Origin: Oscillospiraceae bacterium
GTDB lineage: Bacteria; Bacillota; Clostridia; Oscillospirales; Oscillospiraceae
Assembly (NCBI GenBank): GCA_017456645.1
Contig: JAFTIZ010000034.1
Span: 1-46,648, forward strand
Direction: 5' to 3'
DNA length: 46,648 nucleotides
The notes beneath the pieces are model-generated. The model saw only the letters and a program-made list of their open reading frames with translations. It was not told the origin of the DNA and ran no database searches. The translations under genes and the position numbers were made by a program. Each line of letters starts with the position of its first letter. Positions within the stretch are counted from its first letter, which is position 1. Shown here one piece after another: positions 1 through 46,648 of this stretch.

Positions 1-84
1 TACATAGATTACTACAATAATAGGCGCATCAAGGCAAGATTAAAGGGCTTGCCGCCTGCATTACACAGACAGCAAGCCCTTTCA
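1..84. repeat. Terminal direct repeat, copy 1 (identical to 46565-46648)
   Basis: Bases 1-84 are identical to 46565-46648 by direct reading, in the same orientation. Both lie in the 3' part of the IS3 orfB. The repeat is explained by two same-orientation IS copies, or by one collapsed copy in a circular assembly path. Confidence 0.97.
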
Positions 85-93
85 ACAGCTTAA
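1..93 (+). CDS. IS3-family transposase OrfB, C-terminal fragment (cut by window start)
   Basis: Reading from base 1 gives the last 30 residues of OrfB, starting YIDYYNNRR and ending LSTA before TAA at 91-93. The YYNxxR segment is the usual C-terminal signature of IS3/IS150-type integrase-fold transposases. The first 84 bases are identical to 46565-46648, the last bases of the window, where the rest of the same protein is encoded in the same frame. It is truncated by the window edge and not visibly mutated. Confidence 0.88.
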   Translation, partial: YIDYYNNRRIKARLKGLPPALHRQQALSTA

Positions 94-109
94 ACAATTT
101 GAGTTAGAA

Positions 110-139
110 ATATTTGTCTAACTTTTTGGGGTCACTTCA
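110..139. repeat. Right terminal inverted repeat of the IS3-family element
   Basis: The reverse complement begins TGAAGTGACCCC and contains GTTAGACAAATAT. It pairs with the left repeat at 45401-45430. The outermost bases TG...CA fit IS3-family ends. The flanking base triplets differ (AAT after 139, TTA before 45401), so no target-site duplication joins these two ends. Confidence 0.85.
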
Positions 140-203
140 AATTCGAAGGCGGTTTTAATTTGGTTTCTCTGTGAATTTGGGATATTGGATATTGAACTTT
201 CTA

Positions 204-232
204 TTGACGGATACTTGCATTTATGGTAGTAT
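204..232 (+). promoter_or_regulatory. Sigma-A-type promoter for the 304 lipoprotein
   Basis: TTGACG at 204-209 and TAGTAT at 227-232 are separated by 17 bases. Transcription would start near 239, giving a leader of about 65 bases that ends in the strong AGGAGGA ribosome-binding site at 292-298. The promoter lies outside the IS remnant. Confidence 0.7.
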
Positions 233-303
233 ATATGGGATAATGGCTGAGAATATGGCTGTTTTTTGAACAATTTGTGAATTTAGAATTCAGGAGGAAC
301 AGA

Positions 304-3138
304 ATGAGTAATTTTAAGAAGTTCTTTTCGTTGCTGCTGGTCGTTGTCATGGTGCTGTCCATGTTCGCCGGCTGTAATGACTCCGGTAGCCAGGGAGGCA
401 CTGAGCCCAGTGAGAACACCTCCGGCGAGACCGGCACCTATAGTGTTACTGTCAAGTCTGCCGGTGGCATGAAGATGGAAGGTGTTACTGTTTACATTTT
501 CCGTGATGAAGCCAAGACTGATATGGTCGATTACGGCGAGACTGATAAGAACGGCAAGGCATCCTTCGATCTGGCGAAGGGTGGCACCTATTACATCGGT
601 CTGGATGGCCTGCCCAAGGGCTATGAGGTGAAGGATACCTATGGCTTCACCAGCAATTCCGCTCAGATTACGGTCAAGTCCTCTGTGATCACGGACGAGA
701 CGCTGTCCTCCGTTTCTTCTCTGAAGCTGGGCGATGTCATGTATGACTTTGAGGTTACCACCCCTGCCGGCGAGAAGTTCAAGCTGTCTGAGGAGCTGAA
801 GCAGAAGGACATGGTCCTGATCAACTTCTGGTATACCACTTGCACTTGGTGTATCAAGGAGTTCCCCTACATGGAGGAAGCTTACCAAATGTATAAGGAC
901 GACGTTGGTATCATCGCTGTGGATTATCTGGATGACAGCAACGATGCTGTTGCGGCTTTCCAGAGCACCTACGGTCTGACCTTCCCTATGGCAACCTGCC
1001 CGTCCAACTGGTTCAGCATTTTTGGCACTCAGGGTGCGCCTACTTCTATTATCGTTGACCGTTACGGTGTGATCTGCCACATCGAGGAGGGTGCTCTGAC
1101 CAGCCTGCGTCCTTTCACCAGCATTTTCGAGCACTTCACCGGTGATGATTACGAGCAGAAGGTTCTGACCAGTCTGGATGATATCGTTACCAATGTCAAG
1201 CCTACCTACGATATGCCCAGCTCCGACGAGATCGGTGCTGTGATCAATAACGGCGATGTTCAGGTTTCCTACCGTGGCGAAGAGAAGGATGAGTATGCAT
1301 GGCCCTTCATTATCACCGAGAAGAATGGCGTATCCTGCATCAAGTCCTCCAACTCTTTGATCGAGGCTTCCTATTCCATCCTGTACGCCGATGTTACCCT
1401 GAAGGCCGGTGAAGCCATTGGCTTTGATTATCTGATCTCTTCTGAGCGCGGCGCGGATGTGCTTCATGTTATTGTTGATGACGAGCCCATCTACACCATT
1501 TCCGGCGTTTCTGATGTGGAGGAGTGGAAGTCCGCATATCCCTGGGTCGCCGACAAGGACGGAACTTATGAAGTGGCACTTTGCTACATTAAGGACGATT
1601 CCACCGATGAGGGCGAAGATGCTGCATACATTAAGAATATGCGCGTCTGCAGTGCTTCTGAGATCGATGTGGATACTTATTTGCCTCGTCAGGCTGCCAC
1701 TAGTGAGGACGGTTTTGAGTATCAGTATGTGGATGTGTTCTACAACTCCAAGGATGGATACTATCACGTGGGTTCCGTAAACGGTCCTCTGCTGCTGGCC
1801 AATATGAACGCCGGCTACACCGAGTTTAATGACAACAAGACTCTGTGGAACATCGTATATGACGATGCGCTCATGCTCGATGGTGAGTTGCTCTATGATA
1901 AGATGGTCAGCTACTTCTCGTATGCCTCCAACTCTTCTCTGATCGGCTATTGCACCGTCAATAAGGAACTGGCTGTTTACCTGAAGGCGATTGCCGATCT
2001 GGCTGGATTCAGCGACGACGAGAACGAGTGGCTGAAGATGTGTAAGTACTACGAGGCTTACGGTAAGAACGTCAAGCAGCTGCAGGATCCTATCAAGGGT
2101 CTGGCTCCGTTCTCCGCTTATGAGGCTAAGCTAGGCAAGAATATTTCTTCCAACAGCTTCTACTATGATACTGCTATCATCCCCAGAGGCAAGCTGGCTA
2201 AGTTCGTTCCCACCAAGTCCGGTGTTTACCGCATCACCTCCAGATCTGAGTCCGATCATGGTGTTGATGGCTGGATCTTTGACGGCAATCGTAACGAACT
2301 GCTGGTCTATGAGATGGACGAGCGCCTGTACAATGACAGCAACAACGTTTCTATGGTCTTCTACATGAAGGCTGGAGAGGCCTACTACATCGACATTGCT
2401 TTCTGGGATGTTTATGAGGTTGGCTATATCTACTACGATATTGAGTATGTTGCTCCTACTCTGCAGCACTTCCGTCTGGCTTCTCCCGGCTACTTCACCT
2501 ATGACAGCAATGCCACCGGTGATGCCATGTACCACCTGATTGCCGGCGGCATCGATGTGGTTTTGGGTTCTGACGGCTATTACTATGAGGACCTGGGCAA
2601 CGGCAAGCGCGGCAGTAAGCTGTATGCTGACTTCACCGGTGTTACCAGTTTGTTCTCCAACCCCATTTCCACCGTTAATTCCTATGATGAAAATGGCAAT
2701 CTTATCCGTGATGACCAGGGTAATATCGTTAAGATCAAGGGTATGATCGACATGGGCGGCTTCGACTTCAGCAAGACTGAGGAGGATCTGTATATCCTTG
2801 GTGTGATGGCTAAGCATAACAATGACATTGAAGCTACCAAGGAATACCTGAAGAACACCTGGGGCGAAGAATATGACGCTAACGCCAAGCAGTATCAGAT
2901 CGAGGACGTATTTGAGGGTAAGTATCACGGCGGCGGCGAGGATCTGACCGCTGAGATCAGCAAGTATTTGTCTAAGATGTACAGCGGCTCTGCCAAGGAG
3001 CGCGTTGGCTGCGTTGAGGTGGATGTCAAGCTGGCTGAGATTCTGCAGAAGCTGATGGATAAGTACACCTTCTCCGGTGTTGATCATTCCTGGGTTAAGC
3101 TGTGCTACTACTATGACTACCTGGGCCCTGAGGCTTGA
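304..3138 (+). CDS. Large lipoprotein with transthyretin-like domain and TlpA/ResA-type thioredoxin domain
   Basis: The start at 304 is chosen because AGGAGGA sits 5 bases upstream; a GTG at 277 lacks such a site. The 944-residue product has a lipoprotein signal peptide ending in MFAG-C24, then a Ser/Gly/Thr-rich linker. Residues about 44-115 form a transthyretin-like (Cna-B/carboxypeptidase-regulatory-like) domain. Residues about 140-285 form a thioredoxin fold with C180-T-W-C183 and a cis-proline motif GAPT. The rest is not a family I recognise: a jelly-roll-like stretch, a beta-rich stretch, and a unit around 477-587 that recurs around 751-941 (KMCKYYEAYG versus KLCYYYDYLG). It probably acts on disulfides or cofactors on the outer membrane face. 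The next lipoprotein starts 11 bases later and shares the first two domains. Thioredoxin assignment is firm; the substrate is unknown. Confidence 0.85.
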   Translation: MSNFKKFFSLLLVVVMVLSMFAGCNDSGSQGGTEPSENTSGETGTYSVTVKSAGGMKMEGVTVYIFRDEAKTDMVDYGETDKNGKASFDLAKGGTYYIGLDGLPKGYEVKDTYGFTSNSAQITVKSSVITDETLSSVSSLKLGDVMYDFEVTTPAGEKFKLSEELKQKDMVLINFWYTTCTWCIKEFPYMEEAYQMYKDDVGIIAVDYLDDSNDAVAAFQSTYGLTFPMATCPSNWFSIFGTQGAPTSIIVDRYGVICHIEEGALTSLRPFTSIFEHFTGDDYEQKVLTSLDDIVTNVKPTYDMPSSDEIGAVINNGDVQVSYRGEEKDEYAWPFIITEKNGVSCIKSSNSLIEASYSILYADVTLKAGEAIGFDYLISSERGADVLHVIVDDEPIYTISGVSDVEEWKSAYPWVADKDGTYEVALCYIKDDSTDEGEDAAYIKNMRVCSASEIDVDTYLPRQAATSEDGFEYQYVDVFYNSKDGYYHVGSVNGPLLLANMNAGYTEFNDNKTLWNIVYDDALMLDGELLYDKMVSYFSYASNSSLIGYCTVNKELAVYLKAIADLAGFSDDENEWLKMCKYYEAYGKNVKQLQDPIKGLAPFSAYEAKLGKNISSNSFYYDTAIIPRGKLAKFVPTKSGVYRITSRSESDHGVDGWIFDGNRNELLVYEMDERLYNDSNNVSMVFYMKAGEAYYIDIAFWDVYEVGYIYYDIEYVAPTLQHFRLASPGYFTYDSNATGDAMYHLIAGGIDVVLGSDGYYYEDLGNGKRGSKLYADFTGVTSLFSNPISTVNSYDENGNLIRDDQGNIVKIKGMIDMGGFDFSKTEEDLYILGVMAKHNNDIEATKEYLKNTWGEEYDANAKQYQIEDVFEGKYHGGGEDLTAEISKYLSKMYSGSAKERVGCVEVDVKLAEILQKLMDKYTFSGVDHSWVKLCYYYDYLGPEA

Positions 3139-3149
3139 GGCGGGGCTAT

Positions 3150-4028
3150 ATGAAAAAGAGCCTGTTTTTACGGTTTGTTGCAGTGGTCATAACTCTGGTT
3201 ATGACCACCGCAATGACCGCTTGCAATCACAATGATCCTGCGCAAACGCAGGATCCTGATGTTACCTATACGGTCACAGTGGTCAACCGGGGCGATACAC
3301 CCATTGCGAAATGCTCCATTGAAATCTATTCGGATGCTTCTCTCGAGAATCAGATCTATAAGGGTATTGCGGATGCTCAAGGTAAGATCACCTTTACTGC
3401 AAAGCCCTCTACAGAATATGTGGCTGTGCTTTCGAAGCTGCCTGCCGGCTATCACGTGGCAGAGCATTATCTGTTAAGAGGGCAGAGCACTACCATTGTA
3501 CTGTCTGCCGCTGCTTTAACAGAAACTGATATGGATACGGTCAAGTATTCTCTGGGTGATGTGGTCATGGATTTTTCGGTAACCACTCCTGATGGGGAAG
3601 AAGTAACATTGTCCGGACTCCTGCAGGAAAAGAAGGCGGTCGTACTGAACTTTTGGTTCCTGAACTGCGATCCGTGTAAGATGGAGTTTCCGTACATTCA
3701 GCAGGGATATGAGCAGTTTAGTGATGATATCGCGGTGCTTGCTCTGAACCCCTATGACGGTACTGCTGAAGATGTAGCTAATTTTCAAAATACGAACGGT
3801 TATACGTTTACCATGGCAAAATGCGATAGCCGCTGGCAGAAAATGATGGACATTCAAGCATATCCGACTACAGTGATCATTGATCGCTTCGGCAATATCT
3901 GTCTGATCCACAGAGGTATGCTGAAGGATACCCAATCTTTTGTGGATATGGTAAGCTATTTTGTTCGTGATGATTACGAACAGCAATTTTTCAAAAGCGC
4001 CGGTAGAATTCCGGTGTCTGATAAGTGA
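3150..4028 (+). CDS. Lipoprotein with transthyretin-like domain and TlpA/ResA-type thioredoxin domain
   Basis: A 292-residue lipoprotein. ATG at 3150 follows GAGGCGGGG. The signal peptide ends in AMTA-C25. A transthyretin-like domain spans about 40-115 (YTVTVVNRGDTPIAKC). The thioredoxin-like domain at about 130-275 has C173-D-P-C176, an FWFLNC strand before it, and YPTT as the cis-proline loop. Cx-Pro-C is the typical TlpA/ResA active site, unlike CTWC in the gene before. It is essentially the N-terminal third of that neighbour, so the two look like paralogues made by duplication. The 11-base gap implies co-transcription. Expected role: membrane-anchored thiol-disulfide oxidoreductase outside the cell. 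Its partner is not identifiable from sequence. Confidence 0.85.
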   Translation: MKKSLFLRFVAVVITLVMTTAMTACNHNDPAQTQDPDVTYTVTVVNRGDTPIAKCSIEIYSDASLENQIYKGIADAQGKITFTAKPSTEYVAVLSKLPAGYHVAEHYLLRGQSTTIVLSAAALTETDMDTVKYSLGDVVMDFSVTTPDGEEVTLSGLLQEKKAVVLNFWFLNCDPCKMEFPYIQQGYEQFSDDIAVLALNPYDGTAEDVANFQNTNGYTFTMAKCDSRWQKMMDIQAYPTTVIIDRFGNICLIHRGMLKDTQSFVDMVSYFVRDDYEQQFFKSAGRIPVSDK

Positions 4029-4047
4029 AAAAGGAGAGTAATATTAT

Positions 4048-4476
4048 ATGAAGACCATGATGAAGATTTTGGCTCTTGTTATGGCGCTGGCCATGGTTCT
4101 GTGTCTGGTTGCCTGCACCGATAACGGCAAGCCTGCTAACACCGATCCCACTGGCTCCTCCGAGCCTGCCCCCAGTACCGATCCTACCACTTCTTCTGAG
4201 CCCGAGGCTACCGAGGACGGTAAGAAGGAATATACCGTTGTCGTGAAGGATGCCGATGGCAACCCTGTTTCCGGCGTGCTGGTTCAGATCTGCAAGGACG
4301 GCGCTACCTGCTTCACTCCTTCCAGAACCGATGACAACGGCTGCGCAGTCTGGAACCTGGAAGAGGCTACCGATTACTATGGCACCGTTTCCTCTCTGGA
4401 AGAGGGTATGCCTAAGGAGTATTTCGGCGATCAGTTCGAAGTGACCCTGGTATACACTCCGCCTGTGACAGAGTAA
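4048..4476 (+). CDS. Small lipoprotein with a single transthyretin-like (Cna-B-like) domain
   Basis: A 142-residue lipoprotein. ATG at 4048 is preceded by AAAAGGAGAG. The signal peptide ends in LVA-C23 and is followed by a low-complexity Thr/Ser/Pro/Glu linker (about 24-60) typical of surface lipoproteins. Residues about 62-138 (EYTVVVKDADGNPVSGV) form the same transthyretin-like domain found in the two genes before it, but without thioredoxin. The domain contains two cysteines (CKDGATC) and a third before the C-terminus. It closes the three-gene lipoprotein group and is followed by a strong terminator. Possibly a binding or structural partner of the two thioredoxin lipoproteins; this is inference from position and shared domain. 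Confidence 0.82.
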   Translation: MKTMMKILALVMALAMVLCLVACTDNGKPANTDPTGSSEPAPSTDPTTSSEPEATEDGKKEYTVVVKDADGNPVSGVLVQICKDGATCFTPSRTDDNGCAVWNLEEATDYYGTVSSLEEGMPKEYFGDQFEVTLVYTPPVTE

Positions 4477-4500
4477 TCCCATAAATTTGTTTTTCAGGAA

Positions 4501-4536
4501 AATACCCATCCCGGTTGGTCGGGATGGGTATTTTTT
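4501..4536 (+). terminator. Intrinsic terminator after the lipoprotein group
   Basis: A perfect 13-base-pair stem (AATACCCATCCCG at 4501-4513 with 4520-4532), a 6-base loop and a T run to 4536. Confidence 0.93.
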
Positions 4537-4655
4537 GCATATTTTCTCGTATAATTTGGATAATCCACAGTACACGGACAAATGTATTAGATTGTGTCTT
4601 TCGTCAAAATACATAACAAATACCGCTGTTCACAGTTTGTTTTTGAATATTATTC

Positions 4656-4684
4656 TTGCATTTATGTCAAAAATAAGGTATAAT
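4656..4684 (+). promoter_or_regulatory. Sigma-A-type promoter for the giant protease gene
   Basis: TTGCAT at 4656-4661 and TATAAT at 4679-4684 with a 17-base spacer. The promoter upstream of the ECF gene (43915-43943) has the same ATTCTTGCAT and GGTATAAT elements. The 4537-4655 stretch is AT-rich and shows no gene. Confidence 0.8.
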
Positions 4685-4735
4685 ACAATTTGGTATACTG
4701 CGTATAGAATATCTTAAGAAAGGCGAAAAGAACAG

Positions 4736-7700
4736 ATGAAGAAGAAATCCCTTAACAATGTAATTCGTGCATCTTGTATCTGCCTGCTCGTGGTTGCGCT
4801 GGTGATCGGTATCTTTGCTGTGCCCAACGGTGAGGTCTCCGGTTACAACGCTTCTTACATCGAGTTGATGGATAATGCTCCGAAGCTGAACCTTAAGGAC
4901 TATCTGGATAGTTCGGTTATGTTTGAGCTTCCCAGCACCGTCAAGGATGATGATCAGATCTCCGTTATCATCACCGTTGACGTTGCTAACCTGATGGATG
5001 CATATGAAGCCGGTGACAAGACCATGAGCTTCAAGGACTATGCTCTTTACAGCGAAGAGGCTGCCGAGATCGACGAGCAGATCGCTGCCGAGCGGGCAAA
5101 GGTCCTGGCTGCGCTGGATGATCAGAAGATTGCTTACGCCACCGGTGATTGCTATAATACGCTGCTCAGCGGTTTTGAGATCTCTATTAAGGCGGCTGAT
5201 TTTAAGGCTACCTGCAAGTCCTTGACCAAGGGGCAGGGCATCATCGTCAGCGAGGTCTACGAAAAGTGCGAGACTCAGCTGGTTGAGAATGAGGTTAATG
5301 TGTTTAGCACCGGTATTTTCAACAGCTCCGGCTGTGGCTATGACGGCAGCGGCATGGTCGTTGCGGTTTTGGATACCGGTCTGGACTCCAACCACACCGC
5401 ATTCTCTACCAACAACTTCACCTCCAATAAGCTGGGCCTGACCTACAAGGACGTGGCTGCGCTGGTTGGCAAGACCGTCGCTAACAAGATGTACGGCGGC
5501 CTGACCGTGGACGATGTTTACATCAATGACAAGGTTCCTTTCGGCTACGATTATGCTGATAACGATCCTGACGTTTACTCCACCCACAATAACCACGGTA
5601 CTCACGTTTCCGGCGTTATTGTCGGTAAGGACGATGTCATCACCGGTGTTGCACCCAATGCGCAGCTGGTGTCCATGAAGATCTTCTCCGATGTTTATGA
5701 TTCCGCTATCAGCAGCTGGATATTGTCCGCTCTGGAGGACTGCGTCATTCTGGGCGTTGATGTGGTCAATATGTCTCTGGGTACTGCCTGCGGCTTTGCC
5801 CGTGAGTCTGATGAGGAGATCATGAACGGCGTTTACGACAAGCTGCGTAATGCCGGTATCTCTGTCATTGTTGCCGCTTCCAACAGCTATTCTTCCGCCT
5901 TCGGCTCTGAGAAGAACGGTAACCTGCCTCTGACCTCCAACCCCGATACGGGTACGGTCGGTTCTCCCGGTACTTACAAGGGCGTTATGTCCGTTGCCTC
6001 CATCAACGGTGAGGAGACCCCTTACCTGAAGTTCGGTGATAAGATCATCTACTTCGACGAGGCAAACAATGGCGCAGCCAAGGAGCTTGACTTTGTTAAG
6101 AACCTGCTGGGCGATGAGACCTCCAAGGATTTGGAATTTGTGGTGATCCCCGGTGTCGGACGTAGTGCGGACTATACCGGTATGGATGTTAAGGGAAAGA
6201 TCGCGCTGGTGCGCCGTGGCTCTAACACCTTCGAGGAAAAGGCTATGATTGCCGAGGCGCAGGGTGCGGCCGGTATCATCATCTATAATAATGTTTCCGG
6301 TGATATCAAGATGAACGTCGGTGACGCAAAGCTGGCTGTCTGTTCCATCTCTCAGGACGATGGTAAGATGCTGGCTGCTGCCGGCGGTGGCAAGCTGACC
6401 ATCAGTGTGGATCAGACTTCCGGTCCTTTCATCTCCGATTTCTCTTCCTGGGGTCCTACTCCCAGCCTGAATATTAAGCCTGAGATTACTGCTCACGGCG
6501 GTAACATTCTGTCCTCCGTCACAGGTGGCGGCTATGACCGTCTGTCCGGTACCTCCATGGCTTGTCCCAACCTGGCCGGTGTGGTTATCCTGCTGCGTCA
6601 GTATGTTGTTGAGAATTTCCCCAGCATCGCAAATGACAATGTTAAGGTCAATGAGATGGTTAATAAACTGATGATGTCCACCGCGGATATCGCGCTGAAC
6701 ACCAACGGTCTGCCTTACGCTGTGCGTAAGCAGGGTGCGGGTCTTGCGAACCTGACCAGTTGCCTGAACACTAAGGCCTACCTGACCACCTTCGATAAGA
6801 ATGGCGACGCCATGGATAAGCCCAAGCTGGAGCTGGGCGACGATCCCAAGAAGACCGGCGTTTATGAAATGACTTTCGCCATTACCAACTTCGGCTCTTC
6901 CACTCTGGCTTATGACCTGGGCGGTTACGTCCTGACCGAGGGCGTCAGCGACACTAAGACCAATGCCGGTGAGACCACTGTTACCGAAGAGGCTTATGCT
7001 CTGGACGGCGCCATCGAGATCGTTTCCGTTTCCGGCGGCAGCGTCAATGGCAAGAACATCTCCGTTGAGGGCGGAAAGGAAGCCAAGGTCACCGTTAAGA
7101 TCACTCTGACCGACGCCGACAAGGCCTATCTGGATACGTCTTTCAAGAACGGTATGTATGTCGAGGGTTTCCTGACTCTGGAGGCTACCTCCGGCACTGA
7201 CGTGAACATGGGCGTACCTTATCTGGCTTTCTACGGCGATTGGACCAAGGCTCCCATGATGGACCTGGACTACTATGCCACCAATGCCGATGAGCTGGAT
7301 GACGGCATTAACCCCGAGGATAAGACCATGGCTGACGCCTACGCCACTCGTCCTATCGGCGGCGTGTCTGAGGACTACGTCAGCTATCTGGGTTCCTACT
7401 ACTTTATCCAGAACCCTGATGATATCGTGATCTCCGCTAACAGAGATTATATTGCCCTTTCCAATCAGGAGGGCACGATCCACTCTCTGCGCTTTGTGTG
7501 GGCCGGTCTGCTGCGTAATGCCGCAAAGATCGTGATCACTGTTACCGACGACACCACTGGCGAGGTCATCTTCGAGACGGTGGATGTTGATGTGCGTAAG
7601 TCCTACGGCGATGGCGGCTCCATCTATCCTGCTAACGTGGAGATTGAGTTCGATACCATGGATTACAACCTGTCCAACAACACCGAGTATACGGTTAAGC

Positions 7701-10700
7701 TGGTAGGTTACATGGACTACGGCGACGGCGGTCTGGAGACCAATGCCAGCAACGTCTTTGAGTTCCCGCTGGTGGTTGACTTCGAGGCTCCCACCGTTAC
7801 CGATGTTCAGTACTACTATGAATACGACAAGACCATGAAGAAGAACCGTCTGTATGCCAAGGTCGGCATCTACGACAATCACTTCACCATGGCTTCTCAG
7901 GTAGGTTACATTACCACGGATGTGGATTCCGAGGGTAACAGCTCCGCCGCTATGAAGGTATTCAGCAAGTACATGACTCCTGTGTATTCTCAGCGCAACA
8001 GCACTACTTACGTGACTTACGAGCTGACCGATTACATCTACACCATTAAGGAAGAGGCGCTGAATGCCAACTCCTTTGTTCTGACTGTTTACGACTACGC
8101 TTTGAACATGGCCACCTACGAGATCGGTCTGCCCGACGACTACGTGGACTTCTACTTCGATGCGCTGGAAGAGGGTCTGACCCTGAGCCCCAACGAAGTT
8201 TTCTCGCTGGAGCCTCTGGTTCATCCCAACACCGAGTGGGCTGAGCTGTTGGAGTTTACTTCATCTAAGGCCAGCGTTGTTCGTGTTGTCAACAACAAGC
8301 TGGTTGCTACCGGTTCCGGTATGGCCACTGTTAAGGTTCGTGACCCCGCCACCAACAAGAGCTTGACCTTCAAGGTCACGGTCTTGAAGGAAGGGGATGA
8401 GGGCTACCGCCGCTACGATAAGCCTGTTGCCGATGTGTTTAATCTGACCGGCTACACCACCATGAAGGCCTATTACATGGTTGATAGTAATGATAAGCTG
8501 CTGGGCGATACCGGCGATGTCCGTTTCTTCGACGGAAAGTACTCTCTGTCCATGTATCCGTCCGAATCCGTGGCGCTGAGCTACGATCTGGACGCATTCT
8601 TCCCCAACGATACCAAGGTCGTCTTTGAGACCAGTAACGAAAACATCGTCCAGATCACGCAGGGCGGTGTGGTTACGGCCAAGAAGGAAGGCTTTGCTTC
8701 TGTTACCATCCGTGTTTTGATGGATGATAAGTCCACTTACTATTCCGAGACGGTCACCATTGAGGTCAAGGATCCCTACGTTTACAACGGCGGCATCCTG
8801 AACCACTACTATGGTAACGGCGGTCTGGTCAATATCCCTGCTGATCTGTCCCTGACCGAGATCGGTTCCTTCGCGTTCTCTAACTTTGATTATGTTCAGA
8901 AGACTCCGGAAGAACTGGCCATAGATGATCAGTCCACCAGCAAGCAGTGGTACATTGGTGAAAACACCATTACCAAGGTTGTCATTCCCGAGGGCGTTAA
9001 GAAGATCAGCGCCTACGCCTTTGCGCAACTGACCGCTCTGGAAGAGATCGTCCTGCCGTCCACTCTGGAATCCATTGAGTACGGTGCGTTCTACGGCTGT
9101 AGCAAGCTGCAGAAGATCACCTTCAGCGGTGAGAACAATCTGTTCATCATCAACCAGAATGCATTTGAAAACTGTGACCTGCAGGGCACCATCGACCTGA
9201 CCGGCGCTTGCGTCATTTCTGACTATGCCTTCGCCGGCAACCAGGATCTGAAGGGCATTGTCACTGACGAGAGCCTGCTGTCCATCGGCCAGTACGCCTT
9301 CGCCGGCTGTAAGAGCCTGAAGGATGTGACCATTACTTCCGATAAGGTCAAGTACGGCGCATATGCCTTTACCGATTGCGAGGCGCTTGAGAGCTTCTAT
9401 GTCAACGCCTCCGTTCTGCCTGAGGGTATGTTCTACGAGTGCGAGAACCTATCTAAGGTCACCATCGGCCCCGACGTTAACGATATCGGCCCCTTCGCAT
9501 TCCGTACCACCAAGGTAGACACCTTCGAGATCAAGTCCGGCAATCAGGCCTTCAAGGTCCAGACCGGTAACGTGATTGTTTCCGCTGACGGCAAGACCCT
9601 GATCGCTGTTGCTCCCACCTTCCGCGGTGAGTTCAATGCTGAGTCTGTTGGTTCTGCTATTTCCGTCATCGGCAAGGGCGCGTTCTCTCACAACACTAAG
9701 ATCACCGCTGTTTCTCTGCCCAATGTTACTGTGGTAGGGGAGTACGGCTTCGGTTCTTCCACCGGCCTGACCGATGTTGAGCTGGGCGAGCTGACGCAGA
9801 TCGATGCCTACGGCTTCTTTGAAACGGCTATCACCAAGCTGCCTGACATGGCCGCTGATGTTACCCTCGGCAAGTACGCATTCTCTCACACCAATCTGGT
9901 CAGCGTCATCATCCCCGATGGCATGACTCTGCCTGAGGGCGTGTTCAGCGAGTGCCTGAAACTGAAGACCGTTATCATCGGCAACAATGTCAAGATTGGC
10001 AATTATGCCTTCTCCGTGGATAAGGATAACAGCTTCTCTATCGAGCACTATGACGAAGACGGTGAGAGATACTTCTACTACAAGTTCAACTCTGCACTGA
10101 CCAAGCTGATCATCGGTGACAATGCCGTAATTGGCAAGAATGCCTTCGCCTTTGCTACCGCCCTGGAGTCTGTTGCTCTGGGTGAGAATGCGATCATCGG
10201 CGACAGCGCCTTCTATAACAACAGCAGCCTGAAGGATATTGATCTATCCAAGGTTCAGTCCATCGGCAAGTATGCTTTCTCCGGCGACGAGTATAACGTT
10301 TGTCTGGACGACAGCATGAGCGTTCCCGCGGTTTCCAAGGATGGCTATTACATTACTCAGGCTCATGCCGCTAAGCTGAAGGTCGTGGATCTGAGCAGTG
10401 CCACCTCCGTTGGCGAGTACGCATTCGCTCTGTGCAGCGAACTGAAGGAAGTTGTTCTGGGTGAGAATATCACCGAGATCCCCACCTACGCCTTTGCAAG
10501 TTGTGAGGATCTTGAGAAGATCGATCTGAGCAAGGTCGTCACCATTGGCGACTACGCTTTCCAGGAGACCGAGAAGCTCCAGTCCGTGGACCTGTCCAGC
10601 GCTCAGGACATCGGCAAGTACGCTTTTGTTAACGGCGCTGTGCTGTCCAATGTGACTCTGAACTCCAATGGCTCCAACATTGCTGAGGGTGCCTTCTGCT

Positions 10701-11986
10701 ACTGCGCTAAGCTGGCCAATGTTGAGAACCTGCAGTTCGCTCAGGTCATCGACAGTTATGCTTTTGCCTATACCGCTCTGACGGAAGTTGATCTGACCGC
10801 AGCGATTACTCTGGGTGACTTCGTGTTCCTGAAGGAAGAGTTCGCTCCCTTCGCTGTCAAGCTGGGCAACTCCCTGACCAGTATTGGCGACAACCCCTTC
10901 GCTATGTGCCAGATCAAGCCCTTCAGCATCGAGCAGGTCGTGAACTTCAACGGCGTGGACTATGTGACTCAGGTCTACACCTACGACATTACCGACACCG
11001 TTAAGATCATCGACGGCTCTCTGTACAGCAAGGTACCCAATGGCTACGAGCTGATCGTTTATGCCGGCACCGAGCATTCCAATGTTCACATTGCTGATGG
11101 TACGATCCGCATCACCGGCTATGCATTCGCTTGCAGCGATGTGCAGATGGTGACTCTGCCTTATACGGTTAATGCCATCGGCCACAAGGCCTTCTACGGC
11201 TGTAAGGATCTGAAGTGTGTTGTATTCACCAGCTACGATGCTCCCATCCTGGAGGAGGAGTTCGATAAGTCTTACTACGAGTCCTTCGAGCATATCCCCG
11301 GCACCGGTAACTACGGTGAATACACCGATTACGATGGCACTGAGGTGACCATCACCGGTATGGCTCTGATTCCCTACTACATGTGGAATGCCAACAGCGG
11401 TCAGTACTACAATGTGTTCTACGGCGCCAACTTCGTTGATTACATTGGCTACGTGGATAATAAGCTGACCATGGTCAGACCCGTCAACGGCCAGCACTAT
11501 GATACCTATATCCTGAACCAGTACTTCAACCTGACCATCAACGGCGCCGCCGGTGCGGATGACACCACTCTGGCTGCTATTGCTGCCATCAATGCGATCC
11601 CTGAGCGCGTTACCTACGAACACAAGGCCATCGTTGAGGCTGCCCGTGCCGCCTACAGCAAGATCGCCACCAAGGAACAACAGGCTCTGGTCACCAATTA
11701 TGACGTGCTGATCTCTGCCGAGCAGCGTATTACTGCTCTGGCACCCACTCCTGAGGAGCCCCCCGTTGTCGATGAGGTGATCAAGACCGGTGCCCCCTGG
11801 CTGGCCTGGGTCGTGATTGCTCTGGGCATCGCCGGTGTTGCGGTTGCCGTTTACTTCGATCGTAAGGGCGGCAAGAAGAAGGATACTCAGCAGACTCCTG
11901 CCGCTGAGCAGGCTCCCGAAACTGTGATCCCCGAGACTCCTGTTGAGGAAGTGCCCGTCAACGAAGAGAACGTTTCCGAGGAATAA
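4736..11986 (+). CDS. Giant membrane-anchored subtilisin-like (S8) protease with PA, Big2-like and BspA-type LRR domains
   Basis: A 2416-residue surface protease. An N-terminal hydrophobic segment (about 12-28) serves for export and a propeptide-like region follows. The S8 catalytic residues are visible: D213 (VLDTGLD), H287 (HGTHVSG) and S607 (GTSMACP). The long gap between His and Ser holds a protease-associated domain at about 440-560, as in C5a peptidase/lactocepin-type envelope proteinases. Fn3-like beta domains follow, then two Big2-like domains (about 1158-1218 and 1268-1345). Residues about 1367-2160 hold more than twenty BspA-type leucine-rich repeats with the IGxYAF pattern. A helical stretch, a transmembrane helix at about 2354-2373, a GGKKK stop-transfer and an acidic tail end the protein. 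No LPXTG is present. It lies just upstream of a peptide importer, which suggests protein breakdown for nutrition. The substrate and LRR ligand are unknown. Confidence 0.92.
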   Translation: MKKKSLNNVIRASCICLLVVALVIGIFAVPNGEVSGYNASYIELMDNAPKLNLKDYLDSSVMFELPSTVKDDDQISVIITVDVANLMDAYEAGDKTMSFKDYALYSEEAAEIDEQIAAERAKVLAALDDQKIAYATGDCYNTLLSGFEISIKAADFKATCKSLTKGQGIIVSEVYEKCETQLVENEVNVFSTGIFNSSGCGYDGSGMVVAVLDTGLDSNHTAFSTNNFTSNKLGLTYKDVAALVGKTVANKMYGGLTVDDVYINDKVPFGYDYADNDPDVYSTHNNHGTHVSGVIVGKDDVITGVAPNAQLVSMKIFSDVYDSAISSWILSALEDCVILGVDVVNMSLGTACGFARESDEEIMNGVYDKLRNAGISVIVAASNSYSSAFGSEKNGNLPLTSNPDTGTVGSPGTYKGVMSVASINGEETPYLKFGDKIIYFDEANNGAAKELDFVKNLLGDETSKDLEFVVIPGVGRSADYTGMDVKGKIALVRRGSNTFEEKAMIAEAQGAAGIIIYNNVSGDIKMNVGDAKLAVCSISQDDGKMLAAAGGGKLTISVDQTSGPFISDFSSWGPTPSLNIKPEITAHGGNILSSVTGGGYDRLSGTSMACPNLAGVVILLRQYVVENFPSIANDNVKVNEMVNKLMMSTADIALNTNGLPYAVRKQGAGLANLTSCLNTKAYLTTFDKNGDAMDKPKLELGDDPKKTGVYEMTFAITNFGSSTLAYDLGGYVLTEGVSDTKTNAGETTVTEEAYALDGAIEIVSVSGGSVNGKNISVEGGKEAKVTVKITLTDADKAYLDTSFKNGMYVEGFLTLEATSGTDVNMGVPYLAFYGDWTKAPMMDLDYYATNADELDDGINPEDKTMADAYATRPIGGVSEDYVSYLGSYYFIQNPDDIVISANRDYIALSNQEGTIHSLRFVWAGLLRNAAKIVITVTDDTTGEVIFETVDVDVRKSYGDGGSIYPANVEIEFDTMDYNLSNNTEYTVKLVGYMDYGDGGLETNASNVFEFPLVVDFEAPTVTDVQYYYEYDKTMKKNRLYAKVGIYDNHFTMASQVGYITTDVDSEGNSSAAMKVFSKYMTPVYSQRNSTTYVTYELTDYIYTIKEEALNANSFVLTVYDYALNMATYEIGLPDDYVDFYFDALEEGLTLSPNEVFSLEPLVHPNTEWAELLEFTSSKASVVRVVNNKLVATGSGMATVKVRDPATNKSLTFKVTVLKEGDEGYRRYDKPVADVFNLTGYTTMKAYYMVDSNDKLLGDTGDVRFFDGKYSLSMYPSESVALSYDLDAFFPNDTKVVFETSNENIVQITQGGVVTAKKEGFASVTIRVLMDDKSTYYSETVTIEVKDPYVYNGGILNHYYGNGGLVNIPADLSLTEIGSFAFSNFDYVQKTPEELAIDDQSTSKQWYIGENTITKVVIPEGVKKISAYAFAQLTALEEIVLPSTLESIEYGAFYGCSKLQKITFSGENNLFIINQNAFENCDLQGTIDLTGACVISDYAFAGNQDLKGIVTDESLLSIGQYAFAGCKSLKDVTITSDKVKYGAYAFTDCEALESFYVNASVLPEGMFYECENLSKVTIGPDVNDIGPFAFRTTKVDTFEIKSGNQAFKVQTGNVIVSADGKTLIAVAPTFRGEFNAESVGSAISVIGKGAFSHNTKITAVSLPNVTVVGEYGFGSSTGLTDVELGELTQIDAYGFFETAITKLPDMAADVTLGKYAFSHTNLVSVIIPDGMTLPEGVFSECLKLKTVIIGNNVKIGNYAFSVDKDNSFSIEHYDEDGERYFYYKFNSALTKLIIGDNAVIGKNAFAFATALESVALGENAIIGDSAFYNNSSLKDIDLSKVQSIGKYAFSGDEYNVCLDDSMSVPAVSKDGYYITQAHAAKLKVVDLSSATSVGEYAFALCSELKEVVLGENITEIPTYAFASCEDLEKIDLSKVVTIGDYAFQETEKLQSVDLSSAQDIGKYAFVNGAVLSNVTLNSNGSNIAEGAFCYCAKLANVENLQFAQVIDSYAFAYTALTEVDLTAAITLGDFVFLKEEFAPFAVKLGNSLTSIGDNPFAMCQIKPFSIEQVVNFNGVDYVTQVYTYDITDTVKIIDGSLYSKVPNGYELIVYAGTEHSNVHIADGTIRITGYAFACSDVQMVTLPYTVNAIGHKAFYGCKDLKCVVFTSYDAPILEEEFDKSYYESFEHIPGTGNYGEYTDYDGTEVTITGMALIPYYMWNANSGQYYNVFYGANFVDYIGYVDNKLTMVRPVNGQHYDTYILNQYFNLTINGAAGADDTTLAAIAAINAIPERVTYEHKAIVEAARAAYSKIATKEQQALVTNYDVLISAEQRITALAPTPEEPPVVDEVIKTGAPWLAWVVIALGIAGVAVAVYFDRKGGKKKDTQQTPAAEQAPETVIPETPVEEVPVNEENVSEE

Positions 11987-11995
11987 AAATGAATA

Positions 11996-12026
11996 CCGGG
12001 CAGGGCAGGGCGCCTGCTCTGCCCGG
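11996..12026 (+). other. GC-rich hairpin between protease and lipoprotein genes
   Basis: CCGGGCAGGGCAGG (11996-12009) pairs with 12013-12026 with only one G-T pair and a 3-base loop. No T run follows, so a simple intrinsic terminator is unlikely. It may protect the protease message end or set the expression ratio of the two genes. The lipoprotein gene downstream shows no clear promoter. Confidence 0.6.
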
Positions 12027-12057
12027 ACCGAATCAACGAAAAGGATGATGCGGAAAA

Positions 12058-13386
12058 ATGAAATTGAGAAATAAATTGGTTCTGACATTATGCCTGCTTC
12101 TCGTTTGCGTGGTATTGATCAGCGGCTGCTCCGCTGAGAAGTCTCCCTATGACGTGAACGATGCACAGAACTACAATGTCAGTGTCAAATTTGATGCCAA
12201 TGGCGGTTTGTTTACAACAAACACGTCTGTAATCACGGATTCCTTTAATATTTCCGGAATGCAGACGAATAATGCCGGTCAGGTGGAGATTCCTCTTCTG
12301 GCACCCAATGACAGCCAGCGCGGCAAGGAAGGCTTCAACGCCTACAATGCCGGTTATTTCCTGGCTGGCTGGTATGCTGAGCGGGTGGAAAGCACCGATG
12401 CGCAGGGCAACAAGGTTTATACCTACTCTGATAAGTGGGACTTTTCCACGGACAAGCTGAAGGTTCATTCCGGTGGCAGTTATTCTTCTTCTACTCCGGT
12501 TCTGACCCTTTATGCTGCCTGGGTTCCCATGTTTGAAATTGAATTCTACTGCGTGGATTCCGGAGAATATCTGGATACCATGAGCTTTGATCCCGGTACC
12601 GTTGACAGCATCTCCGTGCCTGCATGGAACATGGAGACCGGTGCCATCGATATGAATGATTTCCCCGCAAGAAACGGATACACCTATAATGGCGTGTATC
12701 TGGATCAGGAAGGCACTCAGGAAGTGACCTCCGATACCATTATCCATAGCGGCAAGGTCGACTATGAAACCGGTACCTGCTCCGACAAAACCATGAAGCT
12801 GTATGTGGATTGGCTGGAAGGGGAGTGGTTCCATATTTACACTGCCGAGCAGTTCGTTAAGAATGCTAAGCTCAGCGGCAACTACGTGATCCATGAGGAT
12901 CTGGATTTTGAAGGCGTTATCTGGCCCACTACGCTGATTCATGGCGCATTTAGCGGCACCATTCAGGGTAACGGCCACAGCTTCCGCAATATCGAAGCTG
13001 CTCAGAATAACAACTCCAAGACCGTTTCCGGTCTGTTCGGCCAGATCAAGCAGTCTGCTCAGATCACGGATCTGACAATCGAGAATGCAACTTTCACCAT
13101 TAAGAAGGGTGCTCGTGTCAGCGGTGCAAGCTTTGGTCTGCTGGCCGGTCAGATTGACGAGGGTCTGAATCTTTCCACCCTTAAGATCGTTAGCAGTACC
13201 CTTCAGATCGACTCCAACTGCGCCTTCCTATCCGACGATTATTCCATTGGCCTGATCACCGGCGGCGGTAGTGAGGCGGGCGTCGATGCCTCCGGTATTA
13301 CCTGTGTTGCTAGTGGCGAAGAGCCTGAGTCTGTGAAGATCACCATGGATGGCAATGCCATTCGCGTGGAAAAAGTTAGTGAATAA
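12058..13386 (+). CDS. Lipoprotein with Listeria-Bacteroides-type repeat region and GLUG-like motif
   Basis: A 442-residue lipoprotein. The signal peptide ends in LISG-C24. AAGGATGATGCGG lies upstream of ATG 12058. Residues about 40-160 resemble InlB B-repeat/Listeria-Bacteroides repeats (VKFDANGG, LAGWYAE, TLYAAW), and a second diverged unit follows at about 160-250. Residues about 260-400 contain a parallel-beta-like region with a GLUG-type motif (SGLFGQIKQSAQITDLTIEN) of the kind found in surface adhesins. It lies between the protease and the oligopeptide-binding protein, with 71 bases before and 27 after, so it is probably co-expressed. A role in substrate or surface binding is inferred; nothing enzymatic is visible. 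Confidence 0.78.
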   Translation: MKLRNKLVLTLCLLLVCVVLISGCSAEKSPYDVNDAQNYNVSVKFDANGGLFTTNTSVITDSFNISGMQTNNAGQVEIPLLAPNDSQRGKEGFNAYNAGYFLAGWYAERVESTDAQGNKVYTYSDKWDFSTDKLKVHSGGSYSSSTPVLTLYAAWVPMFEIEFYCVDSGEYLDTMSFDPGTVDSISVPAWNMETGAIDMNDFPARNGYTYNGVYLDQEGTQEVTSDTIIHSGKVDYETGTCSDKTMKLYVDWLEGEWFHIYTAEQFVKNAKLSGNYVIHEDLDFEGVIWPTTLIHGAFSGTIQGNGHSFRNIEAAQNNNSKTVSGLFGQIKQSAQITDLTIENATFTIKKGARVSGASFGLLAGQIDEGLNLSTLKIVSSTLQIDSNCAFLSDDYSIGLITGGGSEAGVDASGITCVASGEEPESVKITMDGNAIRVEKVSE

Positions 13387-13413
13387 TTTTATTTACATAA
13401 AGGAGTGTCACAC

Positions 13414-15981
13414 ATGAAAAAGAGAATCTTGTCTCTGGTACTGGCTGTTGTCATGTGCCTGAGCATGGGCTCCATGTTTGCCGGCTGTAATCAGACGTCT
13501 GCTGTGGATGCCTTCGTTATCATGACCGAGCCTCTGGACGGTCTGTTCAATCCTTTCTTCTACACCTCTGGTCCTGACGGCACCATTGTCGGCATGACCC
13601 AGATCGGCATGCTGTCTTCCAAGTATGTCAACGGTGAGATCGAGGTCGCTTACGGCGACAACGAGGCCGTTGTCGTTAAGGATTACGACATCACCGAGAA
13701 TGCGGATACCACCGTTTACACCTTCGTTCTGAAGAACGGCATCAAGTACTCCGACGGTCACCCCCTGACCATGGAGGACGTTCTGTTTAACTATTACGTC
13801 TATCTGGATCCCGTTTACACCGGTTCCTCCACTCTGTACTCCACCGACATTGTCGGCCTGACCGAGTACCGCACCCAGACCATTAGCTCCGGTTCCAACG
13901 ACAGCGATGACCGTATCACCGCTGACGCTTCCAAGAGAGCTCAGAACCGTATTGCTGAGCTGCTGAACCTGTTTATCTCTCTGAAGAAGGCTTCCTCCAC
14001 TAGCGAGGTTTCCTACGACGAGATGAAGGCTGCCATTCAGAATTATACTGTTAGCTCTGGTTATCAGTCCGCGGTTTCCAAGGATGCTTCCTCTGTTACC
14101 AACAAGCAGCTGCTGGCTGACTATGAGTACACCCTGAAGCTGTTCAAGGAAGAGCTGGGCACCGACTATGTCAGCGCTCAGGAGTCTTACATTGACGCTC
14201 CCTATACCTCCCACGATGAGTTCAAGGACGAAGTGTTCTGCTTCATGTTCTACGAAGGCTACGTGGATGTTGAGTACGCCGAGGGTGCTAATGGCAAGGT
14301 CGACAAGACCAAGATCGAGTCCATGACCAAGATGTACCCCGATGCTGTTAATACCAAGGAAGCTGCCATCGATTACATCTATAACGATAAGATCGCTCGT
14401 GAGTTGGATTACGTGCTGCAGTACTGGGGCACCGCCGGCACCCTGACCACCGAGTATACCGCTCAGGCCAAGGAAGTCATCCTGCATGAGAATGTTGCCG
14501 ACGACGGCTCTCTGGCTGTTAAGAACATCTCTGGTATCGTTTCTCTGGGTCACACCGATGCTGCCGGTACCACCATCAGCGTCAATGGCAAGGACTATAC
14601 CATCGCCTCCGGTCACAACTCCGACGGCACTGTTTCCAACGCTGACGAGTACGATGTCCTGCAGATCACCATCAATGGCATCGACCCCAAGGCGATCTGG
14701 AACTTCGCCATTTCTGTCGCTCCTCAGCATTACTACGGTGAGGGTAGTAAGGTCGGCATGGACATCGCCAACGATCAGTTTGGCGTTGAGTTCGCTTCCT
14801 TTGATTTCATGCAGACTGTTATCCAGTCTCCCAGAAATGTTAAGCTGCCTCTGGGCGCCGGTTCCTACAAGGTTACCGACTCTAACAACAGCGATTCTCC
14901 CGCTCAGTCCGACTTCTACAAGGACAATATCGTCTACTTCAAGGCTAACAACAACTTCGAGACCGTTGGCGAGGGTCTGAACAATGCCAAGATCGAGAAG
15001 ATCCGTTATCAGGTCGTTAGCTCTAACAACGCCATTTCTGCCCTGCAGAACGGCTCTGTTCACTACATCTCTCCCTCTTTGACCACCAAGAACTACGAGG
15101 ATCTGTCCAACCTGAAGTCCAAGGGCTACGAGATGATCACCACTGATCAGCTGGGCTACGGTTACATTGGTGTCAATGCTTCCAAGATCAACGATCAGAA
15201 TCTGCGTAAGGCCATCATGTGCGCTATGAACACCTCTCTGGCGCTGGACTACTACCGCGCCGGTACCGCTGAGCAGATCTACTGGAACATGTCCACTGTC
15301 AGCTGGGCTTACCCCAAGGGCTCTTCCGCTAACGATAATGGCAAGGATTATCCCCAGATGGGCAAGTGGAGCGATGAGATCGCAATCAACAACATTAAGA
15401 AGTACATGGAAGCTGCCGGCGTCAGCGAGGGTGACCGTGAGCTGCGTGTTACCTTCACCATTGCTGGTTCCACTCTGCAGGATCACCCCACCTATAAGGT
15501 CTTCCGTGATGCTGCTACTCTGCTGAACAGCCTGGGCTGGGAAATCACCGTTGTCTGTGATACTCAGGCTCTGACCAAGATCAGCACCGGCTCTCTGGAA
15601 GTCTGGGCTGCTGCATGGTCCTCCGCTCTGGACCCCGATATGTATCAGGTCTACCACAAGAACTCCACCGCTACCAGCACGCTGGCTTGGGGCTACAACT
15701 ACCTGAAGACCAGCGGTACCGATGAGGAGCTGGACATCATGGACAAGATGAGCGATCTGATCGACGCTGCCCGTGAGACCAACGACAAGGCTACTCGTGC
15801 TGAGCTGTACGAAGAGGCTATGGGTTACGTTCTGGATCTGGCCGTCGAGCTGCCTGTCTACCAGCGTGATGTTCTGTATGCTTACAATGGTAATGTCATC
15901 AACAGCGATTCTCTGCCCGATGATGTGAACCCCTTCTCCAGCCCCCTGGACCGCATTTGGGAAATTGAGTTCGCCAACTGA
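13414..15981 (+). CDS. oppA: Oligopeptide-binding lipoprotein (SBP family 5), unusually large
   Basis: An 855-residue extracellular solute-binding protein of family 5. ATG 13414 has AAAGGAG 8 bases upstream; the upstream in-frame GTG overlaps that site. The signal peptide ends in MFAG-C25. The family's N-terminal pattern is present (GTIVGMTQIG, then KYSDGHPLTMEDVLFNYYV at about 110-130), as is the C-terminal half with LRKAIMCAMN and DPDMYQVYHKN. Usual length is about 500-600 residues; the excess is an insertion at about 165-410, part helical, part beta. The four following genes encode the rest of the importer. It captures peptides outside the membrane for the OppBCDF machinery. Peptide rather than nickel or sugar is favoured by context, including the protease upstream. 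Confidence 0.9.
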   Translation: MKKRILSLVLAVVMCLSMGSMFAGCNQTSAVDAFVIMTEPLDGLFNPFFYTSGPDGTIVGMTQIGMLSSKYVNGEIEVAYGDNEAVVVKDYDITENADTTVYTFVLKNGIKYSDGHPLTMEDVLFNYYVYLDPVYTGSSTLYSTDIVGLTEYRTQTISSGSNDSDDRITADASKRAQNRIAELLNLFISLKKASSTSEVSYDEMKAAIQNYTVSSGYQSAVSKDASSVTNKQLLADYEYTLKLFKEELGTDYVSAQESYIDAPYTSHDEFKDEVFCFMFYEGYVDVEYAEGANGKVDKTKIESMTKMYPDAVNTKEAAIDYIYNDKIARELDYVLQYWGTAGTLTTEYTAQAKEVILHENVADDGSLAVKNISGIVSLGHTDAAGTTISVNGKDYTIASGHNSDGTVSNADEYDVLQITINGIDPKAIWNFAISVAPQHYYGEGSKVGMDIANDQFGVEFASFDFMQTVIQSPRNVKLPLGAGSYKVTDSNNSDSPAQSDFYKDNIVYFKANNNFETVGEGLNNAKIEKIRYQVVSSNNAISALQNGSVHYISPSLTTKNYEDLSNLKSKGYEMITTDQLGYGYIGVNASKINDQNLRKAIMCAMNTSLALDYYRAGTAEQIYWNMSTVSWAYPKGSSANDNGKDYPQMGKWSDEIAINNIKKYMEAAGVSEGDRELRVTFTIAGSTLQDHPTYKVFRDAATLLNSLGWEITVVCDTQALTKISTGSLEVWAAAWSSALDPDMYQVYHKNSTATSTLAWGYNYLKTSGTDEELDIMDKMSDLIDAARETNDKATRAELYEEAMGYVLDLAVELPVYQRDVLYAYNGNVINSDSLPDDVNPFSSPLDRIWEIEFAN

Positions 15982-15996
15982 TAAAGGGCGTGGCTT

Positions 15997-17091
15997 ATGT
16001 TAAAATACATTTTAAAACGAATTGGATATTCCATTCTGGTTCTGCTTGGCGTATCGCTGATAATGTACTTCCTGGTCCGGTTGATGCCTGTTGACTATAT
16101 CCAGAGCAAGATCGACCAGATGAATCAGGGCGGCGCTACTGTCCAGCTGGATACGCAGTTCGCCATGTACGATACCTATGGTCTGGAATATCCCGATAAG
16201 CTCATTGAAGCTAAGATTGATGATCTGATCGAAAAGGGTCAGCTGGATGAGGTTGCGCAATGGGAAGCCATGCTTGGCGGCGACTCCGGTTGGGCTCAGG
16301 CTGAGAAGATATTCAAGGGCTATTTCACCTGGCTGGGCAATTTGCTGCGGCTGGATCTGGGTGTCAGCTTCAAGTACGGCGTTCCCGTTGCGGATAAGAT
16401 CGCGCAGCACATGGGAACATCGTTTATGATCGCCCTGATTGCGACCATTTTTGAGTTCATGATCGCGATTCCGCTGGGTATCACCGCTGCAACGCACCAG
16501 TACAGCATTCGTGACTATGTGGTCACTGTGCTGGTTATGGTCGGTATCTCTCTGCCGTCCTTCTTCTTCGGCAACGTGCTGAAGAACTGGCTGTCCCTGC
16601 AGCTCGGCTGGTTCCCGCCCCAGGGTCTGGTTGATGCGACTATGAGTTATTCCGGTGCCGCGCTGCTGCTTGACTACGTCCGCCATCTGTTTATCCCGAT
16701 TTTGACGGTCGTGATCCTGAGCATCGGTGCCAGAATGAGAATGACCCGTACCAATATGCTGGAGGTCCTGAATTCGGACTATATCCGCACCGCACGGGCC
16801 AAGGGTCTGAAGGAGAGCGTGGTTATCAACAAACACGCTTTCCGCAACACCCTGATTCCTCTGGTTACCTCTCTGGCAGGTCTGCTGCCTTCTCTGTTCT
16901 CCGGCGCTATCATTACCGAGCAGGTCTTTGACCTGCCCGGTATCGGTAATGTTGCTCTGGTAGCCATGCAGATCGGTGATATTCCCTTCATCATGGGCTA
17001 CAATATGTTCCTGGCGGTCCTTAGTGTCATCGGTGTTCTGTGTGCAGACGTGATGTATGCTGTGGTCGACCCCAGAGTTAAACTTGAGTGA
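15997..17091 (+). CDS. oppB: Oligopeptide ABC transporter permease (OppB/DppB type)
   Basis: A 364-residue inner-membrane permease. ATG 15997 follows AAAGGGCG, 15 bases after the binding-protein stop. It begins LKYILKRIGYSILVLLGVS, the standard OppB N-terminal helix, and contains the permease EAA loop near the end of the fourth helix (SDYIRTARAKGLKESVV). The loop after the first helix is expanded by roughly 40 residues compared with typical OppB and contains a helical stretch (DDLIEKGQLDEVAQWEAML). It would form the translocation pore with the next gene product. Confidence 0.93.
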   Translation: MLKYILKRIGYSILVLLGVSLIMYFLVRLMPVDYIQSKIDQMNQGGATVQLDTQFAMYDTYGLEYPDKLIEAKIDDLIEKGQLDEVAQWEAMLGGDSGWAQAEKIFKGYFTWLGNLLRLDLGVSFKYGVPVADKIAQHMGTSFMIALIATIFEFMIAIPLGITAATHQYSIRDYVVTVLVMVGISLPSFFFGNVLKNWLSLQLGWFPPQGLVDATMSYSGAALLLDYVRHLFIPILTVVILSIGARMRMTRTNMLEVLNSDYIRTARAKGLKESVVINKHAFRNTLIPLVTSLAGLLPSLFSGAIITEQVFDLPGIGNVALVAMQIGDIPFIMGYNMFLAVLSVIGVLCADVMYAVVDPRVKLE

Positions 17092-17102
17092 GGAGGTGCA
17101 GT

Positions 17103-18161
17103 ATGGACGAACTTGAATTGAAAGAGAATAACACTCAGGAGATCGTAGATACTGAAACCCCTCTGGACAAAAATGTCCGGCTCATGTCTCCCAACCAGAT
17201 GCTCGTTCGCCGGTTCTTCCGGTCTAAGCTTAGTATTCTGGGTCTGATCATGGTGGTTGGCCTGTTCCTGTTCTGCTTCCTTGGTCCCGTTTTCTATACC
17301 CAGTGGGGTGAGACCCAGCTGGATAAGAGCGGCAAGACCGAGTATGCAACCTCTGTACATACTTATACTGTTGACGGTGTTGAGTACACCATCCATCAGA
17401 CTACCGAGACCCATCTGATCGACAACTTCCTTGCGGAGCCTTCTACTGTGCATCCTCTGGGTACTGACGATCAGGGCTACGACGTTCTGGCCCGTCTGAT
17501 GTACGGCGGCCGTGTGTCGCTGCTGGTCAGCTTTATGACCGTTATCCTGATGACCATTTTCGGTGTCATTATGGGTGGCTTGTCCGGCTATTTCGGCGGC
17601 TGGGTCGATAATATCATCATGCGTGTTTGCGACGTTCTGATGTGTTTGCCCGGTGTTCCGATCCTGCTGATCCTCAGCTCCGCTATGGACGGCTGGGTTG
17701 CGCTGGATCTGGTAGAGGAGGAGATGAGAATTTATATTCTGATGTTCTTCCTGACGGTCATTTCCTGGTCCGGTACTGCCCGTCTGGTCAGAGGTCAGAT
17801 CTTGAGCCTGCGGGAGCAGGAGTTCATGACGGCCGCTGAAGCCATGGGCTATTCCACCGCCAGAAAGATCTTCAAGCACCTGATCCCCAATGTCATGCCT
17901 CAGCTGATCGTTCAGATGAGCTTGAGCCTGGGCAGCATGATCCTCTACGAGGCAACGCTGTCCTACTTGAATATGGGCATCAAGGCGCCCTACACCGCCT
18001 GGGGCTCCATGATCAATATCATTACTACCAATCAGGATATTCTGCAGAACTATCCCAACGTCTGGGTGCCTGCCGGTGTTTGCATCGTCATCGCCGTTTT
18101 GGGCTTCAACTTCGTGGGCGACGGCCTGCGTGACGCACTTGATCCGAAAGCGAGGAGATAA
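17103..18161 (+). CDS. oppC: Oligopeptide ABC transporter permease (OppC/DppC type)
   Basis: A 352-residue permease. ATG 17103 is used because GAGGAGGTG sits 3-11 bases upstream, overlapping the preceding stop. It has the OppC N-terminal region before the first helix (NQMLVRRFFRSKLSILGL), the HPLGTDDQGYDVLARLMYGG motif, and the EAA loop (EFMTAAEAMGYSTARKIFKH). The extracytoplasmic loop after the first helix is enlarged (about 60-115, rich in Thr/Tyr). It is the pore partner of OppB. Only 3 bases separate its stop from the next ATG. Confidence 0.93.
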   Translation: MDELELKENNTQEIVDTETPLDKNVRLMSPNQMLVRRFFRSKLSILGLIMVVGLFLFCFLGPVFYTQWGETQLDKSGKTEYATSVHTYTVDGVEYTIHQTTETHLIDNFLAEPSTVHPLGTDDQGYDVLARLMYGGRVSLLVSFMTVILMTIFGVIMGGLSGYFGGWVDNIIMRVCDVLMCLPGVPILLILSSAMDGWVALDLVEEEMRIYILMFFLTVISWSGTARLVRGQILSLREQEFMTAAEAMGYSTARKIFKHLIPNVMPQLIVQMSLSLGSMILYEATLSYLNMGIKAPYTAWGSMINIITTNQDILQNYPNVWVPAGVCIVIAVLGFNFVGDGLRDALDPKARR

Positions 18162-18164
18162 TTG

Positions 18165-19370
18165 ATGGCAAAAGAAAAGACTAAGAATTATCTCTCCGGT
18201 AAGGAGATTCGTGCTATTTCCAAGGCCAACGCCAAGGAAATGAAGCGTCTGGAGGCTTACAAGAACCGCAAAGCCGATGAGTCAGAGTTCCTGTCTGCCA
18301 TGAAGGACGACGAGAACATTCTGGAGATCGAAGATCTGCACACCTTCTTCTTTACGGAGCAGGGTGTGGTTAAGGCCGTCAACGGTGTTTCCTACAACGT
18401 GCCCAAGAATGCCGTTGTTGGTGTCGTGGGCGAGTCCGGCTGCGGCAAGAGTGTTACCAGTATGTCCGTTATGCGTCTGATTCAGGGTCCCACCGGTCAG
18501 ATTGTTGACGGCTCCATCCGTTTTAAATCCAGCGATTACAAGCGCGACAAGAAGGGCAATCCCGTGGCCAATGCCAACGGCGAGTTTGAGACCGAGGAAA
18601 AGGTCTACGACATCGCCAAGATGCCCATCCATGAGATCCACCGGATCCGCGGCAAGCAGATTGCCATGATCTTCCAGGAGCCTATGACCTCTCTGAACCC
18701 TGTGTTTACCATCGGTCAGCAGCTGGATGAGGTTACTCTGCTGCACGTTCCCGGTGCAACCAAGGAAATGGCCAAGGCCAAGTCCGAGGATATGCTCCGT
18801 CTGGTCGGCATCATTCCTGAGAACGTTTACGGCGCCTTCCCTCATGAGCTGTCCGGCGGTATGCGTCAGCGTGTTATGATCGCCATGGCGCTGGCTGCTG
18901 AGCCCCGTCTGATCATCGCTGACGAGCCTACCACGGCTCTGGATGTGACCATTCAGGCTCAGATTCTGGATCTGCTGCAGGACATCAAGAACAAGATCGA
19001 CGGCTCCATTCTGCTGATCACCCACGATCTGGGTGTCATTGCGGAGATGGCTGACTACGTTGTGGTCATGTATGCCGGTAAGGTCATTGAGAAGGGTACT
19101 GTGTTTGAGATTTTCCAGGATCCCCGCCATCCTTATACCATCGGTCTGCAGAAGTCCAAGCCTACTATGACTCTGGACGACAATACCGAGCTGTACAACA
19201 TTCCCGGCAACGTGCCCAACCCCATCAATATGCCGTCCCACTGCTATTTTAAAGAAAGATGCGCCAAGTGCACCGCTAAGTGCTCCGGTGAATATCCGGG
19301 CATGGTGCAGGTGAGCCCCACTCACTTTGTCGCATGTCATCTGTATGACGAGGAGAGTAACAATGTCTGA
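18165..19370 (+). CDS. oppD: Oligopeptide ABC transporter ATP-binding protein (OppD/DppD type)
   Basis: A 401-residue ATPase. Walker A is G89-ESGCGKS-96, the signature is LSGGMRQRV, and Walker B is LIIADEPTTALD. The C-terminal oligopeptide-transport extension is present (HCYFKERCAKCTAKC), with four cysteines that in OppD/DppD homologues can hold a 4Fe-4S cluster. About 30 extra residues lie between Walker A and the Q loop. An N-terminal extension of about 45 charged residues precedes the ABC domain. AGGAG precedes ATG 18165. It powers peptide uptake with OppF. Confidence 0.93.
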   Translation: MAKEKTKNYLSGKEIRAISKANAKEMKRLEAYKNRKADESEFLSAMKDDENILEIEDLHTFFFTEQGVVKAVNGVSYNVPKNAVVGVVGESGCGKSVTSMSVMRLIQGPTGQIVDGSIRFKSSDYKRDKKGNPVANANGEFETEEKVYDIAKMPIHEIHRIRGKQIAMIFQEPMTSLNPVFTIGQQLDEVTLLHVPGATKEMAKAKSEDMLRLVGIIPENVYGAFPHELSGGMRQRVMIAMALAAEPRLIIADEPTTALDVTIQAQILDLLQDIKNKIDGSILLITHDLGVIAEMADYVVVMYAGKVIEKGTVFEIFQDPRHPYTIGLQKSKPTMTLDDNTELYNIPGNVPNPINMPSHCYFKERCAKCTAKCSGEYPGMVQVSPTHFVACHLYDEESNNV

Positions 19371-20460
19371 GAAAAAAATGGTTGGTACGGTTGAGACTCC
19401 CGTCTATGATGATGAGGCGCTGGCTAGGGCTTATCGGGAAAAGCGTGCCAGACAGATCGAAGAGGATTGTGCTCAGCCCTTCGATCCTGATTGCGTGCTG
19501 GAAGTGCGCCATCTGCGTAAGTGCTTCCCTCTGAAGACTACTATCTCCGGCAAGGTCACCAAGGAACTGGTCGCCGTTGACGATGTGTCCTTCAAGCTGA
19601 AGGCAGGTGAAACGCTGGGTATCGTTGGTGAGTCCGGCTGTGGCAAGACCACGGCAGGCCGTGCCATCTTGAAGCTGCACCAGCCTACCGGCGGTCAGAT
19701 CATTTTCGATGGTCAGGATATCACCAACTACACTCCCAAGCAGATGCGTGAGATCCGCAAGCAGATGCAGATCATTTTCCAGGATCCCTATTCTTCCTTG
19801 CCTCCCAGAGATACCGTCGGCGGTATTCTGTCCGAGCCTGTGGAGGTTCATAAGATCGTTCCCAAGGATCGGATCAAGGATTACGTGCTGGATCTGATGG
19901 ACAAGTGCGGTCTGCGTGATTACTATTTCGAGCGCTATCCCCACGAGTTCTCCGGCGGTCAGCGTCAGCGTATCTGCATTGCTCGCGCATTGTCGGTTAA
20001 CCCCAAGTTGGTTATCTGTGACGAGCCGGTTTCCGCTCTGGACGTGTCCATTCAGGCGCAGATCATCAATCTGCTGAAAAAGCTGCAGCGGGATATGAAC
20101 CTGGCTTACGTGTTCATTTCTCATGACCTATCCGTGGTTAAGTTCATTTCTGATAAGATCCTGGTTATGTATCTGGGCGCCGTTATGGAGTTTGGAACCA
20201 AGGAGGATATTTTCAGAAATCCTCTGCATCCTTATACCAAGGCACTGTTCTCTGCAGTTCCCAATCCGGATCCTACCGCAAAAATGGAACGGATCAAGCT
20301 GGAGGGCGATATTCCTTCTCCTGCCAATCCGCCTAAGGGCTGCCGGTTCCACACTCGCTGCCCCTATGCCAAGGAAGTTTGCAAGCACGTGCCGCCTGAG
20401 TATTTGGAGCATGAGCCCGGTCACTTTGCTGCATGCCATCTGCTTGAGGAGCAGAAGTAA
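19363..20460 (+). CDS. oppF: Oligopeptide ABC transporter ATP-binding protein (OppF/DppF type)
   Basis: A 365-residue ATPase overlapping the oppD stop by 8 bases, with GAGGAG just upstream of ATG 19363, so translation is probably coupled. Walker A is G89-ESGCGKT-96, the signature is [15 protein letters not shown], and Walker B is [14 protein letters not shown]. The C-terminus carries the oligopeptide extension [16 protein letters not shown]. It forms the ATPase pair with OppD. The N-terminus has about 45 residues before the ABC core. Confidence 0.94.
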
Positions 20461-20463
20461 GCT

Positions 20464-20709
20464 ATGAGCAAGAAAAAAGAAAAAATCACCTATGTGGACG
20501 ACGGACGCACCATTGCGGATATGTCCGGTGTGGGTGGTGGGTCGCGGTTGAATGACCGCAATCCCTACCGTCCCAGTCCTAAATTCAAGGACGTTTGGAA
20601 AACCTACTGGAGTGCGGTGCGAATGATGTTCGTTCCTATGCTGGTGGTCATCGCCATCATTGGTGTCATCTATCTGCTTGCTTATCTTGCACTTGCGTAT
20701 TTAGCCTAA
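20464..20709 (+). CDS. Small membrane protein at the end of the opp operon, unknown function
   Basis: An 81-residue protein starting 3 bases after oppF. The first half is charged and flexible (SKKKEKITYVDDGRTI); the second half has one transmembrane helix (about 55-78, MLVVIAIIGVIYLLAYLAL). No family is recognised. The tight position at the operon end and the terminator right after it suggest a role linked to the importer, perhaps as an assembly or regulatory subunit; this is inference only. Confidence 0.75.
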   Translation: MSKKKEKITYVDDGRTIADMSGVGGGSRLNDRNPYRPSPKFKDVWKTYWSAVRMMFVPMLVVIAIIGVIYLLAYLALAYLA

Positions 20710-20710
20710 A

Positions 20711-20746
20711 AAATACCGCCTTCCACTTGGAAGGCGGTATTTTTAT
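20711..20746. terminator. Bidirectional terminator between opp operon and minus-strand Fe-S gene
   Basis: A 14-base-pair stem (20711-20724 with 20729-20742), loop ACTT, with T runs on the plus strand and A runs (20708-20713) serving the minus strand. It ends both convergent units. Confidence 0.92.
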
Positions 20747-20751
20747 GCGTT

Positions 20752-22308
20752 TTAGTCTGCCAGAAGTTTGTTGATGACCTCGCTCATTTCCTCGTAGGTG
20801 GTGGAGCCGATCATCTTGTACTGGATGACACCTTCTTCATCAAGAATGATTGTAATGGGCCAGGCGGAAGTGCCGCCAAGGCTCTTGAAGAAGGGATCGT
20901 CTTCACCGTCACGGCAGTGGACGAAGCCTGCATCCGTAGGCAGGTTTTTGTTGATCCAAGTAGGGATATCCTCTCCAAATTCTTCGTAGGAGTGGACCAC
21001 GACGATCTCAACATCGTCGCCGTAATTGGTGTGTAGATCCGGGAATTCGGTCTTCAGCTCATGTACGCAGGCGCTGCAATAGATGTACCAGAAATTTACG
21101 ACGGTGATCTTGCCGCGGCTGTCGCTGGGCTTAATGGTGCCGTCTTCGAAATACAGAGGCATCTCATAGTCGGGACACAGATTGCCGACCTCGCCGCCGG
21201 ACTCCACCGGTGCGGGATCCTTGTGGATTACATTGTAGTAAACCAGAGAACCGGCCAGAACCGCCAGCATGGTAATGGCAACCACCAGTCGGGCGATCTT
21301 GGTTTTCTTGGGCAGGGGAGTGCCGGGGGCATCACAGGGATCTGCGTTGGGCTTTTTGGTTGCGGGTTGGCCGCCGACTTCGTTGGGCGCAAGCAGGATC
21401 TTCGGGCCTTTGTAGGTGATGGCGTTGGTGGGACAGACGTTGACGCATCGACCGCAGCTGATGCATTCGTGATCGCCAACCTTCTTTACGTCCATCAGGC
21501 ATTCGCCGATGCACAGTCCGCAATCCACGCATTTGGACTTATTCAGGTTCATGCCCAGCAGGGAGATCTTATTGAACAGTCCATAGATAGCGCCGAGGGG
21601 GCAGAAGAAGCGGCAGAAGAACCGGTAGATAAAGACCATACCAACGAGGAAAACAACCAGCAGCAGGAATTTCCATGTAAACAGAGGGCCAAGCATGGCC
21701 AGCAGGTTTTCGTTTTTGATATTGGTCAGAAGACCGCCGGCACCCAGCAAAGTGCCTGAGGGGCAGATGTACTTACAGAAGCCGGGCAGCGGCATCTTCC
21801 CGGAATAGAGCAGGGGAATGATGATTACAAATACAACAAGAATGATGTACTTGAGATAGGATGCTATGCGTGTGAAACGGTTTTTCTTAAGCTTCGGTGT
21901 TTTAATTTTGTAGATCAGATCCTGAATCAGACCGAAGGGACACAGGAAACCGCAGATCCAGCGGCCAAACAGGAAGCCGTACAGAAGCAGAATACCGAAA
22001 ATGTAGTAGGGGAGCTTGGTGTTGGTTGCGTTCAAGGCATTCTGCAGTGCGCCCAGGGGACAGGAGCCGGCGGCGGCCGGACAGGAATAGCAGTTCATGC
22101 CGGGGACGCAGGCGAATTTGGCATCACCGATGTAGATGTAGCCGTTGCCGAAGCCTTTCAGGTTAGCGTTGGTAAGCAGGGCGGCATAAAGCTGGATGAT
22201 CCTGCGCTTGGTGGGCTTATGCTCTGCCCACCATTTCCGAAGACCGGTCTTTGGCTTGATGGTTTCGGTGTTATCATTATTCATATTCAGAGTTGCATCT
22301 TTTTTCAT
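20752..22308 (-). CDS. Membrane 4Fe-4S protein (NapH/YccM-like) fused to a TlpA-type thioredoxin domain
   Basis: A 518-residue fusion. The N-terminal part is a polytopic membrane protein with cysteine clusters C67, C73, C76, C83 (CVPGMNCYSCP) and with CGFLCP and CRFFCP motifs. These are typical of NapH/RnfB-like membrane Fe-S electron carriers. Two ferredoxin motifs follow: C260-263-266-270 and C282-285-288-292. After a further helix (about 338-357), residues about 370-518 form a TlpA/ResA-type thioredoxin domain with C411-S-A-C414 and cis-proline loop AWPIT. The arrangement suggests cytosolic electrons pass through Fe-S centres to an outside dithiol. ATG 22308 was chosen as the first ATG after the upstream stop; its ribosome-binding site is weak and M9 is an alternative. 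Topology is inferred. Confidence 0.88.
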   Translation of the reverse strand: MKKDATLNMNNDNTETIKPKTGLRKWWAEHKPTKRRIIQLYAALLTNANLKGFGNGYIYIGDAKFACVPGMNCYSCPAAAGSCPLGALQNALNATNTKLPYYIFGILLLYGFLFGRWICGFLCPFGLIQDLIYKIKTPKLKKNRFTRIASYLKYIILVVFVIIIPLLYSGKMPLPGFCKYICPSGTLLGAGGLLTNIKNENLLAMLGPLFTWKFLLLVVFLVGMVFIYRFFCRFFCPLGAIYGLFNKISLLGMNLNKSKCVDCGLCIGECLMDVKKVGDHECISCGRCVNVCPTNAITYKGPKILLAPNEVGGQPATKKPNADPCDAPGTPLPKKTKIARLVVAITMLAVLAGSLVYYNVIHKDPAPVESGGEVGNLCPDYEMPLYFEDGTIKPSDSRGKITVVNFWYIYCSACVHELKTEFPDLHTNYGDDVEIVVVHSYEEFGEDIPTWINKNLPTDAGFVHCRDGEDDPFFKSLGGTSAWPITIILDEEGVIQYKMIGSTTYEEMSEVINKLLAD

Positions 22309-22310
22309 AA

Positions 22311-23087
22311 TCAACCCAATCCTATACACTCAGTACAAATCTTTACGGCCTTGGTCAGCACGTCCTGCGCACTGCCGTTAAAGATACCAATTACGATAAA
22401 GACCACAGCCACGCCAAAAACAGCCCAGCGAATAATGTTGATGGGCATGGGTTTTTCGTTGACTTCCTCAGCGACGGGCTGAGCTTTGCGCTCGGCAATG
22501 ATCTGCTTGTAGATGGCGGTTTCCCGTTTCAGACTTGCGGATGTCAGCACGGTGCAGAGGTAACACAAAGCCAGACCAATCACAGCCGCGGGCATGACGA
22601 TCAGGGATGCTGCAAGAATCTCAGCTGTGGGATCTACGCCGGAAAAATTGTTCGTATTGAACAGGTAAATGCCGGGGTAGATCAGCAACGCTGCAAAAAG
22701 CACAGCGGTAACAGCAGGGAAGACCTTGCGCAGAGTTTTCTCCTTGCGAATGGAAGCGGCTTCGGTATCCGTCGGGGTGCCGGCTTTGGCGGCCAACTTT
22801 TGCATGGTGATCTGTTCGTCCCGAACAGCTTTGGTCTTTTCTTTATCCGCAGGCAGCAGGATGCTCAAAACCACGCCACCTACCACTGCGCCGGCGCTAA
22901 GCCAGATCAGAACCGCCATTTCGGACAGCTTTGCCCCGATGGACTCCCGTGAATAAGGCCTGGGGCCGCTGTTGTAGATATCCAGACATGACACCATCAT
23001 GGCAACACCAAACGCGATGACGATCAACGCCGTGATGCAGCCGTAAATCAGGTGTATCTTTTTGATTTTATCCTGTGTCATAGGCAT
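22311..23087 (-). CDS. Polytopic membrane protein with C-terminal CTEC motif, partner of the Fe-S/thioredoxin fusion
   Basis: A 258-residue protein with about five predicted membrane helices (about 11-33, 55-78, 121-143, 158-183, 219-237). It ends in KICTECIGLG, a CxxC at C251/C254 close to the terminus. ATG 23087 is used because GGAAGG lies 8 bases upstream. It is the first gene of a two-gene minus-strand unit: its stop is 2 bases from the start of the Fe-S fusion gene, and both appear to share one promoter. No confident family assignment. The proximity and the terminal CxxC suggest a role in the same electron-transfer or thiol path. Confidence 0.78.
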   Translation of the reverse strand: MPMTQDKIKKIHLIYGCITALIVIAFGVAMMVSCLDIYNSGPRPYSRESIGAKLSEMAVLIWLSAGAVVGGVVLSILLPADKEKTKAVRDEQITMQKLAAKAGTPTDTEAASIRKEKTLRKVFPAVTAVLFAALLIYPGIYLFNTNNFSGVDPTAEILAASLIVMPAAVIGLALCYLCTVLTSASLKRETAIYKQIIAERKAQPVAEEVNEKPMPINIIRWAVFGVAVVFIVIGIFNGSAQDVLTKAVKICTECIGLG

Positions 23088-23115
23088 ACACTCAACCTTC
23101 CGTAAAGATGCAATA

Positions 23116-23144
23116 ATTATATCACAATGTGCATAATGCGTCAA
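23116..23144 (-). promoter_or_regulatory. Promoter of the minus-strand Fe-S operon
   Basis: On the minus strand, TTGACG (23139-23144) and TATAAT (23116-23121) with a 17-base spacer and an extended TGA before -10. Transcription would start near 23109, about 22 bases before the ATG. It is divergent to the promoter at 23169-23197. Confidence 0.87.
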
Positions 23145-23168
23145 GATTTGGTATCCGTACATCGAATA

Positions 23169-23197
23169 TTGACTTTTCCCGAAAGGATTGATAAAAT
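23169..23197 (+). promoter_or_regulatory. Promoter of the Cys-rich membrane protein gene
   Basis: TTGACT at 23169-23174 and TAAAAT at 23192-23197 with a 17-base spacer, about 31 bases upstream of the start at 23228. Confidence 0.8.
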
Positions 23198-23227
23198 ACA
23201 GAAAAAGGAAATTTGGGAGTGGTTAGC

Positions 23228-24079
23228 ATGGCTGAAACCTATTGCGGCATATTTTGTGATTCCTGCGGCCAAAAAGCGCAGCTGGAGTGTCCGGGCTGCC
23301 GTATGGGACCCGGAAGAACCTATGGTGGAGATTGCGATATTTCGAAATGTTGCAGTACGAGAGGCCACCATTCCTGCGAAACTTGCACCACTGCGTCTAC
23401 GTGTATCAAGCTGAAAAACAAGCAGAACGTAGCTCAAGAGCGCTTAAATAGACACAACCAAGATCAGACAGTGCTTCGCCAAAAGGTTCATAACAGTGAG
23501 CTTCTGGGTAATTTCTTAAATATTCTGTTCTGGGTTCAGATCGTATCCATCATTTGCGGAGTTGTGATGAGTGTGCTGGAAAATGATCCGGATTATAGAC
23601 TGATCGGCGAGAGCGTCAGTTGTGCTTTTGCGGTTATCTATGCCTTGATCCTCGTTCGCGTCGGCCCTGTATCTTCTTCTTACCGCATCGCGGGTGTCTG
23701 CCGCTTGATCGGTTGTGCATTGACGTTCGTTTCTGCACTGTCTTATGATGATTTTTGGGTTACCCTTCTTGGATTGATAGCGCTGGTTCCCAGCTATATC
23801 GCCCAGTATCAGGAATTCATGGGCAGTTGTGAGGTAACGGAGCCCTATGATCAGGAGCTGTCGGAGAAATGGAAGAGCCTGTGGTTCTGGGCACTCTTTG
23901 GCTTGGTTGGTATGGGCGTTGGTCTGCTGCTGACTTTGCTTGGAGTTATTCTCGGCGCAATCCTTGTGCTCGTCGCTTCGGCTGTAACCATTGTGGTAGA
24001 GGTGCGTAAGTTGATCATTCTTTATAAAACTGCAAAGCTGTTCCGGGAATACCATGAAATTAATCAATATTCCGTTTAA
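23228..24079 (+). CDS. Membrane protein with Cys-rich N-terminal domain (DUF3795-like)
   Basis: A 283-residue protein. GGGAGTGG precedes ATG 23228. The first 60 residues contain eleven cysteines (positions 6, 10, 13, 21, 24, 36, 41, 42, 50, 53, 59) in the order YCGIFCDSC...CPGC, resembling DUF3795-type domains that probably bind metal. About four to five membrane helices follow (near 98-118, 130-150, 158-200, 222-260). It is divergently transcribed from the Fe-S/thioredoxin pair across about 140 bases holding two clean promoters, so shared regulation is possible. Function unknown; a metal or redox role is inferred from the cysteines. Confidence 0.75.
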   Translation: MAETYCGIFCDSCGQKAQLECPGCRMGPGRTYGGDCDISKCCSTRGHHSCETCTTASTCIKLKNKQNVAQERLNRHNQDQTVLRQKVHNSELLGNFLNILFWVQIVSIICGVVMSVLENDPDYRLIGESVSCAFAVIYALILVRVGPVSSSYRIAGVCRLIGCALTFVSALSYDDFWVTLLGLIALVPSYIAQYQEFMGSCEVTEPYDQELSEKWKSLWFWALFGLVGMGVGLLLTLLGVILGAILVLVASAVTIVVEVRKLIILYKTAKLFREYHEINQYSV

Positions 24080-24097
24080 TTTTCTTGAAAATAGTAC

Positions 24098-24126
24098 TTG
24101 ATTTTTCTTTTTTACCATGTTATAAT
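24098..24126 (+). promoter_or_regulatory. Promoter of rplS
   Basis: TTGATT at 24098-24103 and TATAAT at 24121-24126, 17-base spacer. Confidence 0.8.
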
Positions 24127-24132
24127 ACATCG

Positions 24133-24199
24133 GTCTGAAATCAAGGTGAGTCCTCTGCGCAGTTTTGACGCATGAACGCCTAATATTTAAGGAGGACAA
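24133..24199 (+). promoter_or_regulatory. Possible rplS mRNA leader
   Basis: About 70 transcribed bases precede rplS. The segment 24148-24174 contains a short complementary pair (TGCG/CGCA) near GTCCTCTGCG. L19 genes of several phyla have autoregulatory leaders, but a match to a known leader could not be tested by eye. The strong AAGGAGGA site follows. Confidence 0.28.
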
Positions 24200-24203
24200 A
24201 GAA

Positions 24204-24545
24204 ATGGATTTAGTTAAGGCTCTGAATAGCCAGTACATGAAGGAAGAGCTGCCCGAAGTTAAGGTCGGCGACACCGTTCGTGTGCACGTTCGCATCAAGG
24301 AAGGCTCCCGTGAGCGTATCCAGGTGTTTGAGGGTACCGTCATTGCTCGTAAGCACGGCGGCATCACCGAGACCATCACTGTCCGCCGTATTTCCTACGG
24401 TGTCGGCTGCGAGAAGGTCTTCCCCCTGCATTCTCCCAATGTGGCCATGATCGAGACCGTCCGTAAGGGTAAGGTCCGCCGCGCCAAGCTGTACTATCTG
24501 CGTGATCGTATGGGCAAGGCTGCCAAGGTCAAGGAGAGAGTCTAA
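24204..24545 (+). CDS. rplS: 50S ribosomal protein L19
   Basis: A 113-residue protein. AAGGAGGA sits 6-13 bases upstream of ATG 24204. Conserved L19 features are clear: [49 protein letters not shown] and the terminal KAAKVKER. L19 lies at the interface of the ribosomal subunits. It heads the usual Bacillota order rplS-lepB-rbgA-rnhB. Codon use is very biased, as expected for a highly expressed gene. A double terminator follows, so it is probably monocistronic. Confidence 0.98.
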
Positions 24546-24558
24546 TCCGCAATTTTAT

Positions 24559-24586
24559 AAAAAAAGAGGGGAGACCCTCTTTTTTT
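24559..24586 (+). terminator. rplS terminator 1
   Basis: AAAAAAAGAGGG pairs with CCCTCTTTTTTT around a GAGA loop, followed by T residues. Confidence 0.9.
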
Positions 24587-24600
24587 ATTTCCTCAAATAA

Positions 24601-24630
24601 AATGCCGCTCGATTTTGAGCGGCATTTTTG
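24601..24630 (+). terminator. rplS terminator 2 (tandem)
   Basis: AATGCCGCTC (24601-24610) pairs with 24617-24626 around GATTTT, followed by TTTG. It is a second hairpin 15 bases after the first terminator. Confidence 0.78.
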
Positions 24631-24641
24631 TAAATTTCCCC

Positions 24642-24670
24642 TTTCCTTTTGCTTTTGAATCGTGTATAAT
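24642..24670 (+). promoter_or_regulatory. Probable promoter of the signal peptidase operon
   Basis: A perfect TATAAT at 24665-24670; the -35 at 17 bases (TTTCCT) is poor. It lies between the tandem terminators and the first lepB. Confidence 0.42.
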
Positions 24671-24730
24671 AAATTTGTATTGTTGCGCCCATTTCTGGCG
24701 TTTTAATCAGATGTGTCCGGAGGGATCGGT

Positions 24731-25360
24731 TTGAGCAGAACATATGGCAGATTTGAATCGAATAATCCCGTTCCGCGGCGTAGAAGAAGGGCTCGGAAGC
24801 TGACAGGAAGTCAAGAGTTCGTTCTTGGCATGGATGCCATTTATATTGCCGCTCTGATTTGGACGATCTATATGCTGTTCTTTCGTGTTGTGGTCGTAGT
24901 CGGCCCGTCCATGTACGATACCCTGATCCACGGAGACCGTTTGCTGCTGGTCAGCAGCCTTGTATATCAGCAGCCGCAGCAGGGCGATATCATTGTGTGC
25001 AGCAAGGAGTCCTTTGAAGACGGTACTTGTTTTATAAAACGGGTCATCGCCATAGAAGGGCAGGAAGTGGATATTGACTTTGAGCAGGGTATCGTTTACG
25101 TCGATGGTATAGCTCTGGAGGAGGATTACATTTACACCTCCACCAATCGCTATGAGGGCGTAGATTTTCCCGTAGTCGTTGAGGATGGTCATGTCTTCGT
25201 TATGGGCGACAATCGGGCAAATTCCACTGACAGCCGCAGCCCCTACATTGGGCAGGTGGACACCCGGCAGATCGTTGGCAAGGCTGTATTTTTGATCTCA
25301 CCCGGCGACAATAATGGAACGGAAGAACCCCAGTACAGCCGAGTTGGCTGGATCGATTGA
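24731..25360 (+). CDS. lepB: Signal peptidase I (first of two tandem copies)
   Basis: A 209-residue type I signal peptidase. TTG 24731 is chosen over GTG 24713 because GGAGGG lies 6 bases upstream of it. An Arg-rich cytosolic segment precedes one membrane helix (about 34-57). The catalytic serine is S60 (VGPSMYDTL), the lysine is K103 (CFIKRVIAIEG), and the GDNRANSTDSR box is present. It cleaves signal peptides on the outer membrane face, which fits the many exported proteins in the window. The next gene is a close paralogue. Confidence 0.95.
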   Translation: MSRTYGRFESNNPVPRRRRRARKLTGSQEFVLGMDAIYIAALIWTIYMLFFRVVVVVGPSMYDTLIHGDRLLLVSSLVYQQPQQGDIIVCSKESFEDGTCFIKRVIAIEGQEVDIDFEQGIVYVDGIALEEDYIYTSTNRYEGVDFPVVVEDGHVFVMGDNRANSTDSRSPYIGQVDTRQIVGKAVFLISPGDNNGTEEPQYSRVGWID

Positions 25361-25386
25361 GAAATTAGAATTCGGAGGAAAAGGAA

Positions 25387-26004
25387 TTGGAATTGTTTCG
25401 CAAAAAGAATGTAACGGAAACTGAGGAACCTCAGCAGAAGCGCACCTGGCAGCAGAATCTGGTGCTGGATCTTAAAGAGCTATTCTACGTTTTGGCTGTG
25501 TTTATGATCATTTATATGCTGTTTTTCCGCGTTGTGGTGGTTGTCGGCCCCTCTATGTACAATACGCTTGTTAATGGCGACCGGCTGCTGCTGATCAGCA
25601 GTACCTTCTACACCGAGCCTAAGCAGGGTGACATCATCGTAGCCAGCAAGAAGTCATTCGAAAATGGTGAATGCATTGTTAAGCGCGTGATTGCCACCGA
25701 GGGTCAGACTGTGGATATCGATTTCCAGAAGGGCATCGTCTATGTTGACGGCGTTGCGCTGGAGGAAGACTATACCTATACGGCTACCACCCTTTTTGAG
25801 GGTGTCAGCTTCCCGCTTTATGTGGAAGAGGGTCATGTTTTCGTACTGGGTGACAACCGCAACAGCTCCAAGGATAGCCGAAATCCTCAGATCGGTCTGA
25901 TCGACGAGCGTGAGATTTTGGGCAAGGCGATCTTCCTGATGGCTCCGGGTGTGGATGGCACGACGGAGTATAATTTCTTTGATCGTTTCGGAGTGATCGA
26001 GTGA
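25387..26004 (+). CDS. lepB: Signal peptidase I (second tandem copy)
   Basis: A 205-residue paralogue of the preceding gene. TTG 25387 has GGAGG 8 bases upstream. One membrane helix (about 33-53) is followed by S56 (VGPSMYNTL) and K99 (CIVKRVIATEG), then GDNRNSSKDSR. Both catalytic residues are kept, so both copies should be active. The two share long blocks (VVVVVGPSM, DFxxGIVYVDG, ALEEDY), indicating duplication; they differ mostly at the N-terminus. They may have different substrate preference or expression. The stop overlaps the rbgA ATG (TGATG). Confidence 0.95.
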   Translation: MELFRKKNVTETEEPQQKRTWQQNLVLDLKELFYVLAVFMIIYMLFFRVVVVVGPSMYNTLVNGDRLLLISSTFYTEPKQGDIIVASKKSFENGECIVKRVIATEGQTVDIDFQKGIVYVDGVALEEDYTYTATTLFEGVSFPLYVEEGHVFVLGDNRNSSKDSRNPQIGLIDEREILGKAIFLMAPGVDGTTEYNFFDRFGVIE

Positions 26005-26873
26005 TGGATAAGGATCAAATGACAATTCAATGGTATCCCGGTCATATGACCAAGACCCGCCGCCAGATCGAAGCCGATTTAAAGCAGGTGGACGCGGTGT
26101 GTGAGATCGTGGATGCCCGTATCCCTATATCCAGCCGGAATCCGGATATTGATGCCATTTGTGGCAGCAAGCCTCGCATCATGATCCTGAACCGCATAGA
26201 TCTGGCGGATCCCGATGCCACAGCCCGTTGGGCTGCCTACTATCGCAGCCAAGGTCGCGCCGCTGTGCCTACGGATTGTAAGAGCCGCAAGGGTATCAAC
26301 GCCTTTACCCCTGCTGTTCGTCAGGTCCTGAAGGAGAAGCTGGAGCGGGATGCGGCCAGAGGTATGAACCGCCCCTTGCGGGTTATGGTCGTGGGTATTC
26401 CCAACGTGGGTAAATCCACGCTGATCAACCAGATCTCCGGCAGAAAGGGCGCTAAGGCGGAGAACCGCCCCGGTGTTACCCGCGGCAAGCAATGGGTCAC
26501 CGTGGATGGCGGTCTGCTGCTTCTGGATACCCCTGGTATCCTTTGGCCGAAATTTGACGATCCCAATGTGGGTATGATGCTGGCCTACACCGGCGCGGTG
26601 AAGGAAGGTATTCTGGATATTGAAGAGCTGTCCTCTTTCCTGATGGAACTGCTGTGGAAGCGATATCCTCAGGCTGTGAAGGAGCGCTATGGCATCGATG
26701 CCGAGCCGGATACCCCGGGCTATGAGCTGCTGCAGCTGGCCGGAAAAAAACGTGGCTATCTGCTCGCCCGTGGTGAGATCAATACGGAGCGCATGGCGAA
26801 GGTGCTTTTGGATGAATATCGCAGCGGCAAACTTGGCCGCTTTACGCTGGAACTGCCGGAGGATATAAAATGA
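26004..26873 (+). CDS. rbgA: Ribosome biogenesis GTPase RbgA (YlqF)
   Basis: A 289-residue circularly permuted GTPase needed for late 50S assembly in Bacillota. G motifs occur in permuted order: G4 as N63-RID-66 (usual NKxD), then G1 G131-IPNVGKS-138 and G3 D175-TPG. The N-terminal block MTIQWYPGHM matches family starts, so initiation at 26019 (AAGGA upstream) is a good alternative to 26004; the latter overlaps the lepB stop as TGATG. A C-terminal RNA-binding helical domain is present. It is followed directly by rnhB, the normal neighbour. Confidence 0.95.
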   Translation: MDKDQMTIQWYPGHMTKTRRQIEADLKQVDAVCEIVDARIPISSRNPDIDAICGSKPRIMILNRIDLADPDATARWAAYYRSQGRAAVPTDCKSRKGINAFTPAVRQVLKEKLERDAARGMNRPLRVMVVGIPNVGKSTLINQISGRKGAKAENRPGVTRGKQWVTVDGGLLLLDTPGILWPKFDDPNVGMMLAYTGAVKEGILDIEELSSFLMELLWKRYPQAVKERYGIDAEPDTPGYELLQLAGKKRGYLLARGEINTERMAKVLLDEYRSGKLGRFTLELPEDIK

Positions 26874-27484
26874 GTGAGATCAATATGTGGCAGATCGAGG
26901 GCGAACACTTCGCCAACGGCATTAAGATCATCTGTGGCGTGGATGAGGCTGGCCGAGGCCCGCTGGCAGGCCCTGTGTGTGCCGCGGCAGTGATTTTGCC
27001 GCCCTATGCCGATATTCCCGGCCTGAATGATAGTAAAAAGCTTACTGACAAGCGCCGTCGGGAGCTGTATCCGGTTATTCTTGAGCAGGCGGTCGCCTAT
27101 GGCATCGGCTTTGCCAGCCATGAAGAGATTGATGAGATCAATATCCTGCAGGCCACATATCTTGCTATGGAGCGCGCTATTGCTCAGCTGTCCGTGAAAC
27201 CGGAGCTGGCGTTGATCGATGGAAACCGTGCCAAGGATTTTGGCGTTCCCGTGCAGACCGTGGTCAAGGGTGACAGCCTCAGTGCCAGCATTGCCGCGGC
27301 TTCGATTCTTGCCAAGGTCACCAGAGATGATCTGATGCTGCGTGCGGCGGAGGAATATCCTGCGTATAAGTTTGATGTTCATAAGGGCTATGGCACAAAG
27401 GCTCATTATGAGGCGCTGACGGAGTATGGCCCCAGCCCGATTCACCGCATGACCTTCCTAAAGAAATTCTATGGGGAAAAATAA
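26870..27484 (+). CDS. rnhB: Ribonuclease HII
   Basis: A 204-residue enzyme that removes ribonucleotides from DNA. The start overlaps the rbgA stop as ATGA. Active-site residues: D25 and E26 (GVDEAGRGPLAGPV), D117 (ALIDGNR) and D153 (LAKVTRDD). The motif FDVHKGYGTKAHYEAL near the C-terminus is typical. M6 is a possible alternative start. Confidence 0.97.
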   Translation: MSEINMWQIEGEHFANGIKIICGVDEAGRGPLAGPVCAAAVILPPYADIPGLNDSKKLTDKRRRELYPVILEQAVAYGIGFASHEEIDEINILQATYLAMERAIAQLSVKPELALIDGNRAKDFGVPVQTVVKGDSLSASIAAASILAKVTRDDLMLRAAEEYPAYKFDVHKGYGTKAHYEALTEYGPSPIHRMTFLKKFYGEK

Positions 27485-27836
27485 TATCAGCGGAGCCTGG
27501 GGCGAAGCGCAGGCTGCCCTGTATTTGCAGAAGAAGCACTATCGGCTGGTTGCGGCAGGGTACCGCAGCCGGTTCGGTGAGATCGATCTGATCGTTTCAG
27601 ATCGCAAGTATCTGGTCTTTGTGGAAGTAAAGCTTCGCAAGAACAGCAACTTTGCCAAGGCTTTCGAATACGTAGACCGGCGCAAGCAGGATCGTCTGCG
27701 CATTACCGCATCGATCTATCTGGCTGAGCATCCCACAAAGCTGCAGCCTAGATTTGATGTGATCGAGATCTATGCACCGGAGGGCGCGGACACCGCAGAC
27801 CCTCAGTTTTTTCATATGGAGGATGCCTTTCAATGA
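27471..27836 (+). CDS. yraN: YraN family (UPF0102) nuclease-like protein
   Basis: A 121-residue protein overlapping rnhB by 14 bases. It has the UPF0102 pattern: WGEAQAALYLQ near the N-terminus, then GEIDLIVSD and VFVEVKLR, which form the restriction-endonuclease-like D...ExK core. The rnhB-yraN order is common in Bacillota. A role in DNA repair or processing is assumed for the family, but the biochemical function is not settled. Confidence 0.93.
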   Translation: MGKNNISGAWGEAQAALYLQKKHYRLVAAGYRSRFGEIDLIVSDRKYLVFVEVKLRKNSNFAKAFEYVDRRKQDRLRITASIYLAEHPTKLQPRFDVIEIYAPEGADTADPQFFHMEDAFQ

Positions 27837-28786
27837 GTTTTCCTGTATTTGATTTGCACTGCGATACGGCGTTCGCCCTTCTGGGCGCTGACCACAACAG
27901 CGCCGGCAGCCTGAAGCAAAATGAATGTCATATCGATCTGGAGCGGGCGAAGATATTGCCCGGCTATGCCCAATGCTTTGCCTGCTACACCACATCGGAT
28001 ATGTATGAGCGGCTGGGTGTTTCGCCTATTTTGATGTTTGAACGGGAGCTTGCCACTATCCAGCGGGAGGTGGACAAGAACAGCCGCAGAATCGGCATCG
28101 CCTATACCCCTGAGCAGATCGAGGAAAACCGGAAGAAGGGCAAGGCGTCTGCCATCCTGACGCTGGAGGGCACTGCCGGTATCGGCTATGATCCTGAGCT
28201 TCTGCAGGATCTGGCGCTGATTGGTTTCCGCATGGCGACTCTGACGTGGAATGAGTGTAATCCACTTGCCGGCTCTCATCTGACCGGCGGCGGTCTGACG
28301 GATCAGGGCAGGGAATTCGTGAAGGAAGCTCAGCGGGTGGGTATCTGTGTGGATGTTAGCCACCTGAGCGACGAGGCGTTTTGGCAGGTCATCGACATGA
28401 CCGATGCGCCCATCGTTGCGTCTCATTCCAACAGCCGCAAGGTTTGGGATACCAGCCGGAATTTGAGCGACGATATGTTCCGCGCCATTTGCCGCACCGG
28501 CGGCGTGGCCGGCTTGAATGTATATACTGACTTTTTGGGAGACAAACCCGATCTGGACACGATCTGTGACCATGTTTTACACTGGTTGGAGCTGGATCCC
28601 GATTGCCGCCACATTGCGCTGGGTGGCGACCTGGACGGCTGCGATCGCCTTGCTGAGGGCTTTGATGGCATTCAGAGCTATCCGGCTCTGGCGAACCGCC
28701 TACTTCAGCGTGGTCTGACCGAACGTAACGTAATGGATATTTTCTGGAATAATGCGATGGGAGTGATCACGAAATGCTGTATGTAA
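27833..28786 (+). CDS. Membrane dipeptidase family (M19) metallopeptidase
   Basis: A 317-residue renal-dipeptidase-type enzyme; its start overlaps the yraN stop as ATGA. Metal ligands fit the family: H9 and D11 (DLHCDT), E112 (LTLEGTAG), H177 (VDVSHLSD) and H198 (ASHSNS), with GGDLDGC near D266. No signal peptide, so it should act in the cytosol. It cleaves dipeptides, possibly including those brought in by the opp system or from cell-wall turnover; the substrate cannot be read from the sequence. Confidence 0.92.
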   Translation: MSFPVFDLHCDTAFALLGADHNSAGSLKQNECHIDLERAKILPGYAQCFACYTTSDMYERLGVSPILMFERELATIQREVDKNSRRIGIAYTPEQIEENRKKGKASAILTLEGTAGIGYDPELLQDLALIGFRMATLTWNECNPLAGSHLTGGGLTDQGREFVKEAQRVGICVDVSHLSDEAFWQVIDMTDAPIVASHSNSRKVWDTSRNLSDDMFRAICRTGGVAGLNVYTDFLGDKPDLDTICDHVLHWLELDPDCRHIALGGDLDGCDRLAEGFDGIQSYPALANRLLQRGLTERNVMDIFWNNAMGVITKCCM

Positions 28787-29817
28787 CCACCCGAAGCAAG
28801 AAAGATGCCTATACTGCCGCTCGAACCATGACGTTGGATCGGGGCCCTGATGGGGGATTGTTTATTCCTTACCGTGTGCCCATGTTCACGCAGGAGCAGA
28901 TCTTGGAGATGAGCCAGCAATCCTTCGGTAAGTGCGTTGCGGATATCCTGAATGTGTTTTTCGGCACGAAGATCAGCGGTTGGGATGTGGATATGATTCT
29001 CGGCCGTACGCCCTTTAAGCTGAAGAGTATGAACTATCGTATTACAGTTGTTGAGCTGTGGCACAACATGGATCATCATTATTCCAGAGCTATATATTCG
29101 CTGGCTCGGCGGCTCCATCCCGATGGAGATATCATCGGCGGCGCCGGCGATTGGCCCCAGATCGCAATCCGCGTTGCTTTGCTGTTCGGTATCTTCAGGG
29201 AACTGCTGCGTAATGAGCAGGTAAATTTCGAAAAGCCAATGGATGTTGCGGTTCCTACCGGCAATTTCTGTGCCCCGATGGCGGTCTGGTATGCCCGTAA
29301 AATGGGCCTTCCCATTGGCACCATCATCTGTGGCTGCAATGAAAACAGCGCCCCCTGGGAGCTGCTGCACCGTGGTGAGCTGGATACGGGTGTTGTTTCC
29401 GTCTCGACCAATACGCCTGAGGATGATTTGGCGGTACCCTTTGGCCTGGAGCGGCTGATCTGCGAAACCTGCGGTCAGGAGGAGACGCTGAATTTTGTAT
29501 TCAGCTGCACCGAGGGCGGAACTTACATTCCTTCTGAGCGCGCCTTTGCTTCTATGCGTCGCGGGTTGTTCGCTGCTGTTGTCAGCCGCGATCGTGAAAA
29601 TACCATCATTCCCAGTGTATATCATACAAATCAGTATATTCTCGATCCGTATTCTGCGTTGGCCTACGGTGCGCTCTCTGACTACAGAGCCCGCAACGGC
29701 AGCAGCCGTTCGGTTCTGCTGCTGTGTGAAAGAAGCCCTATCTGCAGCAGCGAAACCGTTGCCAAAGCCATGCAGATTCCGGTGTCGGAATTGAGTAAAC
29801 GTATTTCTGAAATGTAA
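28774..29817 (+). CDS. Threonine-synthase-like protein lacking the PLP lysine (probable pseudoenzyme)
   Basis: A 347-residue protein overlapping the dipeptidase gene by 13 bases. The N-terminus matches bacterial threonine synthase (TLDRGPDGGLFIPYRVP), and residues 160-200 match its second half (VAVPTGNFCAPMAVWYARKMGLPI). In ordinary ThrC the segment LFHGPTLAFKDF holds the PLP lysine. Here it reads LWHNMDHHYSRAIY (about 95-108), and Ser104 stands where Lys is expected. The SGDTG region, about 80 residues in ThrC, is missing. Length is about 80 residues shorter than ThrC. The reading frame is intact and the codons look normal, so it is a retained protein and not decay. It should not be called threonine synthase. 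Function unknown. Confidence 0.85.
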   Translation: MLYVTTRSKKDAYTAARTMTLDRGPDGGLFIPYRVPMFTQEQILEMSQQSFGKCVADILNVFFGTKISGWDVDMILGRTPFKLKSMNYRITVVELWHNMDHHYSRAIYSLARRLHPDGDIIGGAGDWPQIAIRVALLFGIFRELLRNEQVNFEKPMDVAVPTGNFCAPMAVWYARKMGLPIGTIICGCNENSAPWELLHRGELDTGVVSVSTNTPEDDLAVPFGLERLICETCGQEETLNFVFSCTEGGTYIPSERAFASMRRGLFAAVVSRDRENTIIPSVYHTNQYILDPYSALAYGALSDYRARNGSSRSVLLLCERSPICSSETVAKAMQIPVSELSKRISEM

Positions 29818-29826
29818 GGAGGCATC

Positions 29827-30516
29827 ATGGCGCTGTACGCGATCGGCGATCTACACCTGAGTCTTGGAGCCGAAAAGCCCATGGATGTGTTCGGTGGCAA
29901 TTGGGTCGGATACATGGACAAGCTGAAAGAAGGGCTGTCCGTGATTCAACCGGAGGACACCACAATTCTGCTTGGCGATCTCTGCTGGGGATTGTCGCTG
30001 GAGGAATCGCAGCCGGATTTCGCGTGGATCAACGAGATCCCGGGACGGAAGATCATTCTGAAGGGCAACCATGATTACTGGTGGAGTACCGCCGCTAAGT
30101 TTAACAAATTTTGTGAGAACAACGGGTTTGAAAACCTGTTTATCCTCAATAATAATTACTATGAATACGATGGCTGGGCAATCTGCGGCACCCGTGGCTG
30201 GTTCTTCGAGGAGGAGCGCAGCGGCGAGCACGATGAAAAGGTATTCAAGCGGGAGCTGCTGCGGCTGGAAGCATCGCTGAAGTCGGCAGGGGAGTTGCCT
30301 AAGATGGTTTTTCTCCACTATCCGCCCCGATACAAGGGCTATCAATGCGATGAGATCCTGCAGCTGCTGGAAAAGTATGAGGTGCGCCGCTGCTTTTACG
30401 GTCATCTTCACGGCCCCAGTCATAAGCTGGCCATGGAAGGTCTGTGGGATGGTGTAGAATTTCGGCTTGTTTCCGCAGATTTTCTAGATTTTAAGCCATT
30501 TACAGTAATTTTATAA
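29827..30516 (+). CDS. Metallophosphoesterase (calcineurin-like)
   Basis: A 229-residue phosphoesterase 9 bases after the previous stop, with AAGGAGG upstream. Metal-binding motifs: D8-L-H10, GD51LCWG, GN81H82D, H164 (FLHYPP) and GH193LH195G. The set is complete, so it should be catalytic. No signal peptide, so cytosolic. The substrate (nucleotide, protein or cyclic nucleotide) cannot be deduced. It probably ends the run of genes that begins at lepB. Confidence 0.93.
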   Translation: MALYAIGDLHLSLGAEKPMDVFGGNWVGYMDKLKEGLSVIQPEDTTILLGDLCWGLSLEESQPDFAWINEIPGRKIILKGNHDYWWSTAAKFNKFCENNGFENLFILNNNYYEYDGWAICGTRGWFFEEERSGEHDEKVFKRELLRLEASLKSAGELPKMVFLHYPPRYKGYQCDEILQLLEKYEVRRCFYGHLHGPSHKLAMEGLWDGVEFRLVSADFLDFKPFTVIL

Positions 30517-30535
30517 AGAATTTTTGAAAAAAGAG

Positions 30536-30564
30536 TGGACAAGTACGGTATTCTTTGCTAGAAT
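30536..30564 (+). promoter_or_regulatory. Promoter of tig
   Basis: TGGACA at 30536-30541 and TAGAAT at 30559-30564, 17-base spacer, with extended TGC before -10. The leader to ATG 30629 is about 58 bases and contains CCAGGAGG. Confidence 0.75.
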
Positions 30565-30628
30565 AGTACAGTTGTAAATTACATAAGTTCCGCAGAATAT
30601 GCGGACTGAAACCAGGAGGATTACAAAG

Positions 30629-31915
30629 ATGAATGTGAAGAACATTGAACGCAGCGGCAATCAGGCCACTATCACCGTCGAGATCGACAAGGAACTGATG
30701 GAGAAGGGTGTCAACGCCGCTTACATGAAGGCTCGTAAGAACATCCAGATTCCCGGCTTCCGTAAGGGCAAGGCTCCCCGTAAGATGATCGAGTCTCTGT
30801 ACGGCGCTCACGTTTTCTATGAAGACGGCCTGGAAGAGATCTTCCCCGAGGTCTATGAGGAAGCTGTCGTGAAGCAGGATGTGAAGGCTGTCGGCCGTCC
30901 CAGCCTGACCGATATGGACATCAGCGAGGATGGCGTTGTGACCATCACTCTGACTACCGATGTGTATCCCGAGGTCACTCTGGGTGATTACAAGGGTCTG
31001 GAGGTCGAGAAGACCGAGGCTAACGTCACCGACGAGCAGGTTCAGGCCGAGCTGGATCGCATGGCTCAGAACGTTGCTTCCACCGAGACCGTTGACCGCG
31101 CCGCTCAGATGGGCGACACCGCCAACATCGACTTCGAGGGCTTTGACAACGGCGTTCCCTTCGATGGCGGCAAGGGCGACAACTTCGACCTGAAGCTGGG
31201 TTCCGGCTCCTTCGTTCCCGGCTTTGAGGAGCAGATCGTTGGCATGACCGCCGGCGAGGAGAAGAACATTGACATCACTTTCCCCGAGAACTATCACGAG
31301 GGTCTGGCCGGTAAGCCTGTCGTTTTCCACGTCAAGCTGAACAAGGTCACCGAGACTGTGGTTCCCGCTCAGGACGATGAGTTCGCCAAGGACGTTTCCG
31401 AGTTCAACACTCTGGAGGAGCTGAAGGCTGACATCCGCGCCAAGGCTCTGGAGGCTGCCGAGAAGCAGATCAACTCTGCTTTCGAGCAGGCCTGTGTTGA
31501 GAAGGCTGCCGAGAACACCACCGTTGATATGCCCAAGGCTCTGATCGAGGCCGAGCTGGACACCCAGATGGAGCGATTCGGCTACCAGCTGCAGATGAGC
31601 GGCTACTCCATGGAGGCTTATGCCAAGATGATGGGCGGCGATGTGAACACCATGCGCAATGCCTTCCGTCCCGCTGCCGAGAAGCAGGCTAAGATTAACG
31701 TCACTCTGGAGAAGATCGGCGAGGTCGAGAACATCGAGGTCACCGAGGACGAGATCAATGCCGAGTTCGAGGCTCTGGCTTCCCAGTACCAGCTGGAGCT
31801 GGACAAGGTCAAGTCCATGGTTCCCGCTGAGGAGATCACCGCCAGCCTGAAGACCCGTAAGGCTGTGAAGGTCATTGTCGACAGCGCTGTTGCTGTCGCC
31901 CCCAAGGCCGAGTAA
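30629..31915 (+). CDS. tig: Trigger factor, ribosome-associated chaperone and prolyl isomerase
   Basis: A 428-residue protein; CAGGAGG lies 11 bases upstream of ATG 30629. The ribosome-binding N-domain contains the signature FRKGKAPRKMIE. The FKBP-type isomerase domain is at about 155-240 (GDTANIDFEGF, GSGSFVPGFEEQIVGM). The C-terminal helical chaperone domain fills the rest. It binds nascent chains at the ribosome exit. Codon use is strongly biased, indicating high expression. It heads the tig-clpP-clpX-lon-engB order. Confidence 0.98.
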   Translation: MNVKNIERSGNQATITVEIDKELMEKGVNAAYMKARKNIQIPGFRKGKAPRKMIESLYGAHVFYEDGLEEIFPEVYEEAVVKQDVKAVGRPSLTDMDISEDGVVTITLTTDVYPEVTLGDYKGLEVEKTEANVTDEQVQAELDRMAQNVASTETVDRAAQMGDTANIDFEGFDNGVPFDGGKGDNFDLKLGSGSFVPGFEEQIVGMTAGEEKNIDITFPENYHEGLAGKPVVFHVKLNKVTETVVPAQDDEFAKDVSEFNTLEELKADIRAKALEAAEKQINSAFEQACVEKAAENTTVDMPKALIEAELDTQMERFGYQLQMSGYSMEAYAKMMGGDVNTMRNAFRPAAEKQAKINVTLEKIGEVENIEVTEDEINAEFEALASQYQLELDKVKSMVPAEEITASLKTRKAVKVIVDSAVAVAPKAE

Positions 31916-31923
31916 TTGACGAT

Positions 31924-31942
31924 TGAGGAATATCCTTCCTCA
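31924..31942 (+). other. Small hairpin between tig and clpP
   Basis: TGAGGAA pairs with TTCCTCA (31924-31930, 31936-31942), 5-base loop, no T run. It probably acts as a weak attenuator or mRNA end. No clear promoter for clpP is seen downstream, so readthrough from tig is likely. Confidence 0.45.
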
Positions 31943-31986
31943 TTAGTGGTTAGAATGTTTCAACACCCTTGAAAGGAGACACGACC

Positions 31987-32568
31987 ATGCCTTTGATTCC
32001 CTATGTAGTAGAGCAGACCAGCCGCGGTGAGCGCAGCTATGATATTTTCTCCCGTCTGCTCAATGACCGTATTATTTTCCTGTCCGAGGAAGTGAATGAC
32101 GCTACCGCAAGTTTGGTAGTTGCTCAGCTTCTGTACCTGGAGGCTCAGGATCCGGATAAGGATATCCAGTTCTATATCAACAGCCCCGGCGGCAGTGTGA
32201 CTGCCGGCATGGCCATCTATGATACCATGCAATACATCAAGTGCGATGTGGCCACCATTTGTGTGGGTATGGCCGCATCCATGGGTGCATTCCTGCTGTC
32301 TGCCGGCACCAAGGGCAAGCGCATGGCGCTGCCCAATGCCGAGATCATGATCCACCAGCCCAGCGCCGGTACTCAGGGTCAGATCACGGATATGGCCATC
32401 CATATGAAGCGTCTGCAGACCATCAAGGAGCGGATGAACCGCATCCTGGCTGAGAATACCGGCAGATCCATCGAGGAAGTTACCGCCGCCTGCGAGCGTG
32501 ACAATTTCATGTCCGCTGAGGAGGCTAAGAACTTCGGCCTGATCGACCGCGTTCTCGATCGCCATTGA
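31987..32568 (+). CDS. clpP: ATP-dependent Clp protease proteolytic subunit
   Basis: A 193-residue serine protease subunit; AAAGGAG lies about 9 bases upstream of ATG 31987. The catalytic triad is S98 (GMAASMGAF), H123 (MIHQPSAG) and D172 (CERDNFM). [10 protein letters not shown] and the handle helix are intact. It forms the tetradecameric chamber and works with ClpX, encoded 28 bases later. Confidence 0.98.
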
Positions 32569-32596
32569 TCGACTAAGAAAGGCAGGAACCTGCTTC

Positions 32597-33859
32597 ATGG
32601 CTAATCACGATGAGCAGCAGCCCATTATTCGCTGTTCCTTCTGCGGCAAGCGGGAGGGGCAGGTACAGATGATCGCCGGCCCCGGTGTGTATATCTGCAG
32701 CGATTGCGTTCAGGCATGCAGCGAGCTTCTGCTCGACCAGCCTGAGCATCCCGCTCTGCAGAATCCGGGTCTGGAGAATCTGCCCACGCCCATGGAGATC
32801 AAAACCTTCATGGACAGCTACATCATCGGGCAGGAAGATGCGAAGATCGCTCTGTCCGTGGCTGTGTACAATCATTATAAGCGCATTTATCTTGCTGCGG
32901 ACTCCGATGTGGAGCTGCAAAAGAGCAATATCCTGCTCATTGGCCCTACGGGCTGTGGCAAGACCCTGTTTGCCCAGACTCTGGCGAAGATCCTGAATGT
33001 GCCCTTCGCCATTGCCGATGCCACCACTTTGACCGAAGCCGGTTATGTGGGCGACGATGTGGAGAACATTCTGGTTCGTCTTCTGCAGGCGGCTGATTTT
33101 GACGTGGAACTGGCTGAGCGGGGCATTATTTACATCGATGAAATGGATAAGATCGCCCGCAAGAGCGAGAATACTTCCATTACCCGCGATGTGTCCGGCG
33201 AGGGTGTTCAGCAGGCTCTGCTGAAGATTCTGGAGGGTACTGTTGCCAGTGTGCCGCCTCAGGGTGGACGCAAGCATCCCCAGCAGGAAACCATTCAGAT
33301 CGACACCACCAACATTCTGTTCATTTGCGGCGGCGCTTTTGACGGTCTGGATAAGATCATTGAGGCACGTACCGATAAGTCTGCCATAGGCTTTGACGCA
33401 CCGGTGGAGAGCCGTAAGAATCGGGATGTTGGCAAGCTCTTTGCTCAGGTTGAGCCCCACGATCTGCTGAAGTTTGGCATTATTCCCGAACTGGTAGGTC
33501 GTATGCCGGTGATTACCTGCCTGGAGAGTCTAAAGAAGGATGATTTGGTTCGCATTTTGGTTGAGCCCAAGAATGCTCTGACTAAGCAGTATCAGAAGCT
33601 GCTGGAGATGGATAAGGTTGAGCTGGAGATCCAGCCCGAGGCTCTGGAGACTGTTGCGCAGAAGGCCATTGACCGCCAGATCGGTGCCAGAGGTCTGCGT
33701 GCCGTTATGGAACAGGCCATGGTCAAGATCATGTATTCCATCCCCTCGGATCTGTCCATCCGTAAGGTCATCATCACTCCTGAGTGCATCAACGGTGGCG
33801 AGCCGGTGATCGAGCGCACTCCCAACGACCCCCGGAGCAAAATAAGCTCCAAAAAATAA
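32597..33859 (+). CDS. clpX: ATP-dependent Clp protease ATPase subunit ClpX
   Basis: A 420-residue AAA+ unfoldase. The N-terminal zinc finger has C13, C16, C34 and C37. Walker A is G116-PTGCGKT-123, Walker B contains [11 protein letters not shown], and the pore/sensor regions are normal. It recognises and unfolds substrates for ClpP. A small GC hairpin (GCAGG/CCTGC at 32582-32593) overlaps the likely ribosome-binding region. A terminator follows. Confidence 0.98.
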
Positions 33860-33871
33860 GATTTATACCAT

Positions 33872-33898
33872 AAGGGGGTAGATTTCTACCCCCTTTTT
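33872..33898 (+). terminator. Terminator between clpX and lon
   Basis: AAGGGGGTAGA (33872-33882) pairs with TCTACCCCCTT (33885-33895) and runs into TTTTT. It should reduce transcription into lon, though no strong lon promoter is visible downstream. Confidence 0.85.
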
Positions 33899-33925
33899 CG
33901 CTCTATTTGAAGGAAGGTGATTTCC

Positions 33926-36325
33926 ATGAGCGAGCAGATCATTTCCGGGCGACTCCCGGTTCTGGCCCTGCGTGGATTGGTGGTTTTCCCCGGACAATCC
34001 GTGCATTTTGATGTGGGTCGGATGAAGTCCGTTAAGGCGCTGGAGCAGGCCATGAAGGACGGTCAGTATATTTTCCTTGCTCCTCAGAAAAATATCATAG
34101 ACGATGATCCGGATCTGGATCAGCTTTATTCTGTCGGTACGGTTGCCAAGGTCAAGCAGATTCTCAAGCCTCAGGGTGAGGTTCTGCGTGTTCTGATCAA
34201 CGGTATCTGCCGTGGTCGCATTGCCCATCTGTATCAGACAGAGCCCTATCTGGAAGGTGATATTCAAGCCATTCCAGAAACGGAGGTTGTGGACAGCCCC
34301 CGCAATCATGCTCTGTGCCGTGAGGCTAACGCTTTGTATGCTGCGTATTTGGAAATGTCGGAATTTCCTGCCCAATCGGTGCATCTGCGGATGCTTTCCA
34401 GCTTTGAGCCGGGCTATCTTGCCGATTGCATCGCACAGAATTCCGGCATTGATTTTACCGATAAGGCAAAGCTCCTTTGCAATATGAACCCCGTTCGCCG
34501 GCTGGAAAGCGCACTGCGCCTGCTGACCCGTGAAATGGAGATTCTAAAGCTGGAAGGGGACATCCAAAGTCGCACTCACGCCAGTATCGACCGCAATCAG
34601 CGGGATTATTATCTGCGTGAGCAGATGAAGGTCATCCGCGAAGAGCTGGGCGAAGAGGACGAATATACGGAATTTGCCGAATATGAGAAGAAGATTCTGC
34701 AGCTGAACCTGGGGAAGGAGTCCGAGACCAAGCTGCGCAAGGATATTTCCCGCCTGAAAAAGCAGCCTTTTGGCTCCGCGGAGGCATCCGTCCTGCGCAA
34801 TTATCTGGATACTGTGCTGGAACTGCCCTGGAACAAGCCTACTAAGGAGCGAGTCAGCGTGGATGCCGCTTCCAAAGTGCTGGAAAAGGAGCACTATGGT
34901 CTGGAAAAGGTCAAGGAGCGCATCCTTGAGAGTATTGCTGTTCGCCAGATGGCACCGGAAATGCCGCCCCAGATCCTTTGTCTGGTCGGACCTCCCGGCG
35001 TCGGCAAAACTTCTATTGCCTATTCCATTGCCCGCAGCCTGAACCGCAAGATGGCACGCATTGCTCTGGGCGGTGTTCGGGATGAGGCGGAGATCCGCGG
35101 CCACAGAAAGACCTATGTGGGCGCTATGCCCGGTCGCATTCTTACCGCGTTAATTCAGGCAGGCAGCTGCAATCCGCTGCTTTTGCTGGACGAGATCGAT
35201 AAGATGGGCTCTGATCACCGTGGCGATCCCAGCGCAGCGCTGCTGGAGGTGCTGGATGCGGAGCAGAACAAGACGTTCCGGGATCACTATCTGGAGATTC
35301 CTTTTGATCTGTCTGACGTTATGTTCATTACCACGGCCAATACGCTGGATACTGTGCCCCGTCCGCTGCTGGACAGAATGGAGATCATTGAACTGGGCTC
35401 CTATACGGACGAAGAAAAGCTGATGATCGCAAAGAACCACCTGCTGCCCAAGCAGATGGCAAAGCACGGCATTAAGAAAACGCAGCTGAAGGTGTCCGAT
35501 GATGCCATTCGCGAGATCATTGCCTGCTATACCCGGGAGTCCGGCGTGCGTAATCTTGAGCGCAGTATTGCGGAGATCTGCCGCAAGGCCGCCATGAAGT
35601 TTACGTCTGATGAGGAACTGAAAAAGGTTGCTGTTACCGGCGGCAATGTGCCTGAATTTCTTGGCGTTCGCAAATTCTTGCCTGATCGCCTGCCCGGTAC
35701 GGATCAGGTAGGTCTGGTCACCGGCCTTGCGTGGACAAGCGTGGGCGGTGAGACTTTGGAAGTGGAAGTCAATGTGATGGACGGCAGCGGTAAGCTGGAG
35801 CTGACCGGTAATCTGGGCGATGTCATGAAGGAATCTGCCCATGCCGCATGGAGCTATATCCGTGCCAATGCGCAGAAGCTGGGCGTGGCACCTGATTTCT
35901 ACAAAACCAAGGACATCCATGTTCATTTCCCTGCCGGTGCTGTGCCGAAGGACGGCCCTTCTGCCGGTGTGACGGTGACTACCGCCATGGTTTCCGCGCT
36001 GACCAATACTCCCGTGCGGCGGGATATTGCTATGACCGGTGAGATCTCTATTCGCGGTCGGGTTCTGCCCATCGGCGGACTTAAGGAGAAAACCATGGCA
36101 GCCCTGCGCCACGGTATTTCTACTGTGATCATCCCTGAGGATAATCGCCGTGATTTGGAGGAAATCGATCAAACTGTCCGCAAACAGTTGAATTTCATTA
36201 CCGCAACTACGGTGGATACGGTGCTTTCTGCCGCGCTGAAGCGCAGCGGTGAGGTCATCGCTCCTATTTTGACGGACATTCCCGCGGAAGTGAAGCATCG
36301 CAACCGCAGCAATATCCAGCAGTGA
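33926..36325 (+). CDS. lon: ATP-dependent protease La (Lon)
   Basis: A 799-residue AAA+ protease. ATG 33926 follows GAAGGAAGGTGAT. It has an N-terminal substrate-binding domain, Walker A G355-PPGVGKT-362, Walker B LLLLDEIDKMG, and the Ser-Lys dyad S679 (DGPSAGVT) and K722 (GGLKEK). These are the same residue numbers as in E. coli Lon. It degrades misfolded and regulatory proteins in the cytosol. engB follows 10 bases later, the standard arrangement. Confidence 0.98.
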   Translation: MSEQIISGRLPVLALRGLVVFPGQSVHFDVGRMKSVKALEQAMKDGQYIFLAPQKNIIDDDPDLDQLYSVGTVAKVKQILKPQGEVLRVLINGICRGRIAHLYQTEPYLEGDIQAIPETEVVDSPRNHALCREANALYAAYLEMSEFPAQSVHLRMLSSFEPGYLADCIAQNSGIDFTDKAKLLCNMNPVRRLESALRLLTREMEILKLEGDIQSRTHASIDRNQRDYYLREQMKVIREELGEEDEYTEFAEYEKKILQLNLGKESETKLRKDISRLKKQPFGSAEASVLRNYLDTVLELPWNKPTKERVSVDAASKVLEKEHYGLEKVKERILESIAVRQMAPEMPPQILCLVGPPGVGKTSIAYSIARSLNRKMARIALGGVRDEAEIRGHRKTYVGAMPGRILTALIQAGSCNPLLLLDEIDKMGSDHRGDPSAALLEVLDAEQNKTFRDHYLEIPFDLSDVMFITTANTLDTVPRPLLDRMEIIELGSYTDEEKLMIAKNHLLPKQMAKHGIKKTQLKVSDDAIREIIACYTRESGVRNLERSIAEICRKAAMKFTSDEELKKVAVTGGNVPEFLGVRKFLPDRLPGTDQVGLVTGLAWTSVGGETLEVEVNVMDGSGKLELTGNLGDVMKESAHAAWSYIRANAQKLGVAPDFYKTKDIHVHFPAGAVPKDGPSAGVTVTTAMVSALTNTPVRRDIAMTGEISIRGRVLPIGGLKEKTMAALRHGISTVIIPEDNRRDLEEIDQTVRKQLNFITATTVDTVLSAALKRSGEVIAPILTDIPAEVKHRNRSNIQQ

Positions 36326-36335
36326 GGTGGCGCAT

Positions 36336-36920
36336 ATGAATTTTCACAATGTTGAATTTCTGATCTCCGCGGCAGCGCCTAAGGATTTTCCTGCCAACCG
36401 CCTGCCTGAGATCGCTTTTGCCGGCAAGTCCAATGTTGGTAAATCCTCCGTGATTAATCGGATTCTCAACCGCAAGAATTTCGCGCGGGTAGGGGAGAAG
36501 CCGGGTAAGACCATCCACGTCAACTACTTTACCATCGACAAGAAGTGCTACTTCGTGGATCTTCCCGGCTACGGCTATGCTCAGGTTTCCCGGTCTGAAA
36601 AGGAACGCTGGGGCAAGCTGATGGAGGATTATTTTGCTGCCGGTCGTATTGATCTTGGCGTATTGATCGTGGATCACCGTCATGCACCTACTAACAACGA
36701 TATTACCATGGCTCGTTGGTTCATCGATAGCGGCTGCCCCTTTGTGGTGGTGGCAAATAAGTTGGACAAGGTGAAAAAGAGCGAGGTTCAATCGAACCTC
36801 GCCACCATTCGAGAGGATCTGGAACTGCCGGAGGGCACGCCCATTATTTCTTTCTCCGCAGAAAAGGGCAACGGCAAGGATGAGCTGGTTAAGCTGATCC
36901 TCGCCGCTGTTAAGGAGTGA
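36336..36920 (+). CDS. engB: Ribosome biogenesis GTPase EngB (YihA/YsxC)
   Basis: A 194-residue GTPase of the TrmE-Era group, needed for 50S assembly. GAGGTGG lies 5 bases upstream of ATG 36336. G1 is G30-KSNVGKS-37, G3 is DLPGYGYA, G4 is ANKLDKVKK and G5 is FSAEKG. It follows lon as in Bacillus. A perfect 9-base inverted repeat at 36781-36802 lies within the coding sequence. Confidence 0.97.
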   Translation: MNFHNVEFLISAAAPKDFPANRLPEIAFAGKSNVGKSSVINRILNRKNFARVGEKPGKTIHVNYFTIDKKCYFVDLPGYGYAQVSRSEKERWGKLMEDYFAAGRIDLGVLIVDHRHAPTNNDITMARWFIDSGCPFVVVANKLDKVKKSEVQSNLATIREDLELPEGTPIISFSAEKGNGKDELVKLILAAVKE

Positions 36921-36924
36921 TCTC

Positions 36925-37425
36925 ATGATTCTTGAGATCCAAGGGTGGAAGTTTGAAATTGACATGGCAGCCACCATGGAATACTCTGCTAATGAATCGA
37001 AGGATCATTGCGATTGCGCCTATTGCCGCAATTTCTACGCAACTGTAGACGGAATTTACCCACATTTACGTCCATTTTTGGCGCAATTCGGTCTGGATAT
37101 CGAAGCGCCGGATGAGTTGATGCCTTTTGATATGGATGACCGGATGGACTATGACGCAGTATACGCGGTCGCTGGTCGCATCTTGCATGCGGGTGATGAG
37201 CTTCTTAAAGTTGACGGCCTGCGTGTCGCACCGGAGCTTGATTCTCAGATCAATCATTCTCAGCTTGAGCCATGCTTTTATCTGGCCATCGACAGTATCC
37301 AGCTCCCGTGGGTTCTCAATGAACCAATGAAAGATGTGGTTTCGCCGGCTAACTTTCCGTCTTTTCTCAGGAAAATGTGGAACAAGCTACTGGGTCGGCA
37401 GCCGCAGGAAGATATTACATCGTAA
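36925..37425 (+). CDS. Conserved-looking small protein with CxCxxC motif, unknown function
   Basis: A 166-residue protein; AAGGAG at the end of engB lies about 6 bases upstream of ATG 36925. It has C29-x-C31-xx-C34 (HCDCAYCRNFY), an acidic central part (DELMPFDMDDRMDYDAVY) and a basic C-terminus. No signal peptide or membrane helix. I do not recognise the family. The cysteines could hold a metal. It is probably co-transcribed with lon-engB and ends at a bidirectional terminator. Confidence 0.78.
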   Translation: MILEIQGWKFEIDMAATMEYSANESKDHCDCAYCRNFYATVDGIYPHLRPFLAQFGLDIEAPDELMPFDMDDRMDYDAVYAVAGRILHAGDELLKVDGLRVAPELDSQINHSQLEPCFYLAIDSIQLPWVLNEPMKDVVSPANFPSFLRKMWNKLLGRQPQEDITS

Positions 37426-37458
37426 AATATCCCACAGCCTTAGGCTGTGGGATATTTT
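37424..37458. terminator. Bidirectional terminator between convergent genes
   Basis: A 16-base-pair stem (37424-37439 with 37443-37458) with loop TTA. The AAAA and TTTT ends serve both strands. Confidence 0.9.
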
Positions 37459-37462
37459 GCGT

Positions 37463-37711
37463 TTAAGCGTTTTTGATCTGCTTCAGAGCTTTGGCCAGCT
37501 GGTCGGGGCAGGAGGTGGTTTTCATGCCGCATTTGATGCCCTCGATGCGGGAAATGACATCGTCAATGTCCATGCCCTCAACAAGAGAGCCGATGCCCTT
37601 CAGGTTGCCGTTACAGCCGCCGAAGAACTGGACGTTGCTGAGCTTGTTGTCTTCGACCTCAAAGGAGATCATCTGGGCGCAGGTGCCCTGAGTTTTGAAA
37701 GTGTACTGCAT
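37463..37711 (-). CDS. Small TSCPD-domain protein (TIGR03905-like)
   Basis: An 82-residue protein, minus strand, with AGAAAGGAAA upstream of its start. It has C11, C33, C61 and C68, and the TTSCPDQLAKAL segment typical of the TSCPD domain, also found at the C-terminus of some ribonucleotide reductases. The domain probably binds metal or nucleic acid. It follows the ybaK gene by 14 bases, so they share a transcript. Family assignment is by motif; function unknown. Confidence 0.88.
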   Translation of the reverse strand: MQYTFKTQGTCAQMISFEVEDNKLSNVQFFGGCNGNLKGIGSLVEGMDIDDVISRIEGIKCGMKTTSCPDQLAKALKQIKNA

Positions 37712-37725
37712 ATATTGTTTCCTTT

Positions 37726-38196
37726 CTAAATTAAATCGACTAATTTTGCGCCGACTAGCTGCGCCAAAGCATCAGGCGGCAGGATCATCTGATGCCCTCT
37801 GGCACCAGCGGATACGGCGATTTCATCCCACAAGACGCAGGTTTCATCGAAGAAAGTGGGGTATTTCTTCTTCATGCCCACGGGGCTGCAGCCGCCGCGA
37901 ATATAACCGGTCAAACCAAGCAATTCCTTCACGGCCACCATTTCGATCTTTTTGTCACCGGTGGCTTTGGCTGCCTTCTTCAGATCCAGCTCACAGCAGA
38001 CCGGAATACAGAACACGTTGATGCCCGTGCGATCTCCGCGGGCGACCAGCGTCTTGAAGACCTGTTCCGGTGGCATCCCAACTGCCTTGGCGGCATGATT
38101 ACCATTCAAGTCATGTTCATCAAATTCGTAAAAGGCTTCCCGACAGGGGAACTTTGCCTGCTGAACCAGCCGGACGGCGTTTGTTTTGTCAGCCAT
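37726..38196 (-). CDS. ybaK: Cys-tRNA(Pro)/Cys-tRNA(Cys) deacylase (YbaK/EbsC family)
   Basis: A 156-residue YbaK-type editing enzyme that hydrolyses mischarged Cys-tRNA(Pro). Start at 38196: GGTGAT lies 5 bases upstream, and the family begins near here (MADKTNAVRLVQQAKF). The YbaK fold pattern is present: AKAVGMPPEQVFKTLVA, ELDLKKAAKATGDKKIEM, and GYIRGGCSPVGMKKKYP near the active-site pocket. An upstream ATG at 38214 overlaps the -10 and is unlikely. Confidence 0.93.
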   Translation of the reverse strand: MADKTNAVRLVQQAKFPCREAFYEFDEHDLNGNHAAKAVGMPPEQVFKTLVARGDRTGINVFCIPVCCELDLKKAAKATGDKKIEMVAVKELLGLTGYIRGGCSPVGMKKKYPTFFDETCVLWDEIAVSAGARGHQMILPPDALAQLVGAKLVDLI

Positions 38197-38212
38197 AAAT
38201 ATCACCGTACCC

Positions 38213-38241
38213 ATTATACGATATCGTCGCACAGGTTTCAA
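38213..38241 (-). promoter_or_regulatory. Promoter of the ybaK-TSCPD operon
   Basis: On the minus strand, TTGAAA (38236-38241) and TATAAT (38213-38218), 17-base spacer. The predicted start near 38206 leaves a leader of only about 10 bases to the ATG at 38196. Confidence 0.8.
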
Positions 38242-38299
38242 GTGTGAATTACTGTATGAAAATCGGATATCCTATGGAAAAACAACTGGAGGTATGAAC

Positions 38300-38983
38300 A
38301 TGAATGACAAACACGATGCAGAAATGAAAAAAGAGGAGCGGGAGCAGATTCTGGAGCTAGGCTCCGATGTGACCCGATCCAGCAAAGGAAATATTTACAC
38401 CTTGACCATCATCGGTCAGGTGGAAGGACATCAGGTGGCCCCCGAAACGGTGAAAACCACCAAGTATGAGCATGTTTTGCCACTGCTTGCAGGCATTGAG
38501 GAGAGCGATGACATTGATGGCTTGTTGCTGCTGCTCAATACAGTGGGCGGCGACATTGAGGCCGGTCTTGCCATTGCGGAAATGATTGCCGGAATGAAAA
38601 AGCCGACAGTTTCGCTGGTGCTGGGTGGGGGACATTCCATTGGCATTCCGCTGGCGGTCTGCACGAAGAAGAGCTTTATTACGCCAACAGCCAGCATGAC
38701 CGTGCATCCGGTTCGGATGACCGGTCTGGTGGTTGGCGCACCCCAGACGTTCCGGTATTTCCAGCGGATTCAGGAGCAGATCGCTGATTTTGTTACTACC
38801 AATTCCAAGATATCCAAAGAAGATTTTGAGTCCTATATGATGGCAACAGGGGAGATGGCAACGGATGTGGGTACGATCCTTTACGGCAAGGAAGCGGTTG
38901 CTTCCGGCTTGATCGACAAGCTGGGTGGCTTGAACGATGCCCTTTCAGCGCTGCACAAAATGATCGCAAAAAATGGAAAGTAA
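38300..38983 (+). CDS. tepA: ClpP-class serine protease TepA-like
   Basis: A 227-residue ClpP-fold protein. ATG 38300 is preferred over 38294 because CTGGAGG at 38286-38292 is then 7 bases away. The catalytic Ser is S113 in GGGHSIGIPLA and the His is H136 in SMTVHPVRMTG. NTVGGDIEAGLAIAEMI corresponds to the ClpP oxyanion region. In Bacillus, TepA (YmfB) is encoded close to spoIIIE, as here. It is reported to aid protein export or signal-peptide handling; the exact role is not settled. Confidence 0.9.
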   Translation: MNDKHDAEMKKEEREQILELGSDVTRSSKGNIYTLTIIGQVEGHQVAPETVKTTKYEHVLPLLAGIEESDDIDGLLLLLNTVGGDIEAGLAIAEMIAGMKKPTVSLVLGGGHSIGIPLAVCTKKSFITPTASMTVHPVRMTGLVVGAPQTFRYFQRIQEQIADFVTTNSKISKEDFESYMMATGEMATDVGTILYGKEAVASGLIDKLGGLNDALSALHKMIAKNGK

Positions 38984-39001
38984 GAAAAAATGCTTTTGGG
39001 G

Positions 39002-39030
39002 TGGAAATTTCTGTTCAAATGTGCTATGAT
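39002..39030 (+). promoter_or_regulatory. Promoter of the UppP-like gene and possibly ftsK
   Basis: TGGAAA at 39002-39007 and TATGAT at 39025-39030, 17-base spacer, with TGC before the -10. It lies 32 bases upstream of the TTG start. Confidence 0.65.
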
Positions 39031-39061
39031 AAGATGAAATCTTTGTAAAGGAGGGGTAGCG

Positions 39062-39895
39062 TTGCCTGAGAATTTTCTGTACAACCTGATTTATTCCCTT
39101 ATCGCCGGCTTGACAGAGTTTCTTGGTGTCGATGCTGCTTCTCACAGATTGCTGCTGGCCTTTATGGCCGGTCAAAATCAGGCGGATCCCGCCTTGTTGC
39201 TTGCCCTTCGGATAGGCGTGCTGGCAGCGGTGATCTTTAGCTGTCGGAAACGGCTTCAGCATCTATGGCGGCAGCGCCGCATTTCTCTGCGCTCCCGTCG
39301 CCGCCATAACCGCCCCCTTGATCCGGTGGCGCAGTTAGATCTTCGGCTGCTGAAAACCGCGGCTATTCCCGTTTTGATCAGCATTTTGCTGTATAGCAGG
39401 GCAGAGGGGATGATCACCGGCTTGCTGCCGCTGACCCTTGTTTTGGTACTCAACGGTATTTTATTGTTTCTGCCGAGGCTGTTCAGCCAGGGGAACAAGG
39501 ATGGCCGTTCGGTCAGCCGGCTCGATGGCGTTCTGCTGGGTCTTGGTGGCGCGCTGGCCGCTGTTCCCGGTTTTTCCACAGTTGGCTCTCTGTTTAGCAT
39601 AGGCTCTGCCCGCGGGCTGGACAAGAACTATGCGCTGGATGTGGCTCTGATTTTATCCGTTCCGGCGCTTGTAGGTCTATTGGTGTTTGATATCGTTACT
39701 GTGATCGCAGCAAAAGTTGCGATCGATCTGATCGGCTTGCTATTGCATCTGCTTTACGCGGCGGTTGCGTTCGGCGGTGGATGTCTTTCGATCCTGATCG
39801 TTCGCAGGATCACCCTCAAAAGCAGCTTGACCGGCTTTGCCTACTACAGTTTGGGCTTTGCCCTGTTTACCTTTGTTCTATATCTGATGATCTAG
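39062..39895 (+). CDS. UppP/BacA-like membrane protein with degenerate catalytic motifs
   Basis: A 277-residue polytopic membrane protein. TTG 39062 has AAGGAGGGG 6 bases upstream. It resembles undecaprenyl-diphosphate phosphatase: GLTEFL near the N-terminus and PGFSTVG at 169-175. Family residues appear lost: the first Glu of the ExxxE pair is A15, the SSSGH loop is DAASH, and the Arg of PGxSRSG is T173. E19 and H28 remain. Between the two motifs lies a long Arg-rich loop (about 62-85) not usual in UppP. It starts upstream of ftsK with a 9-base gap. It may be a non-enzymatic relative or have a different substrate. Confidence 0.78.
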   Translation: MPENFLYNLIYSLIAGLTEFLGVDAASHRLLLAFMAGQNQADPALLLALRIGVLAAVIFSCRKRLQHLWRQRRISLRSRRRHNRPLDPVAQLDLRLLKTAAIPVLISILLYSRAEGMITGLLPLTLVLVLNGILLFLPRLFSQGNKDGRSVSRLDGVLLGLGGALAAVPGFSTVGSLFSIGSARGLDKNYALDVALILSVPALVGLLVFDIVTVIAAKVAIDLIGLLLHLLYAAVAFGGGCLSILIVRRITLKSSLTGFAYYSLGFALFTFVLYLMI

Positions 39896-39904
39896 GAGGC
39901 TCTC

Positions 39905-42607
39905 ATGGCACAGAAAAATAAACCTTCTCAGGCAGAAAAGGCCGCAGCGGAAGCAAAGCGGAAGTCTAAATCTTCCAATAAGTCTGCCGTCAACACATCT
40001 GTCGAACAGAAAACTTCTTCAAAGTCGACCGAGAAGAAACAGGATGGATTTCAGTTTCCGATCCGGTTTGTTACATCCATAATTTGCATTGTGCTGTTCA
40101 TTTTGTTCCTTGTCATGCTGTTCAATCCCGATGGTGCGCTTGTTAAGCTGATCTATGGATTTGTTCTTGGCATGATCGGCCGCGTTGGCTTCTATGTATC
40201 CATCCCCGCGCTGCTGTACTTATTTATTATCCATGCCTTCAGCAATAAACGCCCCATCACCATGCGCACCATCTGCCTGATCAGCTCCATTCTGATCTGC
40301 GGTTGCCTGCATCATTTGAGCATTCAGACCGGCGATCTCGGTTCCGGCGGTCAATTTATTGCAAATCTGTACGTTGGTGGCGCTACGGGTAACACTGGCG
40401 GCCTTGTCTGTGGTCTGATTGCCATGCTGCTGCGCTGGCTGTGCGGCAATGTGATCTCCTACATCATTTTGATCGTTGCGGGTGTGTTTACTATTCTTGC
40501 ATCCATGCAGATCACCATTCCCAGCTTGGTTCGTGCGGTTGAGAACCGTCCCAGAGCCGATTGGGAGGACGAGGAGGCAGAGGAAACGCAGCCTGAGCCC
40601 GCTGCTATCGTTGTCAATCACCTCGCCAGAAAGCGGATCGAACGCATAGAGAACCGCCGCAGACAGAAAGAGGAAGAACCCAATATCGATATTCCTCTGG
40701 ATGGCGAGCCCAAACGGAAAAAGAAGGATCCCCCCAATCCTAAGGCGGATGGGATGATCCGTCAGATCGATGAAATCGACACCCCTGTTGGCGCTGCGGA
40801 AGTCCATGTACCCGGGGAGCCGGTGTCCGAGCCTGCGGATACCATGTTCGGCGTACCCGGAAGCACCCCCGGTAAGCCTCCGATGGAGGAGTTTGAGGAG
40901 GATATGGATGACTTCTCTGCCGGAATGCCCCGACTCATCGACGAGGTCGAGGATATCCCTGCTGCTGTTCCCCCTGCACCGGTTGAGCCGGCTCCCGGCA
41001 AGGTGACTGCCAAGGAGGCTGCTGCCTCTGCTGTTGAGGTGGCTGCTGAGATTGCGGAAAATGAAGCCATGGAGAAGCCGGTATATTGCTTCCCGCCCAT
41101 TGATTTGCTGAAAAATGCAAAGGGTGGTGCAGCGGATGGCACTGCGGAAATGCGAGAGAACTCCCGCCGGCTGAACGAGACTCTTGCCAGCTTTAAAATT
41201 GAGGCTCACATCATCAATGTGACCCGTGGCCCCAGCGTCACCCGTTACGAGGTTGAGCTGGAGAAGGGCGTTCGCCTGAACAAGCTGACCACGGTTGCGG
41301 ATGACATCGCCCTGAGCTTGGGCGCCTCCGGTGTCCGTATTGCCGCGGTTCCCGGTAAAATCTCTGTGGTTGGTATCGAAGTGCCCAACCGCGCGGTGAC
41401 CACCGTTTCTCTGCGAGAGGTCATCGACTCTAACGAGTTCAATAAGGCTAAATCCAAGTCCAGCTTTGCGGTGGGTAAGGATATCGGCGGCAATTGTATC
41501 GTTGGTAATATCGCCAAGCTGCCTCATATGCTGATCGCCGGTACCACCGGTTCCGGTAAGTCCGTGTGCATGAATTCCATTATCATCAGCTTGCTATACA
41601 AGGCCAGCCCTGAGGATGTGAAGCTGATCATGGTCGATCCCAAGATGGTCGAGCTTGGCATTTACAACGGCATTCCCCATCTGTTGATCCCTGTTGTTAC
41701 CGATCCGAAGAAGGCTGCTGGTAGCCTACAGTGGGCTGTCAATGAAATGATGCGCCGCTATAAGTCCATGTCCGATGCCGGTGTTCGGGATCTGGAAGCC
41801 TACAATTCCATTATGGAAAGCGAAGAGGACGGTCATAAGCTGCCTCAGGTCGTTGTGATCATCGATGAGCTGGCTGACCTGATGCTGGTTGCAGCCAAGG
41901 AAGTGGAAGAATCCATCTGCCGCATTGCTCAGATGGGTCGTGCCGCTGGCATCCATCTGATCATTGCCACTCAGCGTCCTTCTGCCGATGTTATCACCGG
42001 CCTGATGAAGGCGAACATTCCTTCCCGAATCGCGTTTGCGGTTGCGTCTGCTATGGAATCTCGTATCATTCTGGATACCCAGGGTGCTGAAAAGCTGGTG
42101 GGTCGCGGTGATATGCTCTTTGCCCCCATCGGCAGCGGCAAGCCTCTGCGTGTGCAGGGCTGCTTCGTTAGCGACCCCGAGGTTGAGGCTGTGGCGACCT
42201 ATGTCAAGGAAAATTACATCAATAACTACGATCAGTCCGTCATGGAGGAGATCGAGCGTAAGGCGGCGCAGGCCGGCACCGGCAAGGCAACTGTGGCTGA
42301 TCCTGATCCCAACGATGACGAGTTGGACGGCGACGAGATGCTGCCGGCAGCGGTGGATGTCATTCTGGAGACCGGTCAGGCCTCTGTGTCTATGCTCCAG
42401 CGGCGGCTGAAGCTGGGCTATGCCCGTGCTGCACGTATTGTCGATGAGATGGAGGAAAAAGGCATTGTTGGTCCCTTCCAGGGCAGCAAGCCTCGCTCCA
42501 TTCTGATCACTAAGGAGCAGTGGGAAGCTATGAAGGGCGGCACAGCTGTTCGTTCGGATGTTTCGTCCATGTCCTATACTGAGGGCGTTCCTGAAGAGTT
42601 TGACTAA
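39905..42607 (+). CDS. ftsK: DNA translocase FtsK/SpoIIIE
   Basis: A 900-residue DNA pump that moves chromosomes through closing septa. AGGAGG precedes ATG 39905. A basic Lys/Ser-rich N-terminus is followed by four to five membrane helices (about 55-205), an acidic/Pro-rich linker (about 215-400), and the RecA-like motor: Walker A G546-TTGSGKS-553, Walker B VVIIDELADLML, and RPSADVITG. The C-terminal gamma winged helix (about 815-870, ETGQASVSMLQRRLKLGYARAA) reads orienting sequences. Nearness to tepA favours the SpoIIIE type; sporulation cannot be inferred. Confidence 0.97.
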   Translation: MAQKNKPSQAEKAAAEAKRKSKSSNKSAVNTSVEQKTSSKSTEKKQDGFQFPIRFVTSIICIVLFILFLVMLFNPDGALVKLIYGFVLGMIGRVGFYVSIPALLYLFIIHAFSNKRPITMRTICLISSILICGCLHHLSIQTGDLGSGGQFIANLYVGGATGNTGGLVCGLIAMLLRWLCGNVISYIILIVAGVFTILASMQITIPSLVRAVENRPRADWEDEEAEETQPEPAAIVVNHLARKRIERIENRRRQKEEEPNIDIPLDGEPKRKKKDPPNPKADGMIRQIDEIDTPVGAAEVHVPGEPVSEPADTMFGVPGSTPGKPPMEEFEEDMDDFSAGMPRLIDEVEDIPAAVPPAPVEPAPGKVTAKEAAASAVEVAAEIAENEAMEKPVYCFPPIDLLKNAKGGAADGTAEMRENSRRLNETLASFKIEAHIINVTRGPSVTRYEVELEKGVRLNKLTTVADDIALSLGASGVRIAAVPGKISVVGIEVPNRAVTTVSLREVIDSNEFNKAKSKSSFAVGKDIGGNCIVGNIAKLPHMLIAGTTGSGKSVCMNSIIISLLYKASPEDVKLIMVDPKMVELGIYNGIPHLLIPVVTDPKKAAGSLQWAVNEMMRRYKSMSDAGVRDLEAYNSIMESEEDGHKLPQVVVIIDELADLMLVAAKEVEESICRIAQMGRAAGIHLIIATQRPSADVITGLMKANIPSRIAFAVASAMESRIILDTQGAEKLVGRGDMLFAPIGSGKPLRVQGCFVSDPEVEAVATYVKENYINNYDQSVMEEIERKAAQAGTGKATVADPDPNDDELDGDEMLPAAVDVILETGQASVSMLQRRLKLGYARAARIVDEMEEKGIVGPFQGSKPRSILITKEQWEAMKGGTAVRSDVSSMSYTEGVPEEFD

Positions 42608-42615
42608 TGTAAATA

Positions 42616-42645
42616 CAAGGCGGACAGCTTTTGCTGTCCGCCTTG
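42616..42645. terminator. Hairpin between convergent ftsK and coaBC
   Basis: CAAGGCGGACAGC (42616-42628) pairs with 42633-42645, loop TTTT. No long T run on either strand, but position between two convergent stops supports termination. Confidence 0.75.
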
Positions 42646-42651
42646 ATACGT

Positions 42652-43842
42652 TTATAAGAGATTGAGTGCCTGGGTCAGAATCGCGTTGGCGGCATCTTCC
42701 TTGGATTGGAGTGGAAGCTCCACCGTTTCATTTGCGGTTATCAGGGTGATAATGTTGGTGTCCACGCCGAAGCCGGCACCGTCCTGCTTCAAGTTGTTGG
42801 CGCAGATCATGTCAACGCCTTTGCTGACAAGCTTTTTGCGGCTGTTTTCGACCATGTTCTGAGTTTCCATGGAGAAGCCGCAGATAATCTGTCCACTACG
42901 GCGGTTTTCGCCTAAGTATTTTAAAATATCTTGGGTTCTGGCTAGAGGAATAAACAGCTCGCCATCCTTTTTCTTCATTTTGTCATCGTTGTACTGCGCC
43001 GGTGTATAGTCAGCCACGGCGGCAGCCTTGAAGATCAGATCGGCGTTGGGTGCTTCGGCAGCCACGGCATCAAACATCTCCTGAGCGGATACCACATTCA
43101 CGAGCTTGACAAAGGGCGGGGGAGTGATGGCAGTAGGGCCGGTTACCAGTGTGACCTCTGCGCCCCGCAGCATGGCCATTTTTGCGATGGCATAACCCAT
43201 TTTGCCGGTGGAATGATTGGTCAGATACCGCACGGGATCCAGAGATTCCTGCGTAGGACCGGCGGTGACAAGCACATGCTTGCCGGCAAGATCCTTGGGC
43301 ATGGCGAGGGCGCGCAGGATGTACTGCAGCAGCTCCTCCGGCTCAGGCAGCTTGCCCTTGCCGACGGCACCGCAGGCAAGTCTGCCGCTGGCAGGCTCGA
43401 TGACCTCCCAGCCGTAGCGGCGCAGAAGGGCAAGATTATCCTGCGTCACGGGGTTTTCGTACATATTGGTATTCATAGCCGGTGCGATCAGCTTTGGACA
43501 GCGGCAGGCCAGCGCGGTGGTAGTCAGCATATCATCTGCCAGACCGTGAGCCAGCTTGGCGCAGACGTTGGCGGTAGCCGGTGCGATGATCATCAGATCC
43601 GTCCGCTGCGCCAAAGAGATGTGCTCCACCTGATGATTGAAATTCCGGTCAAAGGTGTCTACCATTACCCGACGGCCGGTGAGCTCCTCAAAGGTTAAGG
43701 CAGTTATGAACTGGGTGGCGTTTTTCGTCATGACCACCTCCACAGCGGCATGCTGCTTGACCAGCAGGGATGCCAGTGCGGCTGCTTTGTAAGCCGCGAT
43801 TCCGCCGGTTACGCCCAGTAATACAGTTTTTCCTTTCAGCAT
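42652..43842 (-). CDS. coaBC: Bifunctional phosphopantothenoylcysteine decarboxylase/synthetase
   Basis: A 396-residue enzyme, minus strand. It adds cysteine to 4'-phosphopantothenate and then decarboxylates it, two steps of coenzyme A synthesis. The N-terminal CoaC flavoprotein part has GVTGGIAAYKA, H74 (VEHISL), PAMNTNM (121-127) and C157 (LACGAVG), matching known catalytic positions. The CoaB part (about 180-396) has TAGPTQE, NHSTGKMG and KMKKKDGE. It is divergent from the probable pantothenate transporter and coaX, so all three belong to one pathway. Confidence 0.96.
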   Translation of the reverse strand: MLKGKTVLLGVTGGIAAYKAAALASLLVKQHAAVEVVMTKNATQFITALTFEELTGRRVMVDTFDRNFNHQVEHISLAQRTDLMIIAPATANVCAKLAHGLADDMLTTTALACRCPKLIAPAMNTNMYENPVTQDNLALLRRYGWEVIEPASGRLACGAVGKGKLPEPEELLQYILRALAMPKDLAGKHVLVTAGPTQESLDPVRYLTNHSTGKMGYAIAKMAMLRGAEVTLVTGPTAITPPPFVKLVNVVSAQEMFDAVAAEAPNADLIFKAAAVADYTPAQYNDDKMKKKDGELFIPLARTQDILKYLGENRRSGQIICGFSMETQNMVENSRKKLVSKGVDMICANNLKQDGAGFGVDTNIITLITANETVELPLQSKEDAANAILTQALNLL

Positions 43843-43871
43843 AGGGCTTCCTCCGTGTTTGTTATATGGTC

Positions 43872-43900
43872 ATTATAACCCACATCGGCTGATCTGTAAA
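43872..43900 (-). promoter_or_regulatory. Promoter of coaBC
   Basis: On the minus strand, TTTACA (43895-43900) and TATAAT (43872-43877), 17-base spacer, about 30 bases from the ATG at 43842. Confidence 0.82.
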
Positions 43901-43914
43901 GTGTCCAAAAATTC

Positions 43915-43943
43915 TTGCATTCTACGCAAAATGCTGGTATAAT
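43915..43943 (+). promoter_or_regulatory. Promoter of the ECF S component-coaX unit
   Basis: TTGCAT at 43915-43920 and TATAAT at 43938-43943 with a 17-base spacer. It is divergent from the coaBC promoter with 14 bases between the two -35 boxes. Confidence 0.82.
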
Positions 43944-44008
43944 GTCTGCGGTTTCATATTGAATATGCGCTGTATCTCTTTGGGAACGGCAGCAGGAGGT
44001 AATTGAAT

Positions 44009-44617
44009 ATGACAAAAAAGTCCTCGGGCACCCATAAGCTGGTGACCTTAGCGATGCTCAGTGCAATTATGCTGATTATGTCCTTTACGCCCCTTGGGTA
44101 TCTGAATATCGGCCCTCTGGCGATCTCTCTGAATATGATCCCCGTGGGCATCGCGGCTATTGCCCTTGGCCCTACCGGCGGTGCTGTACTGGGTGCTATG
44201 TTTGGTATTACCAGCTTTCTGCAGTGTATTGGCGTGGGCGGAACCAGTGCCATGGGCGTGGTTTTGTTTGAGATCAGCCCTGTGCTGGCGTTTATCCAGC
44301 GGTTTTTGCCTCGTTTGCTGGCTGGTCTTTTGTCCGGCCTGATCTACGAGGGCATGAAGAAGCTTTCTAACACCACGTTCGCCGGCTTCGTTACCGGCTT
44401 TTCTGCCGCACTGCTTAATACAGCGCTGTTTATGCTGGCGCTGGTGCTGCTGTTCGGTCATACGGAGTATATGCAAGACCTGATCGGCGGGAGAAATGTG
44501 ATTGTGTTTATCTTCGCCTTCGTTGGCATTAACGCGGCGGTGGAGATGATCGCCACTACGGCGGTGGTGGGTCTTGTGGGCAAGGTTCTCAATCAAGTTG
44601 TACTTTCCCGGAGGTAA
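44009..44617 (+). CDS. panT: ECF transporter S component, probable pantothenate uptake (PanT-like)
   Basis: A 202-residue membrane protein; GCAGGAGGT lies about 9 bases upstream of ATG 44009. Five to six helices, with the ECF S-component N-terminal pattern (LVTLAMLSAIMLIM) and an IGPLAISLNMIPVGIAAIALGPTGGA segment split by helices. S components bind the vitamin and share an EcfA/A'/T module encoded elsewhere. Pantothenate is inferred because coaX starts 5 bases downstream and coaBC is divergent; riboflavin or another vitamin cannot be excluded by sequence alone. Confidence 0.82.
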   Translation: MTKKSSGTHKLVTLAMLSAIMLIMSFTPLGYLNIGPLAISLNMIPVGIAAIALGPTGGAVLGAMFGITSFLQCIGVGGTSAMGVVLFEISPVLAFIQRFLPRLLAGLLSGLIYEGMKKLSNTTFAGFVTGFSAALLNTALFMLALVLLFGHTEYMQDLIGGRNVIVFIFAFVGINAAVEMIATTAVVGLVGKVLNQVVLSRR

Positions 44618-44622
44618 ATGCT

Positions 44623-45390
44623 ATGCTGCTTGCTATCGACATTGGTAATACCAATATTCTCATCGGCGGTTTGAAGGACGGCAATATTGTTTTCAAAGCT
44701 CGAATCGCTACCGATCGCACCCGCACTTCCGATCAGTATGGCGTGGAGATCAAGAATATGATCGAGGCGTTTGGTGCCAAACTATCCGATATTTCCGATT
44801 GTATCATTTCTTCTGTCGTACCGCCGGTCTTTAATTCTGTGTGTACCGGAGTGATCAAGATTATCGGTAAACAGCCTATGGTGGTCGGCCCTGGTCTAAA
44901 AACCGGATTGAACATTCATGTGGATGTGCCTTCTCAAGTGGGCAGCGACCGCATCGTTATCGCTGTGGCAGCACTGGCGGAATACAAAACACCGCTGATT
45001 CTGATCGATATGGGCACTGCTACAACCATTGAGGTAGTAGAGCCTGAGAATGTGTATTTGGGCGGTGTGATCTTCCCCGGTGTGAAGGTTTCACTGGATG
45101 CTCTGACCAGCCGCGCCGCACAGCTGCCGGGCATCAGCCTTGATAAGCCCCGCAACGTTATCGGCAAGAACACCATTGATTGTATGCGTAGCGGCACTAT
45201 GTACGGCAACGCCGCCATGATCGACGGTATCGTTGACCGGATCGAGGAAGAGCTTGGACACAAGTCTACCTTGATCGCCACCGGCGGTCTTGCGCAGTTC
45301 ATTACACCGCTGTGCAAGCGCAAAATCATTGTGGAAAAGGATCTTCTGCTTAAGGGTTTGTATATCCTGTATCAGAAAAATAAAAAATAA
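44623..45390 (+). CDS. coaX: Type III pantothenate kinase
   Basis: A 255-residue kinase for the first step of coenzyme A synthesis from pantothenate. GGAGGT precedes ATG 44623. D6-IGNTN forms the phosphate-binding loop; VGSDRI and DMGTATT are the other family motifs; the C-terminal LIATGGLAQF is typical. Type III enzymes are not inhibited by coenzyme A. It follows the S component by 5 bases, supporting import-coupled phosphorylation. The IS3 element begins 10 bases after its stop, leaving the gene intact. Confidence 0.97.
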   Translation: MLLAIDIGNTNILIGGLKDGNIVFKARIATDRTRTSDQYGVEIKNMIEAFGAKLSDISDCIISSVVPPVFNSVCTGVIKIIGKQPMVVGPGLKTGLNIHVDVPSQVGSDRIVIAVAALAEYKTPLILIDMGTATTIEVVEPENVYLGGVIFPGVKVSLDALTSRAAQLPGISLDKPRNVIGKNTIDCMRSGTMYGNAAMIDGIVDRIEEELGHKSTLIATGGLAQFITPLCKRKIIVEKDLLLKGLYILYQKNKK

Positions 45391-45400
45391 CGTATGCTTA

Positions 45401-45430
45401 TGAACTGCACCCCATTTGTTAGACAAGTAT
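45401..45430. repeat. Left terminal inverted repeat of the IS3-family element
   Basis: TGAACTGCACCCC plus GTTAGACAA match the reverse complement of 110-139 at 22 of 30 positions without gaps. Confidence 0.85.
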
Positions 45431-45465
45431 GATATAATACTTGTACTAAGAAATGGGGTGTTTTT
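45408..45465 (+). promoter_or_regulatory. IS left-end hairpin: likely block on read-through transcription
   Basis: CACCCCATTT (45408-45417) pairs with AAATGGGGTG (45451-45460), and ACAAGTAT (45423-45430) pairs with ATACTTGT (45437-45444), followed by TTTTT. The full hairpin forms only in RNA that enters from outside (for example from coaX). It would then act as a terminator and also hide the GGGG ribosome-binding site of orfA. Confidence 0.75.
45430..45438 (+). promoter_or_regulatory. IS internal promoter (extended -10)
   Basis: TG-A-TATAAT at 45430-45438 lies in the central loop of the left-end hairpin. No good -35 at 17 bases is visible, so the extended -10 probably compensates. RNA starting near 45445 lacks the left hairpin arms and can be translated. 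Confidence 0.6.
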
Positions 45466-45467
45466 CT

Positions 45468-45812
45468 ATGCCAAAAGGAGTACCTAACAAACGCTACACA
45501 CCGGAGTTTAAGCAGATGGTTGTGGAAACTATGATGCGAGACAAAATTAGCTACTGTGAAGCAGCACGGCAATTCGATGTGTCAAATCACCACAGGGTTG
45601 CAGATTGGGAACGGATTTATCTTATGGAGGGCCCTGAGGGATTGTACATTGAGCGCCGTGGCCGCGGCAGCAAAGGTCGCCCGCCGAAATTTCCCAAAGA
45701 GGTGGAAGAAGATCTGCTGAAAGAGGTTCAGCGGCTGAGAGCGGAGAATGCATACCTAAAAAAATTGCAGGCCTTGGTTCTGGAGAGAGAGCGACACCAG
45801 AAGAAAAAATGA
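45468..45812 (+). CDS. IS3-family OrfA (helix-turn-helix DNA-binding protein)
   Basis: A 114-residue protein. ATG 45468 is preferred over 45453 because GGGG at 45455-45458 is then 9 bases upstream. It has an N-terminal helix-turn-helix (TPEFKQMVVETMM, then SYCEAARQFDVSNHHRVADWER) and a C-terminal leucine-zipper-like coiled coil (EDLLKEVQRLRAENAYLKKL). It binds the IS ends. The end AAGAAAAAATGA overlaps the orfB start and contains an A6 run suited to -1 frameshifting. Confidence 0.93.
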   Translation: MPKGVPNKRYTPEFKQMVVETMMRDKISYCEAARQFDVSNHHRVADWERIYLMEGPEGLYIERRGRGSKGRPPKFPKEVEEDLLKEVQRLRAENAYLKKLQALVLERERHQKKK

Positions 45813-46648
45813 TGGTGATCCAGGAACTAAGGCGAGAATATAAACTGGATATGCTGCTGGAAATCGCTCAATTGCCCCGGTCAACATTCTACTATCATAG
45901 TAAGCAGCAAAGCAAAGAGGATAAGTATGCCCATGCCAAGGCAGAAATCGCTGTAATCCACCATGAGAACAAGGGTAGATACGGCTATCGTCGTATTACA
46001 GATGAACTGCATAACCGCGGAATTTTACTGAATCATAAGACTGTACAGCGGTTAATGAAGGAATTGGGGCTAATTTGCCGTGTTCGGATGAAGAAATACC
46101 GTTCCTACAAGGGCGAAAAGGGTACTACTGCGGACAATGTACTGGATCGTGAATTCCGTGCAGAAAAGCCGAACCAGAAATGGGTTACCGATGTAACAGA
46201 GTTCCGCCTGTTCGGTCAGAAGCTGTATCTATCTCCAATTCTCGATCTGTGCAGTGGTGATATCGTAACTTATACATTATCCGACAGTCCAAATCTTTTG
46301 ATGGTAACAACTATGCTGGAACAGGCATTTGCGAAAATTCCGAATGATACAAAACTACTTCTTCATTCTGATCAAGGCTGGCACTACCGGCACAAGAAGT
46401 ATGTTCAGATGTTACAGGACAAGGGCATCCGCCAGAGCATGAGCCACAAGGGTAACTGTTATGACAATGCTGTAATGGAAAATTTCTTCGGTCATCTAAA
46501 AAGCGAATTACTCTATCTGCAAGAGTTTGAGTCCATGGAACACTTCAAACAGGAATTGATTGAATACATAGATTACTACAATAATAGGCGCATCAAGGCA
46601 AGATTAAAGGGCTTGCCGCCTGCATTACACAGACAGCAAGCCCTTTCA
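45809..46648 (+). CDS. IS3-family OrfB transposase (DDE integrase), cut by window end
   Basis: 280 residues are visible; the overlap with the window start implies a complete length of 282 residues. ATG 45809 overlaps the orfA stop (ATGA) in the -1 frame, so production is by frameshift fusion, by coupling, or both. An HTH_21-type segment (YGYRRITDEL, LNHKTVQRLMKELGL) precedes the catalytic core: D128 (WVTDVTEF), D188 (LLHSDQGWHY) and E224 (NAVMENFFGHLKSE), the DD(35)E spacing. All catalytic residues are present. Confidence 0.95.
   Translation, partial: MMVIQELRREYKLDMLLEIAQLPRSTFYYHSKQQSKEDKYAHAKAEIAVIHHENKGRYGYRRITDELHNRGILLNHKTVQRLMKELGLICRVRMKKYRSYKGEKGTTADNVLDREFRAEKPNQKWVTDVTEFRLFGQKLYLSPILDLCSGDIVTYTLSDSPNLLMVTTMLEQAFAKIPNDTKLLLHSDQGWHYRHKKYVQMLQDKGIRQSMSHKGNCYDNAVMENFFGHLKSELLYLQEFESMEHFKQELIEYIDYYNNRRIKARLKGLPPALHRQQALS
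46565..46648. repeat. Terminal direct repeat, copy 2 (identical to 1-84)
   Basis: Same 84 bases as the window start, within the 3' part of orfB. Confidence 0.97.

Follow-up and report, generated by a model that had tools for sequence, protein, structure and literature searches.

To our knowledge, the reducing pathways that reach thiols outside the cell use cysteine pairs of the DsbD/CcdA type. In the case of Etrx2 and ResA, CcdA serves a separate, anchored protein, and TlpA/ResA relatives mostly act as reductases, with roles of ResA, TlpA and CcmG relatives in cytochrome or copper maturation. Ferredoxin–thioredoxin reductase, a soluble enzyme, joins one-electron Fe–S chemistry to a dithiol. 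Flavin hybrids of DsbD exist, and NapH-like proteins with flavin domains form a known class of membrane shuttles (PMC8238504). The CX3CP motifs of the NapH/NosR/RdhC membrane module are likewise known, their function being described as open (PMC5928378). A three-gene operon of gut Clostridia encoding unfused 4Fe-4S, TlpA and CxxC proteins has been reported in a preprint on melanoma immunotherapy (bioRxiv 2025.11.06.686285, PMC12637426), whose accessible portion terms the operon previously uncharacterised and a predictor of immune side effects, and briefly raises the possibility that TlpA reduces targets at the cell surface or outside the cell. The locus described here resembles that operon in bringing the same three parts together in gut Clostridia, so the unfused form has already been reported, but fusion, outer-cysteine anatomy, a comparison with CcdA and a mechanism are all absent from the portion of the account available. 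In the literature searched, which included few subscription papers, we found no report that describes a NapH–TlpA fusion, a site of six outer cysteines or an inverse distribution with respect to CcdA.

The window analysed is a 46,648-nucleotide stretch of DNA from an Oscillospiraceae bacterium. ORF calling and sequence reading place two adjoining genes on its minus strand, 22311–23087(−) followed by 20752–22308(−). The first encodes a five-helix membrane protein of 258 residues ending in CTECIGLG (the CTEC protein), and the second a 518-residue NapH-like Fe–S membrane protein fused to a TlpA/ResA domain, recognised by Pfam, alignment and AF2 modelling. The best start of the CTEC protein is ATG 23087 and that of the fusion is ATG 22308, 2 nt past the stop of the CTEC protein. 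A sigma-70-like site with an extended −10 element (TTGACG-17-TATAAT, 23116–23144(−), an 11/12 consensus match) ends at 23116, 29 nt ahead of ATG 23087; two promoter-like sites occur in the region against a shuffle mean of 2.4, the present one being distinguished by score and position alone. Downstream of the second gene lies an intrinsic terminator-like hairpin with a 16-bp stem (20709–20744(−)), which the scan lists on the plus strand and which has a T tract on the minus strand too. With a promoter-like site before the first ATG and a hairpin after the second gene, the pair looks like one complete transcription unit. Comparison with three congeners, at synonymous sites that are near saturation, gave dN/dS values of 0.08–0.11 for the fusion (66–83% identity) and 0.18–0.26 for the CTEC protein, the tail of which is more conserved.

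The initial annotation described a membrane Fe–S protein fused to a thioredoxin, and this is borne out: two Fer4_5 stretches, Fer4 and a C-terminal AhpC-TSA domain all pass the Pfam cut-offs, and the CSAC active-site motif is present (residues 411–414, 21067–21078(−)). The TlpA/ResA thioredoxin-like domain (20755–21174(−)) matches PF00578 with 28 bits against a cut-off of 26, and Foldseek aligns it to 4nmu (the best figure, 9.9e-10), 4hqz and 2yp6. Its fold is therefore alike to that of Bacillus ResA and pneumococcal Etrx2, although the domain remains below the ResA subfamily cut-off (NF002854, 43.1 versus 170) and, unlike those separate anchored proteins, is fused to its proposed reductase. 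Each of the two CSAC cysteines is conserved in every alignment row that has a residue at its position (69 of 69 and 68 of 68 rows). In the AF2 model of the fusion (mean pLDDT 81), the thioredoxin domain scores 88–97 per ten-residue block and both outer loops score low, at 52–53 for residues 61–80 and 68–72 for residues 171–210.

The membrane core shares two CX3CP and two [4Fe-4S] motifs with the module of NapH/MauN (TIGR02163), NosR and RdhC, and all 12 NapH cysteines that make up these motifs are in register with E. coli NapH. It falls below the NapH cut-offs (TIGR02163, 89.3 versus 213.05; NF007013, 66.9 versus 234); NapH models are matched at E ≤ 1e-5 by all 19 unfused relatives, of which L066, the one with a listed score, is under both cut-offs. 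As judged by score, the fusion is a relative of NapH and not a member. It differs from NapH in carrying six extra outer cysteines, in having a CD1871A-family partner and in having TlpA in place of nitrate reductase parts; among 16 window ORFs scanned, no nap-type domains of a napG or napA neighbourhood were detected, the operon neighbour being the CTEC protein, and neither those ORFs nor the two proteins contain the FMN-binding domain of flavinylated NapH-like systems (eLife 2021). Among the 60 of 154 PDB matches listed, none is a solved homologue of the membrane core; all fall within or just ahead of the ferredoxin part, and neither these matches nor the family searches include ferredoxin–thioredoxin reductase. 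C. difficile CD17960, labelled ‘4Fe-4S_BP’ (PMC13260099), was also considered, and the accessible part of that source establishes no tie to the present protein.

The motif inventory given initially was correct for the two ferredoxin motifs but incomplete, as the fusion also carries three CX3CP motifs and a CX5CX2CX6C motif. None of the 18 cysteines in the Fe–S part varies among the 81 proteins compared, which come from the window and 80 other loci. Two of the CX3CP motifs, a (C119/C123, 21937–21954(−)) and c (C232/C236, 21598–21615(−)), align to C105/C109 and C197/C201 of NapH, and the ferredoxin-type [4Fe-4S] motifs, C260–C292 (21433–21531(−), Fer4/Fer4_7), are in register with NapH and predicted to face the cytosol. 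The six cysteines that have no E. coli NapH counterpart in the alignment are C67, C73, C76 and C83, forming CX5CX2CX6C in the predicted outer loop 1 (22060–22110(−), pLDDT about 52–67), and C178 and C182 of CX3CP motif b, predicted to lie outside (21760–21777(−)). The 18 relatives with the lowest scores in the genome sample keep C73, C76, C83 and C182; C178 is replaced by serine in 9 of them, and C67 is found at the same place in 2 and one residue further off in 8, the regular expression finding no motif match in the remaining 8.

The predicted topology follows from the distribution of positive charge. Mean K+R counts per segment of the fusion are 6.2 at the N-terminus, 1.5 in the C67–C83 loop, 5.0 in the next loop, 2.2 in the C178/C182 loop and 13.3 in the long loop that holds the ferredoxin motifs, falling to 1.6 in the linker past the last helix. 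By this positive-inside bias, the NapH-type cysteines are probably cytosolic, and the extra six cysteines and the TlpA domain are probably outside, the last transmembrane helix (residues 338–356, 21235–21297(−), hydropathy 2.3), followed by an acidic linker and the domain, being predicted to take TlpA across. This topology counts the weak segment 37–60 as membrane-crossing by analogy with the first helix of NapH; a simple hydropathy scan calls only the other four helices.

The CTEC protein is a five-helix partner ending in CTEC, as first described: it has five hydrophobic regions and the end KICTECIGLG, and the right border of the annotated pair, 23087, is its best start. Its tail belongs to a named NCBI family (NF040920, CD1871A), for which our literature search found nothing. 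The C-terminal domain of that family, comprising the last helix and the CxxC tail (22314–22424(−)), scores 44.4 bits against a cut-off of 32, and 48 of 48 aligned CTEC proteins match NF040920 at E ≤ 0.001. K+R counts from N- to C-terminus (3.5, 2.3, 10.7, 0.7, 8.8 and 1.6) predict, by the positive-inside rule, an inside N-terminus and an outside CTEC tail; charge bias thus places outside both the TlpA domain, as first suggested, and CTEC. The AF2 model has a mean pLDDT of 87, with 63–75 in the tail. Partner proteins range from 43 to 366 residues in 77 loci, with a constant tail and variable extra helices that have no family of their own; Pfam gave only scattered matches across the 48 proteins, each in at most 4 members, and the fold search gave no PDB match at E ≤ 0.001. 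We also considered whether the CTEC protein could be a divergent CcdA, which was ruled out by the absence of profile similarity (hhalign against 20 CcdA).

Both cysteines of the CTEC motif (residues 251–254, 22326–22337(−)) are invariant in the 48-row alignment, and the conservation extends up to the last residue as CxECxGxG. This is what would be expected of a docked ligand, and one version of the relay, which we consider rather unlikely, has the tail ligating an outer Fe–S cluster or aiding its assembly, with no redox dithiol and with the six outer cysteines passing electrons directly to TlpA. It would be consistent with the loss of C178 in distant relatives, and with the CKAC tail of one locus (L026) and variation in the middle residues. 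CxxC is, however, the usual spacing of a redox dithiol, and with six outer cysteines already present the need for more ligands is not obvious. The main reading keeps a putative dithiol role for the CTEC tail, which together with the passage of electrons through the membrane is the least certain part of the proposed relay.

Relatives show how constant this partnership is. In the unfused form, a TlpA lipoprotein accompanies a CD1871A protein of ∼45 residues and a NapH-like protein of ∼280 residues; a Peptoclostridium acidaminophilum plasmid carries this form with an opposite-strand MFS gene between TlpA and CD1871A. A contig scan gave at least 583 relatives from 594 pattern matches, of which the best 80 were fetched, a set biased to the fused form of the query; by length, 67 of these are fused and 12 unfused, and one ends at a contig edge. 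In all 79 loci of this set that could be assessed, a CxxC partner lies immediately upstream (78 of the 80 by regular expression, plus L026 with its CKAC tail; L024 starts at a contig edge and is unassessable). The conservation of the pair foreseen by the initial annotation is confirmed, at a level well beyond chance, by this constant order and by the 81 proteins with all 18 cysteines. Where the fusion is not complete, a separate TlpA-like neighbour was found by regular expression in 9 of 13 loci; TlpA is thus fused in some loci and a separate neighbour in others, and fusion and neighbourhood therefore agree. A quickly built tree of 89 NapH cores, of which 69 are fused, 19 are unfused and one is unscored, requires seven changes between the two forms, at least three of them forced by well-supported branches, so the fusion has been gained or lost repeatedly. 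A scan of eight long fusions found two thioredoxin-type stretches in each of L034 and L050, a handing-on arrangement that recalls DsbD.

The same pairing is seen across 398 genomes of the phylum, all at least 95% complete except the genome of the window. The NapH-like gene was found in 52 (E ≤ 1e-30), CD1871A in 48 and CcdA/DsbD in 272. In all 48 CD1871A genomes the same contig also holds the NapH-like gene, at a distance of at most 150 nt in 41 and at most 1 kb in 47. Four NapH-like genomes have no CD1871A match, three of them having a divergent CxxC partner upstream; in G400 no CxxC partner was present in the stretch of the locus that was read. The Fe–S protein and its CTEC/CD1871A partner are equally constant and their pairing is near-obligate, and this, along with the common unfused three-gene form, overturns the original notion of a device contained in a single chain. 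A TlpA-like gene lies within about 1.5 kb in only 2 of 18 distant relatives (by regular expression). The module is patchy in the genus of the window, with a match in 27 of 81 genomes and in 11 of 23 good ones, some having the unfused form only. Plasmid records gave four matches, one covering most of the query, and an IMG/VR search gave 19 pattern matches and no relatives. Two fetched loci, L073 and L074, are labelled as Synergistota and Mycoplasmatota MAGs, which could be due to transfer or to binning error.

The distribution of CcdA/DsbD is inverse to that of the NapH-like gene. Leaving out the window's own genome, CcdA/DsbD is found in 15 of 51 genomes with the gene versus 257 of 346 without it (OR 0.14, Fisher p 7.8e-10), two of the 15 coexisting CcdA matches (G149 and G409) being weak. 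With only the 33 strongest NapH-like matches, the figures are 9 of 33 versus 263 of 364 (p 4.3e-7). Stratification by family, with families taken from a ribosomal-protein listing, reduces the effect (15 informative families, OR 0.33, one-sided permutation p 0.033). The effect is therefore in large part, but not wholly, phylogenetic. In one family, f44 (32 genomes of 90% completeness or more, 15 of which were also in the first sample), CcdA is found in 3 of 10 genomes that carry the gene, a single one of these matches lying below the family cut-off, versus 19 of 22 without it (p 0.003), and in two of its genera (g332 and g336) CcdA is absent whether the gene is present or not. In genus g123, one genome (G364) has the NapH-like gene without CcdA, as does G149 if its sub-threshold CcdA match is set aside, two (G491 and G492) show the reverse and one (G255) has both; in genus g322, two genomes (G463 and G497) differ likewise, with one gene or the other. 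For the order of the window, CcdA occurs in 2 of 7 CD1871A genomes and 40 of 89 others, a sample too small to help. No PF02683 protein was found in 125 of the 397 genomes, 36 of which carry the NapH-like gene. As CcdA coexists with the gene in 15 of 51 genomes and 89 of 346 lack both, neither CcdA nor the NapH-like module is obligatory. The expectation that the pair is conserved where CcdA is absent thus holds overall and more weakly within families, and is qualified by this coexistence. The reported lack of ccdA or dsbD in the window extends to its own genome, a weak observation as that genome is 53% complete.

The anti-association with CcdA, a reducing pathway, also bears on the direction of flow. 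It is conceivable that TlpA takes electrons from surface thiols and that the clusters carry them inward in an oxidative pathway, since relays can work both ways and CxxC sequence alone does not fix the direction. We regard this as very doubtful, because it runs counter to the anti-association, a low-potential carrier would need uphill regeneration, and most TlpA/ResA relatives are reductases.

Taken by inference, the pair is probably a membrane thiol-reductase relay working on Fe–S clusters, a functional counterpart of CcdA/DsbD. The initial annotation had proposed a relay doing this work, and anatomy, topology and distribution favour it, whereas the direction of flow and the clients are what we infer. 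The likeness to CcdA/DsbD (PF02683) lies in the proposed job, moving cytosolic electrons to thioredoxin-fold proteins outside, and in the inverse distribution; the difference is that intramembrane cysteine pairs serve there and Fe–S here. PF02683 has no match in either protein, and hhalign probabilities against a profile of 20 CcdA are 1.1 and 0.3, by which measure the pair is not CcdA/DsbD nor a homologue of it.

In the proposed relay, reduced cytosolic ferredoxin, or a like one-electron donor, would feed the two putative C-terminal [4Fe-4S] clusters, from which electrons would pass to an inner site formed by the two NapH-type CX3CP motifs and then cross the membrane to an outer-face site of six cysteines that is absent from NapH. 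There, the outer site and the CTEC tail of the partner may convert single electrons to a dithiol, as ferredoxin–thioredoxin reductase does beside its cluster; the likeness is in the proposed Fe–S to dithiol chemistry, with which the outer six-cysteine site is compatible. The dithiol would then reduce the TlpA domain at its CxxC, and the reduced domain may in turn act on surface disulfides or TlpA lipoproteins. More tentatively, and somewhat short of even confidence, we suggest that an Fe–S membrane protein that has a CxxC partner and an outer cluster/dithiol site of its own, using chemistry like that of ferredoxin–thioredoxin reductase and repeatedly fused to its thioredoxin, constitutes a third transmembrane route that replaces CcdA/DsbD in many anaerobes of the phylum.

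Ferredoxin would be the natural donor in such anaerobes. A UbiA-family prenyltransferase is needed for menaquinone. Of 59 genomes with NapH-like and/or CD1871A matches, 21 have no such enzyme, including all ten of the class of the window (nine near-complete; the window's own incomplete), and all 14 controls have one; a quinone is therefore not a general requirement of the module. A quinol-linked NapH-like dehydrogenase, with menaquinol in the membrane as donor instead of cytosolic ferredoxin, would agree with the proposal that NapH is a quinol oxidiser (PMC5928378) and with the UbiA-family protein found in 38 of the 59 genomes searched, but in view of those absences and of ferredoxin motifs predicted to face the cytosol it is improbable.

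Two candidate clients of the proposed ferredoxin-driven relay are encoded on the plus strand of the window: a surface lipoprotein with a TlpA domain (304–3138(+), Redoxin 2.4e-13, CTWC) and a second TlpA lipoprotein (3150–4028(+), AhpC-TSA 2.9e-16, CDPC), both with a lipobox recognised by eye. The former also shows a SpaA match below cut-off. Extra TlpA-type proteins were found by regular expression in the fetched flanks of seven fused loci (L029, L046, L047, L048, L063, L068 and L074). That lipoproteins are recurrent neighbours of module loci speaks against a metal or cytochrome maturation factor of the CcoG/NosR/NapH-like kind in which TlpA would help at a heme or copper site, and so does the scan of 16 window ORFs, in which no maturation gene was found. 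We hold this role to be very improbable, even though 3 of the 19 unfused relatives weakly match CcoG and relatives of ResA, TlpA and CcmG take part in such maturation.

If the proposed relay is correct, a ferredoxin-driven route would explain reduced surface thiols in anaerobes that have no PF02683 protein, and would provide a function for the CD1871A family. It would also give an example of the devices into which NapH-like proteins can incorporate their CX3CP motifs, and may offer a mechanism for the operon that the available part of the melanoma preprint proposes as a predictor of immunotherapy side effects (PMC12637426).

In the window, the gene divergent to the module (23213–24079, plus strand) encodes a 288-aa protein with a cysteine-rich N-terminus and, as judged by eye, multiple hydrophobic segments; its Pfam match to DUF3795 scored 20 bits, under the cut-off of 22.6. 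Two similar ORFs follow in tandem on the same strand (24713–26004) and are putatively signal peptidase I-like on visual inspection. At 4736–11986 (plus strand), a domain scan revealed a 2416-aa surface protein combining a subtilase with BspA-type leucine-rich repeats, flanked by the TlpA lipoproteins on one side and an oligopeptide ABC transporter on the other.

Fused modules were also found on contigs labelled Fretibacterium (Synergistota; locus L073) and Anaeroplasma (Mycoplasmatota; L074), which could be due to transfer or misbinning. In the distant NapH-like branch (loci L120–L137), partner tails are mostly CLSCIG(I/V)(E/Q), C178 is replaced by serine in half of the loci (9/18), and a regex search located a TlpA-like gene nearby in 2/18. 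In genome G008 (locus L009), a CD1871A gene encodes 45 aa, and no NapH-like gene was found in the 3.1 kb of sequence covered.

Visual inspection of one lipoprotein family, mostly large, suggested Ig/SpaA-like starts and some cysteine pairs. These lipoproteins are encoded on the opposite strand downstream of the module in 13 (L042, L033, L050 and ten more) of 80 loci, the best 80 of at least 583 relatives, and are possible clients of the module.
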